From Clostridia bacterium (GTDB lineage Bacteria > Bacillota > Clostridia > Oscillospirales > CAG-272): a stretch of DNA of 48,153 nucleotides. The notes beneath the pieces are model-generated. The model made no database searches. It saw only the letters and a list, made by a program, of their open reading frames with translations, and was not told the DNA's origin. The stretch's first letter is position 1. Each line of letters starts with the position of its first letter. The stretch lies in contig JAFWXZ010000064.1 in the NCBI GenBank assembly GCA_017522795.1, positions 1-48,153 of the forward strand. The letters run 5' to 3'. The position numbers were made by a program, and so were the translations under genes. This document shows, piece by piece, positions 1 through 48,153 of the stretch.

Positions 1-396
1 CACCTTCTTCGTCTTTCCCGTATCGTTCTTACGGATAAGGTCAAGCGTCAGCGGCGAGGAATATGCCGAAGCGTAAAAGTCGCGGGCAACCTCGCTCTCC
101 TCACAGACGGCAGTTATCGCGGTAAGCTCAAGACAAAAGGCAAGCACCGAGCTGTATCCCTCTGCCGCCTCGCGCTCCATTACCTCGTTCTGAAAATCAA
201 ACAGCTCGTCAATTATCACCGCATAGAGATGCTCCTTGGTAGGAAAATAAAAGGTGATGTTACCAAGGCTGATGTCAAGCTCCTTTGATATCTTATTAAT
301 GGAGGTTTTTGAATATCCCTCGTGGATAAAAAGCCTGGAGGCGAGCTGAATTATCTCAAGCCTCGTGTTCTGCCTTTTGTTGTAAATGTGTGCCAT
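1..396 (-). CDS. TetR/AcrR family transcriptional regulator (partial, C-terminus outside the window)
   Basis: The first 132 codons of a TetR-type repressor run off the left edge. The N-terminal helix-turn-helix is clear: a helix starting about residue 10, then SKTSINKISKEL and the typical LGNITFYFPTKEHL recognition segment at about residues 30-55. This is followed by the start of the ligand-binding helical domain. The ATG at 396 follows a GGAGG ribosome binding site 6-7 bases upstream. It is preceded by a strong promoter (462-490) overlapped by palindromic operator-like repeats, so negative autoregulation is likely (inference). The ligand and target genes cannot be told from this fragment. 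TetR family membership is secure; no subfamily can be named. Confidence 0.9.
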   Translation of the reverse strand, partial: MAHIYNKRQNTRLEIIQLASRLFIHEGYSKTSINKISKELDISLGNITFYFPTKEHLYAVIIDELFDFQNEVMEREAAEGYSSVLAFCLELTAITAVCEESEVARDFYASAYSSPLTLDLIRKNDTGKTKKV

Positions 397-435
397 ACCT
401 TTGCCTCCGAATTGATTTGAAATCTTGCAATTCGC

Positions 436-460
436 AAGTTTACTAATAGTAAGTTTACTA
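436..460. promoter_or_regulatory. putative TetR operator (palindrome plus direct repeats)
   Basis: TTACTAATAGTAA (440-452) is a perfect 13-base palindrome. It is embedded in two direct copies of AAGTTTACTA (436-445, 451-460). A third copy lies at 532-541, upstream of the promoter. The block sits just downstream of the -10 hexamer, where a bound repressor would block initiation. Assignment to this TetR protein is inferred from position. Confidence 0.65.
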
Positions 461-461
461 C

Positions 462-490
462 AGTATAAAGCATCAAGAACCAAATGTCAA
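462..490 (-). promoter_or_regulatory. sigma-A promoter of the tetR-like gene
   Basis: On the minus strand TTGACA (490-485), a 17-base spacer and TATACT (467-462) form a near-consensus housekeeping promoter reading into the TetR-type gene. Confidence 0.85.
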
Positions 491-573
491 TATGTTTAAT
501 GTAAAAAATACCCATAAAAGCAAAAAATAGCAAGTTTACTAAAACCTGCCTTAAAGAATTGTATATTTTTACA

Positions 574-603
574 AATAAAAAAACCGAGGTGCAACCACCT
601 CGG
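574..603 (-). terminator. intrinsic terminator of the carD-like gene
   Basis: CCGAGGTG (584-591) and CACCTCGG (596-603) form an 8-bp stem with a CAAC loop. On the minus strand it is followed by a T7 run, 33 bases after the CarD-like stop codon. Confidence 0.85.
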
Positions 604-635
604 CAATAGGTTTATTAATTTACGTCAAGCCTTTA

Positions 636-1139
636 TCAGGCAAGCTCGCCCTTGATAAAGGCGGGAACCTCCTCCTCGGGTATATCAAGCACTACGGCAA
701 ATTCCGAAAGGAGAAGTCGGATAGCCTTTGCCCTCGCGTTCTCGTCGGAGAGAAAATTCTTCTTTCCCTCTGCCTCACGGCGCCTTCCGTTCTCGTCGAT
801 GGCGTTTATCATAGCGACTATCTGCCTGCGGTCACCCGACTCCATAATCTTTTTAAAGAACTCCTGACGGGCGCGGTTCTCGTTGATCCACTTGATAGGG
901 GGAATATCGCGGCTCTCGTGCAGGAGCGCGATAAGCTCGTCCCTCGTAAGCAGCGGACGCATAGCGGCAACCAGCATCTCGTTATCTACGGGAACGAAGG
1001 TAAAGGAGTCCGAGCGGGACAGCGTAGGGCGAAGCACATAGTACTCGCGAGGGGTGTCGATGATAGACTCCTCTCTGATGTCAACTATGGTCATAACGCC
1101 GCCTGCACCATACATAATCTTATCGCCGATCTTGTGCAT
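636..1139 (-). CDS. CarD-like transcriptional regulator
   Basis: The 167-aa protein has the CarD/CdnL/TRCF RNA-polymerase-interaction domain at the N-terminus: KIGDKIMYGAGGVMTIVDI at residues 3-21, then EYYVLRP and a helical C-terminal part (about residues 60-165) with the typical RPLLTRDEL segment. CarD proteins bind the RNA polymerase beta subunit and stabilise open complexes at housekeeping promoters. This general role is known for the family; the targets here are not. The ATG is preceded by GGAGGGGAG, and a promoter lies at 1184-1212. It is monocistronic, with a terminator at 574-603. Family assignment is confident. Confidence 0.88.
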   Translation of the reverse strand: MHKIGDKIMYGAGGVMTIVDIREESIIDTPREYYVLRPTLSRSDSFTFVPVDNEMLVAAMRPLLTRDELIALLHESRDIPPIKWINENRARQEFFKKIMESGDRRQIVAMINAIDENGRRREAEGKKNFLSDENARAKAIRLLLSEFAVVLDIPEEEVPAFIKGELA

Positions 1140-1183
1140 ACACTCCCCTCCTCTGCTGTCAAAAATAGGCTTCTTACGTTAGT

Positions 1184-1212
1184 ATTTTACCATATTTTGA
1201 GGAAAATTGCAA
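1184..1212 (-). promoter_or_regulatory. promoter of the carD-like gene
   Basis: Minus-strand TTGCAA (1212-1207), 17-base spacer, TAAAAT (1189-1184), about 45 bases upstream of the start codon. Confidence 0.7.
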
Positions 1213-1230
1213 GAGATAATTTTGACGAAA

Positions 1231-1267
1231 TTTTAAAAGGTGAGCTTAAAACACAAGCTCACCTTTT
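1231..1267 (-). terminator. terminator of the csoR-copA operon
   Basis: AAGGTGAGCTT (1237-1247) and AAGCTCACCTT (1255-1265) form an 11-bp stem followed on the minus strand by TTTTAAAATTT. It lies 14 bases after the copA stop codon. Confidence 0.8.
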
Positions 1268-1279
1268 CTCTGATAAGGA

Positions 1280-3811
1280 TTATTCTACCGAAATAACCTT
1301 GTATCCCGCGCCCTCTACCGCCGAGATAAGCGCTTCTCTCGGGCAATCGCCCTTGGGAGTGACGAGCGCCATATCATCCTTGTGGCTTACCTCTGCCGAC
1401 TCAACGCAGGGAAGCGCAGAAAGCACGTCGCGTACTCTCGCCTCGCAATGAGGGCACATCATACCTTCGATTTTCATTGTGATTTTCATTGGCTTTTTCT
1501 CTTTTCTTATATGTTTTTTGTTTTGTTTATTATATTTTGACTTAAAGGTGTTAAGGCGGAGAGCGTTAGTCACCACACAGAATGAAGAAAGGCTCATTGC
1601 CGCCGCGCCGAACATAGGGTTCAGCGTAAGACCGAACAGTCCTGCCGCCAGGGGAATGCCGATAAGGTTGTAGCAGAACGCCCAGAACAGATTCTCATGA
1701 ATGTTGCGCAGCACCGACCGACCGAGGCGAATGGCATCCACTACGTCGGAGAGCGAGTCGCGCATAAGCACCACGTCAGCCGACTCAATGGCAATGTCGG
1801 TGCCGCCGCCGATAGCCATACCCACGTCCGCGCGGGTGAGGGCGGGCGCATCATTGATGCCGTCACCCACCATAACGGTGGTGTTTTTCTCCGAAAGGGC
1901 GCGGATAGCCGCCTCCTTGCCATCGGGGAGAAGCTCGGTTATTACCTCGTCCACGCCTGCCGCCTTGCCGATAGCCTCTGCCGTGCGGGAGTTGTCACCC
2001 GTCAGCATAACCACACGAAGTCCCATAGCCTTCATGTCGGCTATAGCCTCGGCGCTGTCCTCTCTAACCGTATCAGCCACCGCAATAAGACCGAGGGGAG
2101 CGCCGTCACGGGTGAAGAACAGAGGTGTTTTTCCCTCGGCAGTCAGCCTGTCGTAATCATCCTTATACGCTGACAGATCGCAGATCGTAGAAATAAACTT
2201 ATAGCTTCCGCCATATATTTCATTCTGCATATTGCCTTCCCCAGCGAAGCGTGTTGGGGAAGGGGGACCGCCTACGGCGGTGGATGAGGTGCATTCTGAA
2301 TTCTGAATTTTACAATACACCCCGCTTCCCGCAAGGGCCCTGAAATCGTTGACCGAAATATCCGCCGAATAGCTCTCGGCATAATCGGCAACCGCCTTGG
2401 CAAGAGGATGCTCGCTCTGCTTTTCAATAGCGTAGGCGATAGAGAGAAGCTCCTTTTCGGTAGAGCTTTTATCGCAAATAACGCTTACGACCTGGGGCTT
2501 GCCGCAGGTTATCGTGCCCGTCTTGTCAAGGGCAACAATCTTTGCCCTGCCCGTCAGCTCAAGAGCCTCGGCAGACTTGAACAGCACGCCAAGCCTTGCG
2601 CCAACGCCACTGCCCACCATAATTGCCACGGGGGTTGCAAGTCCAAGGGCACAGGGACAGCTTATTACAAGCACCGAAATTCCGTGGGATAGCGCGCCGC
2701 CTACGTCACCGTCAATTATCATCCAGGCGCCAAAGGTGACGAGGGCGATAAGAATAACCGCAGGCACGAAAATGCCCGAAACTCTGTCGGCGATCTTTGC
2801 TATAGGCGCCTTGCTTGCCGAAGCGTCCTCTACCATTCTGATAACCGAGGCAATGGCGGTATCGTCGCCCACCTTGGTCGCCTCGCATCTCATAAAGCCC
2901 GAGGTGTTCTGCGTGGCGGCGAGTATATGGTCGCCTACCGATTTATCCACGGGGACAGACTCGCCCGTCAGGGCTGACTCGTCAATGCTGCTGTGTCCCT
3001 CAAGGACAACTCCGTCCACGGGCACAGACTCGCCCGGGCGAACAAGAAATACGTCACCAACGCGCACCTCTGCGGCGGGGATAGTAAGCTCCCTTCCGTC
3101 TCTTACAACGGTTGCGGTTCTTGGCGCAAGCTTCAGCAGACTGTTGATAGCGTCGGTGGTTTTGCCCTTTGCCCGCGCCTCGAGCATTTTGCCCACAGTG
3201 ATAAGTGTGAGGATCATTGCCGCCGACTCAAAATAGAGCTGATGCAGGTAGTGGTCGGGATGCTCTGCGGCACTCATCATCAGGGTGATGGCAATGCTAT
3301 ATATATATGACACGCCGGAGCCGAGAGAAACCAGGGTATCCATATTTGGCGAGCGGTTAATAACCGCGCGGATTCCGCTGATAAAGAAGCGCTGATTTAT
3401 CACCAGCACAAGTCCCGAGATAAGCATTTGCAGTATTGCTATTGCTACGGCATTGCCCGATAGCAACGCAGGCAGGGGCCAGCCCCACATAACGTGTCCC
3501 ATAGAGAGATACATAAGCGGAACGAGCAGGGCCACCGAGGCGATAAGCCGTGCGGTTATGCCCCTTTGCTCGTCCTTTTGACTATTATTATTTACATTTT
3601 TCTTGTTTTCAGCGCCCTTGGGGCTTGCGCCGTAGCCTGCCTTTTCCACCGCGGCAATTATTGCTTCATCGGTGGCAGTACCCTCCACGGTCATTGAATT
3701 GGTAAGCAGATTTACCGAGCAGGAGCTTACTCCCTCGGTTCCCGATACTGCCTTTTCCACCCTTGCCGAGCAGGCGGCGCAGCTCATTCCGCTAACGTTA
3801 TAGCTTCTCAT
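1280..3811 (-). CDS. copA: copper-translocating P1B-type ATPase with N- and C-terminal metal-binding domains
   Basis: Cu(I)-exporting ATPase of the inner membrane, 843 aa. In order: an N-terminal HMA domain with GMSCAAC (Cys11/Cys14), paired membrane helices from about residue 85, the TGES actuator loop (about 278), the membrane CPC metal-site motif (about 386), the phosphorylated DKTGT, SEHP nucleotide-binding histidine motif, GDGIND hinge, two last membrane helices, and a second HMA domain from residue 775 with CPHC (Cys786/Cys789). The C-terminal domain resembles the chaperone CopZ and is joined by a lysine-rich linker encoded by AT-rich DNA. Its Met775 could serve as an internal start, but the site before it is weak. 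About residues 496-530 in the nucleotide-binding domain are encoded by an interspersed repeat (2221-2312) that the family lacks. csoR lies 9 bases upstream in the same operon. Confidence 0.93.
2221..2312 (-). repeat. interspersed repeat inserted in frame in copA
   Basis: This stretch holds a GC-rich core with two internal inverted repeats: CTTCCCC pairing with GGGGAAG, and ACCGCC pairing with GGCGGT. It is flanked by ATTCTGCAT and ATTCTGAATTCTGAATT tails. A relative in opposite orientation to its host gene lies at 19107-19207 (shared CCTCATCCACCGC, GCGGTCCCCCTTCCCCA and GGGAAGGC blocks). Here it contributes about 31 in-frame codons to the ATP-binding domain of CopA, rich in Ser, Thr, Gly and Pro and ending with MQNE. 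Confidence 0.8.
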
Positions 3812-3820
3812 ATTTTCTTC

Positions 3821-4171
3821 CTACCTCATAAGCTTCTCGACGACCTTGCAAAGCTCGTCTGCGGTCTCGGTCCTGCCGCTCTTTATATCCTCAACCACAC
3901 AGCCATTTATATGCTGAGCGAGCAGAACGGTGGCAAATGAGCTGATAGCAGCCTGCACCGCCGATACCTGTGTAAGTATGTCCACGCAATAGGCGTCCGA
4001 GTCGATCATTCCGGATATTCCGCGTATCTGTCCCTCAATGCGACTAAGGCGGTTTTTCAGCGCGCGAAGCTCCTTTTCGTCCCTTGCGCGAGTCCTGCCG
4101 CAGCATTCAACCGAAGCGGGCTTTCCCGAAACGCAATGCTCGCAGACCTTTATTTCCTTTACGTTTTCCAT
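3821..4171 (-). CDS. csoR: copper-sensing repressor, CsoR/DUF156 family
   Basis: Small all-helical metal-sensitive repressor of 116 aa. The family's Cu(I) ligands are present as Cys62 (AYCVD), His87 and Cys91 (HINGC), and the RLSRIEGQIRGI helix lies at residues 41-52. CsoR releases its operator when Cu(I) binds. The N-terminus carries four additional cysteines (10, 13, 23, 24), as in some clostridial members. The start ATG follows GGGAG at 6 bases. It is cotranscribed with copA and sits under a promoter whose spacer contains the CsoR-type operator, which supports copper-regulated autoregulation. Confidence 0.92.
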   Translation of the reverse strand: MENVKEIKVCEHCVSGKPASVECCGRTRARDEKELRALKNRLSRIEGQIRGISGMIDSDAYCVDILTQVSAVQAAISSFATVLLAQHINGCVVEDIKSGRTETADELCKVVEKLMR

Positions 4172-4203
4172 ATTTTTCTCCCAAATTATTTTTTTACACC
4201 TAT

Positions 4204-4232
4204 ATTATATACCCCCATAGGGTATTTGTCAA
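4204..4232 (-). promoter_or_regulatory. csoR-copA promoter with embedded CsoR operator
   Basis: Minus strand TTGACA (4232-4227), 17-base spacer and TATAAT (4209-4204) match the consensus exactly. The inverted repeat ATACCC-N5-GGGTAT (4209-4225) fills the spacer. It has the G-tract plus TA-rich arms of known Bacillus CsoR operators, so the repressor would occlude RNA polymerase. Confidence 0.9.
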
Positions 4233-4256
4233 TAGGATTATTGCAGGAAAAGGAAA

Positions 4257-4283
4257 AAGACGGAGAGTTATCCTCTCCGTCTT
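4257..4283 (-). terminator. terminator, probably of the HD-domain gene
   Basis: AAGACGGAGAG (4257-4267) pairs with CTCTCCGTCTT (4273-4283). On the minus strand the stem is followed by TTTCCTTTTCC. It is about 170 bases beyond the HD gene stop, separated from it by the repeat at 4352-4445. Confidence 0.65.
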
Positions 4284-4351
4284 AAAATAAATAATTCATC
4301 TATAAATGTTAGTAATTAGTCTATAGATAATCGGGGCAATTCCCGCGGGGC

Positions 4352-4445
4352 GTGCAGATTTTAAGCAAAATTTTTCGAACGCGACCCGATGGCGTATTTA
4401 CATACGTCGAGCGTGGACGGTGGGTGAATTATGCCAAAATGTACC
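4352..4445. repeat. diverged interspersed repeat (TACATACGTCGAG type)
   Basis: This noncoding stretch after the HD gene contains GATGGCGTATTTACATACGTCGAG followed by GGACGG. It resembles the core of the element copies at 26060-26201 and 32440-32580 (GAAGGCGTATATACATACGTCGAG, then AACGGCGG). The left end TTTAAGCAAAATTTTTCG resembles bases 37497-37509. It is a low-similarity copy, called from these short blocks only. Confidence 0.45.
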
Positions 4446-4453
4446 GACCTGAT

Positions 4454-5113
4454 TTATATAAAGTTCTGATCGTTGATCGTCAGCTTAAATGCCAGCCCCA
4501 GCATATCTGCCGCGCGGCAGCAGAGCGTCATACGCTCGAGGAAAATCTCAAAATAGTTCATTATAGAGCTTATTTCGGTGTCGATGCGAAGGATAAGGCG
4601 GATGGTGCCTTCGGCGGTATTTATCTCAAGGTCGGAGTCCACAACCGAGTAGTTTACCCTGTCGTGAATGTCAAATGTGGCGGGATCATGATTGCGCACG
4701 CGGCTGCGGCGCACGTCGGACTTGTCCGCTAAAATCAGGGCGGCGGCAACCTTATTCACAGGCACGCCAGTGCCCTCGTCGTGATTTCCGATAGCCGTGA
4801 CGACGGTGGCGATCTCCTCGGCAGGCATACCCATCCTATCAAGGATACGGAAAGCCATCAGCGCGCCCGACTGTGAATGCTCCGAGCGGTTGACAAGGTT
4901 GCCGATATCGTGGAGATGTCCCGCGATCCTCACAAGCTCCACCTCTCGCTCGGTCGCGCCAACTTCGGCAAGGATCTCGGCAGCTCTGTGCGCTACAAAG
5001 CCCACGTGGGCAAAGCTATGCTCGGTGTAGCCGAGGGCGGCAAGCGAGCTGTCTGCCGCGGAAATATAGGCGCGGATCTCCGCGTTTTCTTTTATCATAT
5101 CATAAGTAATCAT
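4454..5113 (-). CDS. HD-domain phosphohydrolase
   Basis: The 219-aa protein has the metal-binding HD superfamily pattern: His36 (HSFAHV), the HLHDIGN doublet at about residues 66-72, GNHDEG in the middle, and LADKSD with the distal Asp near residue 150. The HD fold typically hydrolyses nucleotides or cyclic nucleotides with two metals. The substrate cannot be deduced. There is no linked GGDEF, RelA or nucleotidyltransferase domain. The ATG follows AGAGG at 5 bases. It is monocistronic, with a promoter at 5143-5171. Confidence 0.82.
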   Translation of the reverse strand: MITYDMIKENAEIRAYISAADSSLAALGYTEHSFAHVGFVAHRAAEILAEVGATEREVELVRIAGHLHDIGNLVNRSEHSQSGALMAFRILDRMGMPAEEIATVVTAIGNHDEGTGVPVNKVAAALILADKSDVRRSRVRNHDPATFDIHDRVNYSVVDSDLEINTAEGTIRLILRIDTEISSIMNYFEIFLERMTLCCRAADMLGLAFKLTINDQNFI

Positions 5114-5142
5114 AAGAACCTCTTTTTTAGTTTTACAGTTTT

Positions 5143-5171
5143 ATTATACATCTTTTCTATTACTTATGCAA
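5143..5171 (-). promoter_or_regulatory. promoter of the HD-domain gene
   Basis: Minus strand TTGCAT (5171-5166), 17-base spacer, TATAAT (5148-5143), 30 bases before the start codon. Confidence 0.8.
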
Positions 5172-5181
5172 TAAGAAAAGC

Positions 5182-5209
5182 AAAAAAACTCCCCGAGGAT
5201 ATCGGGGAG
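5182..5209 (-). terminator. terminator of the ZIP transporter gene
   Basis: CTCCCCGA (5189-5196) pairs with TCGGGGAG (5202-5209). A T7 run follows on the minus strand, immediately after the stop codon. Confidence 0.88.
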
Positions 5210-5213
5210 CAGA

Positions 5214-5960
5214 TTAAATAAAGGCATCCATTATCAGCATAATGCAAAAGCCGAGCAGAATAAAGTAGGCAGCCCTATGCTCTCCCTCGCGGGAGTGGGT
5301 TTCGGGTATCATCTCGTCGCTGATGACGTAAAGCATACTGCCGCCCGCGAGGGCAAGGATGAATGGCAGAACCGCCGAGGAAATATGAACGGCAAAATAG
5401 CCGATAAAAGTGCCTACCACCTCTATAGCGCCCGTCATAGCGGCAAGAAGAAAGGTGCGCCAAGGTCTTACACCAACGCCGAGCATAGCCACGATGACTG
5501 CCATTCCCTCAGGGATATTTTGCAGGGCAATAGCGGTGGCGATAAATATGGCGTTGCCCACGTCACCCGTGCCAAAGCCCACCCCAGCCGCGATTCCCTC
5601 GGGAAGATTGTGGATGGCGATAGCCGCCACGAACACTATTACACCCCGAAGCCTTTCACCGCCCTCCGATGAGGAAAGCGCGGGCAGCCTGCAAAAGCGG
5701 ATCAGCAAAAAGTCGAAAAAATGCACGCAGAGCGCGCCTGTGAAAATACCTATAATCGTCACGAAAACGCCAAAATCTCCCCCATATTCAAGGGATGGAA
5801 GAATAAGTCCGAGCATAGCCGCCGCCAGCATTATCCCTGCGGCGAGCGACATCACCGCGTCGTTTGCCGCCTTGCCGGTCTTTTTAAAGAGCAGCCCCAC
5901 CACCGCGCCAAGAACCGTCGCGCCACCGACACCGAGAGCCGTAAGTAATACAATTTCCAC
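5214..5960 (-). CDS. ZIP family divalent metal transporter
   Basis: Integral membrane transporter of 248 aa with about eight helices. The ZIP signature pair is visible: AIHNLPEG in helix IV and ALQNIPEGM in helix V, which together form the Zn/Fe binuclear site, with EVVG in the next helix. The short histidine-poor loop fits GufA-type ZIP proteins of bacteria. Zinc, iron or manganese uptake is possible; the metal cannot be told by eye. I chose the GTG at 5960, with AAAGGA about 13 bases upstream. The open frame extends 38 codons further up, but that part runs through the infB terminator hairpin and has no family resemblance. Confidence 0.87.
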   Translation of the reverse strand: MEIVLLTALGVGGATVLGAVVGLLFKKTGKAANDAVMSLAAGIMLAAAMLGLILPSLEYGGDFGVFVTIIGIFTGALCVHFFDFLLIRFCRLPALSSSEGGERLRGVIVFVAAIAIHNLPEGIAAGVGFGTGDVGNAIFIATAIALQNIPEGMAVIVAMLGVGVRPWRTFLLAAMTGAIEVVGTFIGYFAVHISSAVLPFILALAGGSMLYVISDEMIPETHSREGEHRAAYFILLGFCIMLIMDAFI

Positions 5961-6041
5961 TTTAAAGTCTTTTCCTTTGTAGTCTTTGGAGAGTGTACTT
6001 CTCCCGATATTCATTATATGAAAATAAACAAAAACGCGATA

Positions 6042-6088
6042 CAAAAAATCCCCGATAATCTGCATTTTAAGCAAAAATCGGGGATTTT
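6042..6088 (-). terminator. terminator of the rimP-infB operon
   Basis: AAATCCCCGAT (6046-6056) pairs with ATCGGGGATTT (6077-6087) around a 20-base loop. A T-run follows on the minus strand. It is about 70 bases after the infB stop. Confidence 0.75.
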
Positions 6089-6155
6089 GTCAAGTTTTAT
6101 TTACTTTCATAGCAGTTTTTGAGCCTTTGAGTTAAACAACTCTGAACTCTGCACT

Positions 6156-9041
6156 CTATCTAGCGCACTCCTCCATAATAAACGCCTCAAGGGAGTCGCC
6201 CTCGCGGATGTCGTTGAACTTCTCGATACCGACACCGCACTCGTAGCCCGCGTTTACCTCCTTAACGTCGTCCTTGAAACGACGGAGAGAGGAGATCTTA
6301 TCCTCAAAGATAACGATACCGTCACGAACGATACGGATCTGCGCGTTTCTTGTGATCTTACCGTCCTGGATATAGCATCCTGCGATGATACCGACGTTCG
6401 GAACCTTAATGGTCTGGCGAACCTCTGCGTGACCGAGGAGAACCTCCTTATATGTGGGAGCAAGCAGACCCTTCATAGCCGCCTCGATCTCATCAATGAT
6501 CTCATAGATGATACGGTGGGTACGAATGTCGACCTTGTTTCTCTCGGCGCTGTCAAGCGCATTTCTGTCGGGACGAACGTTGAAGCCGCAGATAATAGCG
6601 TTGGATGCTGCCGCAAGCATAACGTCGCTCTCGGTGATACCGCCGACCGCGGAGTGAATAACAGAAACCTTAACCTCCTCGTTAGAGAGCTTGAGCAGAG
6701 ATGCCTTAACCGCCTCAACAGAGCCTGCAACGTCAGCCTTAACAACGATATTAAGAGTCTGGACACCTGCGGCGATCTGACCGAACAGCTCGTCAAGGTT
6801 AACTCTGGAGTTGGCGGCGAGGATCTCCTGACGGAGTCTTTCTCTTCTCTGCTCTGCCAGGTTCTTCGCCATTCTCTCGTCCTCAACCGCATTAAGCTCG
6901 TCGCCTGCCTGGGGAACGTCGTCAAGACCAATGATCTCAACGGGAACGGAGGGGCCTGCAACCTTTACGTTCTTGCCCTTATCGTCCACCATTGCACGAA
7001 CTCTACCGACCGCATTACCTACGATAACGTAGTCGCCCTGGTGGAGAGTACCGTTCTGTACGAGGACGGTGGCAACGGGGCCGCGTCCCTTATCAAGCTT
7101 GGACTCGATAACAAGACCTGCAGCGCGGCGCTTGGGATTTGCGCGAAGCTCCTTTACCTCGGCTACTAAAAGCACGTTTTCAAGAAGATCCTCAATACCC
7201 ATCTTGGTGTGAGCCGAGCAGGGTACGCAGATAACGTCGCCGCCCCAAGCCTCGGGAACAAGCTCATACTGGGTAAGCTGATTAAGAACGTTGTCGGGAT
7301 TAGCAGTAGGCTTATCCATCTTGTTAATTGCTACGATAATATCAATGCCGGCAGCCTTTGCGTGGTTGATAGCCTCAACGGTCTGGGGCATTACGCCGTC
7401 GTCAGCGGCAACAACGAGAATTGCAATATCGGTGGACTTCGCACCTCTCATACGCATGGCGGTGAACGCCTCGTGACCGGGGGTGTCAAGGAATGTAATG
7501 TCCTTGCCGTTTGCCTTAACTCTGTACGCACCGATAGCCTGGGTAATACCGCCTGCCTCGCCGCGTGTGACGTTGGTGTGTCTGATAGCATCAAGGATAG
7601 AGGTCTTACCGTGGTCAACGTGACCCATTACGCAGACTACGGGAGCGCGCTCGATGAGATCCTCCTCGCTGTCCTCTGCCTCGGTAAAGAGCTTCTCCTC
7701 GATGGTGACAACGACCTCCTTGGTCACCTTAACGCCAAACTCGTCGGCGATAAGCTCCGCGGTGCCGTAGTCGATAAGGTCGTTGAGACCCTTCATCTCG
7801 CCCATAAACATAAGCTTCTTGATAACCTCAGCGGCGGTCTTTTTCATTCTGGATGCAAGCTCGGAAACGGTGATCTCATCGGGAACGGTGATCTCAAGCT
7901 GCTTGTTTCTCGCGCGCTCGGCCTCCATTCTCTTGATCTTTTCCTGCGCTGCTCTCTCCTTATCCTTAGCGCTCTTCTGATTCTGTCCGCGGTTGTCCTG
8001 CTTCTTCAGCTTCTGCTTCTGCGCCTTGGAGTCGCCGCCGTTAAGGATAGAATAATAGTGATCGTTGTATCTGTCGTCGTACTTGGAAAGGTCAACGTCG
8101 CTGGTTCTGGTGTCAACCACGCGGGTCTTTGCCGCGTTGCCTGCTCCTGCCTCGCCACCGATGTTTACGCCGCCCTTTACGCTGGACCTGTCAAAGGTAG
8201 GAGTGATGGTCTTGAACTGCTGCTTCTGCGCCTTCTTCTCCTCCTTCTTCTGCGCCTTGGGAGCGGGTGCGGGAGCGGCAGTCTTCTGCGCCTCCATCTT
8301 CTGCTGCTTCTCAAGCGCTGCCTTCTGCGCGGGAAGAACCGCAGGCTGCTTAACCTCTACCTTTCCGATAGGAGTGGGAACGGTGGGTCTTTCGGGCTGC
8401 TTATTCTGTACCTGCTGATTTACAGGCTTTTTCTGCTCATCTTTTCTTCCCTCGGGCTTCTGCCACTGGGAATTGGGATTACGGAAGCCCTGCGCCGCTC
8501 TGTTCATATTCTCAGCCTTCTTTGCAAAGGGATTCTCCTGGGGAGCTGCGCTGTACTTATTGAAGCCGCGGTTGTCGCGGTTATCTCTGCCACCGCGGTT
8601 ATCACGGTTATCGCGACGGTCCTTGCTCTCAGGACGGTTGTTGCTCTGAGGCTGATTCTTTCTGTCGGGCTGCTGTGCAGGCTTCTTGTCTGTTGCGGGC
8701 TTTGCCGCAGACTCCTGCTGAGGCTTCTTCTCGGGAGCGGGCATCTTGGGCGCCTGAGGCTTTGCCTCTACGGGAGGGATCTTATCTGCGGGTACAGCAG
8801 GCTTTTCATCCTTCTTCTCCTCCGCGCTCTTGATACTCGAGCGTCCCTCGCGGTATGCCTCAAGATCCTTTATCTGATTCTTGGTGGTGATGTGGTTGAG
8901 GAAAAGCTCGAACTCGTCGATATCGGCGCTTCCGCCGCTTTTTTTCTCCACACCAAGCTCCTTGAACGCGTCAAGAACATCCTTGCTCTTTATATCGAAA
9001 TCCTTAGAAATCTGTGTAATTTTAATGGGTGTATTGGTCAT
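6156..9041 (-). CDS. infB: translation initiation factor IF-2
   Basis: IF-2 places initiator tRNA on the 30S subunit and promotes GTP-dependent subunit joining. The 961-aa protein begins with an IF2_N helical domain ([20 protein letters not shown]). A long K/Q/P/R/N-rich disordered linker follows (about residues 65-380), then a second IF2_N-like segment, the G domain ([19 protein letters not shown]) and domains II to IV ending in [12 protein letters not shown] 9041 is preferred because it begins the conserved domain. A GTG at 9050 in frame is an alternative, and a small GTTTCC/GGAAAC hairpin sits at the ribosome binding site. It is last in the operon; no rbfA follows, because a terminator closes the unit. 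Confidence 0.96.
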
Positions 9042-9083
9042 AGGAATCACCGTTTCCTGATGGGAAACTCCCTTTCTGTTAAT

Positions 9084-9434
9084 TTATGACGGCTCGCCTT
9101 GGTCGTCGGACAATGTTGCTTTTTTTATCTCGTCTGCAAAGCGATCGTCATTTATCGCCACTGCGGCAGGTGCATAGAGCTTGCCGAGAAGTCGTCCCAG
9201 CTCGCCCGAATCTATGTTAACGGTAATTGCGCTGACGCCGTAAAACTCTGATTTGGTGAGAAGCTTTTTCTTAGTTCCCTCCGAGGCGTCATGAGCTACC
9301 AGGACAAGGCGGGGTTTCATCCTTCCCTGCTTTGCCAGAGCGGTGCATACCGATTCTGTGCCTATTACCAGCCTGCCCGCCCTCATAGCGAAGCCAAGCA
9401 TACCGATAAGGCGTGTATTTTTCTTGTTATCCAA
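9084..9434 (-). CDS. ylxQ: YlxQ-like L7Ae/L30e family RNA-binding protein
   Basis: The 116-aa protein has the L7Ae fold hallmarks: GMLGFAMRAGRLVIGTE at the N-terminus and LVLVAHDASEGTKKK in the middle. These are typical of the YlxQ proteins found between ylxR and infB in Bacillota, which bind structured RNA. It starts at a TTG (9434) overlapping the end of ylxR by 8 bases, with GAGG 9 bases upstream, so it is probably translationally coupled. The genomic position confirms the assignment. Confidence 0.9.
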   Translation of the reverse strand: MDNKKNTRLIGMLGFAMRAGRLVIGTESVCTALAKQGRMKPRLVLVAHDASEGTKKKLLTKSEFYGVSAITVNIDSGELGRLLGKLYAPAAVAINDDRFADEIKKATLSDDQGEPS

Positions 9435-9699
9435 CCGTCAGTTCCTCTTCCATTTTCTCATACAGCTCCTCAGAGATGGCAACGCCAAGAGAGGTTTCGA
9501 TGCGTCTTGACTTCCTTGCCTTCTTAAGGCACGAGGCGCTCTTACAAATATACGCGCCGCGGCCGTTTTTCTTTCCCGTAAGGTCGAGAAGAATCTCACC
9601 CTCGGGTGTGCGGAGAACTCTGATGAGAGTATTTTTCGGGAAATGCTCGCCGCATCCCGTGCATCTTCTGGTCGGTATTTTACGAACAGCGTCAGCCAT
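9427..9699 (-). CDS. rnpM: RNase P modulator RnpM (YlxR, DUF448)
   Basis: The 90-aa basic protein has the YlxR hallmarks RRCTGCGE (about residues 11-18) and the GRGAYIC motif followed by a lysine/arginine-rich helix. YlxR proteins have been described as RNA-binding modulators of RNase P in Bacillus. It lies 4 bases after nusA. Its AAAGG ribosome binding site is formed by the last nusA codons, and it overlaps ylxQ. Family and position agree. Confidence 0.92.
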   Translation of the reverse strand: MADAVRKIPTRRCTGCGEHFPKNTLIRVLRTPEGEILLDLTGKKNGRGAYICKSASCLKKARKSRRIETSLGVAISEELYEKMEEELTVG

Positions 9700-9703
9700 A
9701 GCC

Positions 9704-10735
9704 TTACGCCTTTATGTCGATCTTGCAGCCTGTAAGACGCGCAACCAGCTTCGCGTTCTGGCCCTCCTTACCGATGGCAAGAGAGAGCTGCTCGGGAGCA
9801 ACTGTCACACGGCAGGTGCGCTCATCCTCAAGGTAAACGTCAAGCACCTTGGCAGGAGAAAGAGCCTCTGCAACGTACTCGCAGATATCATCGCTGTACT
9901 TGATGATATCGATCTTCTCGCCTGCGAGCTCCTTGAGGATCGCGTTGATTCTCATAGAGTTCTTACCGATACAGGAGCCTACTGCCTCAACGTTCTCGTC
10001 GCGGGAGTAAACTGCGATCTTGGATCTTGATCCTGCCTCGCGGGCAACACCCTTGATAATAATGGTGCCGTCAGCGATCTCGGGAACCTCAAGCTCAAAG
10101 AGGCGCTTTACAAAATTGGGATGAACTCTCGAAAGGGTGACGATAGGACCTCTGGTCTCGCCCGACTTTACCTCGGAAACGAACACCTTGATTCTATCAC
10201 CTACGTCATAGCTCTCACCGGGGATCTGCTCCTCGCGGAGAAGAGTTGCGTAGCCTGTGCCTGTGTCAAGGATAAGGTTGCCGTTTGTGGTATCAACCTT
10301 ATCAACGATAGCGGTGATGATCTCCTCGCGCTTTTCCTCGTACTCTCTGGTCATTCTCTCGCGCTCTGCGGTGCGGATAGCCTGAACTATCATCTGCTTA
10401 CCTGCCTGGGCGGAAAGACGGCGGAAGTCCTTGGTCTTAAGCTCGGTCTCAACGATACCGCCAAGCTTATGACGGCGGGAGAGCGCCTTTGCAGCGGTGT
10501 AGCCGATCTCGCAGTTGTCATCATAGACCTCTCCGTCGGGAACTACCGTTCTCTGCTGGAATACTCTCATATCCTTTTTGTTGGGATCAAGCTGTACGCG
10601 AATAACAGTTGTGGGGCCGACCTCACGTCTGCAAGCATTTGCGAGAGCGAGCTCGATCTGGGAGATCATATACTCCTTTGAAATACCGTTTTCCTTTTCC
10701 AAAAGGTCAAGGGCGGTGAAGAAATCTGCGTTCAT
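9704..10735 (-). CDS. nusA: transcription termination/antitermination factor NusA
   Basis: NusA binds RNA polymerase and nascent RNA and modulates pausing and termination. The 343-aa protein has the N-terminal polymerase-binding domain (residues 1-130), an S1 domain (about 135-200, with VGDRIKVFVSEV), KH1 (EVPEIADGTIIIKGVAREAG followed by GSCIGKNSMRI) and KH2, which ends in LAIGKEGQNAKLVARLTG. It lacks the C-terminal acidic repeats, as is normal in Bacillota. It sits 74 bases downstream of rimP and 4 bases before ylxR. Confidence 0.96.
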   Translation of the reverse strand: MNADFFTALDLLEKENGISKEYMISQIELALANACRREVGPTTVIRVQLDPNKKDMRVFQQRTVVPDGEVYDDNCEIGYTAAKALSRRHKLGGIVETELKTKDFRRLSAQAGKQMIVQAIRTAERERMTREYEEKREEIITAIVDKVDTTNGNLILDTGTGYATLLREEQIPGESYDVGDRIKVFVSEVKSGETRGPIVTLSRVHPNFVKRLFELEVPEIADGTIIIKGVAREAGSRSKIAVYSRDENVEAVGSCIGKNSMRINAILKELAGEKIDIIKYSDDICEYVAEALSPAKVLDVYLEDERTCRVTVAPEQLSLAIGKEGQNAKLVARLTGCKIDIKA

Positions 10736-10809
10736 TTTTCCGTTGTACCACGTATTTTATACGTTCCTTTCCTATTTAGTGATATATGTTTATTTAATTG
10801 ATTTCAATA

Positions 10810-11271
10810 TCAGTCATCAAAGAACACGGTGGTGAGCTTTGATATTTCGCTTTGGGTGAGGATAACCTCGCCGTCTGCCTCGGTTATTGTGATTTTTCCG
10901 TCCTCAAAGGCAGAAATGATGCCCGTGACTACCTTTTTGCCCTCCTTTGCGGTAAAGAGCTTTGCCCGGACTCGCTCGCCTACAGAGCGTCTTATATGCT
11001 CCTCTGTGCGAAGCTCGCGCTCCACGCCGGGAGAGGAAACGTCAAGGTAATAAAAGCCCTCGATAGGATCGCACTCGTCAAGAATGGGATCGATCGCGCG
11101 ATGTACCTTCTCGCAGTCCTCAATGTTGATTCCTTCAGGCGAGTCGATGGTGATCTCAAGGTGATAATCCGCGCCGACCTTGGAATAGGTGATGTCCCAT
11201 ATGTCGTAGCCAAGACCTGTTATTGTGGGCTCGACCGCCTCTCTCACGGTTTCTCTGATGCTTTTTTTCAT
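10810..11271 (-). CDS. rimP: ribosome maturation factor RimP
   Basis: RimP assists 30S assembly. The 153-aa protein shows the family segments GLGYDIWDITY, ITIDSPEGINIEDCEKVHR, the YYLDVSSPGVER signature (about residues 80-91) and a C-terminal SH3-like domain. The ATG at 11271 has AGGAAA 8 bases upstream. The frame stays open for 40 more codons upstream, but those are encoded by interspersed repeat DNA (ATTCTGCATT tail and the palindromic element), so they are not part of the protein. It is the first gene of the rimP-nusA-rnpM-ylxQ-infB operon. The promoter candidate lies about 280 bases upstream, beyond the repeat. Confidence 0.94.
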   Translation of the reverse strand: MKKSIRETVREAVEPTITGLGYDIWDITYSKVGADYHLEITIDSPEGINIEDCEKVHRAIDPILDECDPIEGFYYLDVSSPGVERELRTEEHIRRSVGERVRAKLFTAKEGKKVVTGIISAFEDGKITITEADGEVILTQSEISKLTTVFFDD

Positions 11272-11354
11272 TACCCGTTTCCTTTCTTTTTTAAAAGAAT
11301 TTTCATTCTGCATTCTGCATTTTGCAGTTAATTCTTGCAATACATTAAGCGTTT

Positions 11355-11468
11355 TTGGAAGTCTGCTTTGCAGACCGCTCGCAAATCCCAACGCGAGCGC
11401 GAAAAGGCACCGAGCAGCGAAGCTATGTTAGAGCTAATTAAATGCTGCTCAGGTTTTGCATTTTGCAT
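11355..11468. repeat. palindromic interspersed element, short form
   Basis: From TGGAAGTCTGCTTTGCAGAC through CTCAGGTTTTGCATTT, this element matches the inverted copy at 47968-48153 almost base for base at both ends, but it lacks an internal segment of about 80 bases. It contains hairpin-forming arms (GTCTGC/GCAGAC) and no reading frame with start signals. It lies between the rimP promoter candidate and the rimP start, so it should be transcribed as part of the operon leader. Confidence 0.85.
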
Positions 11469-11500
11469 TTGCTTTTTCGCCCGCGAAAAAGCATTGTGAA

Positions 11501-11526
11501 GGGGCTGTCACTTTCGCGACAGCCCC
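11501..11526 (-). other. stem-loop in the rimP leader
   Basis: GGGGCTGTC and GACAGCCCC form a 9-bp GC-rich stem with an 8-base loop. It has no clean T-run on either strand (minus strand CCCCTTCACAATGCTTTTT). It lies some 25 bases downstream of the promoter at 11550-11578. It may be a leaky terminator, a leader hairpin or a repeat remnant. Confidence 0.5.
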
Positions 11527-11549
11527 ATAAAACACTATTTACTGTATGT

Positions 11550-11578
11550 ATTATAACATACACTTTCGGAAAATGCAA
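11550..11578 (-). promoter_or_regulatory. candidate promoter of the rimP-nusA-infB operon
   Basis: Minus strand TTGCAT (11578-11573), 17-base spacer, TATAAT (11555-11550). The -10 lies in the centre of an inverted repeat, TGTATGT...ACATACA (11543-11562). Reading leftwards, it gives a leader of about 270 bases. Confidence 0.65.
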
Positions 11579-11606
11579 TAGTTTTTCCGAAATTTATTTT
11601 CGGCTA

Positions 11607-11813
11607 TTAAGCCTTGAAGTCGTTAGGCGCCTTGCCTACCTTATGCTGACGCTTGCCGAGCTTAGAGTTGCCGGTAGCCTTAGCATACTGCTTCATAACC
11701 TTCTCCATCTCCTTGGTGAGCTCAAGTCTCTCAAGCTCAAGAGCTTCTGCCATACCTGCGCGAGTCTTGATTGCCTCAGTGTGCGCAAGATTTGCGGGAT
11801 TCTTCTTAGCCAT
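11607..11813 (-). CDS. small basic protein of unknown function (68 aa)
   Basis: A hydrophilic, largely helical 68-residue protein beginning MAKKNPANLAHTEAIKTR, with a Leu/Glu-rich middle (about residues 24-40) and a basic tail (KLGKRQHKVGK). GGAGG lies about 10 bases before the ATG. I do not recognise the family. It is the last gene of the run with the 41-aa membrane peptide, the 524-aa repeat protein and the giant protein, so a role with them is possible. Composition would also suit RNA or ribosome association, but that is speculation. Confidence 0.7.
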   Translation of the reverse strand: MAKKNPANLAHTEAIKTRAGMAEALELERLELTKEMEKVMKQYAKATGNSKLGKRQHKVGKAPNDFKA

Positions 11814-11833
11814 TATATTTTATCCTCCAAAAA

Positions 11834-11959
11834 TTATTTAATTAAGTTAACTAACGCGCTGATATCGACGCCATTGGACAGTAGCTTAAGTACTGCGAAT
11901 CCTACTAACAAAATGAGCAGGATCAGGAGCAATGATATCCACCAAAACGTCGTGTCCAT
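11834..11959 (-). CDS. 41-aa single-span membrane peptide
   Basis: A short frame starts at an ATG 3 bases after the TGA stop of the 524-aa gene (TGA-AGG-ATG). It encodes 41 residues: a short polar start (MDTTFWW), one strongly hydrophobic span of about 18 residues rich in Leu and Ile (residues 8-27) and a polar tail ending LVNLIK. There is no separate strong ribosome binding site, so translation would depend on reinitiation or coupling with the upstream gene. Support comes from the hydrophobic span, tight spacing and operon position; conservation is untested. No family is recognised. Confidence 0.55.
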   Translation of the reverse strand: MDTTFWWISLLLILLILLVGFAVLKLLSNGVDISALVNLIK

Positions 11960-11962
11960 CCT

Positions 11963-13537
11963 TCAAACGCGAGTCTTGATCTTCTTGATCACCCAGTTGA
12001 TGTCCTTGGTGTTCTGCTGGATAAGCTTCTTAAGATTCTTTTCGTCTCTCTTGAGAGCCTTCTTCTCACCGGAGTTCTTATACTCCTTGGTCTTAAGACG
12101 GTACTGGGTAAGTGCGAGGGTAGAGGATGCCTCTACGTTGCTGTTGAGGATACCGTAGAGTCTCTGCTTCTCACCGCTGGATGCGGGAAGACGGAAGATC
12201 TTCTTAGCAACCTTCTGGTTCTTGTTTACATACTTCTCAGCCGCGTCGGACTTAACCTGGCGCCACTTCTGGTTGATGGATACGCCGTCAAGGGTAACCT
12301 CAGAGCCGTTGTAGATGGAGAGAAGCTTGGAGTTGATCTCGTCTCTCTTATTAAGGAGAGTCATCATCTCGGTACGAAGGGAAGCGATCTTAACTCTGTC
12401 AGCTCTCTTCTTAGCCTTCATGGTCACGGGATCGTTGGTGATAACTGCGTAGTAACGGGAGTTATCCTTCTCCTCATACTTGAGAGCTTCCTTATGAGCC
12501 TTCTGAGCATCCTTGATTCTCTTGTTAGCGGACTTCTTGAGGGACTTCATGTCGAACTGATTCTTGCCGAATCTGTAGTAGGACATATCCTTCTGGCTCT
12601 CAAGGAGAGAGATCTTGAAATCATAGCCCTTGGTGACTACGGAGAGGTCCTTGTTAGCCTGCTCTGCAACCTTCTCCTCAAGCGCGGACTTCTTAACGAC
12701 TTCCTTGCTCTTCTTAGCGTGCTTCTTGGTTGCCTTTGCTGTTGCTACGGAAGCTGCTGCAGCTGCTGCTACTGCTGCAACGTCAGCGTCGCTGTTTCTT
12801 GCGGTACCGTCGTTAGCGGTGTAGGAGATAGCGGGAATGGGAGTGTAAGCCTTGCCTGCAAGGATGTCCTCGGGAATGGACTCGGAAGCGCGGGTAAGAC
12901 GGCTTCTGGTAAGAGTCTCGTACTCGTCAACGATTGCGTTGTAAGCTGCGATCTCATTAGTAAGGTTCTTCTTGATAGCCTTAACTCTCTTAGCGTCCTC
13001 AAGCTTGTTGCAAACGTGAAGGTTCTCAGCAAGTCTCTCGATAACGTATCTCTGGTAGGTGAGGCAGTTGATGATGAGGAGAACCTTGTTGTAGCCGGTA
13101 GCCTCGTCCTTCTGCTTGGTGGTTGTCTCGAGTCTGGTTCTTACGTTGTCAAGAGCCTTGTCGGATCTCTCGAGATAATTCTTAAGCTCCTTCTCGTCAA
13201 GGATGCTGATGTTTGCGTTGTACGCATTTGCGGTAGAAGCAACGGGAGTACCTACTGCTGCGATGCCGTAGTTGTTGCTGCCTGCCATGATCTCGTCGGG
13301 AAGATCGTAAGAAACGGTAGGAGCCTTCTCACCGGACAGCTTGTTGTAGTCGCCTACAAGGCTGTTGTACTTCTTGATCTGCGCTGCAAGATCCTTCTTT
13401 ACGCTCTTTGCGCCCTTCTTGTCACCGCTGTCACGGCAAGCTGCAAGCTCGTCACACATCTCAATAAGGATCTGCTTCTCCACTGCAATGCTCTCAACAA
13501 GAAGTTCTACTCTGGTCTTCTGCTGTACTTTACTCAT
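11963..13537 (-). CDS. uncharacterised helical repeat protein (524 aa), relative of the giant protein
   Basis: A cytosolic-looking, lysine-rich, mostly alpha-helical protein with no signal peptide or membrane span. Two copies of a module are visible, centred on YNSLVGDY (Tyr57) and YNAIVDEY (Tyr199). Each has an 'LxxCxxL...K.VKKxL..EI' helix before the YN core, and a 'LT/LS...LPDEI/IPEDI-x-AG' segment after it. Residues 245-300 are Ala/Lys-rich linker and residues 300-524 long basic helices. The same module occurs six times in the 1884-aa neighbour. Lysine is nearly always AAG and leucine CTC/CTT, which suggests high expression. AAGGAG precedes the ATG, next to an 8-bp hairpin (13553-13572). 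I do not recognise a described family. Confidence 0.82.
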   Translation of the reverse strand: MSKVQQKTRVELLVESIAVEKQILIEMCDELAACRDSGDKKGAKSVKKDLAAQIKKYNSLVGDYNKLSGEKAPTVSYDLPDEIMAGSNNYGIAAVGTPVASTANAYNANISILDEKELKNYLERSDKALDNVRTRLETTTKQKDEATGYNKVLLIINCLTYQRYVIERLAENLHVCNKLEDAKRVKAIKKNLTNEIAAYNAIVDEYETLTRSRLTRASESIPEDILAGKAYTPIPAISYTANDGTARNSDADVAAVAAAAAASVATAKATKKHAKKSKEVVKKSALEEKVAEQANKDLSVVTKGYDFKISLLESQKDMSYYRFGKNQFDMKSLKKSANKRIKDAQKAHKEALKYEEKDNSRYYAVITNDPVTMKAKKRADRVKIASLRTEMMTLLNKRDEINSKLLSIYNGSEVTLDGVSINQKWRQVKSDAAEKYVNKNQKVAKKIFRLPASSGEKQRLYGILNSNVEASSTLALTQYRLKTKEYKNSGEKKALKRDEKNLKKLIQQNTKDINWVIKKIKTRV

Positions 13538-13552
13538 TGTAATTCTCCTTCC

Positions 13553-13572
13553 GGGAGCGACTCATCGCTCCC
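13553..13572 (-). other. stem-loop next to the ribosome binding site of the 524-aa gene
   Basis: GGGAGCGA (13553-13560) and TCGCTCCC (13565-13572) form an 8-bp stem with a 4-base loop. It ends 2 bases upstream of the AAGGAG ribosome binding site in the 99-base gap between the two repeat-protein genes. A 5' stabilising or translation-modulating hairpin is a possible role. Confidence 0.6.
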
Positions 13573-13636
13573 TTCAAATTTAAATATTTATTTTTTTGGT
13601 TAACTGAATTAAAAGGGTTTATTGATTGTCAATAAA

Positions 13637-16600
13637 CTAAATGATCATATCGTCCTCTGCAAGAACTCCAATGATCCTGCGGCGATCCTTGCCGCCAAGC
13701 TGATCTACAACGGTGATAACGTTCTTCGAGAAGATTTCCTTTCTTCCCGCGCCGATATCGAACTGAGCTATACCCTGTATCAGATCGCGCTTAAGCTCGT
13801 ATTTCTCGTTCTGAGTGGGCTTAATGTCGGTCTGAAGGAAGCTGATAAGCCTGCTCATCGCTCCCTCAAGGAAGTCGACGGCGATCTGATTGTCAGATCC
13901 TGTAAGATTGATGCTGTTTATGATCTGGTTGATCTCATCAACGAGAGTTCCAAGCTCTCTGCCCGGGAGAGTCTTGCCAACCTCGTGATTATCAACCCTC
14001 TCTACAAGCTCTCTGACGTAAACGAAGTTCTGAAGCTCGTTCAGAACGTGAACGTCGCCTGAAATCAGCTTGTCAATAAGAGTGGTGGTTTCTACCGCCT
14101 TGATCGGTACTCTGAGCTTCTCAGAGAATATCTCTGCTCTCTTATTGTAGTCGTTTACTGTGGCGATAAGCATCTTCTTCGCCGTGGTGGACTTAGGCTT
14201 CTGACGAAGCTTCTCGCAGGCAAGGAGCAATCTGTACTGCTCTGTGACGAAGCAGTCGAGCATTGCGCCGTAGCGGTTGCGCTCCACGTCTCTTGCGCCG
14301 TAGGTGATAAGCCAGATGTTTCTCGTAATAAGGAGGAAGCAGCTCGCTATCAGCAGCACAAGGCTGTAAACGAATCTGATAAGAAGGAACAGGATCGGCA
14401 GGGCTGCAAATGCAACTCCGATCATTGCGTATATCCTCAGCGCCTCGCTGTTGTAGAAGAAGATTCCTGCAATAGCGGTGGATACTGCAAACGCCATAAC
14501 TACTATCCAGTAGACAACCTGATCGATTCTCAGGGCTCTGTAAATAAGCTGGCGGATACGCATATTGTAATCAATGCGGAAGTTTCTTGCCAGGTAGCTG
14601 CGAAGTGCCTTATGTACCTTGGACTGATACTTGATAGGATCGCTCGCCACTCCGACTGCGCGGAGGGTGTTGTTGTTATAACGACGCATCGAGCGCGCCT
14701 TTTCGTATCGGATTCGGTAATGTCGGTACTCGTTGTCCTGACGTCTTAGGTAGGTTCTTGCAGACCGCTTCATGATCACCTTTGTCACAAGCGACAGCAC
14801 CTTTGCCTTCTTGCCGCGCTTATAATTGCGCTCGATGGAAGGAATGGTAAACCACTTTGCCCAAAGTCTGCTGAAGGGGCTAACGTATCTTAGCGCGCCC
14901 GACTTAGCGTAATCAACGAGTCTGTCGTATATCTTATCCGTCGTAATAGAGGGTGCGCTGTCGTCCAGCTTTACTCTGTTACGGAGGCTAAGAATCGGGG
15001 GTACGGGAGGACGGTCGGTCTTACGGAACACGATGGTATCGGGAATCGTAAGCGAGAGCTGCTCGAGCTGCATGTGACGCTCACGTCCGGAGTTATACTC
15101 CTTGACCAGATTGTTATACAGCTGGATGTCCTCGTGGAGCCAAGCGCTCCATACTCTCTGCGAGCGTCTGATGCCGGTTTTCGTTGCCGAATAGAGCCTC
15201 TTACACTCGATCTCAATAATGCCGCCGACTCTCGCAATGTGCTGGAGAGCCAGAGCATCGGTTGCTTTAACTTTAGTATTGACTATCTCAAGGAACTCGT
15301 CCCTCGGAGGAAGCAGGCAGCGCAAGAAGCCACGGGGCCTCAAGGTAAGCTTTCTCATAAACCATACGTTGATCTCGCTTCCAACCAGCTTCCACCAGTT
15401 AGCCACGTTATCAATACTGGTCATGCTCCTTGCTCTGAGCGATCTTCTGAATCTCTCCTCAATAAGCTTGGTCTCAAGATCAAGGGGAGTTTCAACCTCA
15501 CAGCCCGAGTGAATATCCTTGGCGTCCTCCTCGGCATCGTCCACGTATCCGCTGTCAATACCCAGGCGGTTAATGCCCGAATAGGGATCGGCAACATTTG
15601 CCGCGCCGAGCATCAGCGAATCCTGACCTACCGTACCTGCATCAAGCGCAACCGACGTATCGGTTCCCGCCAGCATCATAGGCGTACCTGTGAAGGGAAT
15701 GGAGGTCTCGCCGGTCTGGCTGAAGCCGATAAGGGGAACTCCGCCGGGTGTCATACCCAGCATCGTCATACCGTCAAAGTCAGCCTTCAGGAAGGGAACG
15801 CCCATATCGGTAGCATAGCCCATAGCTCCTACCGACATAATGGGTGCGGCACCCTTAGCGACGGCAGAGCCCGACGTACCCGTATAGAGTCCGTAGCCGT
15901 GCCACTTGTCGCCGACGGTTCTGTCAATACCGTCTACGGTTTCGATAACCTCCCTGCAGCAAACTATCTCAGGGAACTTTATCATCCTGCCGTATCTGAT
16001 GATCTCGTCAGCCACCGAGGTGGAAACCTGGGAGAACTTAACTCCCACCATCTCCGACAGCTTCTCCGCCGTCTTGTTATGCGCAGTGATGGCGTCAATG
16101 AATTTCTTCTTATATCTGACGAGAACGTTAGGTGTGAATGTAATTCTGCCGTAGCTGCGGTACTTGAGAAGCACCTTGTTGATACCTTCAAGTCTTTCTC
16201 TCTCAAGAACCAGTCGCTCGAGCATAAGCCTTGCGGCGTTGCGGCTCGTGCAGTCCTTGGAGTATCTAAGCTTCAGGCGGTATACCTTACGGCTGAATTT
16301 CGCGTTTATGCTATACAGCTTCTTCTGATAGGAAGCGCTGTGTCTGTCCTTCTCGTGAACGACCGTTTCAAGAGCAAGGATCTTAGCATCACGCTCGTCG
16401 TTAAGCTTTTTAAGCTTAAACTCATATTTTCTCTGTTTTGCGTCGTTCTTGCTCTGTCTGCCTTCAACGCCCGCCTTAGAGAACAGAAGCGACTCGTCAA
16501 CGAACCAGATCTCTGCGTTGACATACATCCTGTTCCACCAAGCTCTGATGGGCTGTGTCCAGACGAACAGATGCTGCCAGAAGCCGATGGGATGCCACCA

Positions 16601-19291
16601 GGAAACGGCGGGAAGATCGTCGGTCATAACGTCGAATACGAAGGGAACGTTGATAACCGTGGTCTCTACCGAGCGGTTTTCGGTCAGCCTGTAGTGGTGC
16701 ATCATAAGAGGAGTGTAAACTCCCGAGCGCCACAGTCTCGGCTTCTCGTAGGTGGAATCCTTAAGAGGATCCTTGGGGAATACCTCTATGTAATTATCTT
16801 TATATGTAATGATCGGAACTTTAAGCTTATCGGCGGTTTCAGCAAGCTCCTTTGCGGTAGCGATGCTGATACGAGAGAACTGCTCGCCAACTATTGTGGT
16901 GTAGTCGATCGCTCTGCCGTTGTAAAGCTCAATGAGCTTGTAAAGCGCTCTGCTATGGCTGCGCGCCGCATCATTTCGGTTCAGTCTTGCGTGGACTGCA
17001 ATAGCAATTCGTCTTACCTCAATGAGATTTGCGATAACTCTCAGATTCTCAATGAGGGCGGTGACAACGCCGTGCTCATCAAAGGCTCTCGATATCGCGC
17101 GCTCGGTAACCTTACGCGCACGCTTGAAGTATTTGATCGCTCTGTCGCATCTGACCTCGAACTGCTCAAGCTCGTCTGCGGTCACGACCAAGTCGGCCGA
17201 ATCGCGAAGCGACTCCAGCATAACCTTAGCCACCGCGGAGGCTCTGTCGACTATTGCCGACTCCTCGGAAAGACTTGAGGTGTCCTTGATCTTGCTCTGT
17301 CCGTCAAGCACCTTGCCCGAGTTCTCACTATAGCCCTGCTCGTCGGGAACAATCTCCTCGGCAACAGCCATACTGATGCGTCTTGCATTATCGCCGACGT
17401 ACTCGATAAGATCGCGCTTATAAGCTACTACGGGGAATGCTATCTCCTCACCCCTGCAGGTCTGCTCAATAAGACCTACGGGAAGCTGATCAAAGGTTGT
17501 ACCGGTTGCGTTAGAGGTGATCTCAGCGCACTTGTTATAGGAGCTTATCGCATTGGCGAAGAATCTCTCCGCCGCCTTTCTCTGCGAGTAGCTTCCTGCG
17601 CGGTATGTCGCGCGCATGTACTCGTATGCGAGAACAAGCTTCTCTCTCTCAAGCGCCATACGGTTGACCGTAAGGCCGAGTCTGGTTCTGGCAAAGGCGC
17701 TGCCCGCTCTTGCGGTTTTGATGCCCGAGAGCTGCTTGCCGTACTTGATGCCGATAGCAAATACTCTGTTCTTGTATTCCTCTGTCGCGCGGTCTGCGAG
17801 AGGCGTGCTCTCCTCCAGTGCGCGAAGCTCGTTTTCATATTTCTTGCGGGAGGCTCTCAGCAGAGTGATCTGCTTGTTGATAGAGGCGCACTCCTTACCG
17901 ATCCTTCTGTTGCCGCGCTTTATCTTACGGGCGAATGACCAGCAGCTAAGCTTTCCGCCGGGCGCCTTGACCTCAAAGAGAATATCCTCTGCACTGAGTG
18001 CGGGAGTGATAGGCATTACGGTTGCCTTGTCCTCTCGGCTAAGCTCCTCGTCGGGAAGAAGCTGAACGTATCTCTCTATGTAGGTAAGCTGTGGAACGAC
18101 CGCCAGCGACTTACCCGAAGCGATATTCTCGGGCAGGAAGGTGGACATTCTTGTAAGCTGCTCGCCTGTGAGAGCCGAGTAATTGATTACAAGCTCGTTG
18201 TATCTGTCGATCTCACGGTGGAGCGATACGCGCGCATCCTTAATGTAATCGTAAGCTTCGATTCTTACGAAGTTTTCTAAGTTATTACACTTGACCTCAA
18301 GTATTCTGCCGCAAATCTTGATTAAACCTGCGAGTATTGCAGGCGATTCCTTTTCGTCGCGGTTGGCATCGAGAGTTTTCTCGCCTGCCTTAAGAGCAGA
18401 CTCAAAGCTTCTGATAGCATCCTTGCTATGCTTTGTATAAGCATAAAGACTAAGCTCGTCGTTCGTAAGCCTTGCGCCCTCTGCCTTGATAGCCTCGACC
18501 ACATCATCATAGATGATGAGATCCTCGGGATCAACGTCGTTTCTGTCATCCTCAGGCTCATACTCGTCACTCTCCTCGGACTGCTCCTCGGACTTGCTTT
18601 CCTCTCCGGGAACCTTCAGGAATATGTTTCCGTCCTCGTCCACGCCGATCTCAAATTTGCCAAGATCGTCGTCGGAGATCTCGCCGTGATCCTCTGCCTC
18701 GGCGGGTTCCTCATCGGACTCCTCGGCAGGTTCGTCAGCAGACTCCTCGGCAGGCTCGTCAATAAGCTCGTCAGCAGGTGCTTCCTCCGTGGGTTCTTCC
18801 GCGGAAGCCTCTTCTACCGCTTCGGGTACTTCCTCAGTAGGTTCTTCGGGAGCTTCTAACTCTGAACTCTCCTCCTCGGGAGCTTCAGTGGGCTCTTCCT
18901 CAGGAATTGCTTCCTCTGTGGGAGCTTCTGATTCTGCATTCTGCATTCTGTCTTCTGCATTATCTTCGGCAACCTGCTCGGTTACCTCGGGAGCTTCTTC
19001 CGCAGGAGCTTCAGCAACCTCTTCGGGAGCTTCTTCCACGGGAATTTCTTCTTCCGCAGGAGCTTCGGCAACCTCTTCGACTACCTCGGGAGTTTCAGTA
19101 GGCTCTCCTACCTCATCCACCGCAAGCGGTCCCCCTTCCCCAGCAGGGAAGGCTTCTTCTGCGGTAGCCTCTAATTCCGAATTCTGAATTTCGAATTCCG
19201 AATTTTCATCCGCGGGAGTCACGGGCTCTTTTATTTCATTTTCAAGATTTTCGGGATCCTGTATAGGCGTGTTTCTTTCGTTATCTGCCAT
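13637..19291 (-). CDS. giant membrane-anchored repeat protein of unknown function (1884 aa)
   Basis: From ATG 19291 (GGGGGG ribosome binding site) the protein has a very acidic Glu/Pro/Ala-rich N-terminal tail (residues 1 to about 265). Six degenerate helical modules follow, with cores at about residues 364 (YNELVINY), 584 (YNKCAEIT), 788 (YNGRAIDY), 1071 (HNKTAEKL), 1391 (YNNLVKEY) and 1714 (YNKRAEIF). They are separated by long basic helices likely to form coiled coils. Three to four membrane spans lie at about residues 1590-1660. The modules also occur in the adjacent 524-aa protein. No catalytic motif is visible; a structural or scaffold role is an inference. A Gly/Met-rich, helix-poor segment lies near residues 1150-1250. 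The start overlaps the CBS gene by 11 bases. The tail contains an interspersed repeat at 19107-19207. Confidence 0.88.
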   Translation of the reverse strand: MADNERNTPIQDPENLENEIKEPVTPADENSEFEIQNSELEATAEEAFPAGEGGPLAVDEVGEPTETPEVVEEVAEAPAEEEIPVEEAPEEVAEAPAEEAPEVTEQVAEDNAEDRMQNAESEAPTEEAIPEEEPTEAPEEESSELEAPEEPTEEVPEAVEEASAEEPTEEAPADELIDEPAEESADEPAEESDEEPAEAEDHGEISDDDLGKFEIGVDEDGNIFLKVPGEESKSEEQSEESDEYEPEDDRNDVDPEDLIIYDDVVEAIKAEGARLTNDELSLYAYTKHSKDAIRSFESALKAGEKTLDANRDEKESPAILAGLIKICGRILEVKCNNLENFVRIEAYDYIKDARVSLHREIDRYNELVINYSALTGEQLTRMSTFLPENIASGKSLAVVPQLTYIERYVQLLPDEELSREDKATVMPITPALSAEDILFEVKAPGGKLSCWSFARKIKRGNRRIGKECASINKQITLLRASRKKYENELRALEESTPLADRATEEYKNRVFAIGIKYGKQLSGIKTARAGSAFARTRLGLTVNRMALEREKLVLAYEYMRATYRAGSYSQRKAAERFFANAISSYNKCAEITSNATGTTFDQLPVGLIEQTCRGEEIAFPVVAYKRDLIEYVGDNARRISMAVAEEIVPDEQGYSENSGKVLDGQSKIKDTSSLSEESAIVDRASAVAKVMLESLRDSADLVVTADELEQFEVRCDRAIKYFKRARKVTERAISRAFDEHGVVTALIENLRVIANLIEVRRIAIAVHARLNRNDAARSHSRALYKLIELYNGRAIDYTTIVGEQFSRISIATAKELAETADKLKVPIITYKDNYIEVFPKDPLKDSTYEKPRLWRSGVYTPLMMHHYRLTENRSVETTVINVPFVFDVMTDDLPAVSWWHPIGFWQHLFVWTQPIRAWWNRMYVNAEIWFVDESLLFSKAGVEGRQSKNDAKQRKYEFKLKKLNDERDAKILALETVVHEKDRHSASYQKKLYSINAKFSRKVYRLKLRYSKDCTSRNAARLMLERLVLERERLEGINKVLLKYRSYGRITFTPNVLVRYKKKFIDAITAHNKTAEKLSEMVGVKFSQVSTSVADEIIRYGRMIKFPEIVCCREVIETVDGIDRTVGDKWHGYGLYTGTSGSAVAKGAAPIMSVGAMGYATDMGVPFLKADFDGMTMLGMTPGGVPLIGFSQTGETSIPFTGTPMMLAGTDTSVALDAGTVGQDSLMLGAANVADPYSGINRLGIDSGYVDDAEEDAKDIHSGCEVETPLDLETKLIEERFRRSLRARSMTSIDNVANWWKLVGSEINVWFMRKLTLRPRGFLRCLLPPRDEFLEIVNTKVKATDALALQHIARVGGIIEIECKRLYSATKTGIRRSQRVWSAWLHEDIQLYNNLVKEYNSGRERHMQLEQLSLTIPDTIVFRKTDRPPVPPILSLRNRVKLDDSAPSITTDKIYDRLVDYAKSGALRYVSPFSRLWAKWFTIPSIERNYKRGKKAKVLSLVTKVIMKRSARTYLRRQDNEYRHYRIRYEKARSMRRYNNNTLRAVGVASDPIKYQSKVHKALRSYLARNFRIDYNMRIRQLIYRALRIDQVVYWIVVMAFAVSTAIAGIFFYNSEALRIYAMIGVAFAALPILFLLIRFVYSLVLLIASCFLLITRNIWLITYGARDVERNRYGAMLDCFVTEQYRLLLACEKLRQKPKSTTAKKMLIATVNDYNKRAEIFSEKLRVPIKAVETTTLIDKLISGDVHVLNELQNFVYVRELVERVDNHEVGKTLPGRELGTLVDEINQIINSINLTGSDNQIAVDFLEGAMSRLISFLQTDIKPTQNEKYELKRDLIQGIAQFDIGAGRKEIFSKNVITVVDQLGGKDRRRIIGVLAEDDMII
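19107..19207 (+). repeat. interspersed repeat inserted in frame in the giant gene, antisense orientation
   Basis: The plus strand reads CCTCATCCACCGC, GCGGTCCCCCTTCCCCA and GGGAAGGC, then an ATTCTGAATT-rich tail. These are the blocks of the copA repeat at 2221-2312, but reversed relative to the coding strand. The giant protein reads its complement as EFEIQNSELEATAEEA followed by FPAGEGGPLAV within the acidic tail. A second short ATTCTGCATTCTGCATT fragment (18931-18965) in the same tail encodes RMQNAES. Confidence 0.75.
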
Positions 19292-19715
19292 CAATTCCCC
19301 CCCTTTTCTCATTATTGCTGTAGTGGTTGAACAAGAAGTTCAATATATCTCTTCGTAAAATCAATCCGACAAAGCAGCCGCGATCGTCAACGACCGGAAC
19401 AAAATTGTGCTCCTTAACCTGCTCGATAAGCTCATCCATCGAGGAGTTGTGATACAGTGGCGCGGACGCTGCCCCGCTCATTATATCGGTCACACGATCA
19501 CGTTCAGCAGACTTGGTATCAAAGCTGCCGCTGTCGAGAAAATACGTAAAAATATCATCGTTTCTGAGCATTCCGACGTATCTGCCCTCGCCGTCGATGA
19601 CGGGAATAGCAGCATATCTGTGGAAACGCATCTTCTCAAGCGCCTGACGCACGGTGCTGTCCACCGTCACGTATTCAACGAGGCTCTTGGGTATAACAAA
19701 GCGCATTATGTTCAT
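19281..19715 (-). CDS. tandem CBS-domain protein
   Basis: A 144-aa soluble protein made of two CBS domains (about residues 10-62 and 75-135), with the typical VDSTVRQALEKM and YAAIPVIDGEGRYVGMLRNDDI segments and NFVPVVDDRGCFVGLILRRDIL in the second. CBS pairs bind adenine nucleotides and act as energy or cofactor sensors, often attached to other proteins. Here the protein stands alone. It overlaps coaW by 4 bases (ATGA) and the giant gene by 11 bases, so all three are likely translated together. Regulation of a neighbour by nucleotide binding is an inference. Confidence 0.88.
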   Translation of the reverse strand: MNIMRFVIPKSLVEYVTVDSTVRQALEKMRFHRYAAIPVIDGEGRYVGMLRNDDIFTYFLDSGSFDTKSAERDRVTDIMSGAASAPLYHNSSMDELIEQVKEHNFVPVVDDRGCFVGLILRRDILNFLFNHYSNNEKRGGIDGR

Positions 19716-20569
19716 TTTTCACCCCACCGCATTCCAATCATCGCTGCGCCAATAGCGGTGGCAAATCTCGCTCGGTCGGGAATGATGAAGTTAAGTCCAC
19801 GTCCCACCTCGAGATGATTAAACTCGTCAAACTTGCGTTTGCAGTGTGCGAGTCTTGTGACGTTGCCCGTCAGAATTATGTCCCTCGCGCCTACCGAGCG
19901 CGCCGCGAATATGGAGATCATACCCACCGTCTCAAAGACGAGGTTCATAACGCCGAGAGCCATATCGCCCTTGCTTGCCAGGTCGGAGAGCTTACCGAAG
20001 TTAGCTGCCGTAAGATCACCCTCAAGCTGTGTCATAGAATCGGTCGCCGTCATATCCTTAATACGCAGGTCGATGTTATCAAGGCTACCCGACTCGGCGT
20101 ATTTCTCAATATGACTCATCTTTTCTGCATTAAGCAGAAGCTTTGAAAGTCCCATCAGCGTACCGCCGCCAACTCCCGTACCGCCAAGGTACTTCATAGT
20201 TCCGTCGGCCCTTGCGTGAACCATTGCGGTTCCCGTGCCCATGCTGACCACCAGCGCCTCGGAAAGTCCCGAGAGGTAGGTACCGCCGCGACCGATGCTG
20301 TCAAACTCGGCTACCCGCTGGCATTTAAGCCCGTAAAGGCTGTTCTTGACGTGAGAGGCGCCCACGCCCGTCATCATAATCTTGGAGATATCGGATATCG
20401 CCAGATTGTTTTCATCGGTAAACTTACCAAATGCTCCGTAGGTTGCGGTTATAGGATCGTTTGCCTTGATGATCTGGGGTTCGATAAGCTCCCATTCCTT
20501 TCCCTTGGCTGAAAATCCAACGATCTTGGTGCTGCTGCCGCCAATATCTATTCCGATAACAACGCTCAT
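19712..20569 (-). CDS. coaW: type II pantothenate kinase
   Basis: Phosphorylates pantothenate in the first step of coenzyme A synthesis. The 285-aa protein has an actin-like ATPase fold with the phosphate 1 loop GIDIGGSSTKIVGF at residues 5-18, the DSIGRGG segment, the VSMGTGTAMV phosphate 2 motif and GTGVGGGTLMGLSKLLL, all typical of bacterial type II enzymes. These are usually insensitive to CoA feedback. It heads the minus-strand run of CBS protein, giant protein and 524-aa protein, behind the promoter at 20722-20750. Confidence 0.92.
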   Translation of the reverse strand: MSVVIGIDIGGSSTKIVGFSAKGKEWELIEPQIIKANDPITATYGAFGKFTDENNLAISDISKIMMTGVGASHVKNSLYGLKCQRVAEFDSIGRGGTYLSGLSEALVVSMGTGTAMVHARADGTMKYLGGTGVGGGTLMGLSKLLLNAEKMSHIEKYAESGSLDNIDLRIKDMTATDSMTQLEGDLTAANFGKLSDLASKGDMALGVMNLVFETVGMISIFAARSVGARDIILTGNVTRLAHCKRKFDEFNHLEVGRGLNFIIPDRARFATAIGAAMIGMRWGEK

Positions 20570-20721
20570 GGGAAACCGCCCTTTCCTATCCTACGAAGTC
20601 AGGATATTTATTTGTAAATCAATTTTCGTGTATTTTGTTTCCTCTGTACCTGCGTGCTCCCCCAACGCGCCTATACAAAGAAATAGACAAAATACGCGCA
20701 TAATTATAAATTCACGAGTTA

Positions 20722-20750
20722 ATTATAGCACACGGTTTAACATTTTGCAA
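20722..20750 (-). promoter_or_regulatory. promoter of the coaW-CBS-giant protein run
   Basis: Minus strand TTGCAA (20750-20745), 17-base spacer, TATAAT (20727-20722). It is divergent from the flavodoxin promoter. The 340-base intergenic region 20570-20909 holds these two promoters and nothing else that I can recognise. Confidence 0.8.
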
Positions 20751-20842
20751 GTAGAGTTTTAATATTTTTTAACTTTTTTTTAAATCTTTGGTAAATATGC
20801 CGAAAATAAAAGCCCTTTATCGTCAAAAAGACGAAAGAGCAG

Positions 20843-20871
20843 TTGAAAAAAGCCGCAAAGGGTGGTATAAT
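20843..20871 (+). promoter_or_regulatory. promoter of the flavodoxin-family gene
   Basis: TTGAAA (20843-20848), 17-base spacer, TATAAT (20866-20871), 38 bases before the start codon. Confidence 0.85.
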
Positions 20872-20909
20872 AAATTAAATTAACTTAAAACGCCAAGGAG
20901 GAAGCCTGA

Positions 20910-21536
20910 ATGAAGGTTTTACTTTTAAACGGAAGTCCACACAAGGACGGAACTACCGCAGCCGCGCTCGGCGAGGTTGCAAGGACCCTGAACGAGGAAG
21001 GTGTCGAGACCGAGATCATACAGGTAGGGCATCTCGCCATAAGAGGATGCATAGCCTGCTACGCCTGCTCGAAGCTGAAAAGATGCGTTTTCGACGACGA
21101 GGTAAACGAGATAGCAAAGAAATTTGAGGAGGCCAACGGACTTATCGTAGGCTCGCCCGTGCATTATGCTGCGCCCGCAGGCACACTTATTTGTCTGCTC
21201 GACAGACTTTTCTACAGCACCCGCTTTGACAAGAGAGATAAGATCGGCGCTGCGGTGGTCTGCGCACGCAGAGGCGGATGTACGGCTGCCTTCGACGTGC
21301 TGAACAAGTATTTCACCATATCGGGCATGCCCGTCGTCAGCTCTACCTACTGGAACCAGGTTCACGGCGCAAACGCCGAGGACGCGGCTCTTGACGGGGA
21401 GGGTATGCAGACTATGAGAAACCTTGCAAGAAACGCAGCCTTTCTGATAAAGAGCATAAACTTAGGCAAAGAGAATGTAGGTCTTCCCGAGCTTGAGAGG
21501 GGCGTAAGGACCAATTTTATCAGAAAGCAGCCTTGA
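20910..21536 (+). CDS. flavodoxin-family / iron-sulfur flavoprotein (NADPH-dependent FMN reductase-like)
   Basis: A 208-aa cytosolic redox protein. It has the FMN phosphate-binding loop NGSPHKDGTT (residues 7-16), the GCIACYAC-x5-C cysteine motif (residues 46-58) typical of iron-sulfur flavoproteins and related reductases, and GSPVHYAAPAG. Such proteins transfer electrons or reduce quinones and oxidants in anaerobes; the specific substrate is unknown. An AAGGAGG ribosome binding site precedes the ATG. It is monocistronic, with a bidirectional terminator at 21743-21779. Confidence 0.88.
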   Translation: MKVLLLNGSPHKDGTTAAALGEVARTLNEEGVETEIIQVGHLAIRGCIACYACSKLKRCVFDDEVNEIAKKFEEANGLIVGSPVHYAAPAGTLICLLDRLFYSTRFDKRDKIGAAVVCARRGGCTAAFDVLNKYFTISGMPVVSSTYWNQVHGANAEDAALDGEGMQTMRNLARNAAFLIKSINLGKENVGLPELERGVRTNFIRKQP

Positions 21537-21742
21537 TTTTCTAAGATTTTTTGTAAACTATTATTTACGGAAAAATGACGCAAAAACCAGGAAAAATCAA
21601 GTATTTTCAAGGAAAAATCATTAAAGATCAATGTTTTTTTACAAAATCAAAGGAGACTTGCTTTCTTTTTCAAAACCGAGTGGTTTGATTTTTTCTACCT
21701 TATATTATAACACGCATACGCGTGCGTGCGCAATACTAAAGC

Positions 21743-21779
21743 AAAAAAGGTCGGAGAGGAGTGCCTCCCGACCTTTTTT
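21743..21779. terminator. bidirectional terminator between the flavodoxin gene and the chromate-type transporter genes
   Basis: GGTCGG (21749-21754) and CCGACC (21768-21773), extended by GAGG/CCTC, are flanked by A6 and T6 tracts. It can serve both convergent transcripts. The 330 bases between the genes also hold an AT-rich unassigned stretch (21540-21740). Confidence 0.85.
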
Positions 21780-21866
21780 ATCAAAATGTAAACTTTTATT
21801 TGCAAACATTTGTTTACATCAATATTTTTGCGTTTTTTCGCTTTTTCTACCGCTTTTGACAGACTT

Positions 21867-22442
21867 TTACAGCGAATAAAGGATCATTCCCAGTGCCGCC
21901 GAGATAAGTATTACTACGATAGGCGACGCCTTCTTGCCCGTAAGCTTCTTTATAACGAATCCAACTAGGCAAACGACAGCGAAAATTATTATTCCGATTA
22001 TATCAGGGGCAAAGCCTCCGTCGGCTATACTCTTAAAGCCGAGGAGAGTGCTGATGGCAAGGGTGATCGCCGTGCCGAGAATCAGCGCAACAACGCAGGG
22101 ACGAACTCCTTGCAGAGCCGCCTGTACAGGCTCAAGCTGCATAAAGTTCTTTGTCACCGCACAGATAAGCAGAATAATGATAAACGATGGCAGCACTACG
22201 CCAAGGGTTGCGAGGGCAGAGCCGAATATTCCCGCCTGGCTCGATCCTACGTAAGTCGCCATATTAACGGCTATTGGGCCCGGGGTGGACTCGGCTACGG
22301 CTATCATATTAAGCAGTTCTGCCTCGGTAAGCCAGCCGCGCGCCAAGGCTTGCTCGCTGACGAGGGAAATCATAGCATATCCGCCGCCGAAGGTGAACAG
22401 ACCTATCTGGAAAAAGGTGATAAACAATTCAAGAAGTATCAT
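21867..22442 (-). CDS. chromate transporter-type membrane protein, subunit 2
   Basis: A 191-aa CHR-family half-transporter with the signature FFQIGLFTFGGGYAMISL at the N-terminus, AESTPGPIAVNMATYVG in the second conserved block and five or six membrane helices. Short CHR proteins come as adjacent pairs whose products form the functional unit. The ATG overlaps the stop of the first half by 4 bases. Chromate export is the name-giving function of the family, but in gut Clostridia the true substrate is unproven. Confidence 0.9.
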   Translation of the reverse strand: MILLELFITFFQIGLFTFGGGYAMISLVSEQALARGWLTEAELLNMIAVAESTPGPIAVNMATYVGSSQAGIFGSALATLGVVLPSFIIILLICAVTKNFMQLEPVQAALQGVRPCVVALILGTAITLAISTLLGFKSIADGGFAPDIIGIIIFAVVCLVGFVIKKLTGKKASPIVVILISAALGMILYSL

Positions 22443-23026
22443 TTCTCGCCCTCCTTTCCCTTGCCGCGCATTTTGCCGACTCCATAAACGCAGAGAGCGA
22501 CAGCGGCGGAAATAAGGATAAAGAATATTGCCGAGAAATCAACGGCAAGCAGCGAGAATGCTACCATCAGAACGAGAACGCCGGAGAGTATGGCGATGGA
22601 CATCGCGTTTTTCTTCATTCCCTTAAGCATCTTGATACCTGCGGAGAGGATAAGATAAACCACGCCCGCCTGAATGCCGCGGAAGGCGTAAGCCACCAGC
22701 TCAAAGCTGAGGAAGGCGTCGAGAAAGAGAGATATTACGTAAATAATGATAAAGGAAGGAAGCACCACGCCCAGCGTTGCGGCAGCAGAGCCAAGCACCC
22801 CTGCCCTCTTGTAGCCTATGTAGGTGGCGGAGTTTATCGCGATGGGGCCCGGGGTGGACTCGGCAATGGCGACCATATCGAGAAACTCGTCCTTTTCAAT
22901 CCATTTTTTCTTTGAAACAAGCTCGCTCTCAAGCAGCGCAAGCATAGCATATCCACCACCGAATGTGAACGCGCCTATCTTGAACAGCGTGAGAAAAAGC
23001 TCAAGTACCGTTTTGCTTTTTTTCAT
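22439..23026 (-). CDS. chromate transporter-type membrane protein, subunit 1
   Basis: A 195-aa first half of the split CHR transporter. FLTLFKIGAFTFGGGYAML and AESTPGPIAINSATYIG repeat the same motifs as the second half, consistent with an ancient duplication. The ATG at 23026 follows AAGGAAA at 6 bases. The frame is open 21 codons further upstream but has no ribosome binding site there and overlaps the promoter region. It is cotranscribed with the second half. Confidence 0.9.
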   Translation of the reverse strand: MKKSKTVLELFLTLFKIGAFTFGGGYAMLALLESELVSKKKWIEKDEFLDMVAIAESTPGPIAINSATYIGYKRAGVLGSAAATLGVVLPSFIIIYVISLFLDAFLSFELVAYAFRGIQAGVVYLILSAGIKMLKGMKKNAMSIAILSGVLVLMVAFSLLAVDFSAIFFILISAAVALCVYGVGKMRGKGKEGEK

Positions 23027-23060
23027 TGTTTTTTCCTTGCGTGTAAATTTTCTACTCACT

Positions 23061-23089
23061 ATTGTATCACAACTTGAACGATTTGGCAA
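23061..23089 (-). promoter_or_regulatory. promoter of the chromate-type transporter pair
   Basis: Minus strand TTGCCA (23089-23084), 17-base spacer, TACAAT (23066-23061). Confidence 0.75.
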
Positions 23090-23161
23090 GACTAAATTGA
23101 GGTGCTTCGGCGCAAACTGAATATAAAATGATAAAAACTTTCAAAAAACTTTAAAAAGTAC

Positions 23162-23190
23162 TTGACAAACCGATTTCTTTGTGCTAAAAT
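23162..23190 (+). promoter_or_regulatory. promoter of tRNA-Gln
   Basis: TTGACA (23162-23167), 17-base spacer, TAAAAT (23185-23190), 20 bases before the mature tRNA. Confidence 0.85.
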
Positions 23191-23209
23191 AGACGAGCAT
23201 TAAAGCAAT

Positions 23210-23283
23210 AGCGGAATTGTGTAACGGTAGCACAGCAGACTCTGACTCTGTATGTTGGGGTTCGAATCCCTATTCCGCTGCCA
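23210..23283 (+). tRNA. tRNA-Gln (anticodon CUG)
   Basis: A full cloverleaf with encoded CCA. The acceptor AGCGGAA pairs with TTCCGCT and is followed by G and CCA. The D-arm is GTGT/GCAC with GG in the loop. The anticodon stem GCAGA/TCTGT encloses CTCTGAC, giving anticodon CTG. The T-arm is TGGGG/CCCTA around TTCGAAT. It is a single-gene transcript with its own promoter and terminator. Confidence 0.95.
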
Positions 23284-23323
23284 AAACAAAAAGGACACTC
23301 CTCGTGAGTGTCCTTTTTGTTTT
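23283..23323 (+). terminator. terminator of tRNA-Gln
   Basis: An 18-bp stem (23283-23300 with 23306-23323, CTCGT loop) rich in A on the left and T on the right, starting at the CCA end. Confidence 0.88.
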
Positions 23324-23324
23324 G

Positions 23325-23592
23325 ACCGTGGAACGGTTCCGAAGCCTCGCCAAAGGCGAGGTTCGCATACCGTCCACGAAGTGCGACGGTATCTGGCGTA
23401 ATGCGGAGATGTTATTTGCAATCAGTGCAATAAGTGTAATTTCATCCTTATATTATCCCGCATAGCCATATCCCTATTCTTTTTGGCAACGTAATAGAGG
23501 ATTCTCACCACAGCGCTGCAAGGCGCGGGGTTCGCATTTTCACCGCAGAGCGCGTCAAGCTAGCTTGTAAGCGGCAAGGTGAAAAATCTTCG
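23325..23592. repeat. palindrome-rich noncoding block downstream of tRNA-Gln
   Basis: About 300 bases without a convincing gene. They hold successive inverted repeats: CCTCGCC/GGCGAGG (23345-23361), ATACCGTC/GACGGTAT (23367-23392), and a large imperfect one with TTTTCACC (23537-23544) and GGTGAAAA (23579-23586) flanking CAAGCTAGCTTG (23556-23567). The look is that of stacked small interspersed repeats. No copy with matching sequence was found elsewhere in this window. Confidence 0.5.
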
Positions 23593-23638
23593 CTTTAGCG
23601 AATATCCCTATTTCGCAAACCACAATCTGATGTCTTTT

Positions 23639-24028
23639 TTACGCCCTTGGGAAAAAGCTACCCTTTTCCAGTTTATTCCTAATAGCAATGGTGATAAAGG
23701 CAATAACGAAGGCAATAATACCTACAACCTCTATTATCTCCATATATCTGAAAACCTCATAGCTAACCTCGGTATAATTGCCGTGGCTTGACAGATAATA
23801 ATGACCCTCTTGATATAGCTCGTAATATTCCTGCGCATTATAAGAGGCACTGCCACCAAAAATCAAGACAGAATCCATAAACACCATAAAAATCAGCATG
23901 GCAAAGGATGAAATAATACCGAGGGGACTTCTCCTGATAAATGCATGAACGACAGAGCATATATTCCCCAGATTGACTACAATAAAAATCGCGCATCCAA
24001 GGTACTGCATAAAAGTATTAAAATCCAT
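23639..24028 (-). CDS. small membrane protein of unknown function (129 aa)
   Basis: The ATG has an AAGGAGG ribosome binding site. Three membrane spans are visible: about residues 8-30, 36-58 and 95-118. A Tyr/Glu-rich, probably extracytoplasmic loop lies between the second and third (EYYELYQEGHYYLSSHG). I recognise no family. It is monocistronic in a region of low gene density. Confidence 0.75.
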   Translation of the reverse strand: MDFNTFMQYLGCAIFIVVNLGNICSVVHAFIRRSPLGIISSFAMLIFMVFMDSVLIFGGSASYNAQEYYELYQEGHYYLSSHGNYTEVSYEVFRYMEIIEVVGIIAFVIAFITIAIRNKLEKGSFFPRA

Positions 24029-24117
24029 AAACCATCCTCCTTTTCTTTCTAATTAAATTATATCATACGATAAAGTTGGATGTCAACCGCCACATCTAAA
24101 AACTTTTTCTGTGAGCC

Positions 24118-24146
24118 TTGATTTTTAGACGGATTTGTGATACACT
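24118..24146 (+). promoter_or_regulatory. promoter of the DtxR-family regulator
   Basis: TTGATT (24118-24123), 17-base spacer, TACACT (24141-24146), about 40 bases before the ATG. Confidence 0.65.
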
Positions 24147-24184
24147 ATATTAAAAGTAAGAATTCCGTCGAAACGGAGGAAGCT

Positions 24185-24547
24185 ATGAATTTACAGGAAT
24201 CGGGTCAGATGTACCTTGAAACAATATTAATACTCTCCGAGAAAAACCCGCACGTGCGATCTATCGACGTGTGCGAGCATATGGGCTTCTCGAAGCCCAG
24301 CGTCAGCAGGGCTGTCGGTCTGCTGAAAAGCGGAGGATACATCCTTGTCGATAAGGACGGATATATCACCCTGACCGATATGGGAAAAGAGACTGCGCAG
24401 AAGATCTACGACCGCCACAGCGTGCTTACCGAGTTCCTCACCTCTATCGGTGTGGACGAGGAGGTTGCCGCCCAAGATGCCTGCAAGATTGAGCATCACA
24501 TCAGCGACGAGTCTCTCAATGCTATCAAGCGTACTCTTGGGAAATGA
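24185..24547 (+). CDS. DtxR/MntR-family metal-dependent regulator, probably Fe(II)-type
   Basis: A 120-aa regulator with an N-terminal winged helix (SKPSVSRAVGLL recognition helix, residues 36-47) and a C-terminal metal-binding and dimerisation helix. The likely ligands are Met9, Glu12, His78, Cys100, Glu103 and His104. Met9 and Cys100 occupy the positions of Asp8 and Glu99 of the manganese sensor MntR, and correspond to Met10 and Cys102 of iron-sensing DtxR, so Fe(II) is the favoured effector (inference). There is no SH3-like third domain. The ATG at 24185 has CGGAGGA 6-10 bases upstream; a longer frame upstream lacks a site. It has its own promoter and a strong terminator. Confidence 0.88.
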   Translation: MNLQESGQMYLETILILSEKNPHVRSIDVCEHMGFSKPSVSRAVGLLKSGGYILVDKDGYITLTDMGKETAQKIYDRHSVLTEFLTSIGVDEEVAAQDACKIEHHISDESLNAIKRTLGK

Positions 24548-24561
24548 TATTATATTTTTTT

Positions 24562-24609
24562 AAAAAACGGCTAATTTGTAAGCTTTAATTTGCATTTTAG
24601 CCGTTTTTT
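24562..24609 (+). terminator. terminator of the DtxR-family gene
   Basis: AAAAAACGGCTAA (24562-24574) pairs with TTAGCCGTTTTTT (24597-24609). A 22-base AT-rich loop lies between. Confidence 0.82.
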
Positions 24610-24719
24610 CACATTTTTGGCAGGATTATAAAAACGAGCGTCGCCAAAAAGAAGAAAAAGCACCTTCTTTTCGCTTAAATATTATTTTCAAAAAAACTTA
24701 TTTTTTTACTAAAAATTAC

Positions 24720-24748
24720 TTTACAAAACGATATATATTTGCTATAAT
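24720..24748 (+). promoter_or_regulatory. promoter of the F420-ligase-like gene
   Basis: TTTACA (24720-24725), 17-base spacer, TATAAT (24743-24748), 45 bases before the start. Confidence 0.8.
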
Positions 24749-24792
24749 TATTCAGTTAAAACAATTCTTTTCACTCAGGAGGGATTTTTTCT

Positions 24793-25986
24793 ATGAGTCG
24801 TATGATAGGCACCGTATCAAGAGGTGTGCGAGCACCCATTATCAGAAGCGGTGACAACCTTGCCGAGATCGTGACCGCATCGGTTCTCGAGGCGGCGGCA
24901 AGCGAAGGCTATGAGATCAGAAACAGAGATATTATCGCCATGACCGAGGCGATCGTTGCGCGTGCGCAGGGCAACTACGCCAGCGTTGACGACATTGCGG
25001 CGGACGTGCGCGCAAAGTTCGGCGGCGAGACCGTGGGCGTTATCTTCCCCATCCTCAGCCGAAACCGCTTTGCAATCTGCCTTAAGGGCATTGCAAGAGG
25101 CGTAAAGAAGGTTGTGCTTATGCTCTCCTACCCCTCCGACGAGGTTGGAAATCACCTTGTAAGCCTTGACAAGCTTGACGAGTGCGGCGTTGACCCTTAT
25201 CGCGACGTGCTTGACCTTGCTAAATACCGCCAGCTTTTCGGCTACGAGAAGCATCGCTTCACAGGCATTGACTACGTTGAATATTACGAGAGCATTATTC
25301 GCGGCGAGGGCGCAGACTGCGAGATCATCTTCGCCAACAATCCCCGCGCGGTTCTTGACTATACCAAAAACGTGCTTAACTGCGACATCCATACCCGAGA
25401 GCGTACAAAGCGCATTCTCAAGGCGGCAGGCGCAGAGAAGGTATACGGAATAGACGATATTCTTACCGCGTCGGTAAACGGCTCGGGCTATAATGAAAAA
25501 TACGGACTTCTCGGCTCTAACAAGGCTACCGAGGAGCAGATAAAGCTATTCCCCCGCGACTGTCAGTCTCTCGTTGAGGACATTCAGGACAGAGTGCTGA
25601 AGGCAACGGGCAAGCTGGTCGAGGTTATGGTTTACGGCGACGGCGCATTCAAGGATCCCGTAGGAAAGATCTGGGAGCTTGCAGATCCCGTGGTTTCTCC
25701 CGCATATACCGCAGGTCTTGAGGGCACTCCCAACGAGCTGAAGCTTAAGTACCTTGCGGACAACGACTTTGCCTCCCTCTCCGGAGAGGAGCTTAAGGCG
25801 GCGATCAAGGCGGAGATCGTAAAGAAGGATGAAAATCTTGTCGGAAACATGGCATCCGAGGGCACAACACCCCGCCGTCTTACCGACCTTATCGGCTCTC
25901 TTTGTGACCTTACCTCGGGCTCGGGTGACAAGGGCACTCCCATCGTTTATATCCAGGGATATTTTGATAACTACACAACAGAATAA
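24793..25986 (+). CDS. coenzyme F420-0:L-glutamate ligase-like (CofE/FbiB domain) protein
   Basis: A 397-aa soluble protein. The N-terminal RAPIIRSGDNLAEIV, the RDIIAMTEAIVARAQG block and later DGAFKDPVGKIWELADPVVSPAY match the F420_ligase family, which adds glutamate to a phosphorylated flavin precursor through a GTP-dependent amide bond. The usual archaeal CofE is about 250 aa, so this protein is long. A 120-residue middle part (about 130-250) is extra. No other F420 synthesis genes lie nearby, and Clostridia of this kind are not known to make F420, so a related amide-bond reaction on another substrate is likely (inference). AGGAGG precedes the ATG. It is monocistronic. Confidence 0.8.
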   Translation: MSRMIGTVSRGVRAPIIRSGDNLAEIVTASVLEAAASEGYEIRNRDIIAMTEAIVARAQGNYASVDDIAADVRAKFGGETVGVIFPILSRNRFAICLKGIARGVKKVVLMLSYPSDEVGNHLVSLDKLDECGVDPYRDVLDLAKYRQLFGYEKHRFTGIDYVEYYESIIRGEGADCEIIFANNPRAVLDYTKNVLNCDIHTRERTKRILKAAGAEKVYGIDDILTASVNGSGYNEKYGLLGSNKATEEQIKLFPRDCQSLVEDIQDRVLKATGKLVEVMVYGDGAFKDPVGKIWELADPVVSPAYTAGLEGTPNELKLKYLADNDFASLSGEELKAAIKAEIVKKDENLVGNMASEGTTPRRLTDLIGSLCDLTSGSGDKGTPIVYIQGYFDNYTTE

Positions 25987-26059
25987 ATATTTTAGGGGCT
26001 GTCACATTTGACGAGAACGAAAAAATCCGAAAAGGATATGAAACCGAACAAAAATTGTA

Positions 26060-26201
26060 AATGAGACAGTAAAAGGTTGAAATTCTGCGAATTTCTTCGG
26101 TTTTTATGGATTTTTTCTACCGCCGTTTGCTTCCTCTCGCCGTATGTATATACGCCTTCGGGTCGCAAAGCGACGCTTCTCGCCTAAATCTGACTATCCC
26201 C
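26060..26201 (+). repeat. interspersed element, copy in inverted orientation to 32440-32580
   Basis: From AAGGTTGAAATTCTGCG through TTTTTCTACCGCCGTTT, GTATGTATATACGCCTTCGGG and ACGCTTCT to CTATCCC, this matches the reverse complement of 32440-32580 over about 140 bases. Roughly four of five positions are identical by eye. An open frame runs through it, but it has no ribosome binding site. The preceding GGGGCTGTC (25994-26002) and the following terminator suggest insertion into or next to a terminator hairpin. Confidence 0.8.
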
Positions 26202-26203
26202 AA

Positions 26204-26245
26204 AAAAGAGGCTGTCTCAAATTTGCATTTGAGACAGCCTCTTTT
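26204..26245 (+). terminator. terminator following the F420-ligase-like gene
   Basis: A 19-bp perfect stem (26204-26222 with 26227-26245, TTGC loop) with AAAAGAGGCTGTCTC and its complement, ending in CTTTTCTC. It lies over 200 bases after the stop because of the intervening repeat. Confidence 0.85.
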
Positions 26246-26273
26246 CTCTCTCTTTTCTTTTCCAACAATTAAC

Positions 26274-26302
26274 TTGACAAAAGCCCCGCGCACGTTTATA
26301 AT
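26274..26302 (+). promoter_or_regulatory. promoter of the trkA-trkH operon
   Basis: TTGACA (26274-26279), 17-base spacer, TATAAT (26297-26302); an exact consensus match. Confidence 0.9.
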
Positions 26303-26377
26303 ATAAAATGTATAGGTATGCGCGCGAATTATACGCGAGGACAAAATAAAAGGACATATAATAACGGAGGAATCCGA

Positions 26378-27736
26378 ATGAATATTATCATCGTTGGATG
26401 CGGAAAGGTAGGCTCTACGCTGGCGGCGCAGCTGAACGCGGAGGGCAACAACGTCACCATTATCGACCAGGATCCCATAAAGGTCAAGGCACTGGCAAAC
26501 AAGCTTGACATTATGGGTGTTATCGGCAACGGCGCCTCACGCTCCACCCAGAAGGACGCAGGAATTGACAACACAGACCTGCTTGTTGCGGTGACGGGCA
26601 ACGATGAACTTAACCTGCTGTCCTGCCTTGTGGCAAAGAAGTCGGCTAACTGCCGCACTATCGCTCGCCTTAAGAACCCCGAATATAATATTGACGCGCC
26701 CTACTTCAAGAACGAGCTTGGTCTGGCTATGGTCATCAACCCTGAGCTCGCGGCAGCCAAAGAGATCGCCAGAATACTTAACTTCCCCTCGGCAATCAAG
26801 ATCGAGACCTTTGCAAAGGGACGCGTGGAGCTGCTTACCTTCAAGCTACCCGAGGAGAGCCGTCTTGTCGGCATGCAGGTAAAGGACGTGGCGACGAAGC
26901 TTCGCTCGGGCGTCACCTTCTGCACCGTAGAGCGCGATGACGAAATATATATTGCAAACGGTAATTTCATATTCGGTGAGAAGGACATTATCTCCATTAT
27001 CGCATCTCCCCAAAGCGCAAAGGCGTTCTTCAAGAAGATCGGCTACAGCCTGCAGCCCATAAAGGACTCACTCATCGTGGGAGGCGGTCCTATCACCTAC
27101 TATCTCTGCGATCTGCTGGAGGGCTCAGGCATCTCCTGCACGGTAGTTGAGAAGGATATAGCACGCTGCACCGAGCTTGCAAACGAGTTTGAAAAGGTGA
27201 CCGTCATCAACGCGGATCCCACCGACGAGGACACTCTGAAGGAGGAGGGTATTGCCCACGCAGACTCCTTCGTTTCTCTCACGGGACTTGACGAGGAGAA
27301 CATTCTGCTCTCGCTCTTTGCGAAGAGATCGGGCAGCCGAAAGATCATCACCAAGATCAACCGAATCGACTTTGACGATATTACGAGCCAGCTTGACCTT
27401 GACTCTATCGTATATCCCAAGAACATCACCGCAAACACCATTATCAGCTACGTCCGCGCGATGAACAAGACTGTGGGCTCTAACATTGAAACTGTGTACA
27501 GCCTGTTCAAGGGCAGAGTTGAGGCGGCGGAGTTTACTGTCAGCGAGGGCTCGCCCATTGTAGGAAAGCCTCTTATGGAGCTGTCACTGAAGCCGGGTGT
27601 GCTTATCGCAACCATTCAGCGCGGCAGAACCCAAATCACCCCTCGCGGTCAGGACGTTATTGCGCCCGGTGACTCCGTGGTAATCGTCACCAAGGGACTC
27701 ACCCTTAACAGCATTACAGATATACTTAATAAATAA
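26378..27736 (+). CDS. trkA: Trk potassium uptake system regulatory protein TrkA
   Basis: A 452-aa cytosolic gating subunit with two RCK units. Each has a Rossmann NAD(H)-binding domain (GCGKVGSTLAAQL at residues 7-19; GGGPITYYLCDLL at about 233-245) and a TrkA-C domain (AEFTVSEGSPIVGKPLMEL near the C-terminus). It forms a ring beneath TrkH and couples K+ flux to nucleotide binding. The ATG at 26378 has ACGGAGGA upstream; the frame's 20-codon extension lies over the leader. trkH follows after 12 bases. Confidence 0.94.
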   Translation: MNIIIVGCGKVGSTLAAQLNAEGNNVTIIDQDPIKVKALANKLDIMGVIGNGASRSTQKDAGIDNTDLLVAVTGNDELNLLSCLVAKKSANCRTIARLKNPEYNIDAPYFKNELGLAMVINPELAAAKEIARILNFPSAIKIETFAKGRVELLTFKLPEESRLVGMQVKDVATKLRSGVTFCTVERDDEIYIANGNFIFGEKDIISIIASPQSAKAFFKKIGYSLQPIKDSLIVGGGPITYYLCDLLEGSGISCTVVEKDIARCTELANEFEKVTVINADPTDEDTLKEEGIAHADSFVSLTGLDEENILLSLFAKRSGSRKIITKINRIDFDDITSQLDLDSIVYPKNITANTIISYVRAMNKTVGSNIETVYSLFKGRVEAAEFTVSEGSPIVGKPLMELSLKPGVLIATIQRGRTQITPRGQDVIAPGDSVVIVTKGLTLNSITDILNK

Positions 27737-27748
27737 GGAGTCCGCCCT

Positions 27749-29188
27749 ATGAATTATCGAATGATAAAATACACGCTGGGCTGGCTTATGATGTTCGAGG
27801 CAGGCTTCTTCCTCGTTCCGATGATCACCGCGGTGGTCTACGGCGAATGGCACACTTTGGTCGCGTTTGCGATCTCTGCCCTGATATGCCTCGCCATAGG
27901 CTCGCTCTGCGTATATAAAAAGCCTGAAAAGACAGGCATCTTCGCCCGCGAGGGCTTCGTTATCGTGTCGCTGAGCTGGATCCTGCTCTCTATATTCGGC
28001 GCGATCCCCTTTATGCTCTCGGGCACGACGACGAATTTCATTGACGCTCTCTTTGAAACCGCGTCGGGCTTTACCACCACGGGCTCGTCCATCTTCCGCG
28101 AGGTCGAGTCGCTTCCCAAGGCGATTCTGATGTGGAGAAGCTTCACCCACTGGGTAGGCGGTATGGGAGTGCTGGTATTCATTATGGTATTCCTTCCCCT
28201 CGGCGGCGGACAAAATATGCACATTATGCGCGCAGAGTCGCCCGGTCCCGAGGTATCGAAGCTCGTTCCCAAGGTAAAGCAAACCGCCTTTATCCTCTAC
28301 TCCATATATTTTGTAATGACGTTTTTGCAGTTTATCATACTGCTTATATCCGGCATGGGAGTTTTTGAATCCATAAACACTGCGTTTGCTACTGCAGGCA
28401 CGGGTGGCTTTGGTGTAAGGAACGACAGCTGCGCCTCATTCAGCGCGGCGCAGCAGATCATCATCACGGTGTTTATGCTACTGTTCTCCATAAACTTCAA
28501 CTCCTATTATCTGATACTGAAGCTGAAGCTGCGCGACGCCATCAACTCCGAGGTAAAAACCTTTATCGTTATAGTTCTTGTCGCTATTGGCATCATTACT
28601 CTTAACATTTATCAGAGCTACGGCAGCATAGGAGAGGCTCTGCGTCACGCCTCCTTCACCGTATCCTCTCTGATCTCCACCACCGGCTTTGCCACCGAGG
28701 ACTTTGACATGTGGCCATCTCTGTCAAAGGCTGTGCTGGTGCTGATAATGTTTATAGGCGCCTGCGCAGGAAGCACGGGAGGCGGTATGAAGGTGTCGAG
28801 AATAATCATCGCCTTCAAGGGCTTCCTTCGAGAATTATATACTCTTATCCATCCGAAGCAGGTTAAGGCGATAACCATAGACAAGCGTCCCGTCGACCGA
28901 GAGGTGGTCAGATCGGTAAATGCATATCTTGCCTGCTATGCTCTGGTATTCATATCCTCGCTTATGCTGATAACCCTTGATGACTTCGACCTCGTCACCA
29001 ACTTTACCGCCGTGACCGCCACAATCAACAACATCGGTCCCGGTCTTGCGATTGTCGGTCCTACGGCTAACTTCGCCAACTTCTCGAATATATCTAAGCT
29101 GGTGCTTACCTTTGATATGATAGCAGGCAGACTTGAGCTGTTCCCGATGCTTATTCTGCTCAGCCCTGCCACCTGGAAGAAGGCCTGA
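27749..29188 (+). CDS. trkH: Trk-type potassium uptake membrane protein TrkH
   Basis: A 479-aa K+-conducting subunit of four M1-P-M2 repeats. The selectivity-filter-like segments TTTGSS, ATAGTGGFG, TTTGFAT-like and NNIGPG are visible at about residues 110, 213, 310 and 428. GACAGSTGGGMKVSRI marks helix D. TrkH takes up potassium together with TrkA. It carries an AAGGAG ribosome binding site. Directly downstream is a DMT transporter gene, 67 bases away. Confidence 0.94.
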   Translation: MNYRMIKYTLGWLMMFEAGFFLVPMITAVVYGEWHTLVAFAISALICLAIGSLCVYKKPEKTGIFAREGFVIVSLSWILLSIFGAIPFMLSGTTTNFIDALFETASGFTTTGSSIFREVESLPKAILMWRSFTHWVGGMGVLVFIMVFLPLGGGQNMHIMRAESPGPEVSKLVPKVKQTAFILYSIYFVMTFLQFIILLISGMGVFESINTAFATAGTGGFGVRNDSCASFSAAQQIIITVFMLLFSINFNSYYLILKLKLRDAINSEVKTFIVIVLVAIGIITLNIYQSYGSIGEALRHASFTVSSLISTTGFATEDFDMWPSLSKAVLVLIMFIGACAGSTGGGMKVSRIIIAFKGFLRELYTLIHPKQVKAITIDKRPVDREVVRSVNAYLACYALVFISSLMLITLDDFDLVTNFTAVTATINNIGPGLAIVGPTANFANFSNISKLVLTFDMIAGRLELFPMLILLSPATWKKA

Positions 29189-29255
29189 ATAATAATTCAA
29201 AAATCTAAATTGCATTATTGCTGACTTTCCCTCAGCCTTGCAGAACAAACTATCT

Positions 29256-30185
29256 ATGAAAAAAAGAATTGCTTATCTTTTACTGATAATAGCCACGGTT
29301 ATCTGGGGGCTTGCCTTCGTTGCGCAGAAGGCGGCGGCAGGCATTCCCCCATTCACCGTCGGCGTGATAAGAAGCCTTTTTGCCGCGATTTTCCTCATTT
29401 GCCTGATCCCCATAACCGACAGACTGACGAAGAACGGCAGGAGGCTTTTTAACTCTAAAAAATTACCCGACTTTAACCGCGCGGAGCTGATCGGCGGAGT
29501 TGTGCTTGGCGTGATACTTACTATCGCCACCACCTTCCAGCAATACGGTATCAGCGGCGACACCGACGCGGGCAAGGCGGCATTTATCACTGCGCTTTAC
29601 GTGGTGGTCGTGCCGATCTTATCGGCGCTTTTCGGCAAAAGGCCGAGTGTGAACGCCATAATCAGCATACCCTTTGCTATCGTGGGCTTCTATCTTCTCT
29701 GCATAAAGCCGGGGGTTGACTTTGCCATATCCGACCTGCTTGTACTGATATGCGCGCTTATTTTCGCCTGTCATATAATTGCGGTAGACCGACTTTCACC
29801 GGGGTGTGACGGAGTGCGAATGTCCTGCGTGCAGTTTATCACCGCGCTTGTGCTGAACGCCATAGCTATGCCCTTTGAGCCTGCGGCAGATCCTGCGGAG
29901 CTGCTATCCGCCCTGCCCTCGCTGCTCTTCCTCGGCGTGCTGTCAAGCGGAGTTGCCTACACCTTCCAGATCCTCGGGCAGAAGGACACCGATCCCACCG
30001 TGTCCTCGCTGATTCTGTCTATGGAGTCGCTGTTCGGAGTGGTTGGCGCGGCTATCATCCTTGGCGAGCGAATGGAGATACGCGAATATATCGGCTGCGG
30101 TATCGTGTTCCTTGCTGTGCTGCTGGCACAGCTTGATATGAAGACCGTTTTAGCATATTTCAGGAGGAAAAATGAGAGATCTTAG
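29256..30185 (+). CDS. DMT superfamily (EamA) transporter
   Basis: A 309-aa inner-membrane protein of ten predicted helices arranged as two EamA repeats. The first starts LLLIIATVIWGLAFVAQKAAAG and the second ends in SLFGVVGAAIILGERM, both typical of the family. The cargo (metabolite, amino acid or drug) cannot be assigned. No good ribosome binding site is visible before the ATG at 29256; a TTG at 29238 is an in-frame alternative. The 3' end overlaps the Nudix gene by 14 bases. Confidence 0.86.
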   Translation: MKKRIAYLLLIIATVIWGLAFVAQKAAAGIPPFTVGVIRSLFAAIFLICLIPITDRLTKNGRRLFNSKKLPDFNRAELIGGVVLGVILTIATTFQQYGISGDTDAGKAAFITALYVVVVPILSALFGKRPSVNAIISIPFAIVGFYLLCIKPGVDFAISDLLVLICALIFACHIIAVDRLSPGCDGVRMSCVQFITALVLNAIAMPFEPAADPAELLSALPSLLFLGVLSSGVAYTFQILGQKDTDPTVSSLILSMESLFGVVGAAIILGERMEIREYIGCGIVFLAVLLAQLDMKTVLAYFRRKNERS

Positions 30186-30732
30186 TGAAAAGCAGATAAG
30201 CCGCGAGGAGATCTTCGCGGGTGTGGCGCTCCACGTGGTGCGCGACGAGATATTGCTGCCCGACGGCACAAGGAGCGTGCGTGAGATAAGCCTGCACAAC
30301 GGCGCGGCGGCGGTTATTCCCATTCTGCCAGACGGCAGAGTTATTATGGAAAGACAGTTCCGCTATGCCCACGGCAGAGTTTTGTTAGAGATCCCCGCGG
30401 GCAAGCTTGACACTCCAAGCGAGCCACCCCTTGAGGGCGCGAAGCGCGAGCTTTACGAGGAGACGGGCGCCACCGCGGGCAAGTACACCTACCTTGGCAG
30501 TATGGCAACCTCCCCCGCCCTGCTTGACGAGGTGGTGCATATCTATATGGCGGAGGATATCACTCTCGGTGAGAGTCATCTTGACGAGGGCGAATTCATC
30601 GAGGTTGAGTATTTCACCCTTGATGAGCTGCACGCTATGGTAATGCGCGGCGAGATCACCGACTCCAAAACCCAGATCGCCATATTAAAGGCGAAGGAAA
30701 TATTGAAAAACAGAGAAAAAGCAGAGCTATAA
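30172..30732 (+). CDS. Nudix hydrolase, ADP-ribose pyrophosphatase-like
   Basis: A 186-aa enzyme with the Nudix box as GKLDTPSE followed by seven residues and RELYEETGA (about residues 79-104). It has one residue more than the usual G-x5-E spacing. The N-terminal dimerisation strands and GRVIMERQFRYAHGR resemble NudF/YqkG ADP-ribose pyrophosphatases, which clear ADP-ribose to AMP and ribose phosphate. GGAGG in the 3' end of the transporter gene acts as its ribosome binding site, so the two are coupled. A terminator overlaps its stop codon. Confidence 0.88.
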   Translation: MRDLSEKQISREEIFAGVALHVVRDEILLPDGTRSVREISLHNGAAAVIPILPDGRVIMERQFRYAHGRVLLEIPAGKLDTPSEPPLEGAKRELYEETGATAGKYTYLGSMATSPALLDEVVHIYMAEDITLGESHLDEGEFIEVEYFTLDELHAMVMRGEITDSKTQIAILKAKEILKNREKAEL

Positions 30733-30752
30733 AAGCTCTGCTTTCTTTATTC
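30718..30752 (+). terminator. terminator of the trk-DMT-Nudix unit
   Basis: AAAGCAGAGCT (30718-30728) pairs with AGCTCTGCTTT (30734-30744), then TCTTTATT. The left arm includes the last codons of the Nudix gene. Confidence 0.85.
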
Positions 30753-30829
30753 TGTTAGTCGCCCTTGGCTTGATTATAGAATTCAATTATTCTATCTTAC
30801 CTTTCTCTCCTGTCAAGGCAGACGGGCGA

Positions 30830-31036
30830 TTATTCTGCCACGGGTTTATCCACCTCGGGAAAGGGGAGAAAAGATCCGCCAACCTGCTCGCGAAACAGGC
30901 GGTTCATTCGTATCTTGTGCCGTTCGCTTGGCGGCGGTAGCTCAATACTCTCTATCTCTTTATCGATTCTTTGAGTTTTTAAATCCATTGCTTCTGATAT
31001 TGCGCGCTTAAAAAGCTCGCGGTTTTCGTTTGACAT
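30830..31036 (-). CDS. small helical protein of unknown function (68 aa)
   Basis: From ATG 31036 the product is 68 residues, beginning MSNENRELFKRAISEAM. A charged helix and SERHKIRMNRLFREQVGG follow, then the Pro-rich end. Its shape resembles the N-terminal parts of uncharacterised clostridial proteins with anti-sigma-like architecture, here without the membrane part; this is a weak resemblance. GAGG lies 12 bases before the ATG. ATG 31054 is an alternative with a poorer site. The frame is open up to 31195, but that part crosses a terminator-like hairpin. It lies downstream of a structured leader with its own promoter. Confidence 0.5.
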   Translation of the reverse strand: MSNENRELFKRAISEAMDLKTQRIDKEIESIELPPPSERHKIRMNRLFREQVGGSFLPFPEVDKPVAE

Positions 31037-31127
31037 ACTTTCAAAAAACCTCATTCTTCGTATTATCGGTATCTCGCCTTGTCGTTTTGCGGTAATTTCT
31101 CGTTTTTTCGTGCCAAGTCGGTGCTGA

Positions 31128-31343
31128 AAATAAAAAAGTGCGCCAACCGAAGTTAGACGCACCGAAAATCGCAAACTCCGATTGTCGCCAAACAAATTTA
31201 AATAGAATTAAAGCATCTCTACCATAACCATTTAAAAGGAATTTGCGTTTTTACCAAATTCTAAAATGATTATGGAGAAAAAAAGGTATAATTATCCCAT
31301 AAAGAAAAAGAAACCGATAATTCTATTATTAAATTCGTTTGGC
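31128..31343 (-). ncRNA. candidate structured noncoding RNA or long regulatory leader
   Basis: A promoter (31350-31378) would start transcription at about 31343, exactly at the first base of a closing stem. Bases 31318-31343 pair with 31187-31210 (about 23 of 24 positions, with one mismatch and a 2-base bulge). Inside, 31264-31275 pairs with 31222-31233, capped by GAATTTG/CAAATTC. A large asymmetric pyrimidine-rich internal region lies between the two stems on the 5' side. After the closing stem comes a terminator hairpin (31138-31162, TTCG tetraloop) with T6ATTTT. The architecture of long duplex, central bubble and terminal hairpin resembles 6S RNA, but I cannot confirm that. It could also be an attenuator for the 68-aa gene. 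Confidence 0.5.
31138..31162 (-). terminator. intrinsic terminator at the end of the structured RNA
   Basis: On the minus strand GTGCG-T-CTAAC, loop TTCG, GTTGG-CGCAC, then TTTTTTATTTT. The stem is 10 bp with one bulged T. It lies upstream of the 68-aa gene start, so it would either end a small RNA or attenuate that gene. Confidence 0.75.
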
Positions 31344-31349
31344 AGAATT

Positions 31350-31378
31350 ATTATACCACAATTTTTGCGGTTTGTAAA
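31350..31378 (-). promoter_or_regulatory. promoter of the structured RNA / 68-aa gene
   Basis: Minus strand TTTACA (31378-31373), 17-base spacer, TATAAT (31355-31350). Confidence 0.75.
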
Positions 31379-31400
31379 TATGTTTAATAAAATTCACCAA

Positions 31401-31440
31401 AAAGTAAAAAGGTTGTCCCTCGGGACAACCTTTTTACTTT
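31401..31440. terminator. terminator of the choloylglycine hydrolase-like gene
   Basis: AAAGTAAAAAGGTTGTCCC (31401-31419) pairs with GGGACAACCTTTTTACTTT (31422-31440). The stem is long, with T-runs on both strands, and it begins at the stop codon of the minus-strand gene. Confidence 0.88.
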
Positions 31441-32407
31441 ATATTTCCGCTATGATCTCCTCGCGGTAGATGGGGAATTTGACGATATGCTGGCCCTCGC
31501 AGAGCGAGTCGGTGAGGATGGCCTTTCGGACGGTACGGCAGGCGGCGGTGGTCAGGTAGTAGGTCGGGCTGTCCATATCCATAAGGGCGCTGTAGCGGGT
31601 AAAGACCGCCTCGCCCCCGTCGGACAGAACTGCTCCGCGGGGTATAGCCACCGAGGAGAGAATATCAAACGCCTGTCCTACACCGCCCGAGGTGCAGTCG
31701 GCTTTGTTTTGTCCTCCGCCGCCCGAGGTGCAGTCGCAACATTCCTTTAGGAAGGCGGCGCGAAGAAATCTTGACGAGGAGGAGAAGTCCCCCGGCAGAC
31801 CGATAGCGCCCATTCCGCGCGAGTATAGGGGCGCTGCGTTTTTAGCCAGCGGATTTCGCGGACTGAGGGCGGTAAGATCGGCAAGGCGGGCTAAGTGATA
31901 GTCAAACCTCGGTGAATTGGTCAGCACGCCCACGGGATTATCAAGCACAGAAAGTCCGCTTGCCAGCGGCTCGACCACGAGAGAGCTGCGAGGGTCGGAC
32001 AGCATCCAATGGAGCGGCGTGGGCGGTGTTTTTTCATCCGCGCCCTCGGCTGAAACCGAGATGTGTGACAGCATATCCCGCGCCTCCTCACAGCTGCGGC
32101 AAAAGCCGAGGATAAGCGAGATAAGATGCGCTGAGGACACCCCTGCCCTTGCATTCTTCCCCACCCCGTAGACCGCGTACTGCGGGAAATTCAGCGCCGC
32201 GGCGCATAGCCCCCACTCGTTCACTCCGTCAAAATACAGCGGCGTTTCGCCAACTATAACACCGATGCCCATCACGGCGTAGCGGTTCTCTGCCTCGCCT
32301 ATTTTCATCCGTCCGCGAGGCGTCACTATAAGCTCCTCGCCATAGCTTCTCTCATAATCAAAGGTCCTGCCAAAAAGTCGCTCGTTAAATCTTATTGCGG
32401 TGCACAA
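31439..32407 (-). CDS. choloylglycine hydrolase family protein, bile salt hydrolase type
   Basis: An Ntn hydrolase that cleaves amide bonds of conjugated bile salts or related substrates. From TTG 32407 the 322-aa product begins Met-Cys-Thr, so that removal of Met exposes the nucleophile Cys2. Arg14, Asp17, Asn73 (ALNFPQY), Asn164 (LTNSPRFDY) and Arg213 (GDFSSSSRFLRAAF) match the catalytic residues Arg18, Asp21, Asn82, Asn175 and Arg228 of bile salt hydrolases. Asn at the Asn82 position favours this type over penicillin V acylase. Residues about 223-245 are an insertion: two copies of DCTSGG(G/V)GQ encoded by a tandem repeat. The frame continues 42 codons upstream through an interspersed element (32440-32580), which I exclude from the protein. 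GAGAGG lies about 13 bases before the TTG. Confidence 0.9.
   Translation of the reverse strand: MCTAIRFNERLFGRTFDYERSYGEELIVTPRGRMKIGEAENRYAVMGIGVIVGETPLYFDGVNEWGLCAAALNFPQYAVYGVGKNARAGVSSAHLISLILGFCRSCEEARDMLSHISVSAEGADEKTPPTPLHWMLSDPRSSLVVEPLASGLSVLDNPVGVLTNSPRFDYHLARLADLTALSPRNPLAKNAAPLYSRGMGAIGLPGDFSSSSRFLRAAFLKECCDCTSGGGGQNKADCTSGGVGQAFDILSSVAIPRGAVLSDGGEAVFTRYSALMDMDSPTYYLTTAACRTVRKAILTDSLCEGQHIVKFPIYREEIIAEI
31674..31742 (-). repeat. tandem repeat inserted in the bile salt hydrolase-like gene
   Basis: Two direct copies of TGTCCT-x-C-x-CCGCCCGAGGTGCAGTCG, about 42 bases apart, encode the duplicated segment DCTSGGGGQ and DCTSGGVGQ. Family members lack this segment between the conserved Arg helix and FDILSSVAIPRG. 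Confidence 0.75.
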
Positions 32408-32439
32408 AATTTTTACCAACCTCTCTAAGTTTGATAAAG

Positions 32440-32580
32440 GGATAGCCAGATTTGAGGAAGAAGCGTCGTTTTCCGCCCCGAAGGCGTATATACATACGTC
32501 GAGAGGAAGGAAACGGCGGTAGAAAAAGACCATTAAAAGTGAAGAAATCCGCAGGATTTCAACCTTAAATTATCTCATTT
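32440..32580 (-). repeat. interspersed element upstream of the bile salt hydrolase-like gene
   Basis: This is the inverted copy of 26060-26201. It includes GGATAGCCAGATTTGAGG, CCCCGAAGGCGTATATACATACGTCGAGAGG, AACGGCGGTAGAAAAAGA and AAATCCGCAGGATTTC. The intergenic region 32408-32773 holds this element, then AT-rich unassigned sequence, then the promoter at 32710-32738. The element would supply or displace the upstream regulatory region of the hydrolase gene. Confidence 0.82.
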
Positions 32581-32709
32581 ATACTTTATGCTATATTTTA
32601 GATTGTTTTTACTTTGTGGTCTTTTTCGGTCTTACCAAATATGGCATCCCTTTTTTTCCTTTTTTTCATTATTTTGTGGCATTTGCTCGCTTTTTATTCA
32701 CCCCACCCC

Positions 32710-32738
32710 TTGCCATTTTGACTTTTTTATGGTAGAAT
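32710..32738 (+). promoter_or_regulatory. promoter of the 210-aa membrane protein gene
   Basis: TTGCCA (32710-32715), 17-base spacer, TAGAAT (32733-32738). It overlaps an in-frame ATG at 32729, which therefore cannot be the translation start. Confidence 0.75.
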
Positions 32739-32773
32739 ATATAAGAAAACAAACTGACGAAAGGAAAGTCATC

Positions 32774-33406
32774 TTGGAAAAGAAAAAAGCAGGCATTTTC
32801 ACCGCCATAAGCGACGTCACACGCCGTGTTTCTATCACGGTGAATATGACGATCTACACTATCTACCTTATTTACCTTATATACTCGATCTCCGCCGACA
32901 TCGGTATAAAGTGGCTGAACATTGCGCTTGCGGTGCTGACGGCGATCTTTATGCTGGTCTACCTGATCCTGCGCCTCTCCTCCACCAAAAAGTCGAAGCA
33001 GATAAAGCAGGCGAAGAAATATTACAAGCGATTTAAGCTGGTGGCGAGAGCGGTAAGCTCGCTGACTGCCGTTTACGCCCTTATCGTAGCCATCGACTCG
33101 GTATCTCCCTTTGCCCTTATCGCAGCACTGCTGGGTGCGGTGTTCATCGTGCTGAGGCTGGTGACCGAGCTTATCACCTACCTTATCGGCAGAGCCTTGA
33201 AAAAGGCGAAGAACAGGATCACGGGCCGCCGCGTTAAGAGGTCTGCCGACGACGAGAATATCGACACCGTCGAAGCGCCAAGAGAGCTTAAGCATAAGCA
33301 GAGTAAGAAGTCACGCCGCAAGCCCGAGCCTAATTTCCTTGACGAAATTGATGAGAAAATCACCCCCGAGAGCGAGTGCCTTCTCAGCGATTTTGAGGAG
33401 CTTTAA
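32774..33406 (+). CDS. small membrane protein of unknown function (210 aa)
   Basis: From TTG 32774 (AGGAAA 8 bases upstream) the product has about 210 residues. A short cytosolic start is followed by four membrane helices in two hairpins (about residues 20-38, 44-64, 88-106, 110-130) with a basic loop KKSKQIKQAKKYYKRF between them. A long charged C-terminal tail is rich in Lys and Arg, then acidic near the end (LDEIDEKITPESE). No family is recognised. The promoter position rules out earlier starts. Confidence 0.78.
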   Translation: MEKKKAGIFTAISDVTRRVSITVNMTIYTIYLIYLIYSISADIGIKWLNIALAVLTAIFMLVYLILRLSSTKKSKQIKQAKKYYKRFKLVARAVSSLTAVYALIVAIDSVSPFALIAALLGAVFIVLRLVTELITYLIGRALKKAKNRITGRRVKRSADDENIDTVEAPRELKHKQSKKSRRKPEPNFLDEIDEKITPESECLLSDFEEL

Positions 33407-33447
33407 ACGGCATTTTGACAAGTTATATTTACATATTGCGGCAAAAA

Positions 33448-33509
33448 CTCGCCATAGGCGAATAAAACTGCCGCAGGCAATAAGGCTCACCATAGACGAA
33501 TAAAACTGC
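33448..33509 (+). repeat. two-copy direct repeat with 38-base period
   Basis: CTCGCCATAGGCGAATAAAACTGC-type units of 24 bases at 33448-33471 and 33486-33509 differ at two positions. They lie in the short gap between the membrane protein gene and the bidirectional terminator. Confidence 0.7.
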
Positions 33510-33552
33510 AAACAAAAAAACGAACACAGTTGTGTTCGTTTTTTTGTTTGCA
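33507..33552. terminator. bidirectional terminator between the membrane protein gene and cls
   Basis: A perfect 22-bp stem (33507-33528 with 33531-33552) with a two-base centre. It is rich in A7 and T7 tracts, so it can terminate both convergent transcripts. Confidence 0.9.
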
Positions 33553-35091
33553 TCAAAGCAGTGGCGCGAAAAGCCTTATTGCGTTCTTGGTTATCCACTC
33601 GCCGAGGGTGAGGCGGGAGCGCTTATCGTCCACGCGCTCGGACTCGGTGACGGTTTTCAGGAACTCGTCCTTTGCCACCAGGACGGTGGGGGATGCGTAC
33701 ATCCATACCGCGTTCTCAAAGTGGTGGGCGAGGCTTCGGTAATCAAAGTTTATCGTGCCGATGACCGCGTACTTATCGTCGCAGACAAAGGTTTTCTCGT
33801 GGATAAATCCGGGGATAAACTCATATATCTTCACTCCCGCCTTCATCAGATAGGGATAGGAGCTTTTGGTCATTATCTTAACCTTCTTTTTATCGGGTAT
33901 ACCGGGGGTGATGATACGCACGTCAACACCGCGCAGGGCGGCATTACAAAGCGCCTGAGTCAACTCGTAGTCGATAATAAGATATGGTGTGGTTATGTAA
34001 ACGTAGTTTCGCGCCTGGTTGATAAGATTAAGAAAGGCGTTCTTTCCAACGGGTCGCTCGTAGATGGGCGCGGGGCCAGAGCCGAAGGGCAGATAATAGC
34101 CGCCGTCGCTGAATTTACAGGGCTCTACCGCGGAGAAATACCTGTCGTAATCGCTGATAGTACCGCAGGTGAAGTCCCAGCCCGAGAGAAAATGCTTCAT
34201 AAGTCCGCCGACCGCGTCACCCGACAGCTTTATTCCTCCGTCCTTCCAATAGCCGAATCGCTCCAGCTTATTGATATACTCGTCGGCGATATTCACACCG
34301 CCCGTATAGCCCACCTTGCCGTCGATAATGCATATCTTTCGGTGGTCGCGGTTGTTGTGGATAGAGGACATCTGGGGGCTAACTCTATTGAAGCGATACG
34401 CCTTTATGCCCTCGCGGCGCAGGGTTATCTCATAGTAGGGCGGCAGAGTGCGCATACAGCCGAAGTCGTCGAACAGAAGTCTGACCTCAACGCCCTCCTT
34501 CACCTTTTCCACAAGGATATCGTGTATCTCGTCCCAAAGCTCGCCAAAGGCGATTATGAAATACTCGAGGAAAATAAAGCTCTTCGCCTCGCGAAGCTCG
34601 CTTATCATCGACTTAAAGAACGCCTCGCCCGTGGGGAAGAACACCGAGGATGAAGCCGAATATACCTCCGCCAGCACGTCGTCGTTCATTATTGCCCTCG
34701 CCTTTCCTGCTGCGAGGGGACTGCGGCGGCGCATCATATTAAAGGATTCGGCTCCACCGCGGCGCGCCTTTATCTTGGTGAAAATGGTGTCAAGCAGGCG
34801 TATCTCCTTTTTCGTCATATTACGGCGATAAAAGATGAGATAAAGCAGAGTGCCGAACAGCGGCATAAGCAGAACGACGGTGATCCAGGTCACCTTATAC
34901 TCGGGGTTGGCATCGCGATTGATTATGGAAACCACCACCGCAACGTCAATAAGCAGAGTAAGTCCAAAGAACAGGTAAGAAACGATAGACGCCGCCGCGA
35001 TAACCAGTCCCATAAGCAGTATTTCGGCTAAAATGGTAAAGGCGCAGATCGCGTATCTTGAAAACAAAAGACTCCAAAGCTTCTTTTTCAT
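33553..35091 (-). CDS. cls: cardiolipin synthase (phospholipase D family)
   Basis: A 512-aa membrane enzyme that condenses two phosphatidylglycerols into cardiolipin and glycerol. Two or three N-terminal membrane helices (about residues 10-85) precede two PLD domains with HKD motifs: NNRDHRKICIIDGKVGYTGG (about 250) and HEKTFVCDDKYAVIGTINFD (about 430). GGAGG precedes the ATG. It is the last gene after the DUF1538 transporter and P-II-like genes, with a gap of 27 bases, so probably the same transcript. Size and order of domains match the family. Confidence 0.93.
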   Translation of the reverse strand: MKKKLWSLLFSRYAICAFTILAEILLMGLVIAAASIVSYLFFGLTLLIDVAVVVSIINRDANPEYKVTWITVVLLMPLFGTLLYLIFYRRNMTKKEIRLLDTIFTKIKARRGGAESFNMMRRRSPLAAGKARAIMNDDVLAEVYSASSSVFFPTGEAFFKSMISELREAKSFIFLEYFIIAFGELWDEIHDILVEKVKEGVEVRLLFDDFGCMRTLPPYYEITLRREGIKAYRFNRVSPQMSSIHNNRDHRKICIIDGKVGYTGGVNIADEYINKLERFGYWKDGGIKLSGDAVGGLMKHFLSGWDFTCGTISDYDRYFSAVEPCKFSDGGYYLPFGSGPAPIYERPVGKNAFLNLINQARNYVYITTPYLIIDYELTQALCNAALRGVDVRIITPGIPDKKKVKIMTKSSYPYLMKAGVKIYEFIPGFIHEKTFVCDDKYAVIGTINFDYRSLAHHFENAVWMYASPTVLVAKDEFLKTVTESERVDDKRSRLTLGEWITKNAIRLFAPLL

Positions 35092-35118
35092 TCTATAAAC
35101 CTCCTCTTTTTTTGACTA

Positions 35119-35862
35119 TTAACGGTTCTCCTCGCCGTCTACGTAGTCCTCAAAGCGACCGACACCCACAAGGTCGTCAACGGGAAGCGAGAAGATAACT
35201 GCGCCTCCCTCGGTCTTAAGACCTGCCGCATCGCGAACAGCCTCCATAATTCTGGTCTTATATTCAAGGGTGGTAAGGAAGAACACGCTGTCGGTCTCCC
35301 TGTTTATACCCGTACCGATAGCCTGCTCCGCGCCCTCGTTATTAATGCTCTTGGTGTGGAAAACGGTTGCGCCTGTCGCGCCTGCGGCTCTCGCCGCCTC
35401 GATGGCGATATCGGTGTACTTTGTATTTACAACGGCAATTACAAGCTCGTGCATGATCTCTTTTTCCTTTTTCTTCTTTGAAATGGGGACGCGGCGGCCT
35501 GTGGATCTGTCGGTCTTGTCAGCGCCAGACAGAATTGCGCCGTTGATAATGCTTGATATTCCCGAGAGGGGAACGGTAAAGGCGATACCTCTGCCGACGA
35601 GATAAAGCTTCAGCCCGTGGCCTATGGCGTTAAGGATATTATGCTCGGCGGACTCGGGGATAAGCGACATTGTAATACGCTTCTCCACCTCGCCAAGACC
35701 GAAATAATTCATATAGGCGTTTCTCGCAGTTCCGTGGCCGACGCCCGAGAAATGCACCACAGTGGCGCAATCGTTTACTATCTCGGTAAGGCGGCTCTCG
35801 TCCTCCTTGCTGATTATACTGATGAGGAGCTTTACGCGGTTATTTTCTTGTTTTCTTGCCAC
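35119..35862 (-). CDS. tandem P-II-like (GlnB superfamily) regulatory protein
   Basis: A 247-aa cytosolic protein that appears to be two P-II-type ferredoxin-like domains in tandem (about residues 10-120 and 130-240). Segments are KLLISIISKEDESRLTEIV in the first and ELVIAVVNTKYTDIAIEAARAAGATGATVFHT in the second, followed by VFFLTTLEYKTRIMEAVRDAAG. P-II proteins sense nucleotides or metabolites and bind membrane transporters. I chose GTG 35862, with AGGAGG 9 bases upstream. This site lies inside the Glu-rich 3' end of the DUF1538 gene, which it overlaps by 23 bases, so the two are coupled. A role in gating the DUF1538 transporter is an inference. Confidence 0.82.
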   Translation of the reverse strand: MARKQENNRVKLLISIISKEDESRLTEIVNDCATVVHFSGVGHGTARNAYMNYFGLGEVEKRITMSLIPESAEHNILNAIGHGLKLYLVGRGIAFTVPLSGISSIINGAILSGADKTDRSTGRRVPISKKKKEKEIMHELVIAVVNTKYTDIAIEAARAAGATGATVFHTKSINNEGAEQAIGTGINRETDSVFFLTTLEYKTRIMEAVRDAAGLKTEGGAVIFSLPVDDLVGVGRFEDYVDGEENR

Positions 35863-37417
35863 TTGCCTCTTCCTCCTCAATGTATTTTGTATAAACGTTG
35901 CTTCTGCGGACGTCGCGGTCGTACTCGTAGTCGATAAAGCTCTCGCTTGCGGATACGAACTTGCGCGCTCTGTCCTCGGTCTTTACCTTATAGAAGAAGC
36001 CGCAAAGCTGAATTGCGATAATAGGTGCCATCGCCACGAATGCAACGCAGCCAAAGGCGTCGGTCATAACGTTTCCGCCCAGCCGATTGCAGGCTCCCAT
36101 ACAGAGCGGGAGAACGAAGGCGGACATCATCGTACCGCTGGCAACTCCGCCCGAGTCGAAGGAAATACCCACGAATATCTTGGGCACGAAGAAGCTCAGT
36201 GTCAGGGCGATGATATAACCGGGGATCAGAAACCAGAGGATGTTCACACCCGTGATGATACGGAGTGCGGCAAGGCCCAGCGCCGCCGACACACCGATAG
36301 ATAGGCCGAGGCCGGTTGTCTTACCCGAAATCGCGCCCGCGGACATAGTTTCAACCAGCTTATTAAGCACGTAGACCGAGGGCTCTGCCTTAACGATAAA
36401 GTAGCCGAGCAGCATACTGATAGGCACGAGCAGCCAACCGCCGCCAATGGCAGCGAGGCTTTGTCCTATGGCAGTACCCGTGGGCAAGAATCCAACGTTC
36501 GCACCCGTTAAGAATACCGCAAGTCCGACGAGGACGTATACGATACCCACAGCCATACGGATAAGCTGGCCGCGGTTAAACGCGTGGGTGAGAAGCTGGA
36601 AGAGAATTGCGAAAACTATAATGGGAGCGAGGGCGACAAGTACGTCAAGCGCGTGCTCGCCGAGGCCGTGAAGGAATCTAAGCACTCCCTCTCTCGTATC
36701 GGGAACGGGCTCGTTTACCGTAGGAATATAGGTACCCTCAACCTTCATAACGATGCCGAGCACCAGCACGGAAATAATAGGTCCGATGGAGCAAAGTCCG
36801 GTGATACCGAAGGAGTCACCGCGGTCGTCACCCGACATCTTTGACATAGACACACCCGCGCCGATAGACATAATGAAGGGCACGGTCATAGGTCCCGTGG
36901 TCACTCCGCCCGAGTCGAAGGCGAGGCAGAGAAAGCTCTCGTCCACGAAGAAGGCAAGGACGAACGCCACGGCGTAGAAGCCTATCATTATGGCGGTCAG
37001 ATTCCAGTTAAAGACTATACGCATAACCGCGATAGCAAGGAATATTCCCACACCCACCGAAACGGTGAGAATAAGTATCATATTTTCCATACCGCTGACC
37101 TGCTCGGCGAGGAGCTGAAGGTCGGGCTCGGATATGGTGACGAGTATACCGATTATAAAGCTGATAAAGGCGATAAGCCATATTTTTTTACTGCCGCCAA
37201 CAGTAGAACCGATCTTCGAGCCGAGGGGCTGCATTGACATCTCCGCGCCCGCGGTGAAAAGGCTCATACCAAAGACCAGACATACTATTCCCACTAAAAA
37301 GAGGAACATATCTCCCGTGGATATGGGCACTACTGTTATACTCAGCCCCAGGACTATCAGAGCTATAGGCAAGACCGATTTTAAGGACTCGGTAAGCTTG
37401 TCTTTAATTAAATTCAA
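35840..37417 (-). CDS. DUF1538 family membrane transporter, fused two-repeat form
   Basis: A 525-aa integral membrane protein of about 12 helices. Two homologous halves each carry an FDSGGV motif: AFDSGGVTTGPMTVPF in the first and SFDSGGVASGTMMSAF in the second. This is the DUF1538 signature. Related two-gene systems have been described as cation/proton antiporters (UmpAB), as I recall; the substrate here is not established. The start is a TTG (37417) with GAGG 10 bases upstream. It is followed by the P-II-like gene, the common partner of this family. A promoter candidate lies at 37451-37480. Confidence 0.85.
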   Translation of the reverse strand: MNLIKDKLTESLKSVLPIALIVLGLSITVVPISTGDMFLFLVGIVCLVFGMSLFTAGAEMSMQPLGSKIGSTVGGSKKIWLIAFISFIIGILVTISEPDLQLLAEQVSGMENMILILTVSVGVGIFLAIAVMRIVFNWNLTAIMIGFYAVAFVLAFFVDESFLCLAFDSGGVTTGPMTVPFIMSIGAGVSMSKMSGDDRGDSFGITGLCSIGPIISVLVLGIVMKVEGTYIPTVNEPVPDTREGVLRFLHGLGEHALDVLVALAPIIVFAILFQLLTHAFNRGQLIRMAVGIVYVLVGLAVFLTGANVGFLPTGTAIGQSLAAIGGGWLLVPISMLLGYFIVKAEPSVYVLNKLVETMSAGAISGKTTGLGLSIGVSAALGLAALRIITGVNILWFLIPGYIIALTLSFFVPKIFVGISFDSGGVASGTMMSAFVLPLCMGACNRLGGNVMTDAFGCVAFVAMAPIIAIQLCGFFYKVKTEDRARKFVSASESFIDYEYDRDVRRSNVYTKYIEEEEASGKKTRK

Positions 37418-37450
37418 CTTATCTTTTCCTCTTGTTTTGTTTTTAAATAA

Positions 37451-37480
37451 ATGTTATCACACCCGTCTGCGCCTTTTCAA
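37451..37480 (-). promoter_or_regulatory. candidate promoter of the DUF1538-PII-cls unit
   Basis: Minus strand TTGAAA (37480-37475), 18-base spacer, TAACAT (37456-37451). Confidence 0.55.
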
Positions 37481-37507
37481 GCGGCGAGCGAAAAGTTTAA
37501 GCAAAAT

Positions 37508-40096
37508 TTATGCTTTATTCATATAACTGTCGATTTTTTCTCGAATCAGCTTCAGGGTGTCGAGTATCTCCGCGTAGAACTCTCTTGCGCTTACGCGAAG
37601 TCCGCCCGAGCCGAGAATAACCAGCTGCTCCTGGTAATCCGAGGTGACCACTCTTACGCTGTGATGCTCTGCGATCTGGTAGGTGGTGCGCTCGATATAG
37701 GCGTCGGCGGTCTGCTTCTCACGGGTGTAGACCACGGTGACGGGGCCGATCTCCTCCACGCTTCCCTCTCCCCCACGGCGCTTATATGCGTCGAAGGCGA
37801 TGATAACGCGGCACTTGCGGAAGGCAGCGTAGTCGCACATCAGTCGGGTAAGAACGTCGCGGGCTCTGGCAATATCGCTCTCGGCGGCGCGGCGCAGGTC
37901 GTCTATGGCAAAGAGGAAATTATATCCGTCGATAATGATATACTCCTCGCCACGAGGCTTCAGCTTTTTCGGCCGCTCCTTTTTCTCGGGGGTGGTGGCG
38001 GCGTTTTCCTGTCGCTCGCTGACGGTGCGCTTCTTTATCTTGCCGTAGGTGCTTTCAAAAATACGCATCAGCTCCTTGTCCTCCTCCACCGTGCCGCGAT
38101 AATCCAGCTTGCGAGGCACTCTGACCGTCTCGGTCTGCTCGGCAAGCTCGCGGGACACGCCCGTAGGAGTAATATGCATCAGCGCATCCGCCTCATCCCA
38201 GGGGACAGCGTAGCCCGAGCCGCCCTTGCAGAACACGCTGCCCGCAGGGTTGCGCTCGTCAAGCTCGGGGGAGTAGGCTCGCCTTGCCACTACCTCGGCG
38301 GTGTTGTGAGCGGGCTTATATGGACCGACGGACAGGGCAATTCTTCCCTCACCGCGAGTATATGCGCGCAGCTCGCCCGCATATGAGCGCATGGTGGCAA
38401 CGGGGCAATTTCCCTCAAGGATAGCAGTGCTTTCGTTTATCTGGGGGGGTGCGCTTACGCCGTACATTGAGGTTATATCGTTCATCAGCCTGCCGAGATT
38501 TTCCCTCGGTAGCTCGATGCGGAAATCAAAGGTTGGCTCAAGCAGCACCGATTTTGCCTTCATAAGTCCCTGCCTTACGGCGCGATAGGTTGCCTGGCGG
38601 AAGTCGCCGCCCTCGGTGTGCTTTAAATGCGCCTTGCCTGCGGTCAGGGTTATGCGCACGTCGGTAAGAGGGGCGCGGGTCAAGACTCCTCTATGTACTC
38701 TTTCTTCAAGATGGGTTATTATAAGCCTCTGCCAATTAAGGCTCAGGGTATCGGTGGCGCATTCGGTGGCGGTGACTACTCCGCTGCCCTCGGGAAGCGG
38801 CTCGATGCGCAGATGCACCTCGGCATAGTGACGAAGCGGCTCAAAATGTCCTGCTCCGTATACCTCCTCTGCCACCGTTTCCTTATATAAAATCTCGCCC
38901 TCGTCAAAGTCCACCGAAAGACCGAATCGGTCAAGGATCACCCGCTTCAGCACCTCGATCTGTATCTCGCCCATAAGGCGCACCCGTATCTCGTGGGTGG
39001 CGGGCTCGTAGGTCATAGCAAGGCTCGGGTCCTCCTCGGCAAGCGCCATAAGGCGCATATAGGCTTCGTAGGGGTTTGCATCCCTCGGCAAAATAAGACG
39101 GTAGTCGAGGACGGGAGAGAGCGTCTGAGTGTCACTCACCTCAAAGCCGAGTCCCATACCCACCTTGGTGGCGGTTGGACCGAGGACGGCGCAGACCGTG
39201 CCTGCGGGCGCGGAGGAAAGGCTCTTATATTTATCACCCGAATAAAGACGTATTTCTTCAATTTTCTCGCGGACGGTCTCGCCCGAGGGGGTGATGATCT
39301 CCAGAATATCCTTTGGCTTTAAGCTGCCGCCCGTGATCTTCATATAGCTGAGTCTCTTGCCCTGGCTGTCGCGGCTGATCTTATACACGCGCGCGCCAAA
39401 GAGACTGTCGGAATAATTGCGCGATAGGGTGTATTTATCAATGCCGAGAAGCAATTCCTCAACACCTCGCATCTTCAGCGCAGAGCCAAAGAAGCAGGGG
39501 AAGATACGCCGCTTCATAATGGCACGGCATATGCCCTCAAGACCTACCTGCTCTGTGGCGAAAAACTCCTCCATAAGATGCTCGTCGGCAGAGGCGCATG
39601 CCTCAAAAAAGTCGGTAGTATTATCCTCGGTAAAGTCCACGCAGCCGACGGATAGGTTGCAGCGAAGCTCCTCAAGGAGTGCTGCACGGCGGCGATCGGA
39701 TATATCAAGCTTATTTACGAAAATAAAGGTGGGAATACCCCTTGAAGCAAGCAGATGCCAGAGGGTTTTGGTATGTGCGCTGACACCGTCGGTGGCGCTG
39801 ACAAGGAGTATTGCGTAATCCTGAACCGACAGGGCGCGCTCCGCCTCGCAGGAGAAGTCGATATGCCCGGGGGTGTCGATAAGGGTGATCGTGGTATCGC
39901 CAAATTCAAGGATAGCCTGCTTTGAGAAAATGGTAATTCCTCTCTCCCGCTCCAGCGAGTGGGTGTCGAGAAAGGCGTCCCGCTTATCCACCCTGCCAAG
40001 CCTTGACAGATTGCCCGATGAGTAGAGCAGTCCCTCGGAAAGAGTGGTCTTGCCCGCGTCAACGTGAGCTAAAATTCCAACCGTCAATCGCTTCAT
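37508..40096 (-). CDS. Tet(M)-like ribosomal GTPase fused to a Rae1/YacP-type NYN endonuclease domain
   Basis: An 862-aa two-part protein. Residues 1 to about 650 follow the EF-G/Tet(M) plan: AHVDAGKT (10-17), RGIT (52-55), DTPGH (74-78), NKLD (128-131), and domains II-V with LLEPTFDFRIELPRENLGRLM in the place of the Tet(M) domain IV/V junction. The Tet(M) loop SPVSTPADF reads HLKHTEGGDF here, so tetracycline resistance is doubtful. A charged K/E/P linker leads to residues 719-862, which resemble Bacillus Rae1 (YacP): IIIDGYNFLF, VIIAFDAYK, YTREKQTADAYIE, VTSDYQEQ and GALR-like GGLRVSAREF. The putative metal-binding Asp723, Asp769, Asp798 and Asp820 are kept. Rae1 cuts mRNA in the ribosomal A site. 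GGAGAG precedes the ATG. It is cotranscribed behind the GNAT gene and the two-component system. Confidence 0.9.
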   Translation of the reverse strand: MKRLTVGILAHVDAGKTTLSEGLLYSSGNLSRLGRVDKRDAFLDTHSLERERGITIFSKQAILEFGDTTITLIDTPGHIDFSCEAERALSVQDYAILLVSATDGVSAHTKTLWHLLASRGIPTFIFVNKLDISDRRRAALLEELRCNLSVGCVDFTEDNTTDFFEACASADEHLMEEFFATEQVGLEGICRAIMKRRIFPCFFGSALKMRGVEELLLGIDKYTLSRNYSDSLFGARVYKISRDSQGKRLSYMKITGGSLKPKDILEIITPSGETVREKIEEIRLYSGDKYKSLSSAPAGTVCAVLGPTATKVGMGLGFEVSDTQTLSPVLDYRLILPRDANPYEAYMRLMALAEEDPSLAMTYEPATHEIRVRLMGEIQIEVLKRVILDRFGLSVDFDEGEILYKETVAEEVYGAGHFEPLRHYAEVHLRIEPLPEGSGVVTATECATDTLSLNWQRLIITHLEERVHRGVLTRAPLTDVRITLTAGKAHLKHTEGGDFRQATYRAVRQGLMKAKSVLLEPTFDFRIELPRENLGRLMNDITSMYGVSAPPQINESTAILEGNCPVATMRSYAGELRAYTRGEGRIALSVGPYKPAHNTAEVVARRAYSPELDERNPAGSVFCKGGSGYAVPWDEADALMHITPTGVSRELAEQTETVRVPRKLDYRGTVEEDKELMRIFESTYGKIKKRTVSERQENAATTPEKKERPKKLKPRGEEYIIIDGYNFLFAIDDLRRAAESDIARARDVLTRLMCDYAAFRKCRVIIAFDAYKRRGGEGSVEEIGPVTVVYTREKQTADAYIERTTYQIAEHHSVRVVTSDYQEQLVILGSGGLRVSAREFYAEILDTLKLIREKIDSYMNKA

Positions 40097-40142
40097 ATAA
40101 CGCTCTCCTTCCTCGAAAATCTGCCAATATGTTAATATTTGT

Positions 40143-41045
40143 TTACAGTTTTAGGCTAAATTTGATTATTTCACCCGAGATCTCTCCCGAGCCAAAGACC
40201 TTCTCCGTCATTTTGACGGACGGTATATTCTCCACCGATACGGTGGCGTAGAGTTTTATCAGCCCCATACGGCGAGCTATGTCGACGAGAGCCGACAACG
40301 CGCGGGTGGCATAGCCTGCGCCGCGGTACTCGGGCAAAAGCCTTATGGCGCACTCGCAGCCGCCCAGCAGATCAAAGCGGTATAGCGCCGCCTCGCCGGC
40401 AAATTTCCCACCGATCCTCACCGCCAGCGACATAAGCACGCCGCGTCTTATCTCCCTCTCGTTTTCCTCGCGAAAGTAGGCATCGGTTGGATTTGGCATA
40501 TCAAGGCTATAGTCGTAGCCCCAATATTTATTGGTGTCCTTATCCTTGCAGAGTTCGGCATAGGCGCGGTCATCATCTGCGGTTATGGCGTCAAGGAGCA
40601 TATCCGAAAGCTCCACCGATATGGGCGCGTCAAGCAGAGCCGCCTCGCTCATCACCCTTACGGTATAGCTCTGTCGGTCATCATCCTCGGCATCAATATT
40701 CGCATGGCGAAACAGTCCTGCGACGGTGCCAAGCTCCTCGGCGGGAACGTCGGTCAGTACGAGGGGGATCTCCTCCTTTACCGCATAGGCGCGAAGGCTG
40801 TCGATAGCGCGGATGCCGTCTGCCCCGTCGGACAGGGCTATGGGACAGATAAACTTATACTCTCCGTCAAAGAGCCTGACGAGCAGGCAGCCGTCGGATG
40901 CGGCAAGAGCCACCTCGCCCTCCTCCTCTATAAGAGAGTCGATTATTTCATTAAGGTATTCAAAGTCCGCCTCGGGCAGACTATTTGAAAGGAGAGAGAG
41001 ACTCTCGTCTCTCTCCTCCTCGGTTAAGATTTTAAAGGAAAGCAT
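40143..41045 (-). CDS. GNAT family acetyltransferase
   Basis: A 300-aa protein. The C-terminal GNAT domain (about residues 150-300) has the acetyl-CoA loop region RLLPEYRGAGYATRAL at about 238-253 and ends with the SVENIPSVKMTEKVFGSG strand-helix typical of RimJ/RimL-like members. The N-terminal 140 residues are acidic and have no domain I can name. The acceptor is unknown. The ATG is preceded by CAGGAG in the 3' end of the kinase gene, 2 bases after its stop. The Tet(M)-Rae1 fusion follows 46 bases later. Acetylation of a ribosomal protein or an antibiotic are both conceivable given the neighbours, but unproven. Confidence 0.85.
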   Translation of the reverse strand: MLSFKILTEEERDESLSLLSNSLPEADFEYLNEIIDSLIEEEGEVALAASDGCLLVRLFDGEYKFICPIALSDGADGIRAIDSLRAYAVKEEIPLVLTDVPAEELGTVAGLFRHANIDAEDDDRQSYTVRVMSEAALLDAPISVELSDMLLDAITADDDRAYAELCKDKDTNKYWGYDYSLDMPNPTDAYFREENEREIRRGVLMSLAVRIGGKFAGEAALYRFDLLGGCECAIRLLPEYRGAGYATRALSALVDIARRMGLIKLYATVSVENIPSVKMTEKVFGSGEISGEIIKFSLKL

Positions 41046-41047
41046 TT

Positions 41048-42487
41048 TTACTCCTGAATAGTACCGTCCGCCAACTCGGCATCAAGAAGGTAGGTCTGGC
41101 GGAAATCGAGGCTAAGCCTTGTGACGAAGAAATCCTCATCCTCAATGCCATACTCAAATTTATCCGCCACGAGAGAGGCAAGGCGGGCGCAGGTCTTAAG
41201 ACCGATGCCGTTGCTCTCCGCGCCCTCGGTGTCGGTGCGAATCTTATTTTTACATTCAAAGACCATTCGGTTTTTACCCACCTCGATGTTCAGTATAATG
41301 GGGTGGCTAATATCTGCGTATTTTCTCAGGTTAGAGAAAATATTGTCTATAATTCGCATAAGGTTCTGCGCGTCGGTGACCACCACTGCGCCATCCTCTA
41401 TTGCTTCGCCCGAATGCTCGGATAAGATCTCATATCCCATCTCGCGCATAAGAACGATATGCTCTGAGAGCAGCTGATCAAAGAGGGTCATAGCGTCGTA
41501 TTCCTCCAGGGTGATCATACCCTTGGTATCGCCAAAGGCGAGAGAATACTTGAACATATCGTCGGATAGCTGCTTCAGTCGCAGGGCGGTGTTCTCGGTG
41601 GAGGCAATATAGCTCTGCATGATCTCGTCGCACTCATGCTCCTTCATCATCTCGATATATCCCATAAGAACGGTAAGAGGCGTTCTGATATCGTGGGAAA
41701 TAGAGGTGATAAGCTCGGTGTTTGCCTGCCTTGCTTCCTGCTCACTCTTGATATGGTCGAGCATTCTTCGTCTCATTCGCTCAACGTTTGAGGACAGTCT
41801 TGCGATCTCGTCAACGCCGTCGCTGATTATCTCATAGTCCATGTCCATCTCGGATACGATGGTGACGTCACTCTCAAATCGCTTTATACGCACGATGATA
41901 ACTCGCACGTAGTTTACGATAACGAGAATGAACACGATCGCCGCTACACCGATGCTGACCGTGCCGAAGGTGGAGTAATAAAATTCCTCGCCGTATTCGG
42001 ACAGAGCAACGGTAATGCTGCTGTCGGCAAGCTCGATGCGGTAGAATCCGCCCGCGGTAGCATCGTCTATCAGCTCCTCGCTTTTAAGGCTGTCGTCGAT
42101 ACGCGCGCCCGGTAACTCTATGGCTCTGTAGCTGGCATCAGGCGCATCCACGCTCGGCGGCATAACGGTGGGTATGGCATCCGCCTTATAATAAACGAGC
42201 AAAAAGACGTAAGGGTTAGCCCTCACCCACTCGGAGAGAGTGTCAACGGTGGTAAGAGTGACCTCATTTTCATCGATGAACATCTCAAGGCTGGAGAGAT
42301 ACTCCTCTCGCCGTTCTGCCTTCTTCTCGTCTGTGATATACAGCTCGTTTACTCCGACGACGGAGGAAATGAATAGCAGGAAGAAGGAGACAACGGCAAA
42401 GATCAGTCCTACCGCAATGCTTCGGAACAGGCCGAAGTATAGCGAGCGCGATCTTCGTTTGCTCGGTATTTCCTTAAAGTCAATCAA
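41048..42487 (-). CDS. sensor histidine kinase
   Basis: A 479-aa membrane sensor. It has two membrane helices (about residues 20-45 and 175-197) around an extracytoplasmic sensing domain of about 130 residues, a HAMP linker (to about 255), an HisKA dimerisation helix with the phospho-acceptor in SISHDIRTPLTVLMGYIE, and an HATPase_c domain with NIFSNLRKYA and the GIGLKTC G-box. It pairs with the upstream response regulator. I start it at TTG 42487 (AAAGGG 8 bases upstream), which overlaps the regulator's end by 8 bases. The longer frame to 42541 has no better start. Confidence 0.92.
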   Translation of the reverse strand: MIDFKEIPSKRRSRSLYFGLFRSIAVGLIFAVVSFFLLFISSVVGVNELYITDEKKAERREEYLSSLEMFIDENEVTLTTVDTLSEWVRANPYVFLLVYYKADAIPTVMPPSVDAPDASYRAIELPGARIDDSLKSEELIDDATAGGFYRIELADSSITVALSEYGEEFYYSTFGTVSIGVAAIVFILVIVNYVRVIIVRIKRFESDVTIVSEMDMDYEIISDGVDEIARLSSNVERMRRRMLDHIKSEQEARQANTELITSISHDIRTPLTVLMGYIEMMKEHECDEIMQSYIASTENTALRLKQLSDDMFKYSLAFGDTKGMITLEEYDAMTLFDQLLSEHIVLMREMGYEILSEHSGEAIEDGAVVVTDAQNLMRIIDNIFSNLRKYADISHPIILNIEVGKNRMVFECKNKIRTDTEGAESNGIGLKTCARLASLVADKFEYGIEDEDFFVTRLSLDFRQTYLLDAELADGTIQE

Positions 42488-43169
42488 TTTGGTATCCCTT
42501 TCCCCATACGGTACGGATGATCTTTGGAGATGCGGGATCATCCTCTAACTTTCTGCGCAGATTAAGGATATGCACGGTTATGGTGTTGCCCGAGGATGAG
42601 AGAGATATCTCGTTCCACACGCTCTCGTAAAGATCCTTGGGGCTTACGGGCTTGCCGCGGTTCTTGGCAAGGTAGATAAGCATCTCGATCTCCTTGTCGC
42701 TAAGGTCAATGGTGACACCGTTCTTCGTTACCTCACGTCTATCGGGAATAAGCAGAACTCCGCCCCAAAGACGTATCACTGAGCCGCCGTGACCTCTCAC
42801 GCTGTAATTGTTGTATCTGCGGGTAAGCGCCTCAACCTTCATAAGAAGCTCGCGTGAGGAGAATGGCTTGACGAGGTAATCGTCACCGCCGCCCGAGTAG
42901 GCAGCCGCCTTGTCGCTCTCAAGAGATTTTGCAGTGAGGAAAAGCACGGGTATGGTAGAGAACTCGCGGATCTTCTTCGTCGCCTCGATGCCGCTCATTA
43001 CGGGCATCATTATATCCATAACACAAAGGTCGATGGCTGGATCCTCAAGCAGAGCCTCGACCGCCTTCGCGCCGTCGGACGCCTCAACGATCTCATAGCC
43101 CGCATTCTCAAGCAAAAGCCTCAAGACCTTTCTTATTTCTATTTCGTCGTCTACAATAAGTATCTTCAT
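42480..43169 (-). CDS. OmpR/PhoB-type response regulator
   Basis: A 229-aa DNA-binding regulator. The receiver domain has the acidic pair DDE (7-9), phospho-acceptor Asp in LCVMDIMMPVMSG (about 55), Thr and Lys in FLTAKS and LVKPFSS. The C-terminal winged helix has SDKEIEMLIYLAKNRGKPVS and the recognition segment NTITVHILNLRRKLEDDP, ending GKGYQID. The sequence style resembles VanR-like regulators of clostridia (weak inference). It is the first gene of the operon with kinase, GNAT and Tet(M)-Rae1 fusion. Confidence 0.94.
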   Translation of the reverse strand: MKILIVDDEIEIRKVLRLLLENAGYEIVEASDGAKAVEALLEDPAIDLCVMDIMMPVMSGIEATKKIREFSTIPVLFLTAKSLESDKAAAYSGGGDDYLVKPFSSRELLMKVEALTRRYNNYSVRGHGGSVIRLWGGVLLIPDRREVTKNGVTIDLSDKEIEMLIYLAKNRGKPVSPKDLYESVWNEISLSSSGNTITVHILNLRRKLEDDPASPKIIRTVWGKGYQID

Positions 43170-43235
43170 AGTGAAAAACTCCTTTTTGTCCTTTATTGAA
43201 TCCGCGCATATGCGCCCATAGACTTATCCAAAATA

Positions 43236-43264
43236 ATTATAACATAAAATATTTATAAAATCAA
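43236..43264 (-). promoter_or_regulatory. promoter of the two-component / Tet(M)-Rae1 operon
   Basis: Minus strand TTGATT (43264-43259), 17-base spacer, TATAAT (43241-43236), about 65 bases before the regulator ATG. Confidence 0.8.
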
Positions 43265-43363
43265 CAGGCGAAATTATTAACTATTATTTTATTTTGCGTC
43301 CGAATGAAAAGTGCGGAACCCAAACAGCACCAAAAAAGCAGAACCGGTTCTCCTAACATTATT

Positions 43364-43455
43364 CCTTCCGCTCGGGATGACAAACAGGTTTAATCAATTA
43401 ATTCTGCACTCTACACTCTGCATTCTGCACTTATCCCTTCCGCTCGGGATGACAG
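43364..43455 (+). repeat. direct repeat CCTTCCGCTCGGGATGACA with intervening ATTCTGCA-type tail
   Basis: The 19-base unit CCTTCCGCTCGGGATGACA occurs at 43364-43382 and 43436-43454. Between the copies lies TTCTGCACTCTACACTCTGCATTCTGCAC, the same low-complexity tail found at 2221, 11306, 18931 and 6144. It is an interspersed repeat remnant. Confidence 0.7.
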
Positions 43456-44040
43456 TCATAGGTGGATATTCACGAGGGGTTTTCGGGGTTAAGAGCGCCC
43501 GAGAAAAGTTTTGAAAAGTCGCAAATTTTAGCAAAAAAGTTGTTTTCGGGATCAAAAAACGGGGCAAATTTGGTTTTAAAATTTGATTTTTGCTGAAAAT
43601 TTTGCGATTTTTTTGAAATTTTCGCGTTTTTTTGCGAATTTCAGCGAAAATTTTGCGCTTTTTCTTCAAAATTCGCGTTTTTGCCGTTTTTCTGAAAATG
43701 TAAACTTTGGTTTATGTGTTTTTTTATTTTTCGGGCTTATTTTTTGCCAAAAAAATAAGTGATTTTACCTCCAAAAGCAGTTTGTTTTCCACCAAAAAAG
43801 CTCTCATTTTAAGCCCCGAAAAGCCTTATTTCTGCCCTTCAAACAGAATATTTCAAGCCTCAACAGCCCTGTTTTTTCAATGATAAAAGCCCCTTCCAAA
43901 ACCAAAAAATGCTTCACTTTCCTCCTGTAAAATCCCTTGTTTTTCAAGCGCAAAAAGACTGTGTTTTCATCCTGTTTTACCTATAAATTTAAGGTTTTTT
44001 TAGCCTTGCTTTTCTTTTGCCGTGATCTCTTTTTTGTAAG
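43456..44040. other. long AT-rich intergenic region without recognisable gene
   Basis: About 580 bases between the two-component operon and rubrerythrin. The left part has recurring GCG-AAAA/TTTT words such as GCGAAAATTTTGCG and TTTTCGCG. The right part is asymmetric, rich in AAAA and CC on the plus strand. Short open frames lack ribosome binding sites and protein-like composition. I see no DnaA-box cluster, tRNA or repeat array in it. Confidence 0.6.
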
Positions 44041-44043
44041 CAA

Positions 44044-44072
44044 AAAGGACAGAGCAAAACGCTCTGTCCTTT
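44044..44072 (-). terminator. terminator of rubrerythrin
   Basis: AAAGGACAGAGC (44044-44055) pairs with GCTCTGTCCTTT (44061-44072) and is followed on the minus strand by TTTTTGCTT. Confidence 0.88.
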
Positions 44073-44119
44073 GTCTCGGATATGCTGATATTTCTTTTAT
44101 TTTCGAGGCATCCCGAAAA

Positions 44120-44653
44120 TTAATAGTTCTCCTTGCGAACCTCAAAGAAGCTCTGGGGATGAGCGCAAACAGGGCACGCACCGGGAGCCTTCTTACCCAT
44201 TACGAGATGTCCGCAGTTGCGGCACTCCCACATGGTCATCTCACTCTTCTCGAACACCTGCTGCATCTCAACGTTGGAAAGGAGCTTTCTGTATCTCTCC
44301 TCGTGAGTCTTCTCGATAGCTGCTACCATTCTGAACTGAGCTGCAAGAGCCTTGAAGCCCTCCTCCTCAGCTTCCTTTGCGAAGGTTGCGTACATATCGG
44401 TCCACTCGTAGTTCTCGCCCTCTGCTGCTGCAAGAAGGTTTGCCGCGGTGTCACCAAGACCGCCGAGAGCCTTGAACCAAAGCTTTGCGTGCTCCTTCTC
44501 GTTATTTGCGGTCTGCTCGAAGATAGCCGCGATCTGCTCATAGCCCTCCTTCTTTGCAACGGATGCAAAGTAAGTGTACTTATTTCTCGCCTGGGACTCG
44601 CCTGCGAAGGCGGTCATAAGATTCTGTTCTGTCTTGGAACCCTTAAGATTCAT
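44120..44653 (-). CDS. rbr: rubrerythrin
   Basis: A peroxide-reducing di-iron protein of anaerobes, 177 aa. The four-helix ferritin-like domain has the iron ligands in [31 protein letters not shown] and IEKTHEERY. The C-terminal rubredoxin-like domain has CRNCG (about residues 144-148) and CPVCAHP. It detoxifies H2O2 using electrons from NADH or rubredoxin. Its promoter (44719-44747) has a palindrome just upstream (44759-44771). It is monocistronic. Confidence 0.96.
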
Positions 44654-44718
44654 TGTGAAATCTCCTTTTATTTTAAAATAATTTTTTAAGTTAATGTAAG
44701 TTTTGCCCTTACGAAAAG

Positions 44719-44747
44719 ATTATAACACACAAATCAAAAAAAATCAA
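44719..44747 (-). promoter_or_regulatory. promoter of rubrerythrin
   Basis: Minus strand TTGATT (44747-44742), 17-base spacer, TATAAT (44724-44719). Confidence 0.8.
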
Positions 44748-44758
44748 TACATTTTTTA

Positions 44759-44771
44759 GTGACTTAGTCAC
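44759..44771. promoter_or_regulatory. palindromic operator candidate upstream of the rubrerythrin promoter
   Basis: GTGACTTAGTCAC is a perfect 13-base palindrome, 12 bases upstream of the -35. The half sites TGTGAC/GTCACT resemble CRP/FNR-type recognition but with one base less between them. Its position suits an activator. The regulator is unknown. Confidence 0.45.
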
Positions 44772-44784
44772 AATAAAAATGAAA

Positions 44785-44808
44785 GCGGCGAACCTGTCGG
44801 CTCGCCGC
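44785..44808 (-). terminator. terminator of the asd-SGNH hydrolase unit
   Basis: GCGGCGA (44785-44791) pairs with TCGCCGC (44802-44808), with TTTCATTTTTATT following on the minus strand. Confidence 0.8.
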
Positions 44809-44817
44809 ATAATCTAT

Positions 44818-45516
44818 TTATTTAAGATACTTTGCAATCTCCTCGGCAATGGCTCTGTTGCCTTCGGCGGAGGGGTGCGCTCCGTCGGCAAACCACTCGG
44901 GGTGGCCGTCGGTCACGCTGTAGATATCAATAACGGTAATACCAAGCTTCGCTGCGACCGAGTTGATAATATCGGTCATCTCGCCCTTAATGATCTCGTT
45001 GTTTCCGTCGCCCTCGTCAACCACCTCGCGATAAAGTCTTGGGGGACGCATAACGTATACGGTGGGGGCGGAGTCCATCTTGATATAGGAGCTGACAAGC
45101 GCCTCGTATTCCTCGGCAAAGCGCTCTGCATTCCAGTTAATGCCCTTGGAATCGTTAGAGCCGAGCATAATAATGACCACGTCGGCATCCTCGGCGAGAG
45201 ATTTTTTGTAATGGCTCTCGCTCGTATAGGGCATATTGCCGGTTGAGAGCAGAGTTCTGTTGGGCAGGCCGTAGTTAACTACGGTGCTGTCCTCTACGAG
45301 AGTAGAGAGAATTGCGGTAAAGCTGTCCTTTTCTCTCGAGCCCATAACTCCCTGAGCATAGGTGATGCTATCACCGACGCATACTATACGACGGTCTCCC
45401 TCTCCGCTTACGAGAGGTTGGGGATAAACGATGCTGCCAATTACGATTCCGCCGATAATAGCGACGAGCAATACTATCACCGCAAGCGAAATCAAAACGA
45501 TTTTCCAAGCCTTCAT
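44818..45516 (-). CDS. SGNH/GDSL-type esterase, membrane-anchored
   Basis: A 232-aa enzyme. An N-terminal hydrophobic helix (residues 5-32) without a clear cleavage site suggests a membrane anchor with the catalytic domain outside. Block I is VCVGDSITYAQG (nucleophile Ser), block III MLGSNDS, and the Asp-His pair is in FADGAHPSAEGN (block V). SGNH enzymes deacylate or de-esterify lipids or polysaccharides; the substrate is unknown. It lies 29 bases downstream of asd, probably in the same transcript. Confidence 0.88.
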   Translation of the reverse strand: MKAWKIVLISLAVIVLLVAIIGGIVIGSIVYPQPLVSGEGDRRIVCVGDSITYAQGVMGSREKDSFTAILSTLVEDSTVVNYGLPNRTLLSTGNMPYTSESHYKKSLAEDADVVIIMLGSNDSKGINWNAERFAEEYEALVSSYIKMDSAPTVYVMRPPRLYREVVDEGDGNNEIIKGEMTDIINSVAAKLGITVIDIYSVTDGHPEWFADGAHPSAEGNRAIAEEIAKYLK

Positions 45517-45545
45517 TTTCTTTTCCGCCCTTTTATTAAATAAAA

Positions 45546-46622
45546 TCAGTTAAAGTATCCCTCGCGATAGAGCAGCTCTGCGATAAGCACCGCGCCGCCT
45601 GCCGCACCTCTGAGAGTGTTATGGGAGAGGCCTACGAACTTATAATCATAGAGAGTATCCTCGCGGAGTCTGCCCGCGCTGACACCCATACCTCCGTAGA
45701 GGTCGCGATCAAGCCTTGCCTGGGGGCGATTGTCCTCCTCAAAGTAGGTGATGAACTGCTCGGGCGCAGAAGGCAGACCGAGCTGCTGGGGCTTTCCGCT
45801 GTAATTCTTCCACGCCTCAAGGATCTGCTCCTTGGTGGGCTTATTCTCAAACTTAACGAACACCGCCGCGGTGTGACCGTCAGTGACGGGAACGCGGAGG
45901 CACTGGGTAGTAATAACAGGCTCGGTGGCGGGAACTATCTCGCCGTCCACTACCTTACCCCAAACGCGCAGAGGCTCCTTTTCGCTCTTCTCCTCCTCGC
46001 CGCCGATAAAGGGGATAAGGTTATCCACCATCTCGGGCCACTCATTAAAGGTCTTGCCCGCACCGCTTATTGCCTGATATGTGGTGGCAACTACCTCCTT
46101 GATGCCGTACTTCATAAGGGGGGTGAGCAGGGGAACGTAGGACTGGATAGAGCAGTTGGGCTTTACCGCGATAAATCCGCGCTTTGTGCCGAGGCGGGCT
46201 CTCTGTGCCGCGATGACCTCAAGGTGAGAGTCGTTTATCTCGGGAATTACCATAGGTACGTCGGGTGTCCAGCGGTTAGCCGAGTTGTTTGAAACAACGG
46301 GGATCTCCGCCCTGGCGTATCTCTCCTCAAGGGCGCGTGTTTCGTCCTTTGACATAGACACCGCGCAGAACACGAAATCGCAAAGCTCCTTTACTCTGTC
46401 GATATCCTCAGAGGAAATAACCTCCATATTAAGTATTCTCTCGGGGCAGGGCGAACTCATCTTCCATCTGCCAAGCACAGCCTTGCCGTACTTCTGTCCC
46501 GCAGATCTGGGGCTTGCCACAAGAGCGTTTATTTCAAAATAGGGGTGATCGTTCAGCAGCATTATAAATCTCTGCCCTACCATACCGGTAGCGCCGACAA
46601 TGCCGACCTTCATCTTGTTCAT
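45546..46622 (-). CDS. asd: aspartate-semialdehyde dehydrogenase
   Basis: Reduces aspartyl phosphate to the semialdehyde in lysine, threonine, methionine and cell-wall diaminopimelate synthesis. The 358-aa protein has the Rossmann loop VGIVGATGMVGQRF (6-19), the active-site Cys in AVKPNCSIQSY (about residue 155), AISGAGKTFNEWPEM and the catalytic His in RVPVTDGHTAAVFV. The sequence belongs to the branch first known from archaea and fungi, which is also found in some Clostridia. Its own promoter lies at 46662-46691, and AAGG precedes the ATG. Confidence 0.94.
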   Translation of the reverse strand: MNKMKVGIVGATGMVGQRFIMLLNDHPYFEINALVASPRSAGQKYGKAVLGRWKMSSPCPERILNMEVISSEDIDRVKELCDFVFCAVSMSKDETRALEERYARAEIPVVSNNSANRWTPDVPMVIPEINDSHLEVIAAQRARLGTKRGFIAVKPNCSIQSYVPLLTPLMKYGIKEVVATTYQAISGAGKTFNEWPEMVDNLIPFIGGEEEKSEKEPLRVWGKVVDGEIVPATEPVITTQCLRVPVTDGHTAAVFVKFENKPTKEQILEAWKNYSGKPQQLGLPSAPEQFITYFEEDNRPQARLDRDLYGGMGVSAGRLREDTLYDYKFVGLSHNTLRGAAGGAVLIAELLYREGYFN

Positions 46623-46661
46623 ATTAAACAGTCCTTACTTTCTTAAATATTTTGCGTATAT

Positions 46662-46691
46662 ATTTTAGCACAACAATATGGGGGGTGTCAA
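46662..46691 (-). promoter_or_regulatory. promoter of asd
   Basis: Minus strand TTGACA (46691-46686), 18-base spacer with a C6 run, TAAAAT (46667-46662). The 343-base gap 46623-46965 holds this promoter and the divergent one at 46903-46931. The rest is AT-rich and unassigned. Confidence 0.75.
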
Positions 46692-46902
46692 TGGCATTTT
46701 TACGTTTTTCCCAAACGAAACCGACAAAATTCGTCAAATCCGCCACTTTTTTCTCCCGAGATATACATTATATATAAAATAATATTCTTTTATTTAGTAT
46801 ATTCCACCAAGAAAAAACGGGTTAAAAATGCGAAAAAATTGCTTTTACCCAAAATCAACCTTAAAAAAATAATATACAAAAGACCAAGTTTGTCGCCCCT
46901 TC

Positions 46903-46931
46903 TTGACAAAATGTGAATAATGTGTTAAAAT
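46903..46931 (+). promoter_or_regulatory. promoter of the E2-like acyltransferase gene
   Basis: TTGACA (46903-46908), 17-base spacer, TAAAAT (46926-46931). Confidence 0.88.
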
Positions 46932-46965
46932 AACCCGACCTAAAAAAACGAACGGAGATTATAAA

Positions 46966-47949
46966 ATGAGCACTCCCGTAATTGAAAAAACCGAGGCTGC
47001 AACCGAGGAAAAGGTTGCACAGAAGGTTGAAAAGCACGAAAAATACGAAGGTATAATTGAATACGATACACCCGCATACAAGCCCCGCAAAAGAAGATAC
47101 GCAGACAGATATGACGGACGCCGCCTGAGAACTCTCCCTGCTATGAGCTACGTCGCTCCCTATATTATGAAGGTCAGAGCCGACTCTCAGAACCACTTTG
47201 ATGACGAGATCGACATCACTAATATTGAAAAATACCTCGCAGAGAAAAAGCGCGAGGGATACACCGATATGTCGCTGCTTCACGTTATTCTCGCGGCTTA
47301 TATAAGAGTCGTTTGCGAACGTCCGGGCATCCATCGCTTTATCGCAGGTCAGCGCATTTATTCAAGAAAAAAGATCGAGTGCCTTATGACTATTAAAAAG
47401 GATATGACTCTTGATGCTCCCGACACCTGCATAAAGGTAGAGTTTGACCCCAGAGATAACATCTACAACGTATATAAGAAGTTCCAGAAGACGGTAATCG
47501 AGGCAAAGAACGAGGACGGCGATTTTGAAAAGGTAGTCGGCACGCTCGTAAAGCTTCCCGGTCTTATGCTTCGCTTTATAGTAGCCGCTCTCCGCCTGCT
47601 TGACTACTTCGGTAAGCTTCCCAAGGCGCTTCATAAGGTAAGCCCCTTCCATGGCTCTATGATAGTCACCTCTATGGGCTCGCTGGGTATCCCCGCGATA
47701 CATCACCACCTTTACGACTTCGGTCACCTGCCCATCTTCGTCAGCTACGGCAAGATGTTCACCAAGGAAGTCACCCTTCCCGACGGAACGAAGGAGAATC
47801 ACCACTTCGTATCCTTTAAGGTGGTCACCGACGAGCGTATCTGCGACGGCTTCTATTACGCATCGGCTATGAAGCAGCTTAAGCGCTATCTCAATCACCC
47901 CGAGGTGCTTGACCAGATTCCCGAAACGGTCGTTGAGGACGTTGACTAA
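46966..47949 (+). CDS. stand-alone 2-oxoacid dehydrogenase E2-like acyltransferase, catalytic His replaced
   Basis: A 327-aa protein of the CoA-dependent acyltransferase fold shared by E2 catalytic domains and chloramphenicol acetyltransferase. The N-terminal 45 residues are charged. The core includes LLHVILAAYIRVV, VTSMGSLGIPAIHHHLYDFG (about 230-249) and the end FKVVTDERICDGFYYAS (about 284-300). In active enzymes the last motif is DHRxxDG with a catalytic His; here residue 290 is Glu. There is no lipoyl or E1-binding domain and no other dehydrogenase subunit nearby. The role is therefore unknown; a structural or altered-chemistry function is possible. The promoter is strong and AACGGAG precedes the ATG. 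Confidence 0.82.
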   Translation: MSTPVIEKTEAATEEKVAQKVEKHEKYEGIIEYDTPAYKPRKRRYADRYDGRRLRTLPAMSYVAPYIMKVRADSQNHFDDEIDITNIEKYLAEKKREGYTDMSLLHVILAAYIRVVCERPGIHRFIAGQRIYSRKKIECLMTIKKDMTLDAPDTCIKVEFDPRDNIYNVYKKFQKTVIEAKNEDGDFEKVVGTLVKLPGLMLRFIVAALRLLDYFGKLPKALHKVSPFHGSMIVTSMGSLGIPAIHHHLYDFGHLPIFVSYGKMFTKEVTLPDGTKENHHFVSFKVVTDERICDGFYYASAMKQLKRYLNHPEVLDQIPETVVEDVD

Positions 47950-47967
47950 AACGCGAAGCGTTTAGTT

Positions 47968-48153
47968 AAATGCAAAACCTGAGCAGCATTTAATTAGCTC
48001 TAACATAGCTTCGCGTCTCGCTGCGGCTCGGTCACACTCGCGGGAAAACAACGCACCGTGTTGTTTTCTAACACGCTCGTGCCGCTTCGCTACTCGGTGC
48101 CTTTTCGCGCTCGCGTTGGAATTTGCGAGCGGTCTGCAAAGCAGACTTCCGAA
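47968..48153. repeat. palindromic interspersed element, long form, reaching the window edge
   Basis: This is an inverted copy of 11355-11468. The outer parts match (AAATGCAAAACCTGAGCAGC... and ...GCGAGCGGTCTGCAAAGCAGACTTCC), while an internal segment of about 80 bases is present only here, between two GCGAAGC-like words. It contains the palindrome GAAAACAAC/GTTGTTTTC. It lies just behind the E2-like gene and may continue beyond the window. Confidence 0.85.

Follow-up and report, generated by a model that had tools for sequence, protein, structure and literature searches.

The window, a stretch of 48,153 nucleotides from a Clostridia bacterium (contig JAFWXZ010000064.1), carries on its reverse strand an open reading frame in which an EF-G-type translational GTPase is joined to a C-terminal Rae1-type nuclease domain through a post-domain-V module and a linker (Table 1). 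A sequence-only reading had claimed such a fusion, and the Pfam results showed that it is real: EF-G-type domains cover residues 3-598, and the search for a C-terminal NYN/YacP domain found one above its cut-off. The G domain contains the motifs G1 (AHVDAGKT), G2 (RGIT), G3 (DTPGH, with H78) and G4 (NKLD); G1, G3 and G4 (NKxD) were intact in all 68 fusion relatives. The only family matched in PHROGs was a translation elongation factor, over residues 1-641. Within the linker motif, L676 and G685 were found in 69/69 fusions. A zinc site in the post-domain-V module was considered and dropped, because position 596, a Cys in 65 of the 69 fusions, is Ala in the window's protein.

Table 1. Features of the fusion gene in the window
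Feature	Position	Strand	Basis
Whole fusion CDS, translational GTPase and NYN/Rae1-type nuclease	37508..40096	-	ORF, ATG start, 862 aa
G domain (GTP_EFTU, residues 3-223)	39428..40090	-	Pfam
Domain II (EF-G_D2, residues 235-313)	39158..39394	-	Pfam, 26.5 bits, just below the 27-bit cut-off
Domain III (EFG_III, residues 349-397)	38906..39052	-	Pfam
Domain IV (EFG_IV, residues 401-515)	38552..38896	-	Pfam
Domain IV tip loop HLKHTEGGDF (residues 490-499)	38600..38629	-	Alignment with Tet(M) and EF-G
Domain V (EFG_C, residues 517-598)	38303..38548	-	Pfam
Post-domain-V module, SVFC..G.G..V.W......H type (residues 608-641)	38174..38275	-	Alignments
Linker motif DKELxxIFExTYG (residues 673-685)	38042..38080	-	Conservation; linker 642-717 otherwise variable
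NYN_YacP (Rae1-type) nuclease domain (residues 720-859)	37520..37939	-	Pfam, 138 bits, cut-off 24.6, E 3e-40

The C-terminus of the fusion matched the solved B. subtilis YacP (5mq8, 5mq9) with an E value of 7e-20 over 133 aligned residues. The acidic residues D723, D769, D798 and D820 aligned with Rae1 D7, D53, D81 and D104, and the equivalent of Rae1 E85, E802, is likewise conserved; we take these five Rae1 residues to be catalytic. D723, D769, D798 and E802 were present in 69/69 fusions and D820 in 68/69. The alignment and these counts bear out the claim of a Rae1-type nuclease with four conserved acidic residues, all active-site residues being present. Measured from the catalytic Asp, the C-terminal tail is 162-166 residues long in 33/33 stand-alone NYN proteins and 140 residues in the window's protein, which falls outside that fixed length; among 82 fusions it reaches at most 142 residues in 41, 143-161 in 29 and at least 162 in 12. 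According to PMC6613710, R166P, which lies in the Rae1 tail, is among the B. subtilis rae1 suppressor mutations read there as loss of function. In our reading, docking has moved to the GTPase in many fusion members; tail loss is not general, since 12 of the 82 fusions keep a full-length tail.

To see how widely the fusion occurs, we searched 60 genomes, the window's own included. NYN was found in 22 of them, with one match each, and in 21 of the 22 it lay in an open frame of at least 864 aa; the remaining gene (G016) is split by a stop. A close GTPase (at least 50% identity) was present in exactly the same 22 genomes, and in the others the best GTPase match had an E value of 3e-81 or worse, with at most 37% identity among the full-length matches listed. 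Public genome contigs contained at least 570 relatives, and from the best 80 titled contigs, which were kept, 68 full-length fusions were recovered; in the other 12 the gene ran off the contig, the frame was shorter, or the frame/P-loop filter was not passed. The titles of all 80 are clostridial or name uncultured Bacillota/Firmicutes, and they include Faecalibacterium, Gemmiger, Oscillibacter, Intestinimonas, Ruminococcus and Blautia. Gut Clostridia account for many of the titled records in which the fusion occurs. Because the one-frame fusion recurs in this way, it is neither a chance nor an assembly join. Against seven relatives in the genus, dN was 0.13-0.28 for the GTPase and 0.09-0.41 for the NYN half, with dS at least 1.0 in both, suggesting purifying selection on both halves.

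The distribution is patchy. The fusion was found in 17/37 genomes of the window's genus, and the other 20, several of them incomplete, had neither NYN nor a close GTPase, which suggests that the gene is probably dispensable. In the class Clostridia, 250/393 genomes have a NYN_YacP match. The 150 listed NYN_YacP places divide into 80 with a frame of at least 700 aa, 65 with a frame of at most 220 aa and 5 that are unclear; by family, 16 held only fused forms, 17 only stand-alone forms and 4 both. We also considered a mobile or phage origin and rejected it: 2 of 72,556 plasmid records matched over 80% of the protein, a pattern scan of IMG/VR returned 57 matches, none of them a relative, and no PADLOC family was matched. 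Twelve records of a phage collection matched the C-terminal part, two of them over 80% of that part, both unannotated.

Fused and stand-alone nucleases rarely occur together. No second NYN_YacP match was detected in the window's genome (78% complete), so the fusion carries the only Rae1-type nuclease found there. Across 398 genomes of the phylum, again with the window's own, 28 were scored as fused and each had exactly one NYN_YacP match (E 0.001 or better); 191 of the remaining 370 had a match. Of the 27 fused genomes other than the window's, 22 were assigned by a NYN listed in a long frame, one (G060) by checking, and four by the frame length of the GTPase. At class level, one match was found in 245/250 NYN-positive genomes; in three of the other five, the additional match is a fragment that falls short of the cut-off. 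The two left are G339, which alone among the five has both forms intact, its stand-alone gene lying beside rlmB, and G425, where a fusion is accompanied by a broken yacP remnant in two frames immediately after rlmB. A weak remnant beside rlmB (E 0.004) in another fusion genome, G354, was left out of the count. Next to rlmB in the window's genome and in six further fusion genomes, no match was better than E 0.6. Five genomes with a stand-alone NYN were picked from mixed families. In four of them no GTPase match was found at E 1e-60, and the remaining one, G264, carries an unfused GTPase alongside a separate NYN, which falls into the group of fused NYNs.

In the NYN tree, 82 fused NYNs grouped together with one of the 33 stand-alone NYNs inside the group (support of the root-side edges 0.81 and 0.98). 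The identities of the GTPase and NYN halves correlated over 69 fusions (r 0.71; 0/2000 permutations), and the two halves are thus co-inherited. We take this correlation, the conserved linker motif and the shortened tails as signs that the fusion works as a single unit. From the rarity of genomes with both forms and the G425 remnant beside rlmB, it seems that the fusion has taken the place of stand-alone Rae1, a replacement that we regard as well supported. This exclusion is partly phylogenetic: most families are purely of one kind, so the independent events are fewer than the genome counts.

The position of the stand-alone gene bears on one alternative, that the GTPase brings the NYN domain to ribosomes or pre-ribosomes for rRNA or tRNA maturation and not for cutting mRNA. 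Some EF-G relatives assist ribosome assembly, and when 15 genomes were examined, stand-alone yacP lay directly beside rlmB, a 23S rRNA methyltransferase gene, in 4 of the 6 that have it, as well as in one annotated record. A role of YacP-like NYN domains in rRNA and tRNA maturation had also been proposed earlier (cited in PMC4342817). We nevertheless hold this explanation to be improbable, for the member that has been studied, B. subtilis Rae1, is described as an enzyme that attacks A-site mRNA (PMC12320835, PMC6613710), and patchiness within a genus fits a core maturation step poorly.

The kind of GTPase was assessed with curated NCBIfam models. The window's protein failed both Tet models, with 391 bits on tet_protect (cut-off 775) and 270 bits on tet_protect_M_W (cut-off 1100), and two other fusions and one unfused relative from Ligilactobacillus salivarius were similarly below the Tet cut-offs. 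The curated EF-G model gave 244 bits, below its cut-off of 659. As a single sequence the protein matched TetO (248 bits) and TetM (238 bits) best in the PDB; the profile of the fusion family scored 390 bits with EF-G and 384 bits with TetO. At the tip of domain IV, K492-H493 aligned with Tet(M) Pro509-Val510, so that the window's protein has Leu-Lys-His where the Tet tip has Ser-Pro-Val; Lys-His was found in 69/69 fusions. H490 aligned with the tip His of EF-G and with Tet(M) Tyr507, and is His in 68/69. The string KHTEGGDF was kept entire in 63/68 fusions. As had been claimed, then, the drug-displacing loop SPVSTPADF is not conserved. Two proteins from relatives that do have a Tet tip (YYSPVSTPADF) were 28% identical to the fusion GTPase, and the post-domain-V module was absent from the aligned Tet and EF-G proteins. 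On these sequence comparisons, the GTPase belongs to a non-Tet branch of the EF-G/Tet group.

These results bear on a published proposal. Atkinson 2015 described the gain of a YacP-like NYN RNase domain by Tet proteins in ten species of Clostridiales and suggested an RNase-based resistance (PMC4342817), that is, a tetracycline-protection protein with an added RNase as a new resistance mechanism. The TetO and TetM matches in the PDB agree with it, and of two annotated fusions in Clostridia, one is labelled as TetM/TetW/TetO/TetS family in RefSeq. We consider this explanation very unlikely. The scores on the curated Tet models are about half of the cut-off or less, the family profile scores slightly higher with EF-G than with TetO, and all 69 fusions have Lys-His where Tet(M) has Pro509, the tip residue described as overlapping bound tetracycline (PMC7456112). 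Plasmid records matching the protein were few (2/72,556), and no clear attenuator signal was obtained. Judged by the Tet cut-offs and the tip residues, 'tetracycline resistance' is probably a misleading label, in agreement with the sequence-only reading; some members bear it, and resistome counts may therefore wrongly include the fusion.

The attenuator was sought as terminator-like hairpins upstream of the gene. Such hairpins were present in 31/66 upstream regions compared with 6/66 mononucleotide shuffles. When neighbouring genes served as controls for the 65 loci that had data, those with a divergent upstream gene showed no clear excess (9/27 vs 49/182), so an antibiotic attenuator was not supported. 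Where the upstream gene is co-directional, hairpins were found at 21/38 loci vs 71/236 controls, and at 19/27 vs 55/157 when the gap was at least 60 nt; terminators of the preceding gene would explain this excess. A leader is possible in some fusion loci. Upstream of the window's gene, in a gap of 46 nt, no terminator-like hairpin was found. We also looked for operon partners by clustering 490 neighbouring ORFs of 68 loci, and every family was confined to 5 loci or fewer. In part of the window's genus, genes of the kinase, GNAT and DUF1538 kinds are repeatedly found nearby. The window's genome has a separate EF-G-like gene on contig C5 (632 bits, just short of the cut-off of 659), and we read its further GTPase matches, from their frame lengths, as RF3, TypA and LepA.

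Unfused GTPases with 39-47% identity to the fusion GTPase and with no NYN domain were found in other Bacillota; some are annotated as 'translation factor GTPase family protein', for example L171 on the L. salivarius megaplasmid. The SVFC-type module was present in 28/32 of these relatives by a strict pattern and recognisable by eye in the remaining 4, and in 28/32 the tip conforms to H.[EKQ]HT.GGD. It reads SNVHTVGGDF in the L. salivarius protein and two relatives, and HVEYTSGGDF in one other. We built a tree of 89 GTPases, comprising 48 of the 82 fusions, 32 unfused proteins, 8 Tet or Tet-like proteins and, for an outgroup, one EF-G; the filter missed L173, L205, L217 and L219, and these four unfused loci were left out. 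The fusions formed one group (support 0.862), which also holds the three SNVHTVGGDF proteins, two of them from genomes with no NYN_YacP match. Secondary loss of NYN in these three is possible, and only that, because support inside the fusion group is weak.

The second class sampled, which is probably Bacilli (L. salivarius being the one species named, from a plasmid record), had a NYN_YacP match in 37/39 genomes with an unfused GTPase. This co-occurrence is uninformative, because 287/299 genomes overall have such a match. Two genomes of that class, G1015 and G1086, carry an unfused GTPase and no NYN_YacP match, suggesting that the GTPase can act without the nuclease. The unfused sisters, of which two come from genomes lacking any NYN_YacP match, and the separate fused-type NYN beside an unfused GTPase in G264 are what would be expected if the halves shared a polypeptide for co-expression or tethering only, the GTPase being EF-G-like or drug-clearing and the nuclease working independently like stand-alone Rae1; the long and mostly variable linker fits as well. 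We regard this explanation as rather unlikely, given that the linker of the fusions contains a conserved motif, that half of the fused NYNs are without much of the stand-alone Rae1 tail, and that the three NYN-less proteins branching among the fusions have a changed tip.

In the explanation we prefer, to which we give an even chance by analogy with EF-G, Tet(M) and Rae1, the fusion would be driven by GTP and would serve mRNA surveillance or turnover by carrying a Rae1-type nuclease to the ribosomal A site. In its GTP state, the GTPase would bind ribosomes with an empty or blocked A site, and domain IV would reach the decoding centre, as that of EF-G and Tet(M) does. The NYN domain, on its linker of about 75 residues, would then cut mRNA in the A site or next to it. 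Since the site could hardly hold both domain IV and a docked Rae1, the cut would probably come after domain IV has shifted or departed. Hydrolysis of GTP would set the factor free, and the cleaved mRNA would be left to decay or rescue. In this scheme the fusion would have the surveillance or turnover role of B. subtilis Rae1, and the GTPase would supply recruitment and timing. Several points count against this A-site proposal: domain IV would compete with docked Rae1 for the A site, the gene is patchy, the exclusion is partly phylogenetic, and the unfused GTPase of the second class shows no association with Rae1. The sequence-only reading of a GTP-driven rescue or quality-control factor is supported in part, as regards the fusion, the nuclease and the label; A-site delivery, mRNA cleavage and a rescue or quality-control role are inferences from homology. 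The wider history, which we put forward tentatively as somewhat less probable than its opposite, is that an EF-G-like GTPase captured Rae1 and so became a GTP-clocked A-site nuclease that cuts mRNA on stalled ribosomes; in many Clostridia this nuclease would have supplanted the free enzyme, and it would in part have been catalogued as tetracycline resistance.

If the mechanism is true, a translational GTPase with its own mRNA nuclease would give a handle on the recruitment and timing of A-site cleavage in bacteria. The genomes form a natural series, from separate genes through both forms together and a fusion with a broken remnant to the fusion only, which makes the replacement testable. In the open-access literature searched, no proposal of A-site mRNA cleavage by the fusion was found, which is weak evidence of absence.

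Among known systems, Tet(M) and Tet(O) have the same domain order and the same intact GTPase motifs as the fusion, whereas the fusion has no Tet tip and has an extra post-domain-V module and a NYN domain. B. subtilis Rae1/YacP shares the NYN domain and its active-site residues; it is a separate protein, whereas the fused NYN sits behind a GTPase, and the fused domain of the window falls about 24 C-terminal residues short of its stand-alone relatives. The unfused Bacillota GTPases have in common with the fusion the SVFC-type module and, mostly, the tip type, and differ in that NYN is absent. The closest precedent is the set of Tet-NYN fusions of Atkinson 2015, which, as far as the text of PMC4342817 tells, have the same architecture and the same host group; the window's protein likewise combines an EF-G/Tet-type GTPase with a C-terminal YacP-like NYN in Clostridia. 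The architecture has thus been in print since 2015, and its novelty is lower than the sequence-only reading implied. Whereas that text gives ten species and a possible drug resistance, the fusion is here frequent in the class. The present analysis adds that its tip motif is a conserved alternative of non-Tet type, that sister GTPases exist in unfused form, and that fused and stand-alone Rae1 nearly exclude each other.

The genes around the fusion in the window were all oriented in the same direction (see the table). One gene of this stretch matched P-II only weakly, below the cut-off, and the PLD-type gene was cardiolipin-synthase-like. The kinase, GNAT and DUF1538 genes were found next to the fusion again in part of the window's genus, but among the 68 other fusion loci each neighbour family was limited to 5 loci at most.

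Gene content and coordinates of the stretches and annotated fusions examined
Record	Positions	Content	Direction
Window	33553-43169	response regulator, histidine kinase, GNAT, fusion, DUF1538, weak-P-II-match gene, PLD-type gene	all same
NZ_CP149721.1 (L280)	45824-52231	cysS, thyX, rlmB, stand-alone NYN gene, sigH, tuf, secE, nusG	
L278	3980-6781	annotated fusion	
L279	4001-6589	annotated fusion	

In genome G264 (loci L267 and L268), a stand-alone NYN gene, located on a different contig from rlmB, clustered with the fused NYNs, and an unfused GTPase was also present. We read these two genes as a split pair, derived from fission or representing a pre-fusion state. The tree also placed three unfused GTPases (L171, L199 and L200) among the fusions, from Ligilactobacillus salivarius and two genomes of about 2 Mb, all with the domain IV tip loop SNVHTVGGDF. 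No NYN_YacP match was detected in the two ~2 Mb genomes, and all three GTPases may have lost the nuclease and the usual tip residues jointly. Separately, another EF-G/Tet-like GTPase group (L180-L184; 30-35% identity) from genomes of the window's phylum carried the tip HTHPxDF, which was exactly HTHPLDF in four of the five.

A search of plasmid records for NYN matched 12 from Clostridioides difficile, and gene content was examined in one of them, NZ_CP149721.1. This record is filed as a plasmid, but the set of genes it carries looks chromosomal. Two unannotated faecal records titled 'Bacteriophage sp.', MT835563.1 and MT835514.1, matched the linker-NYN part of the fusion, with query coverage of 92% and 100%. 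Since the IMG/VR scan gave no relatives, they may be bacterial contigs rather than phage.

As for existing labels, one of the two annotated fusions examined, from Agathobacter rectalis, was named a TetM/TetW/TetO/TetS tetracycline resistance protein, and the other, from Monoglobus, a translation factor GTPase family protein.
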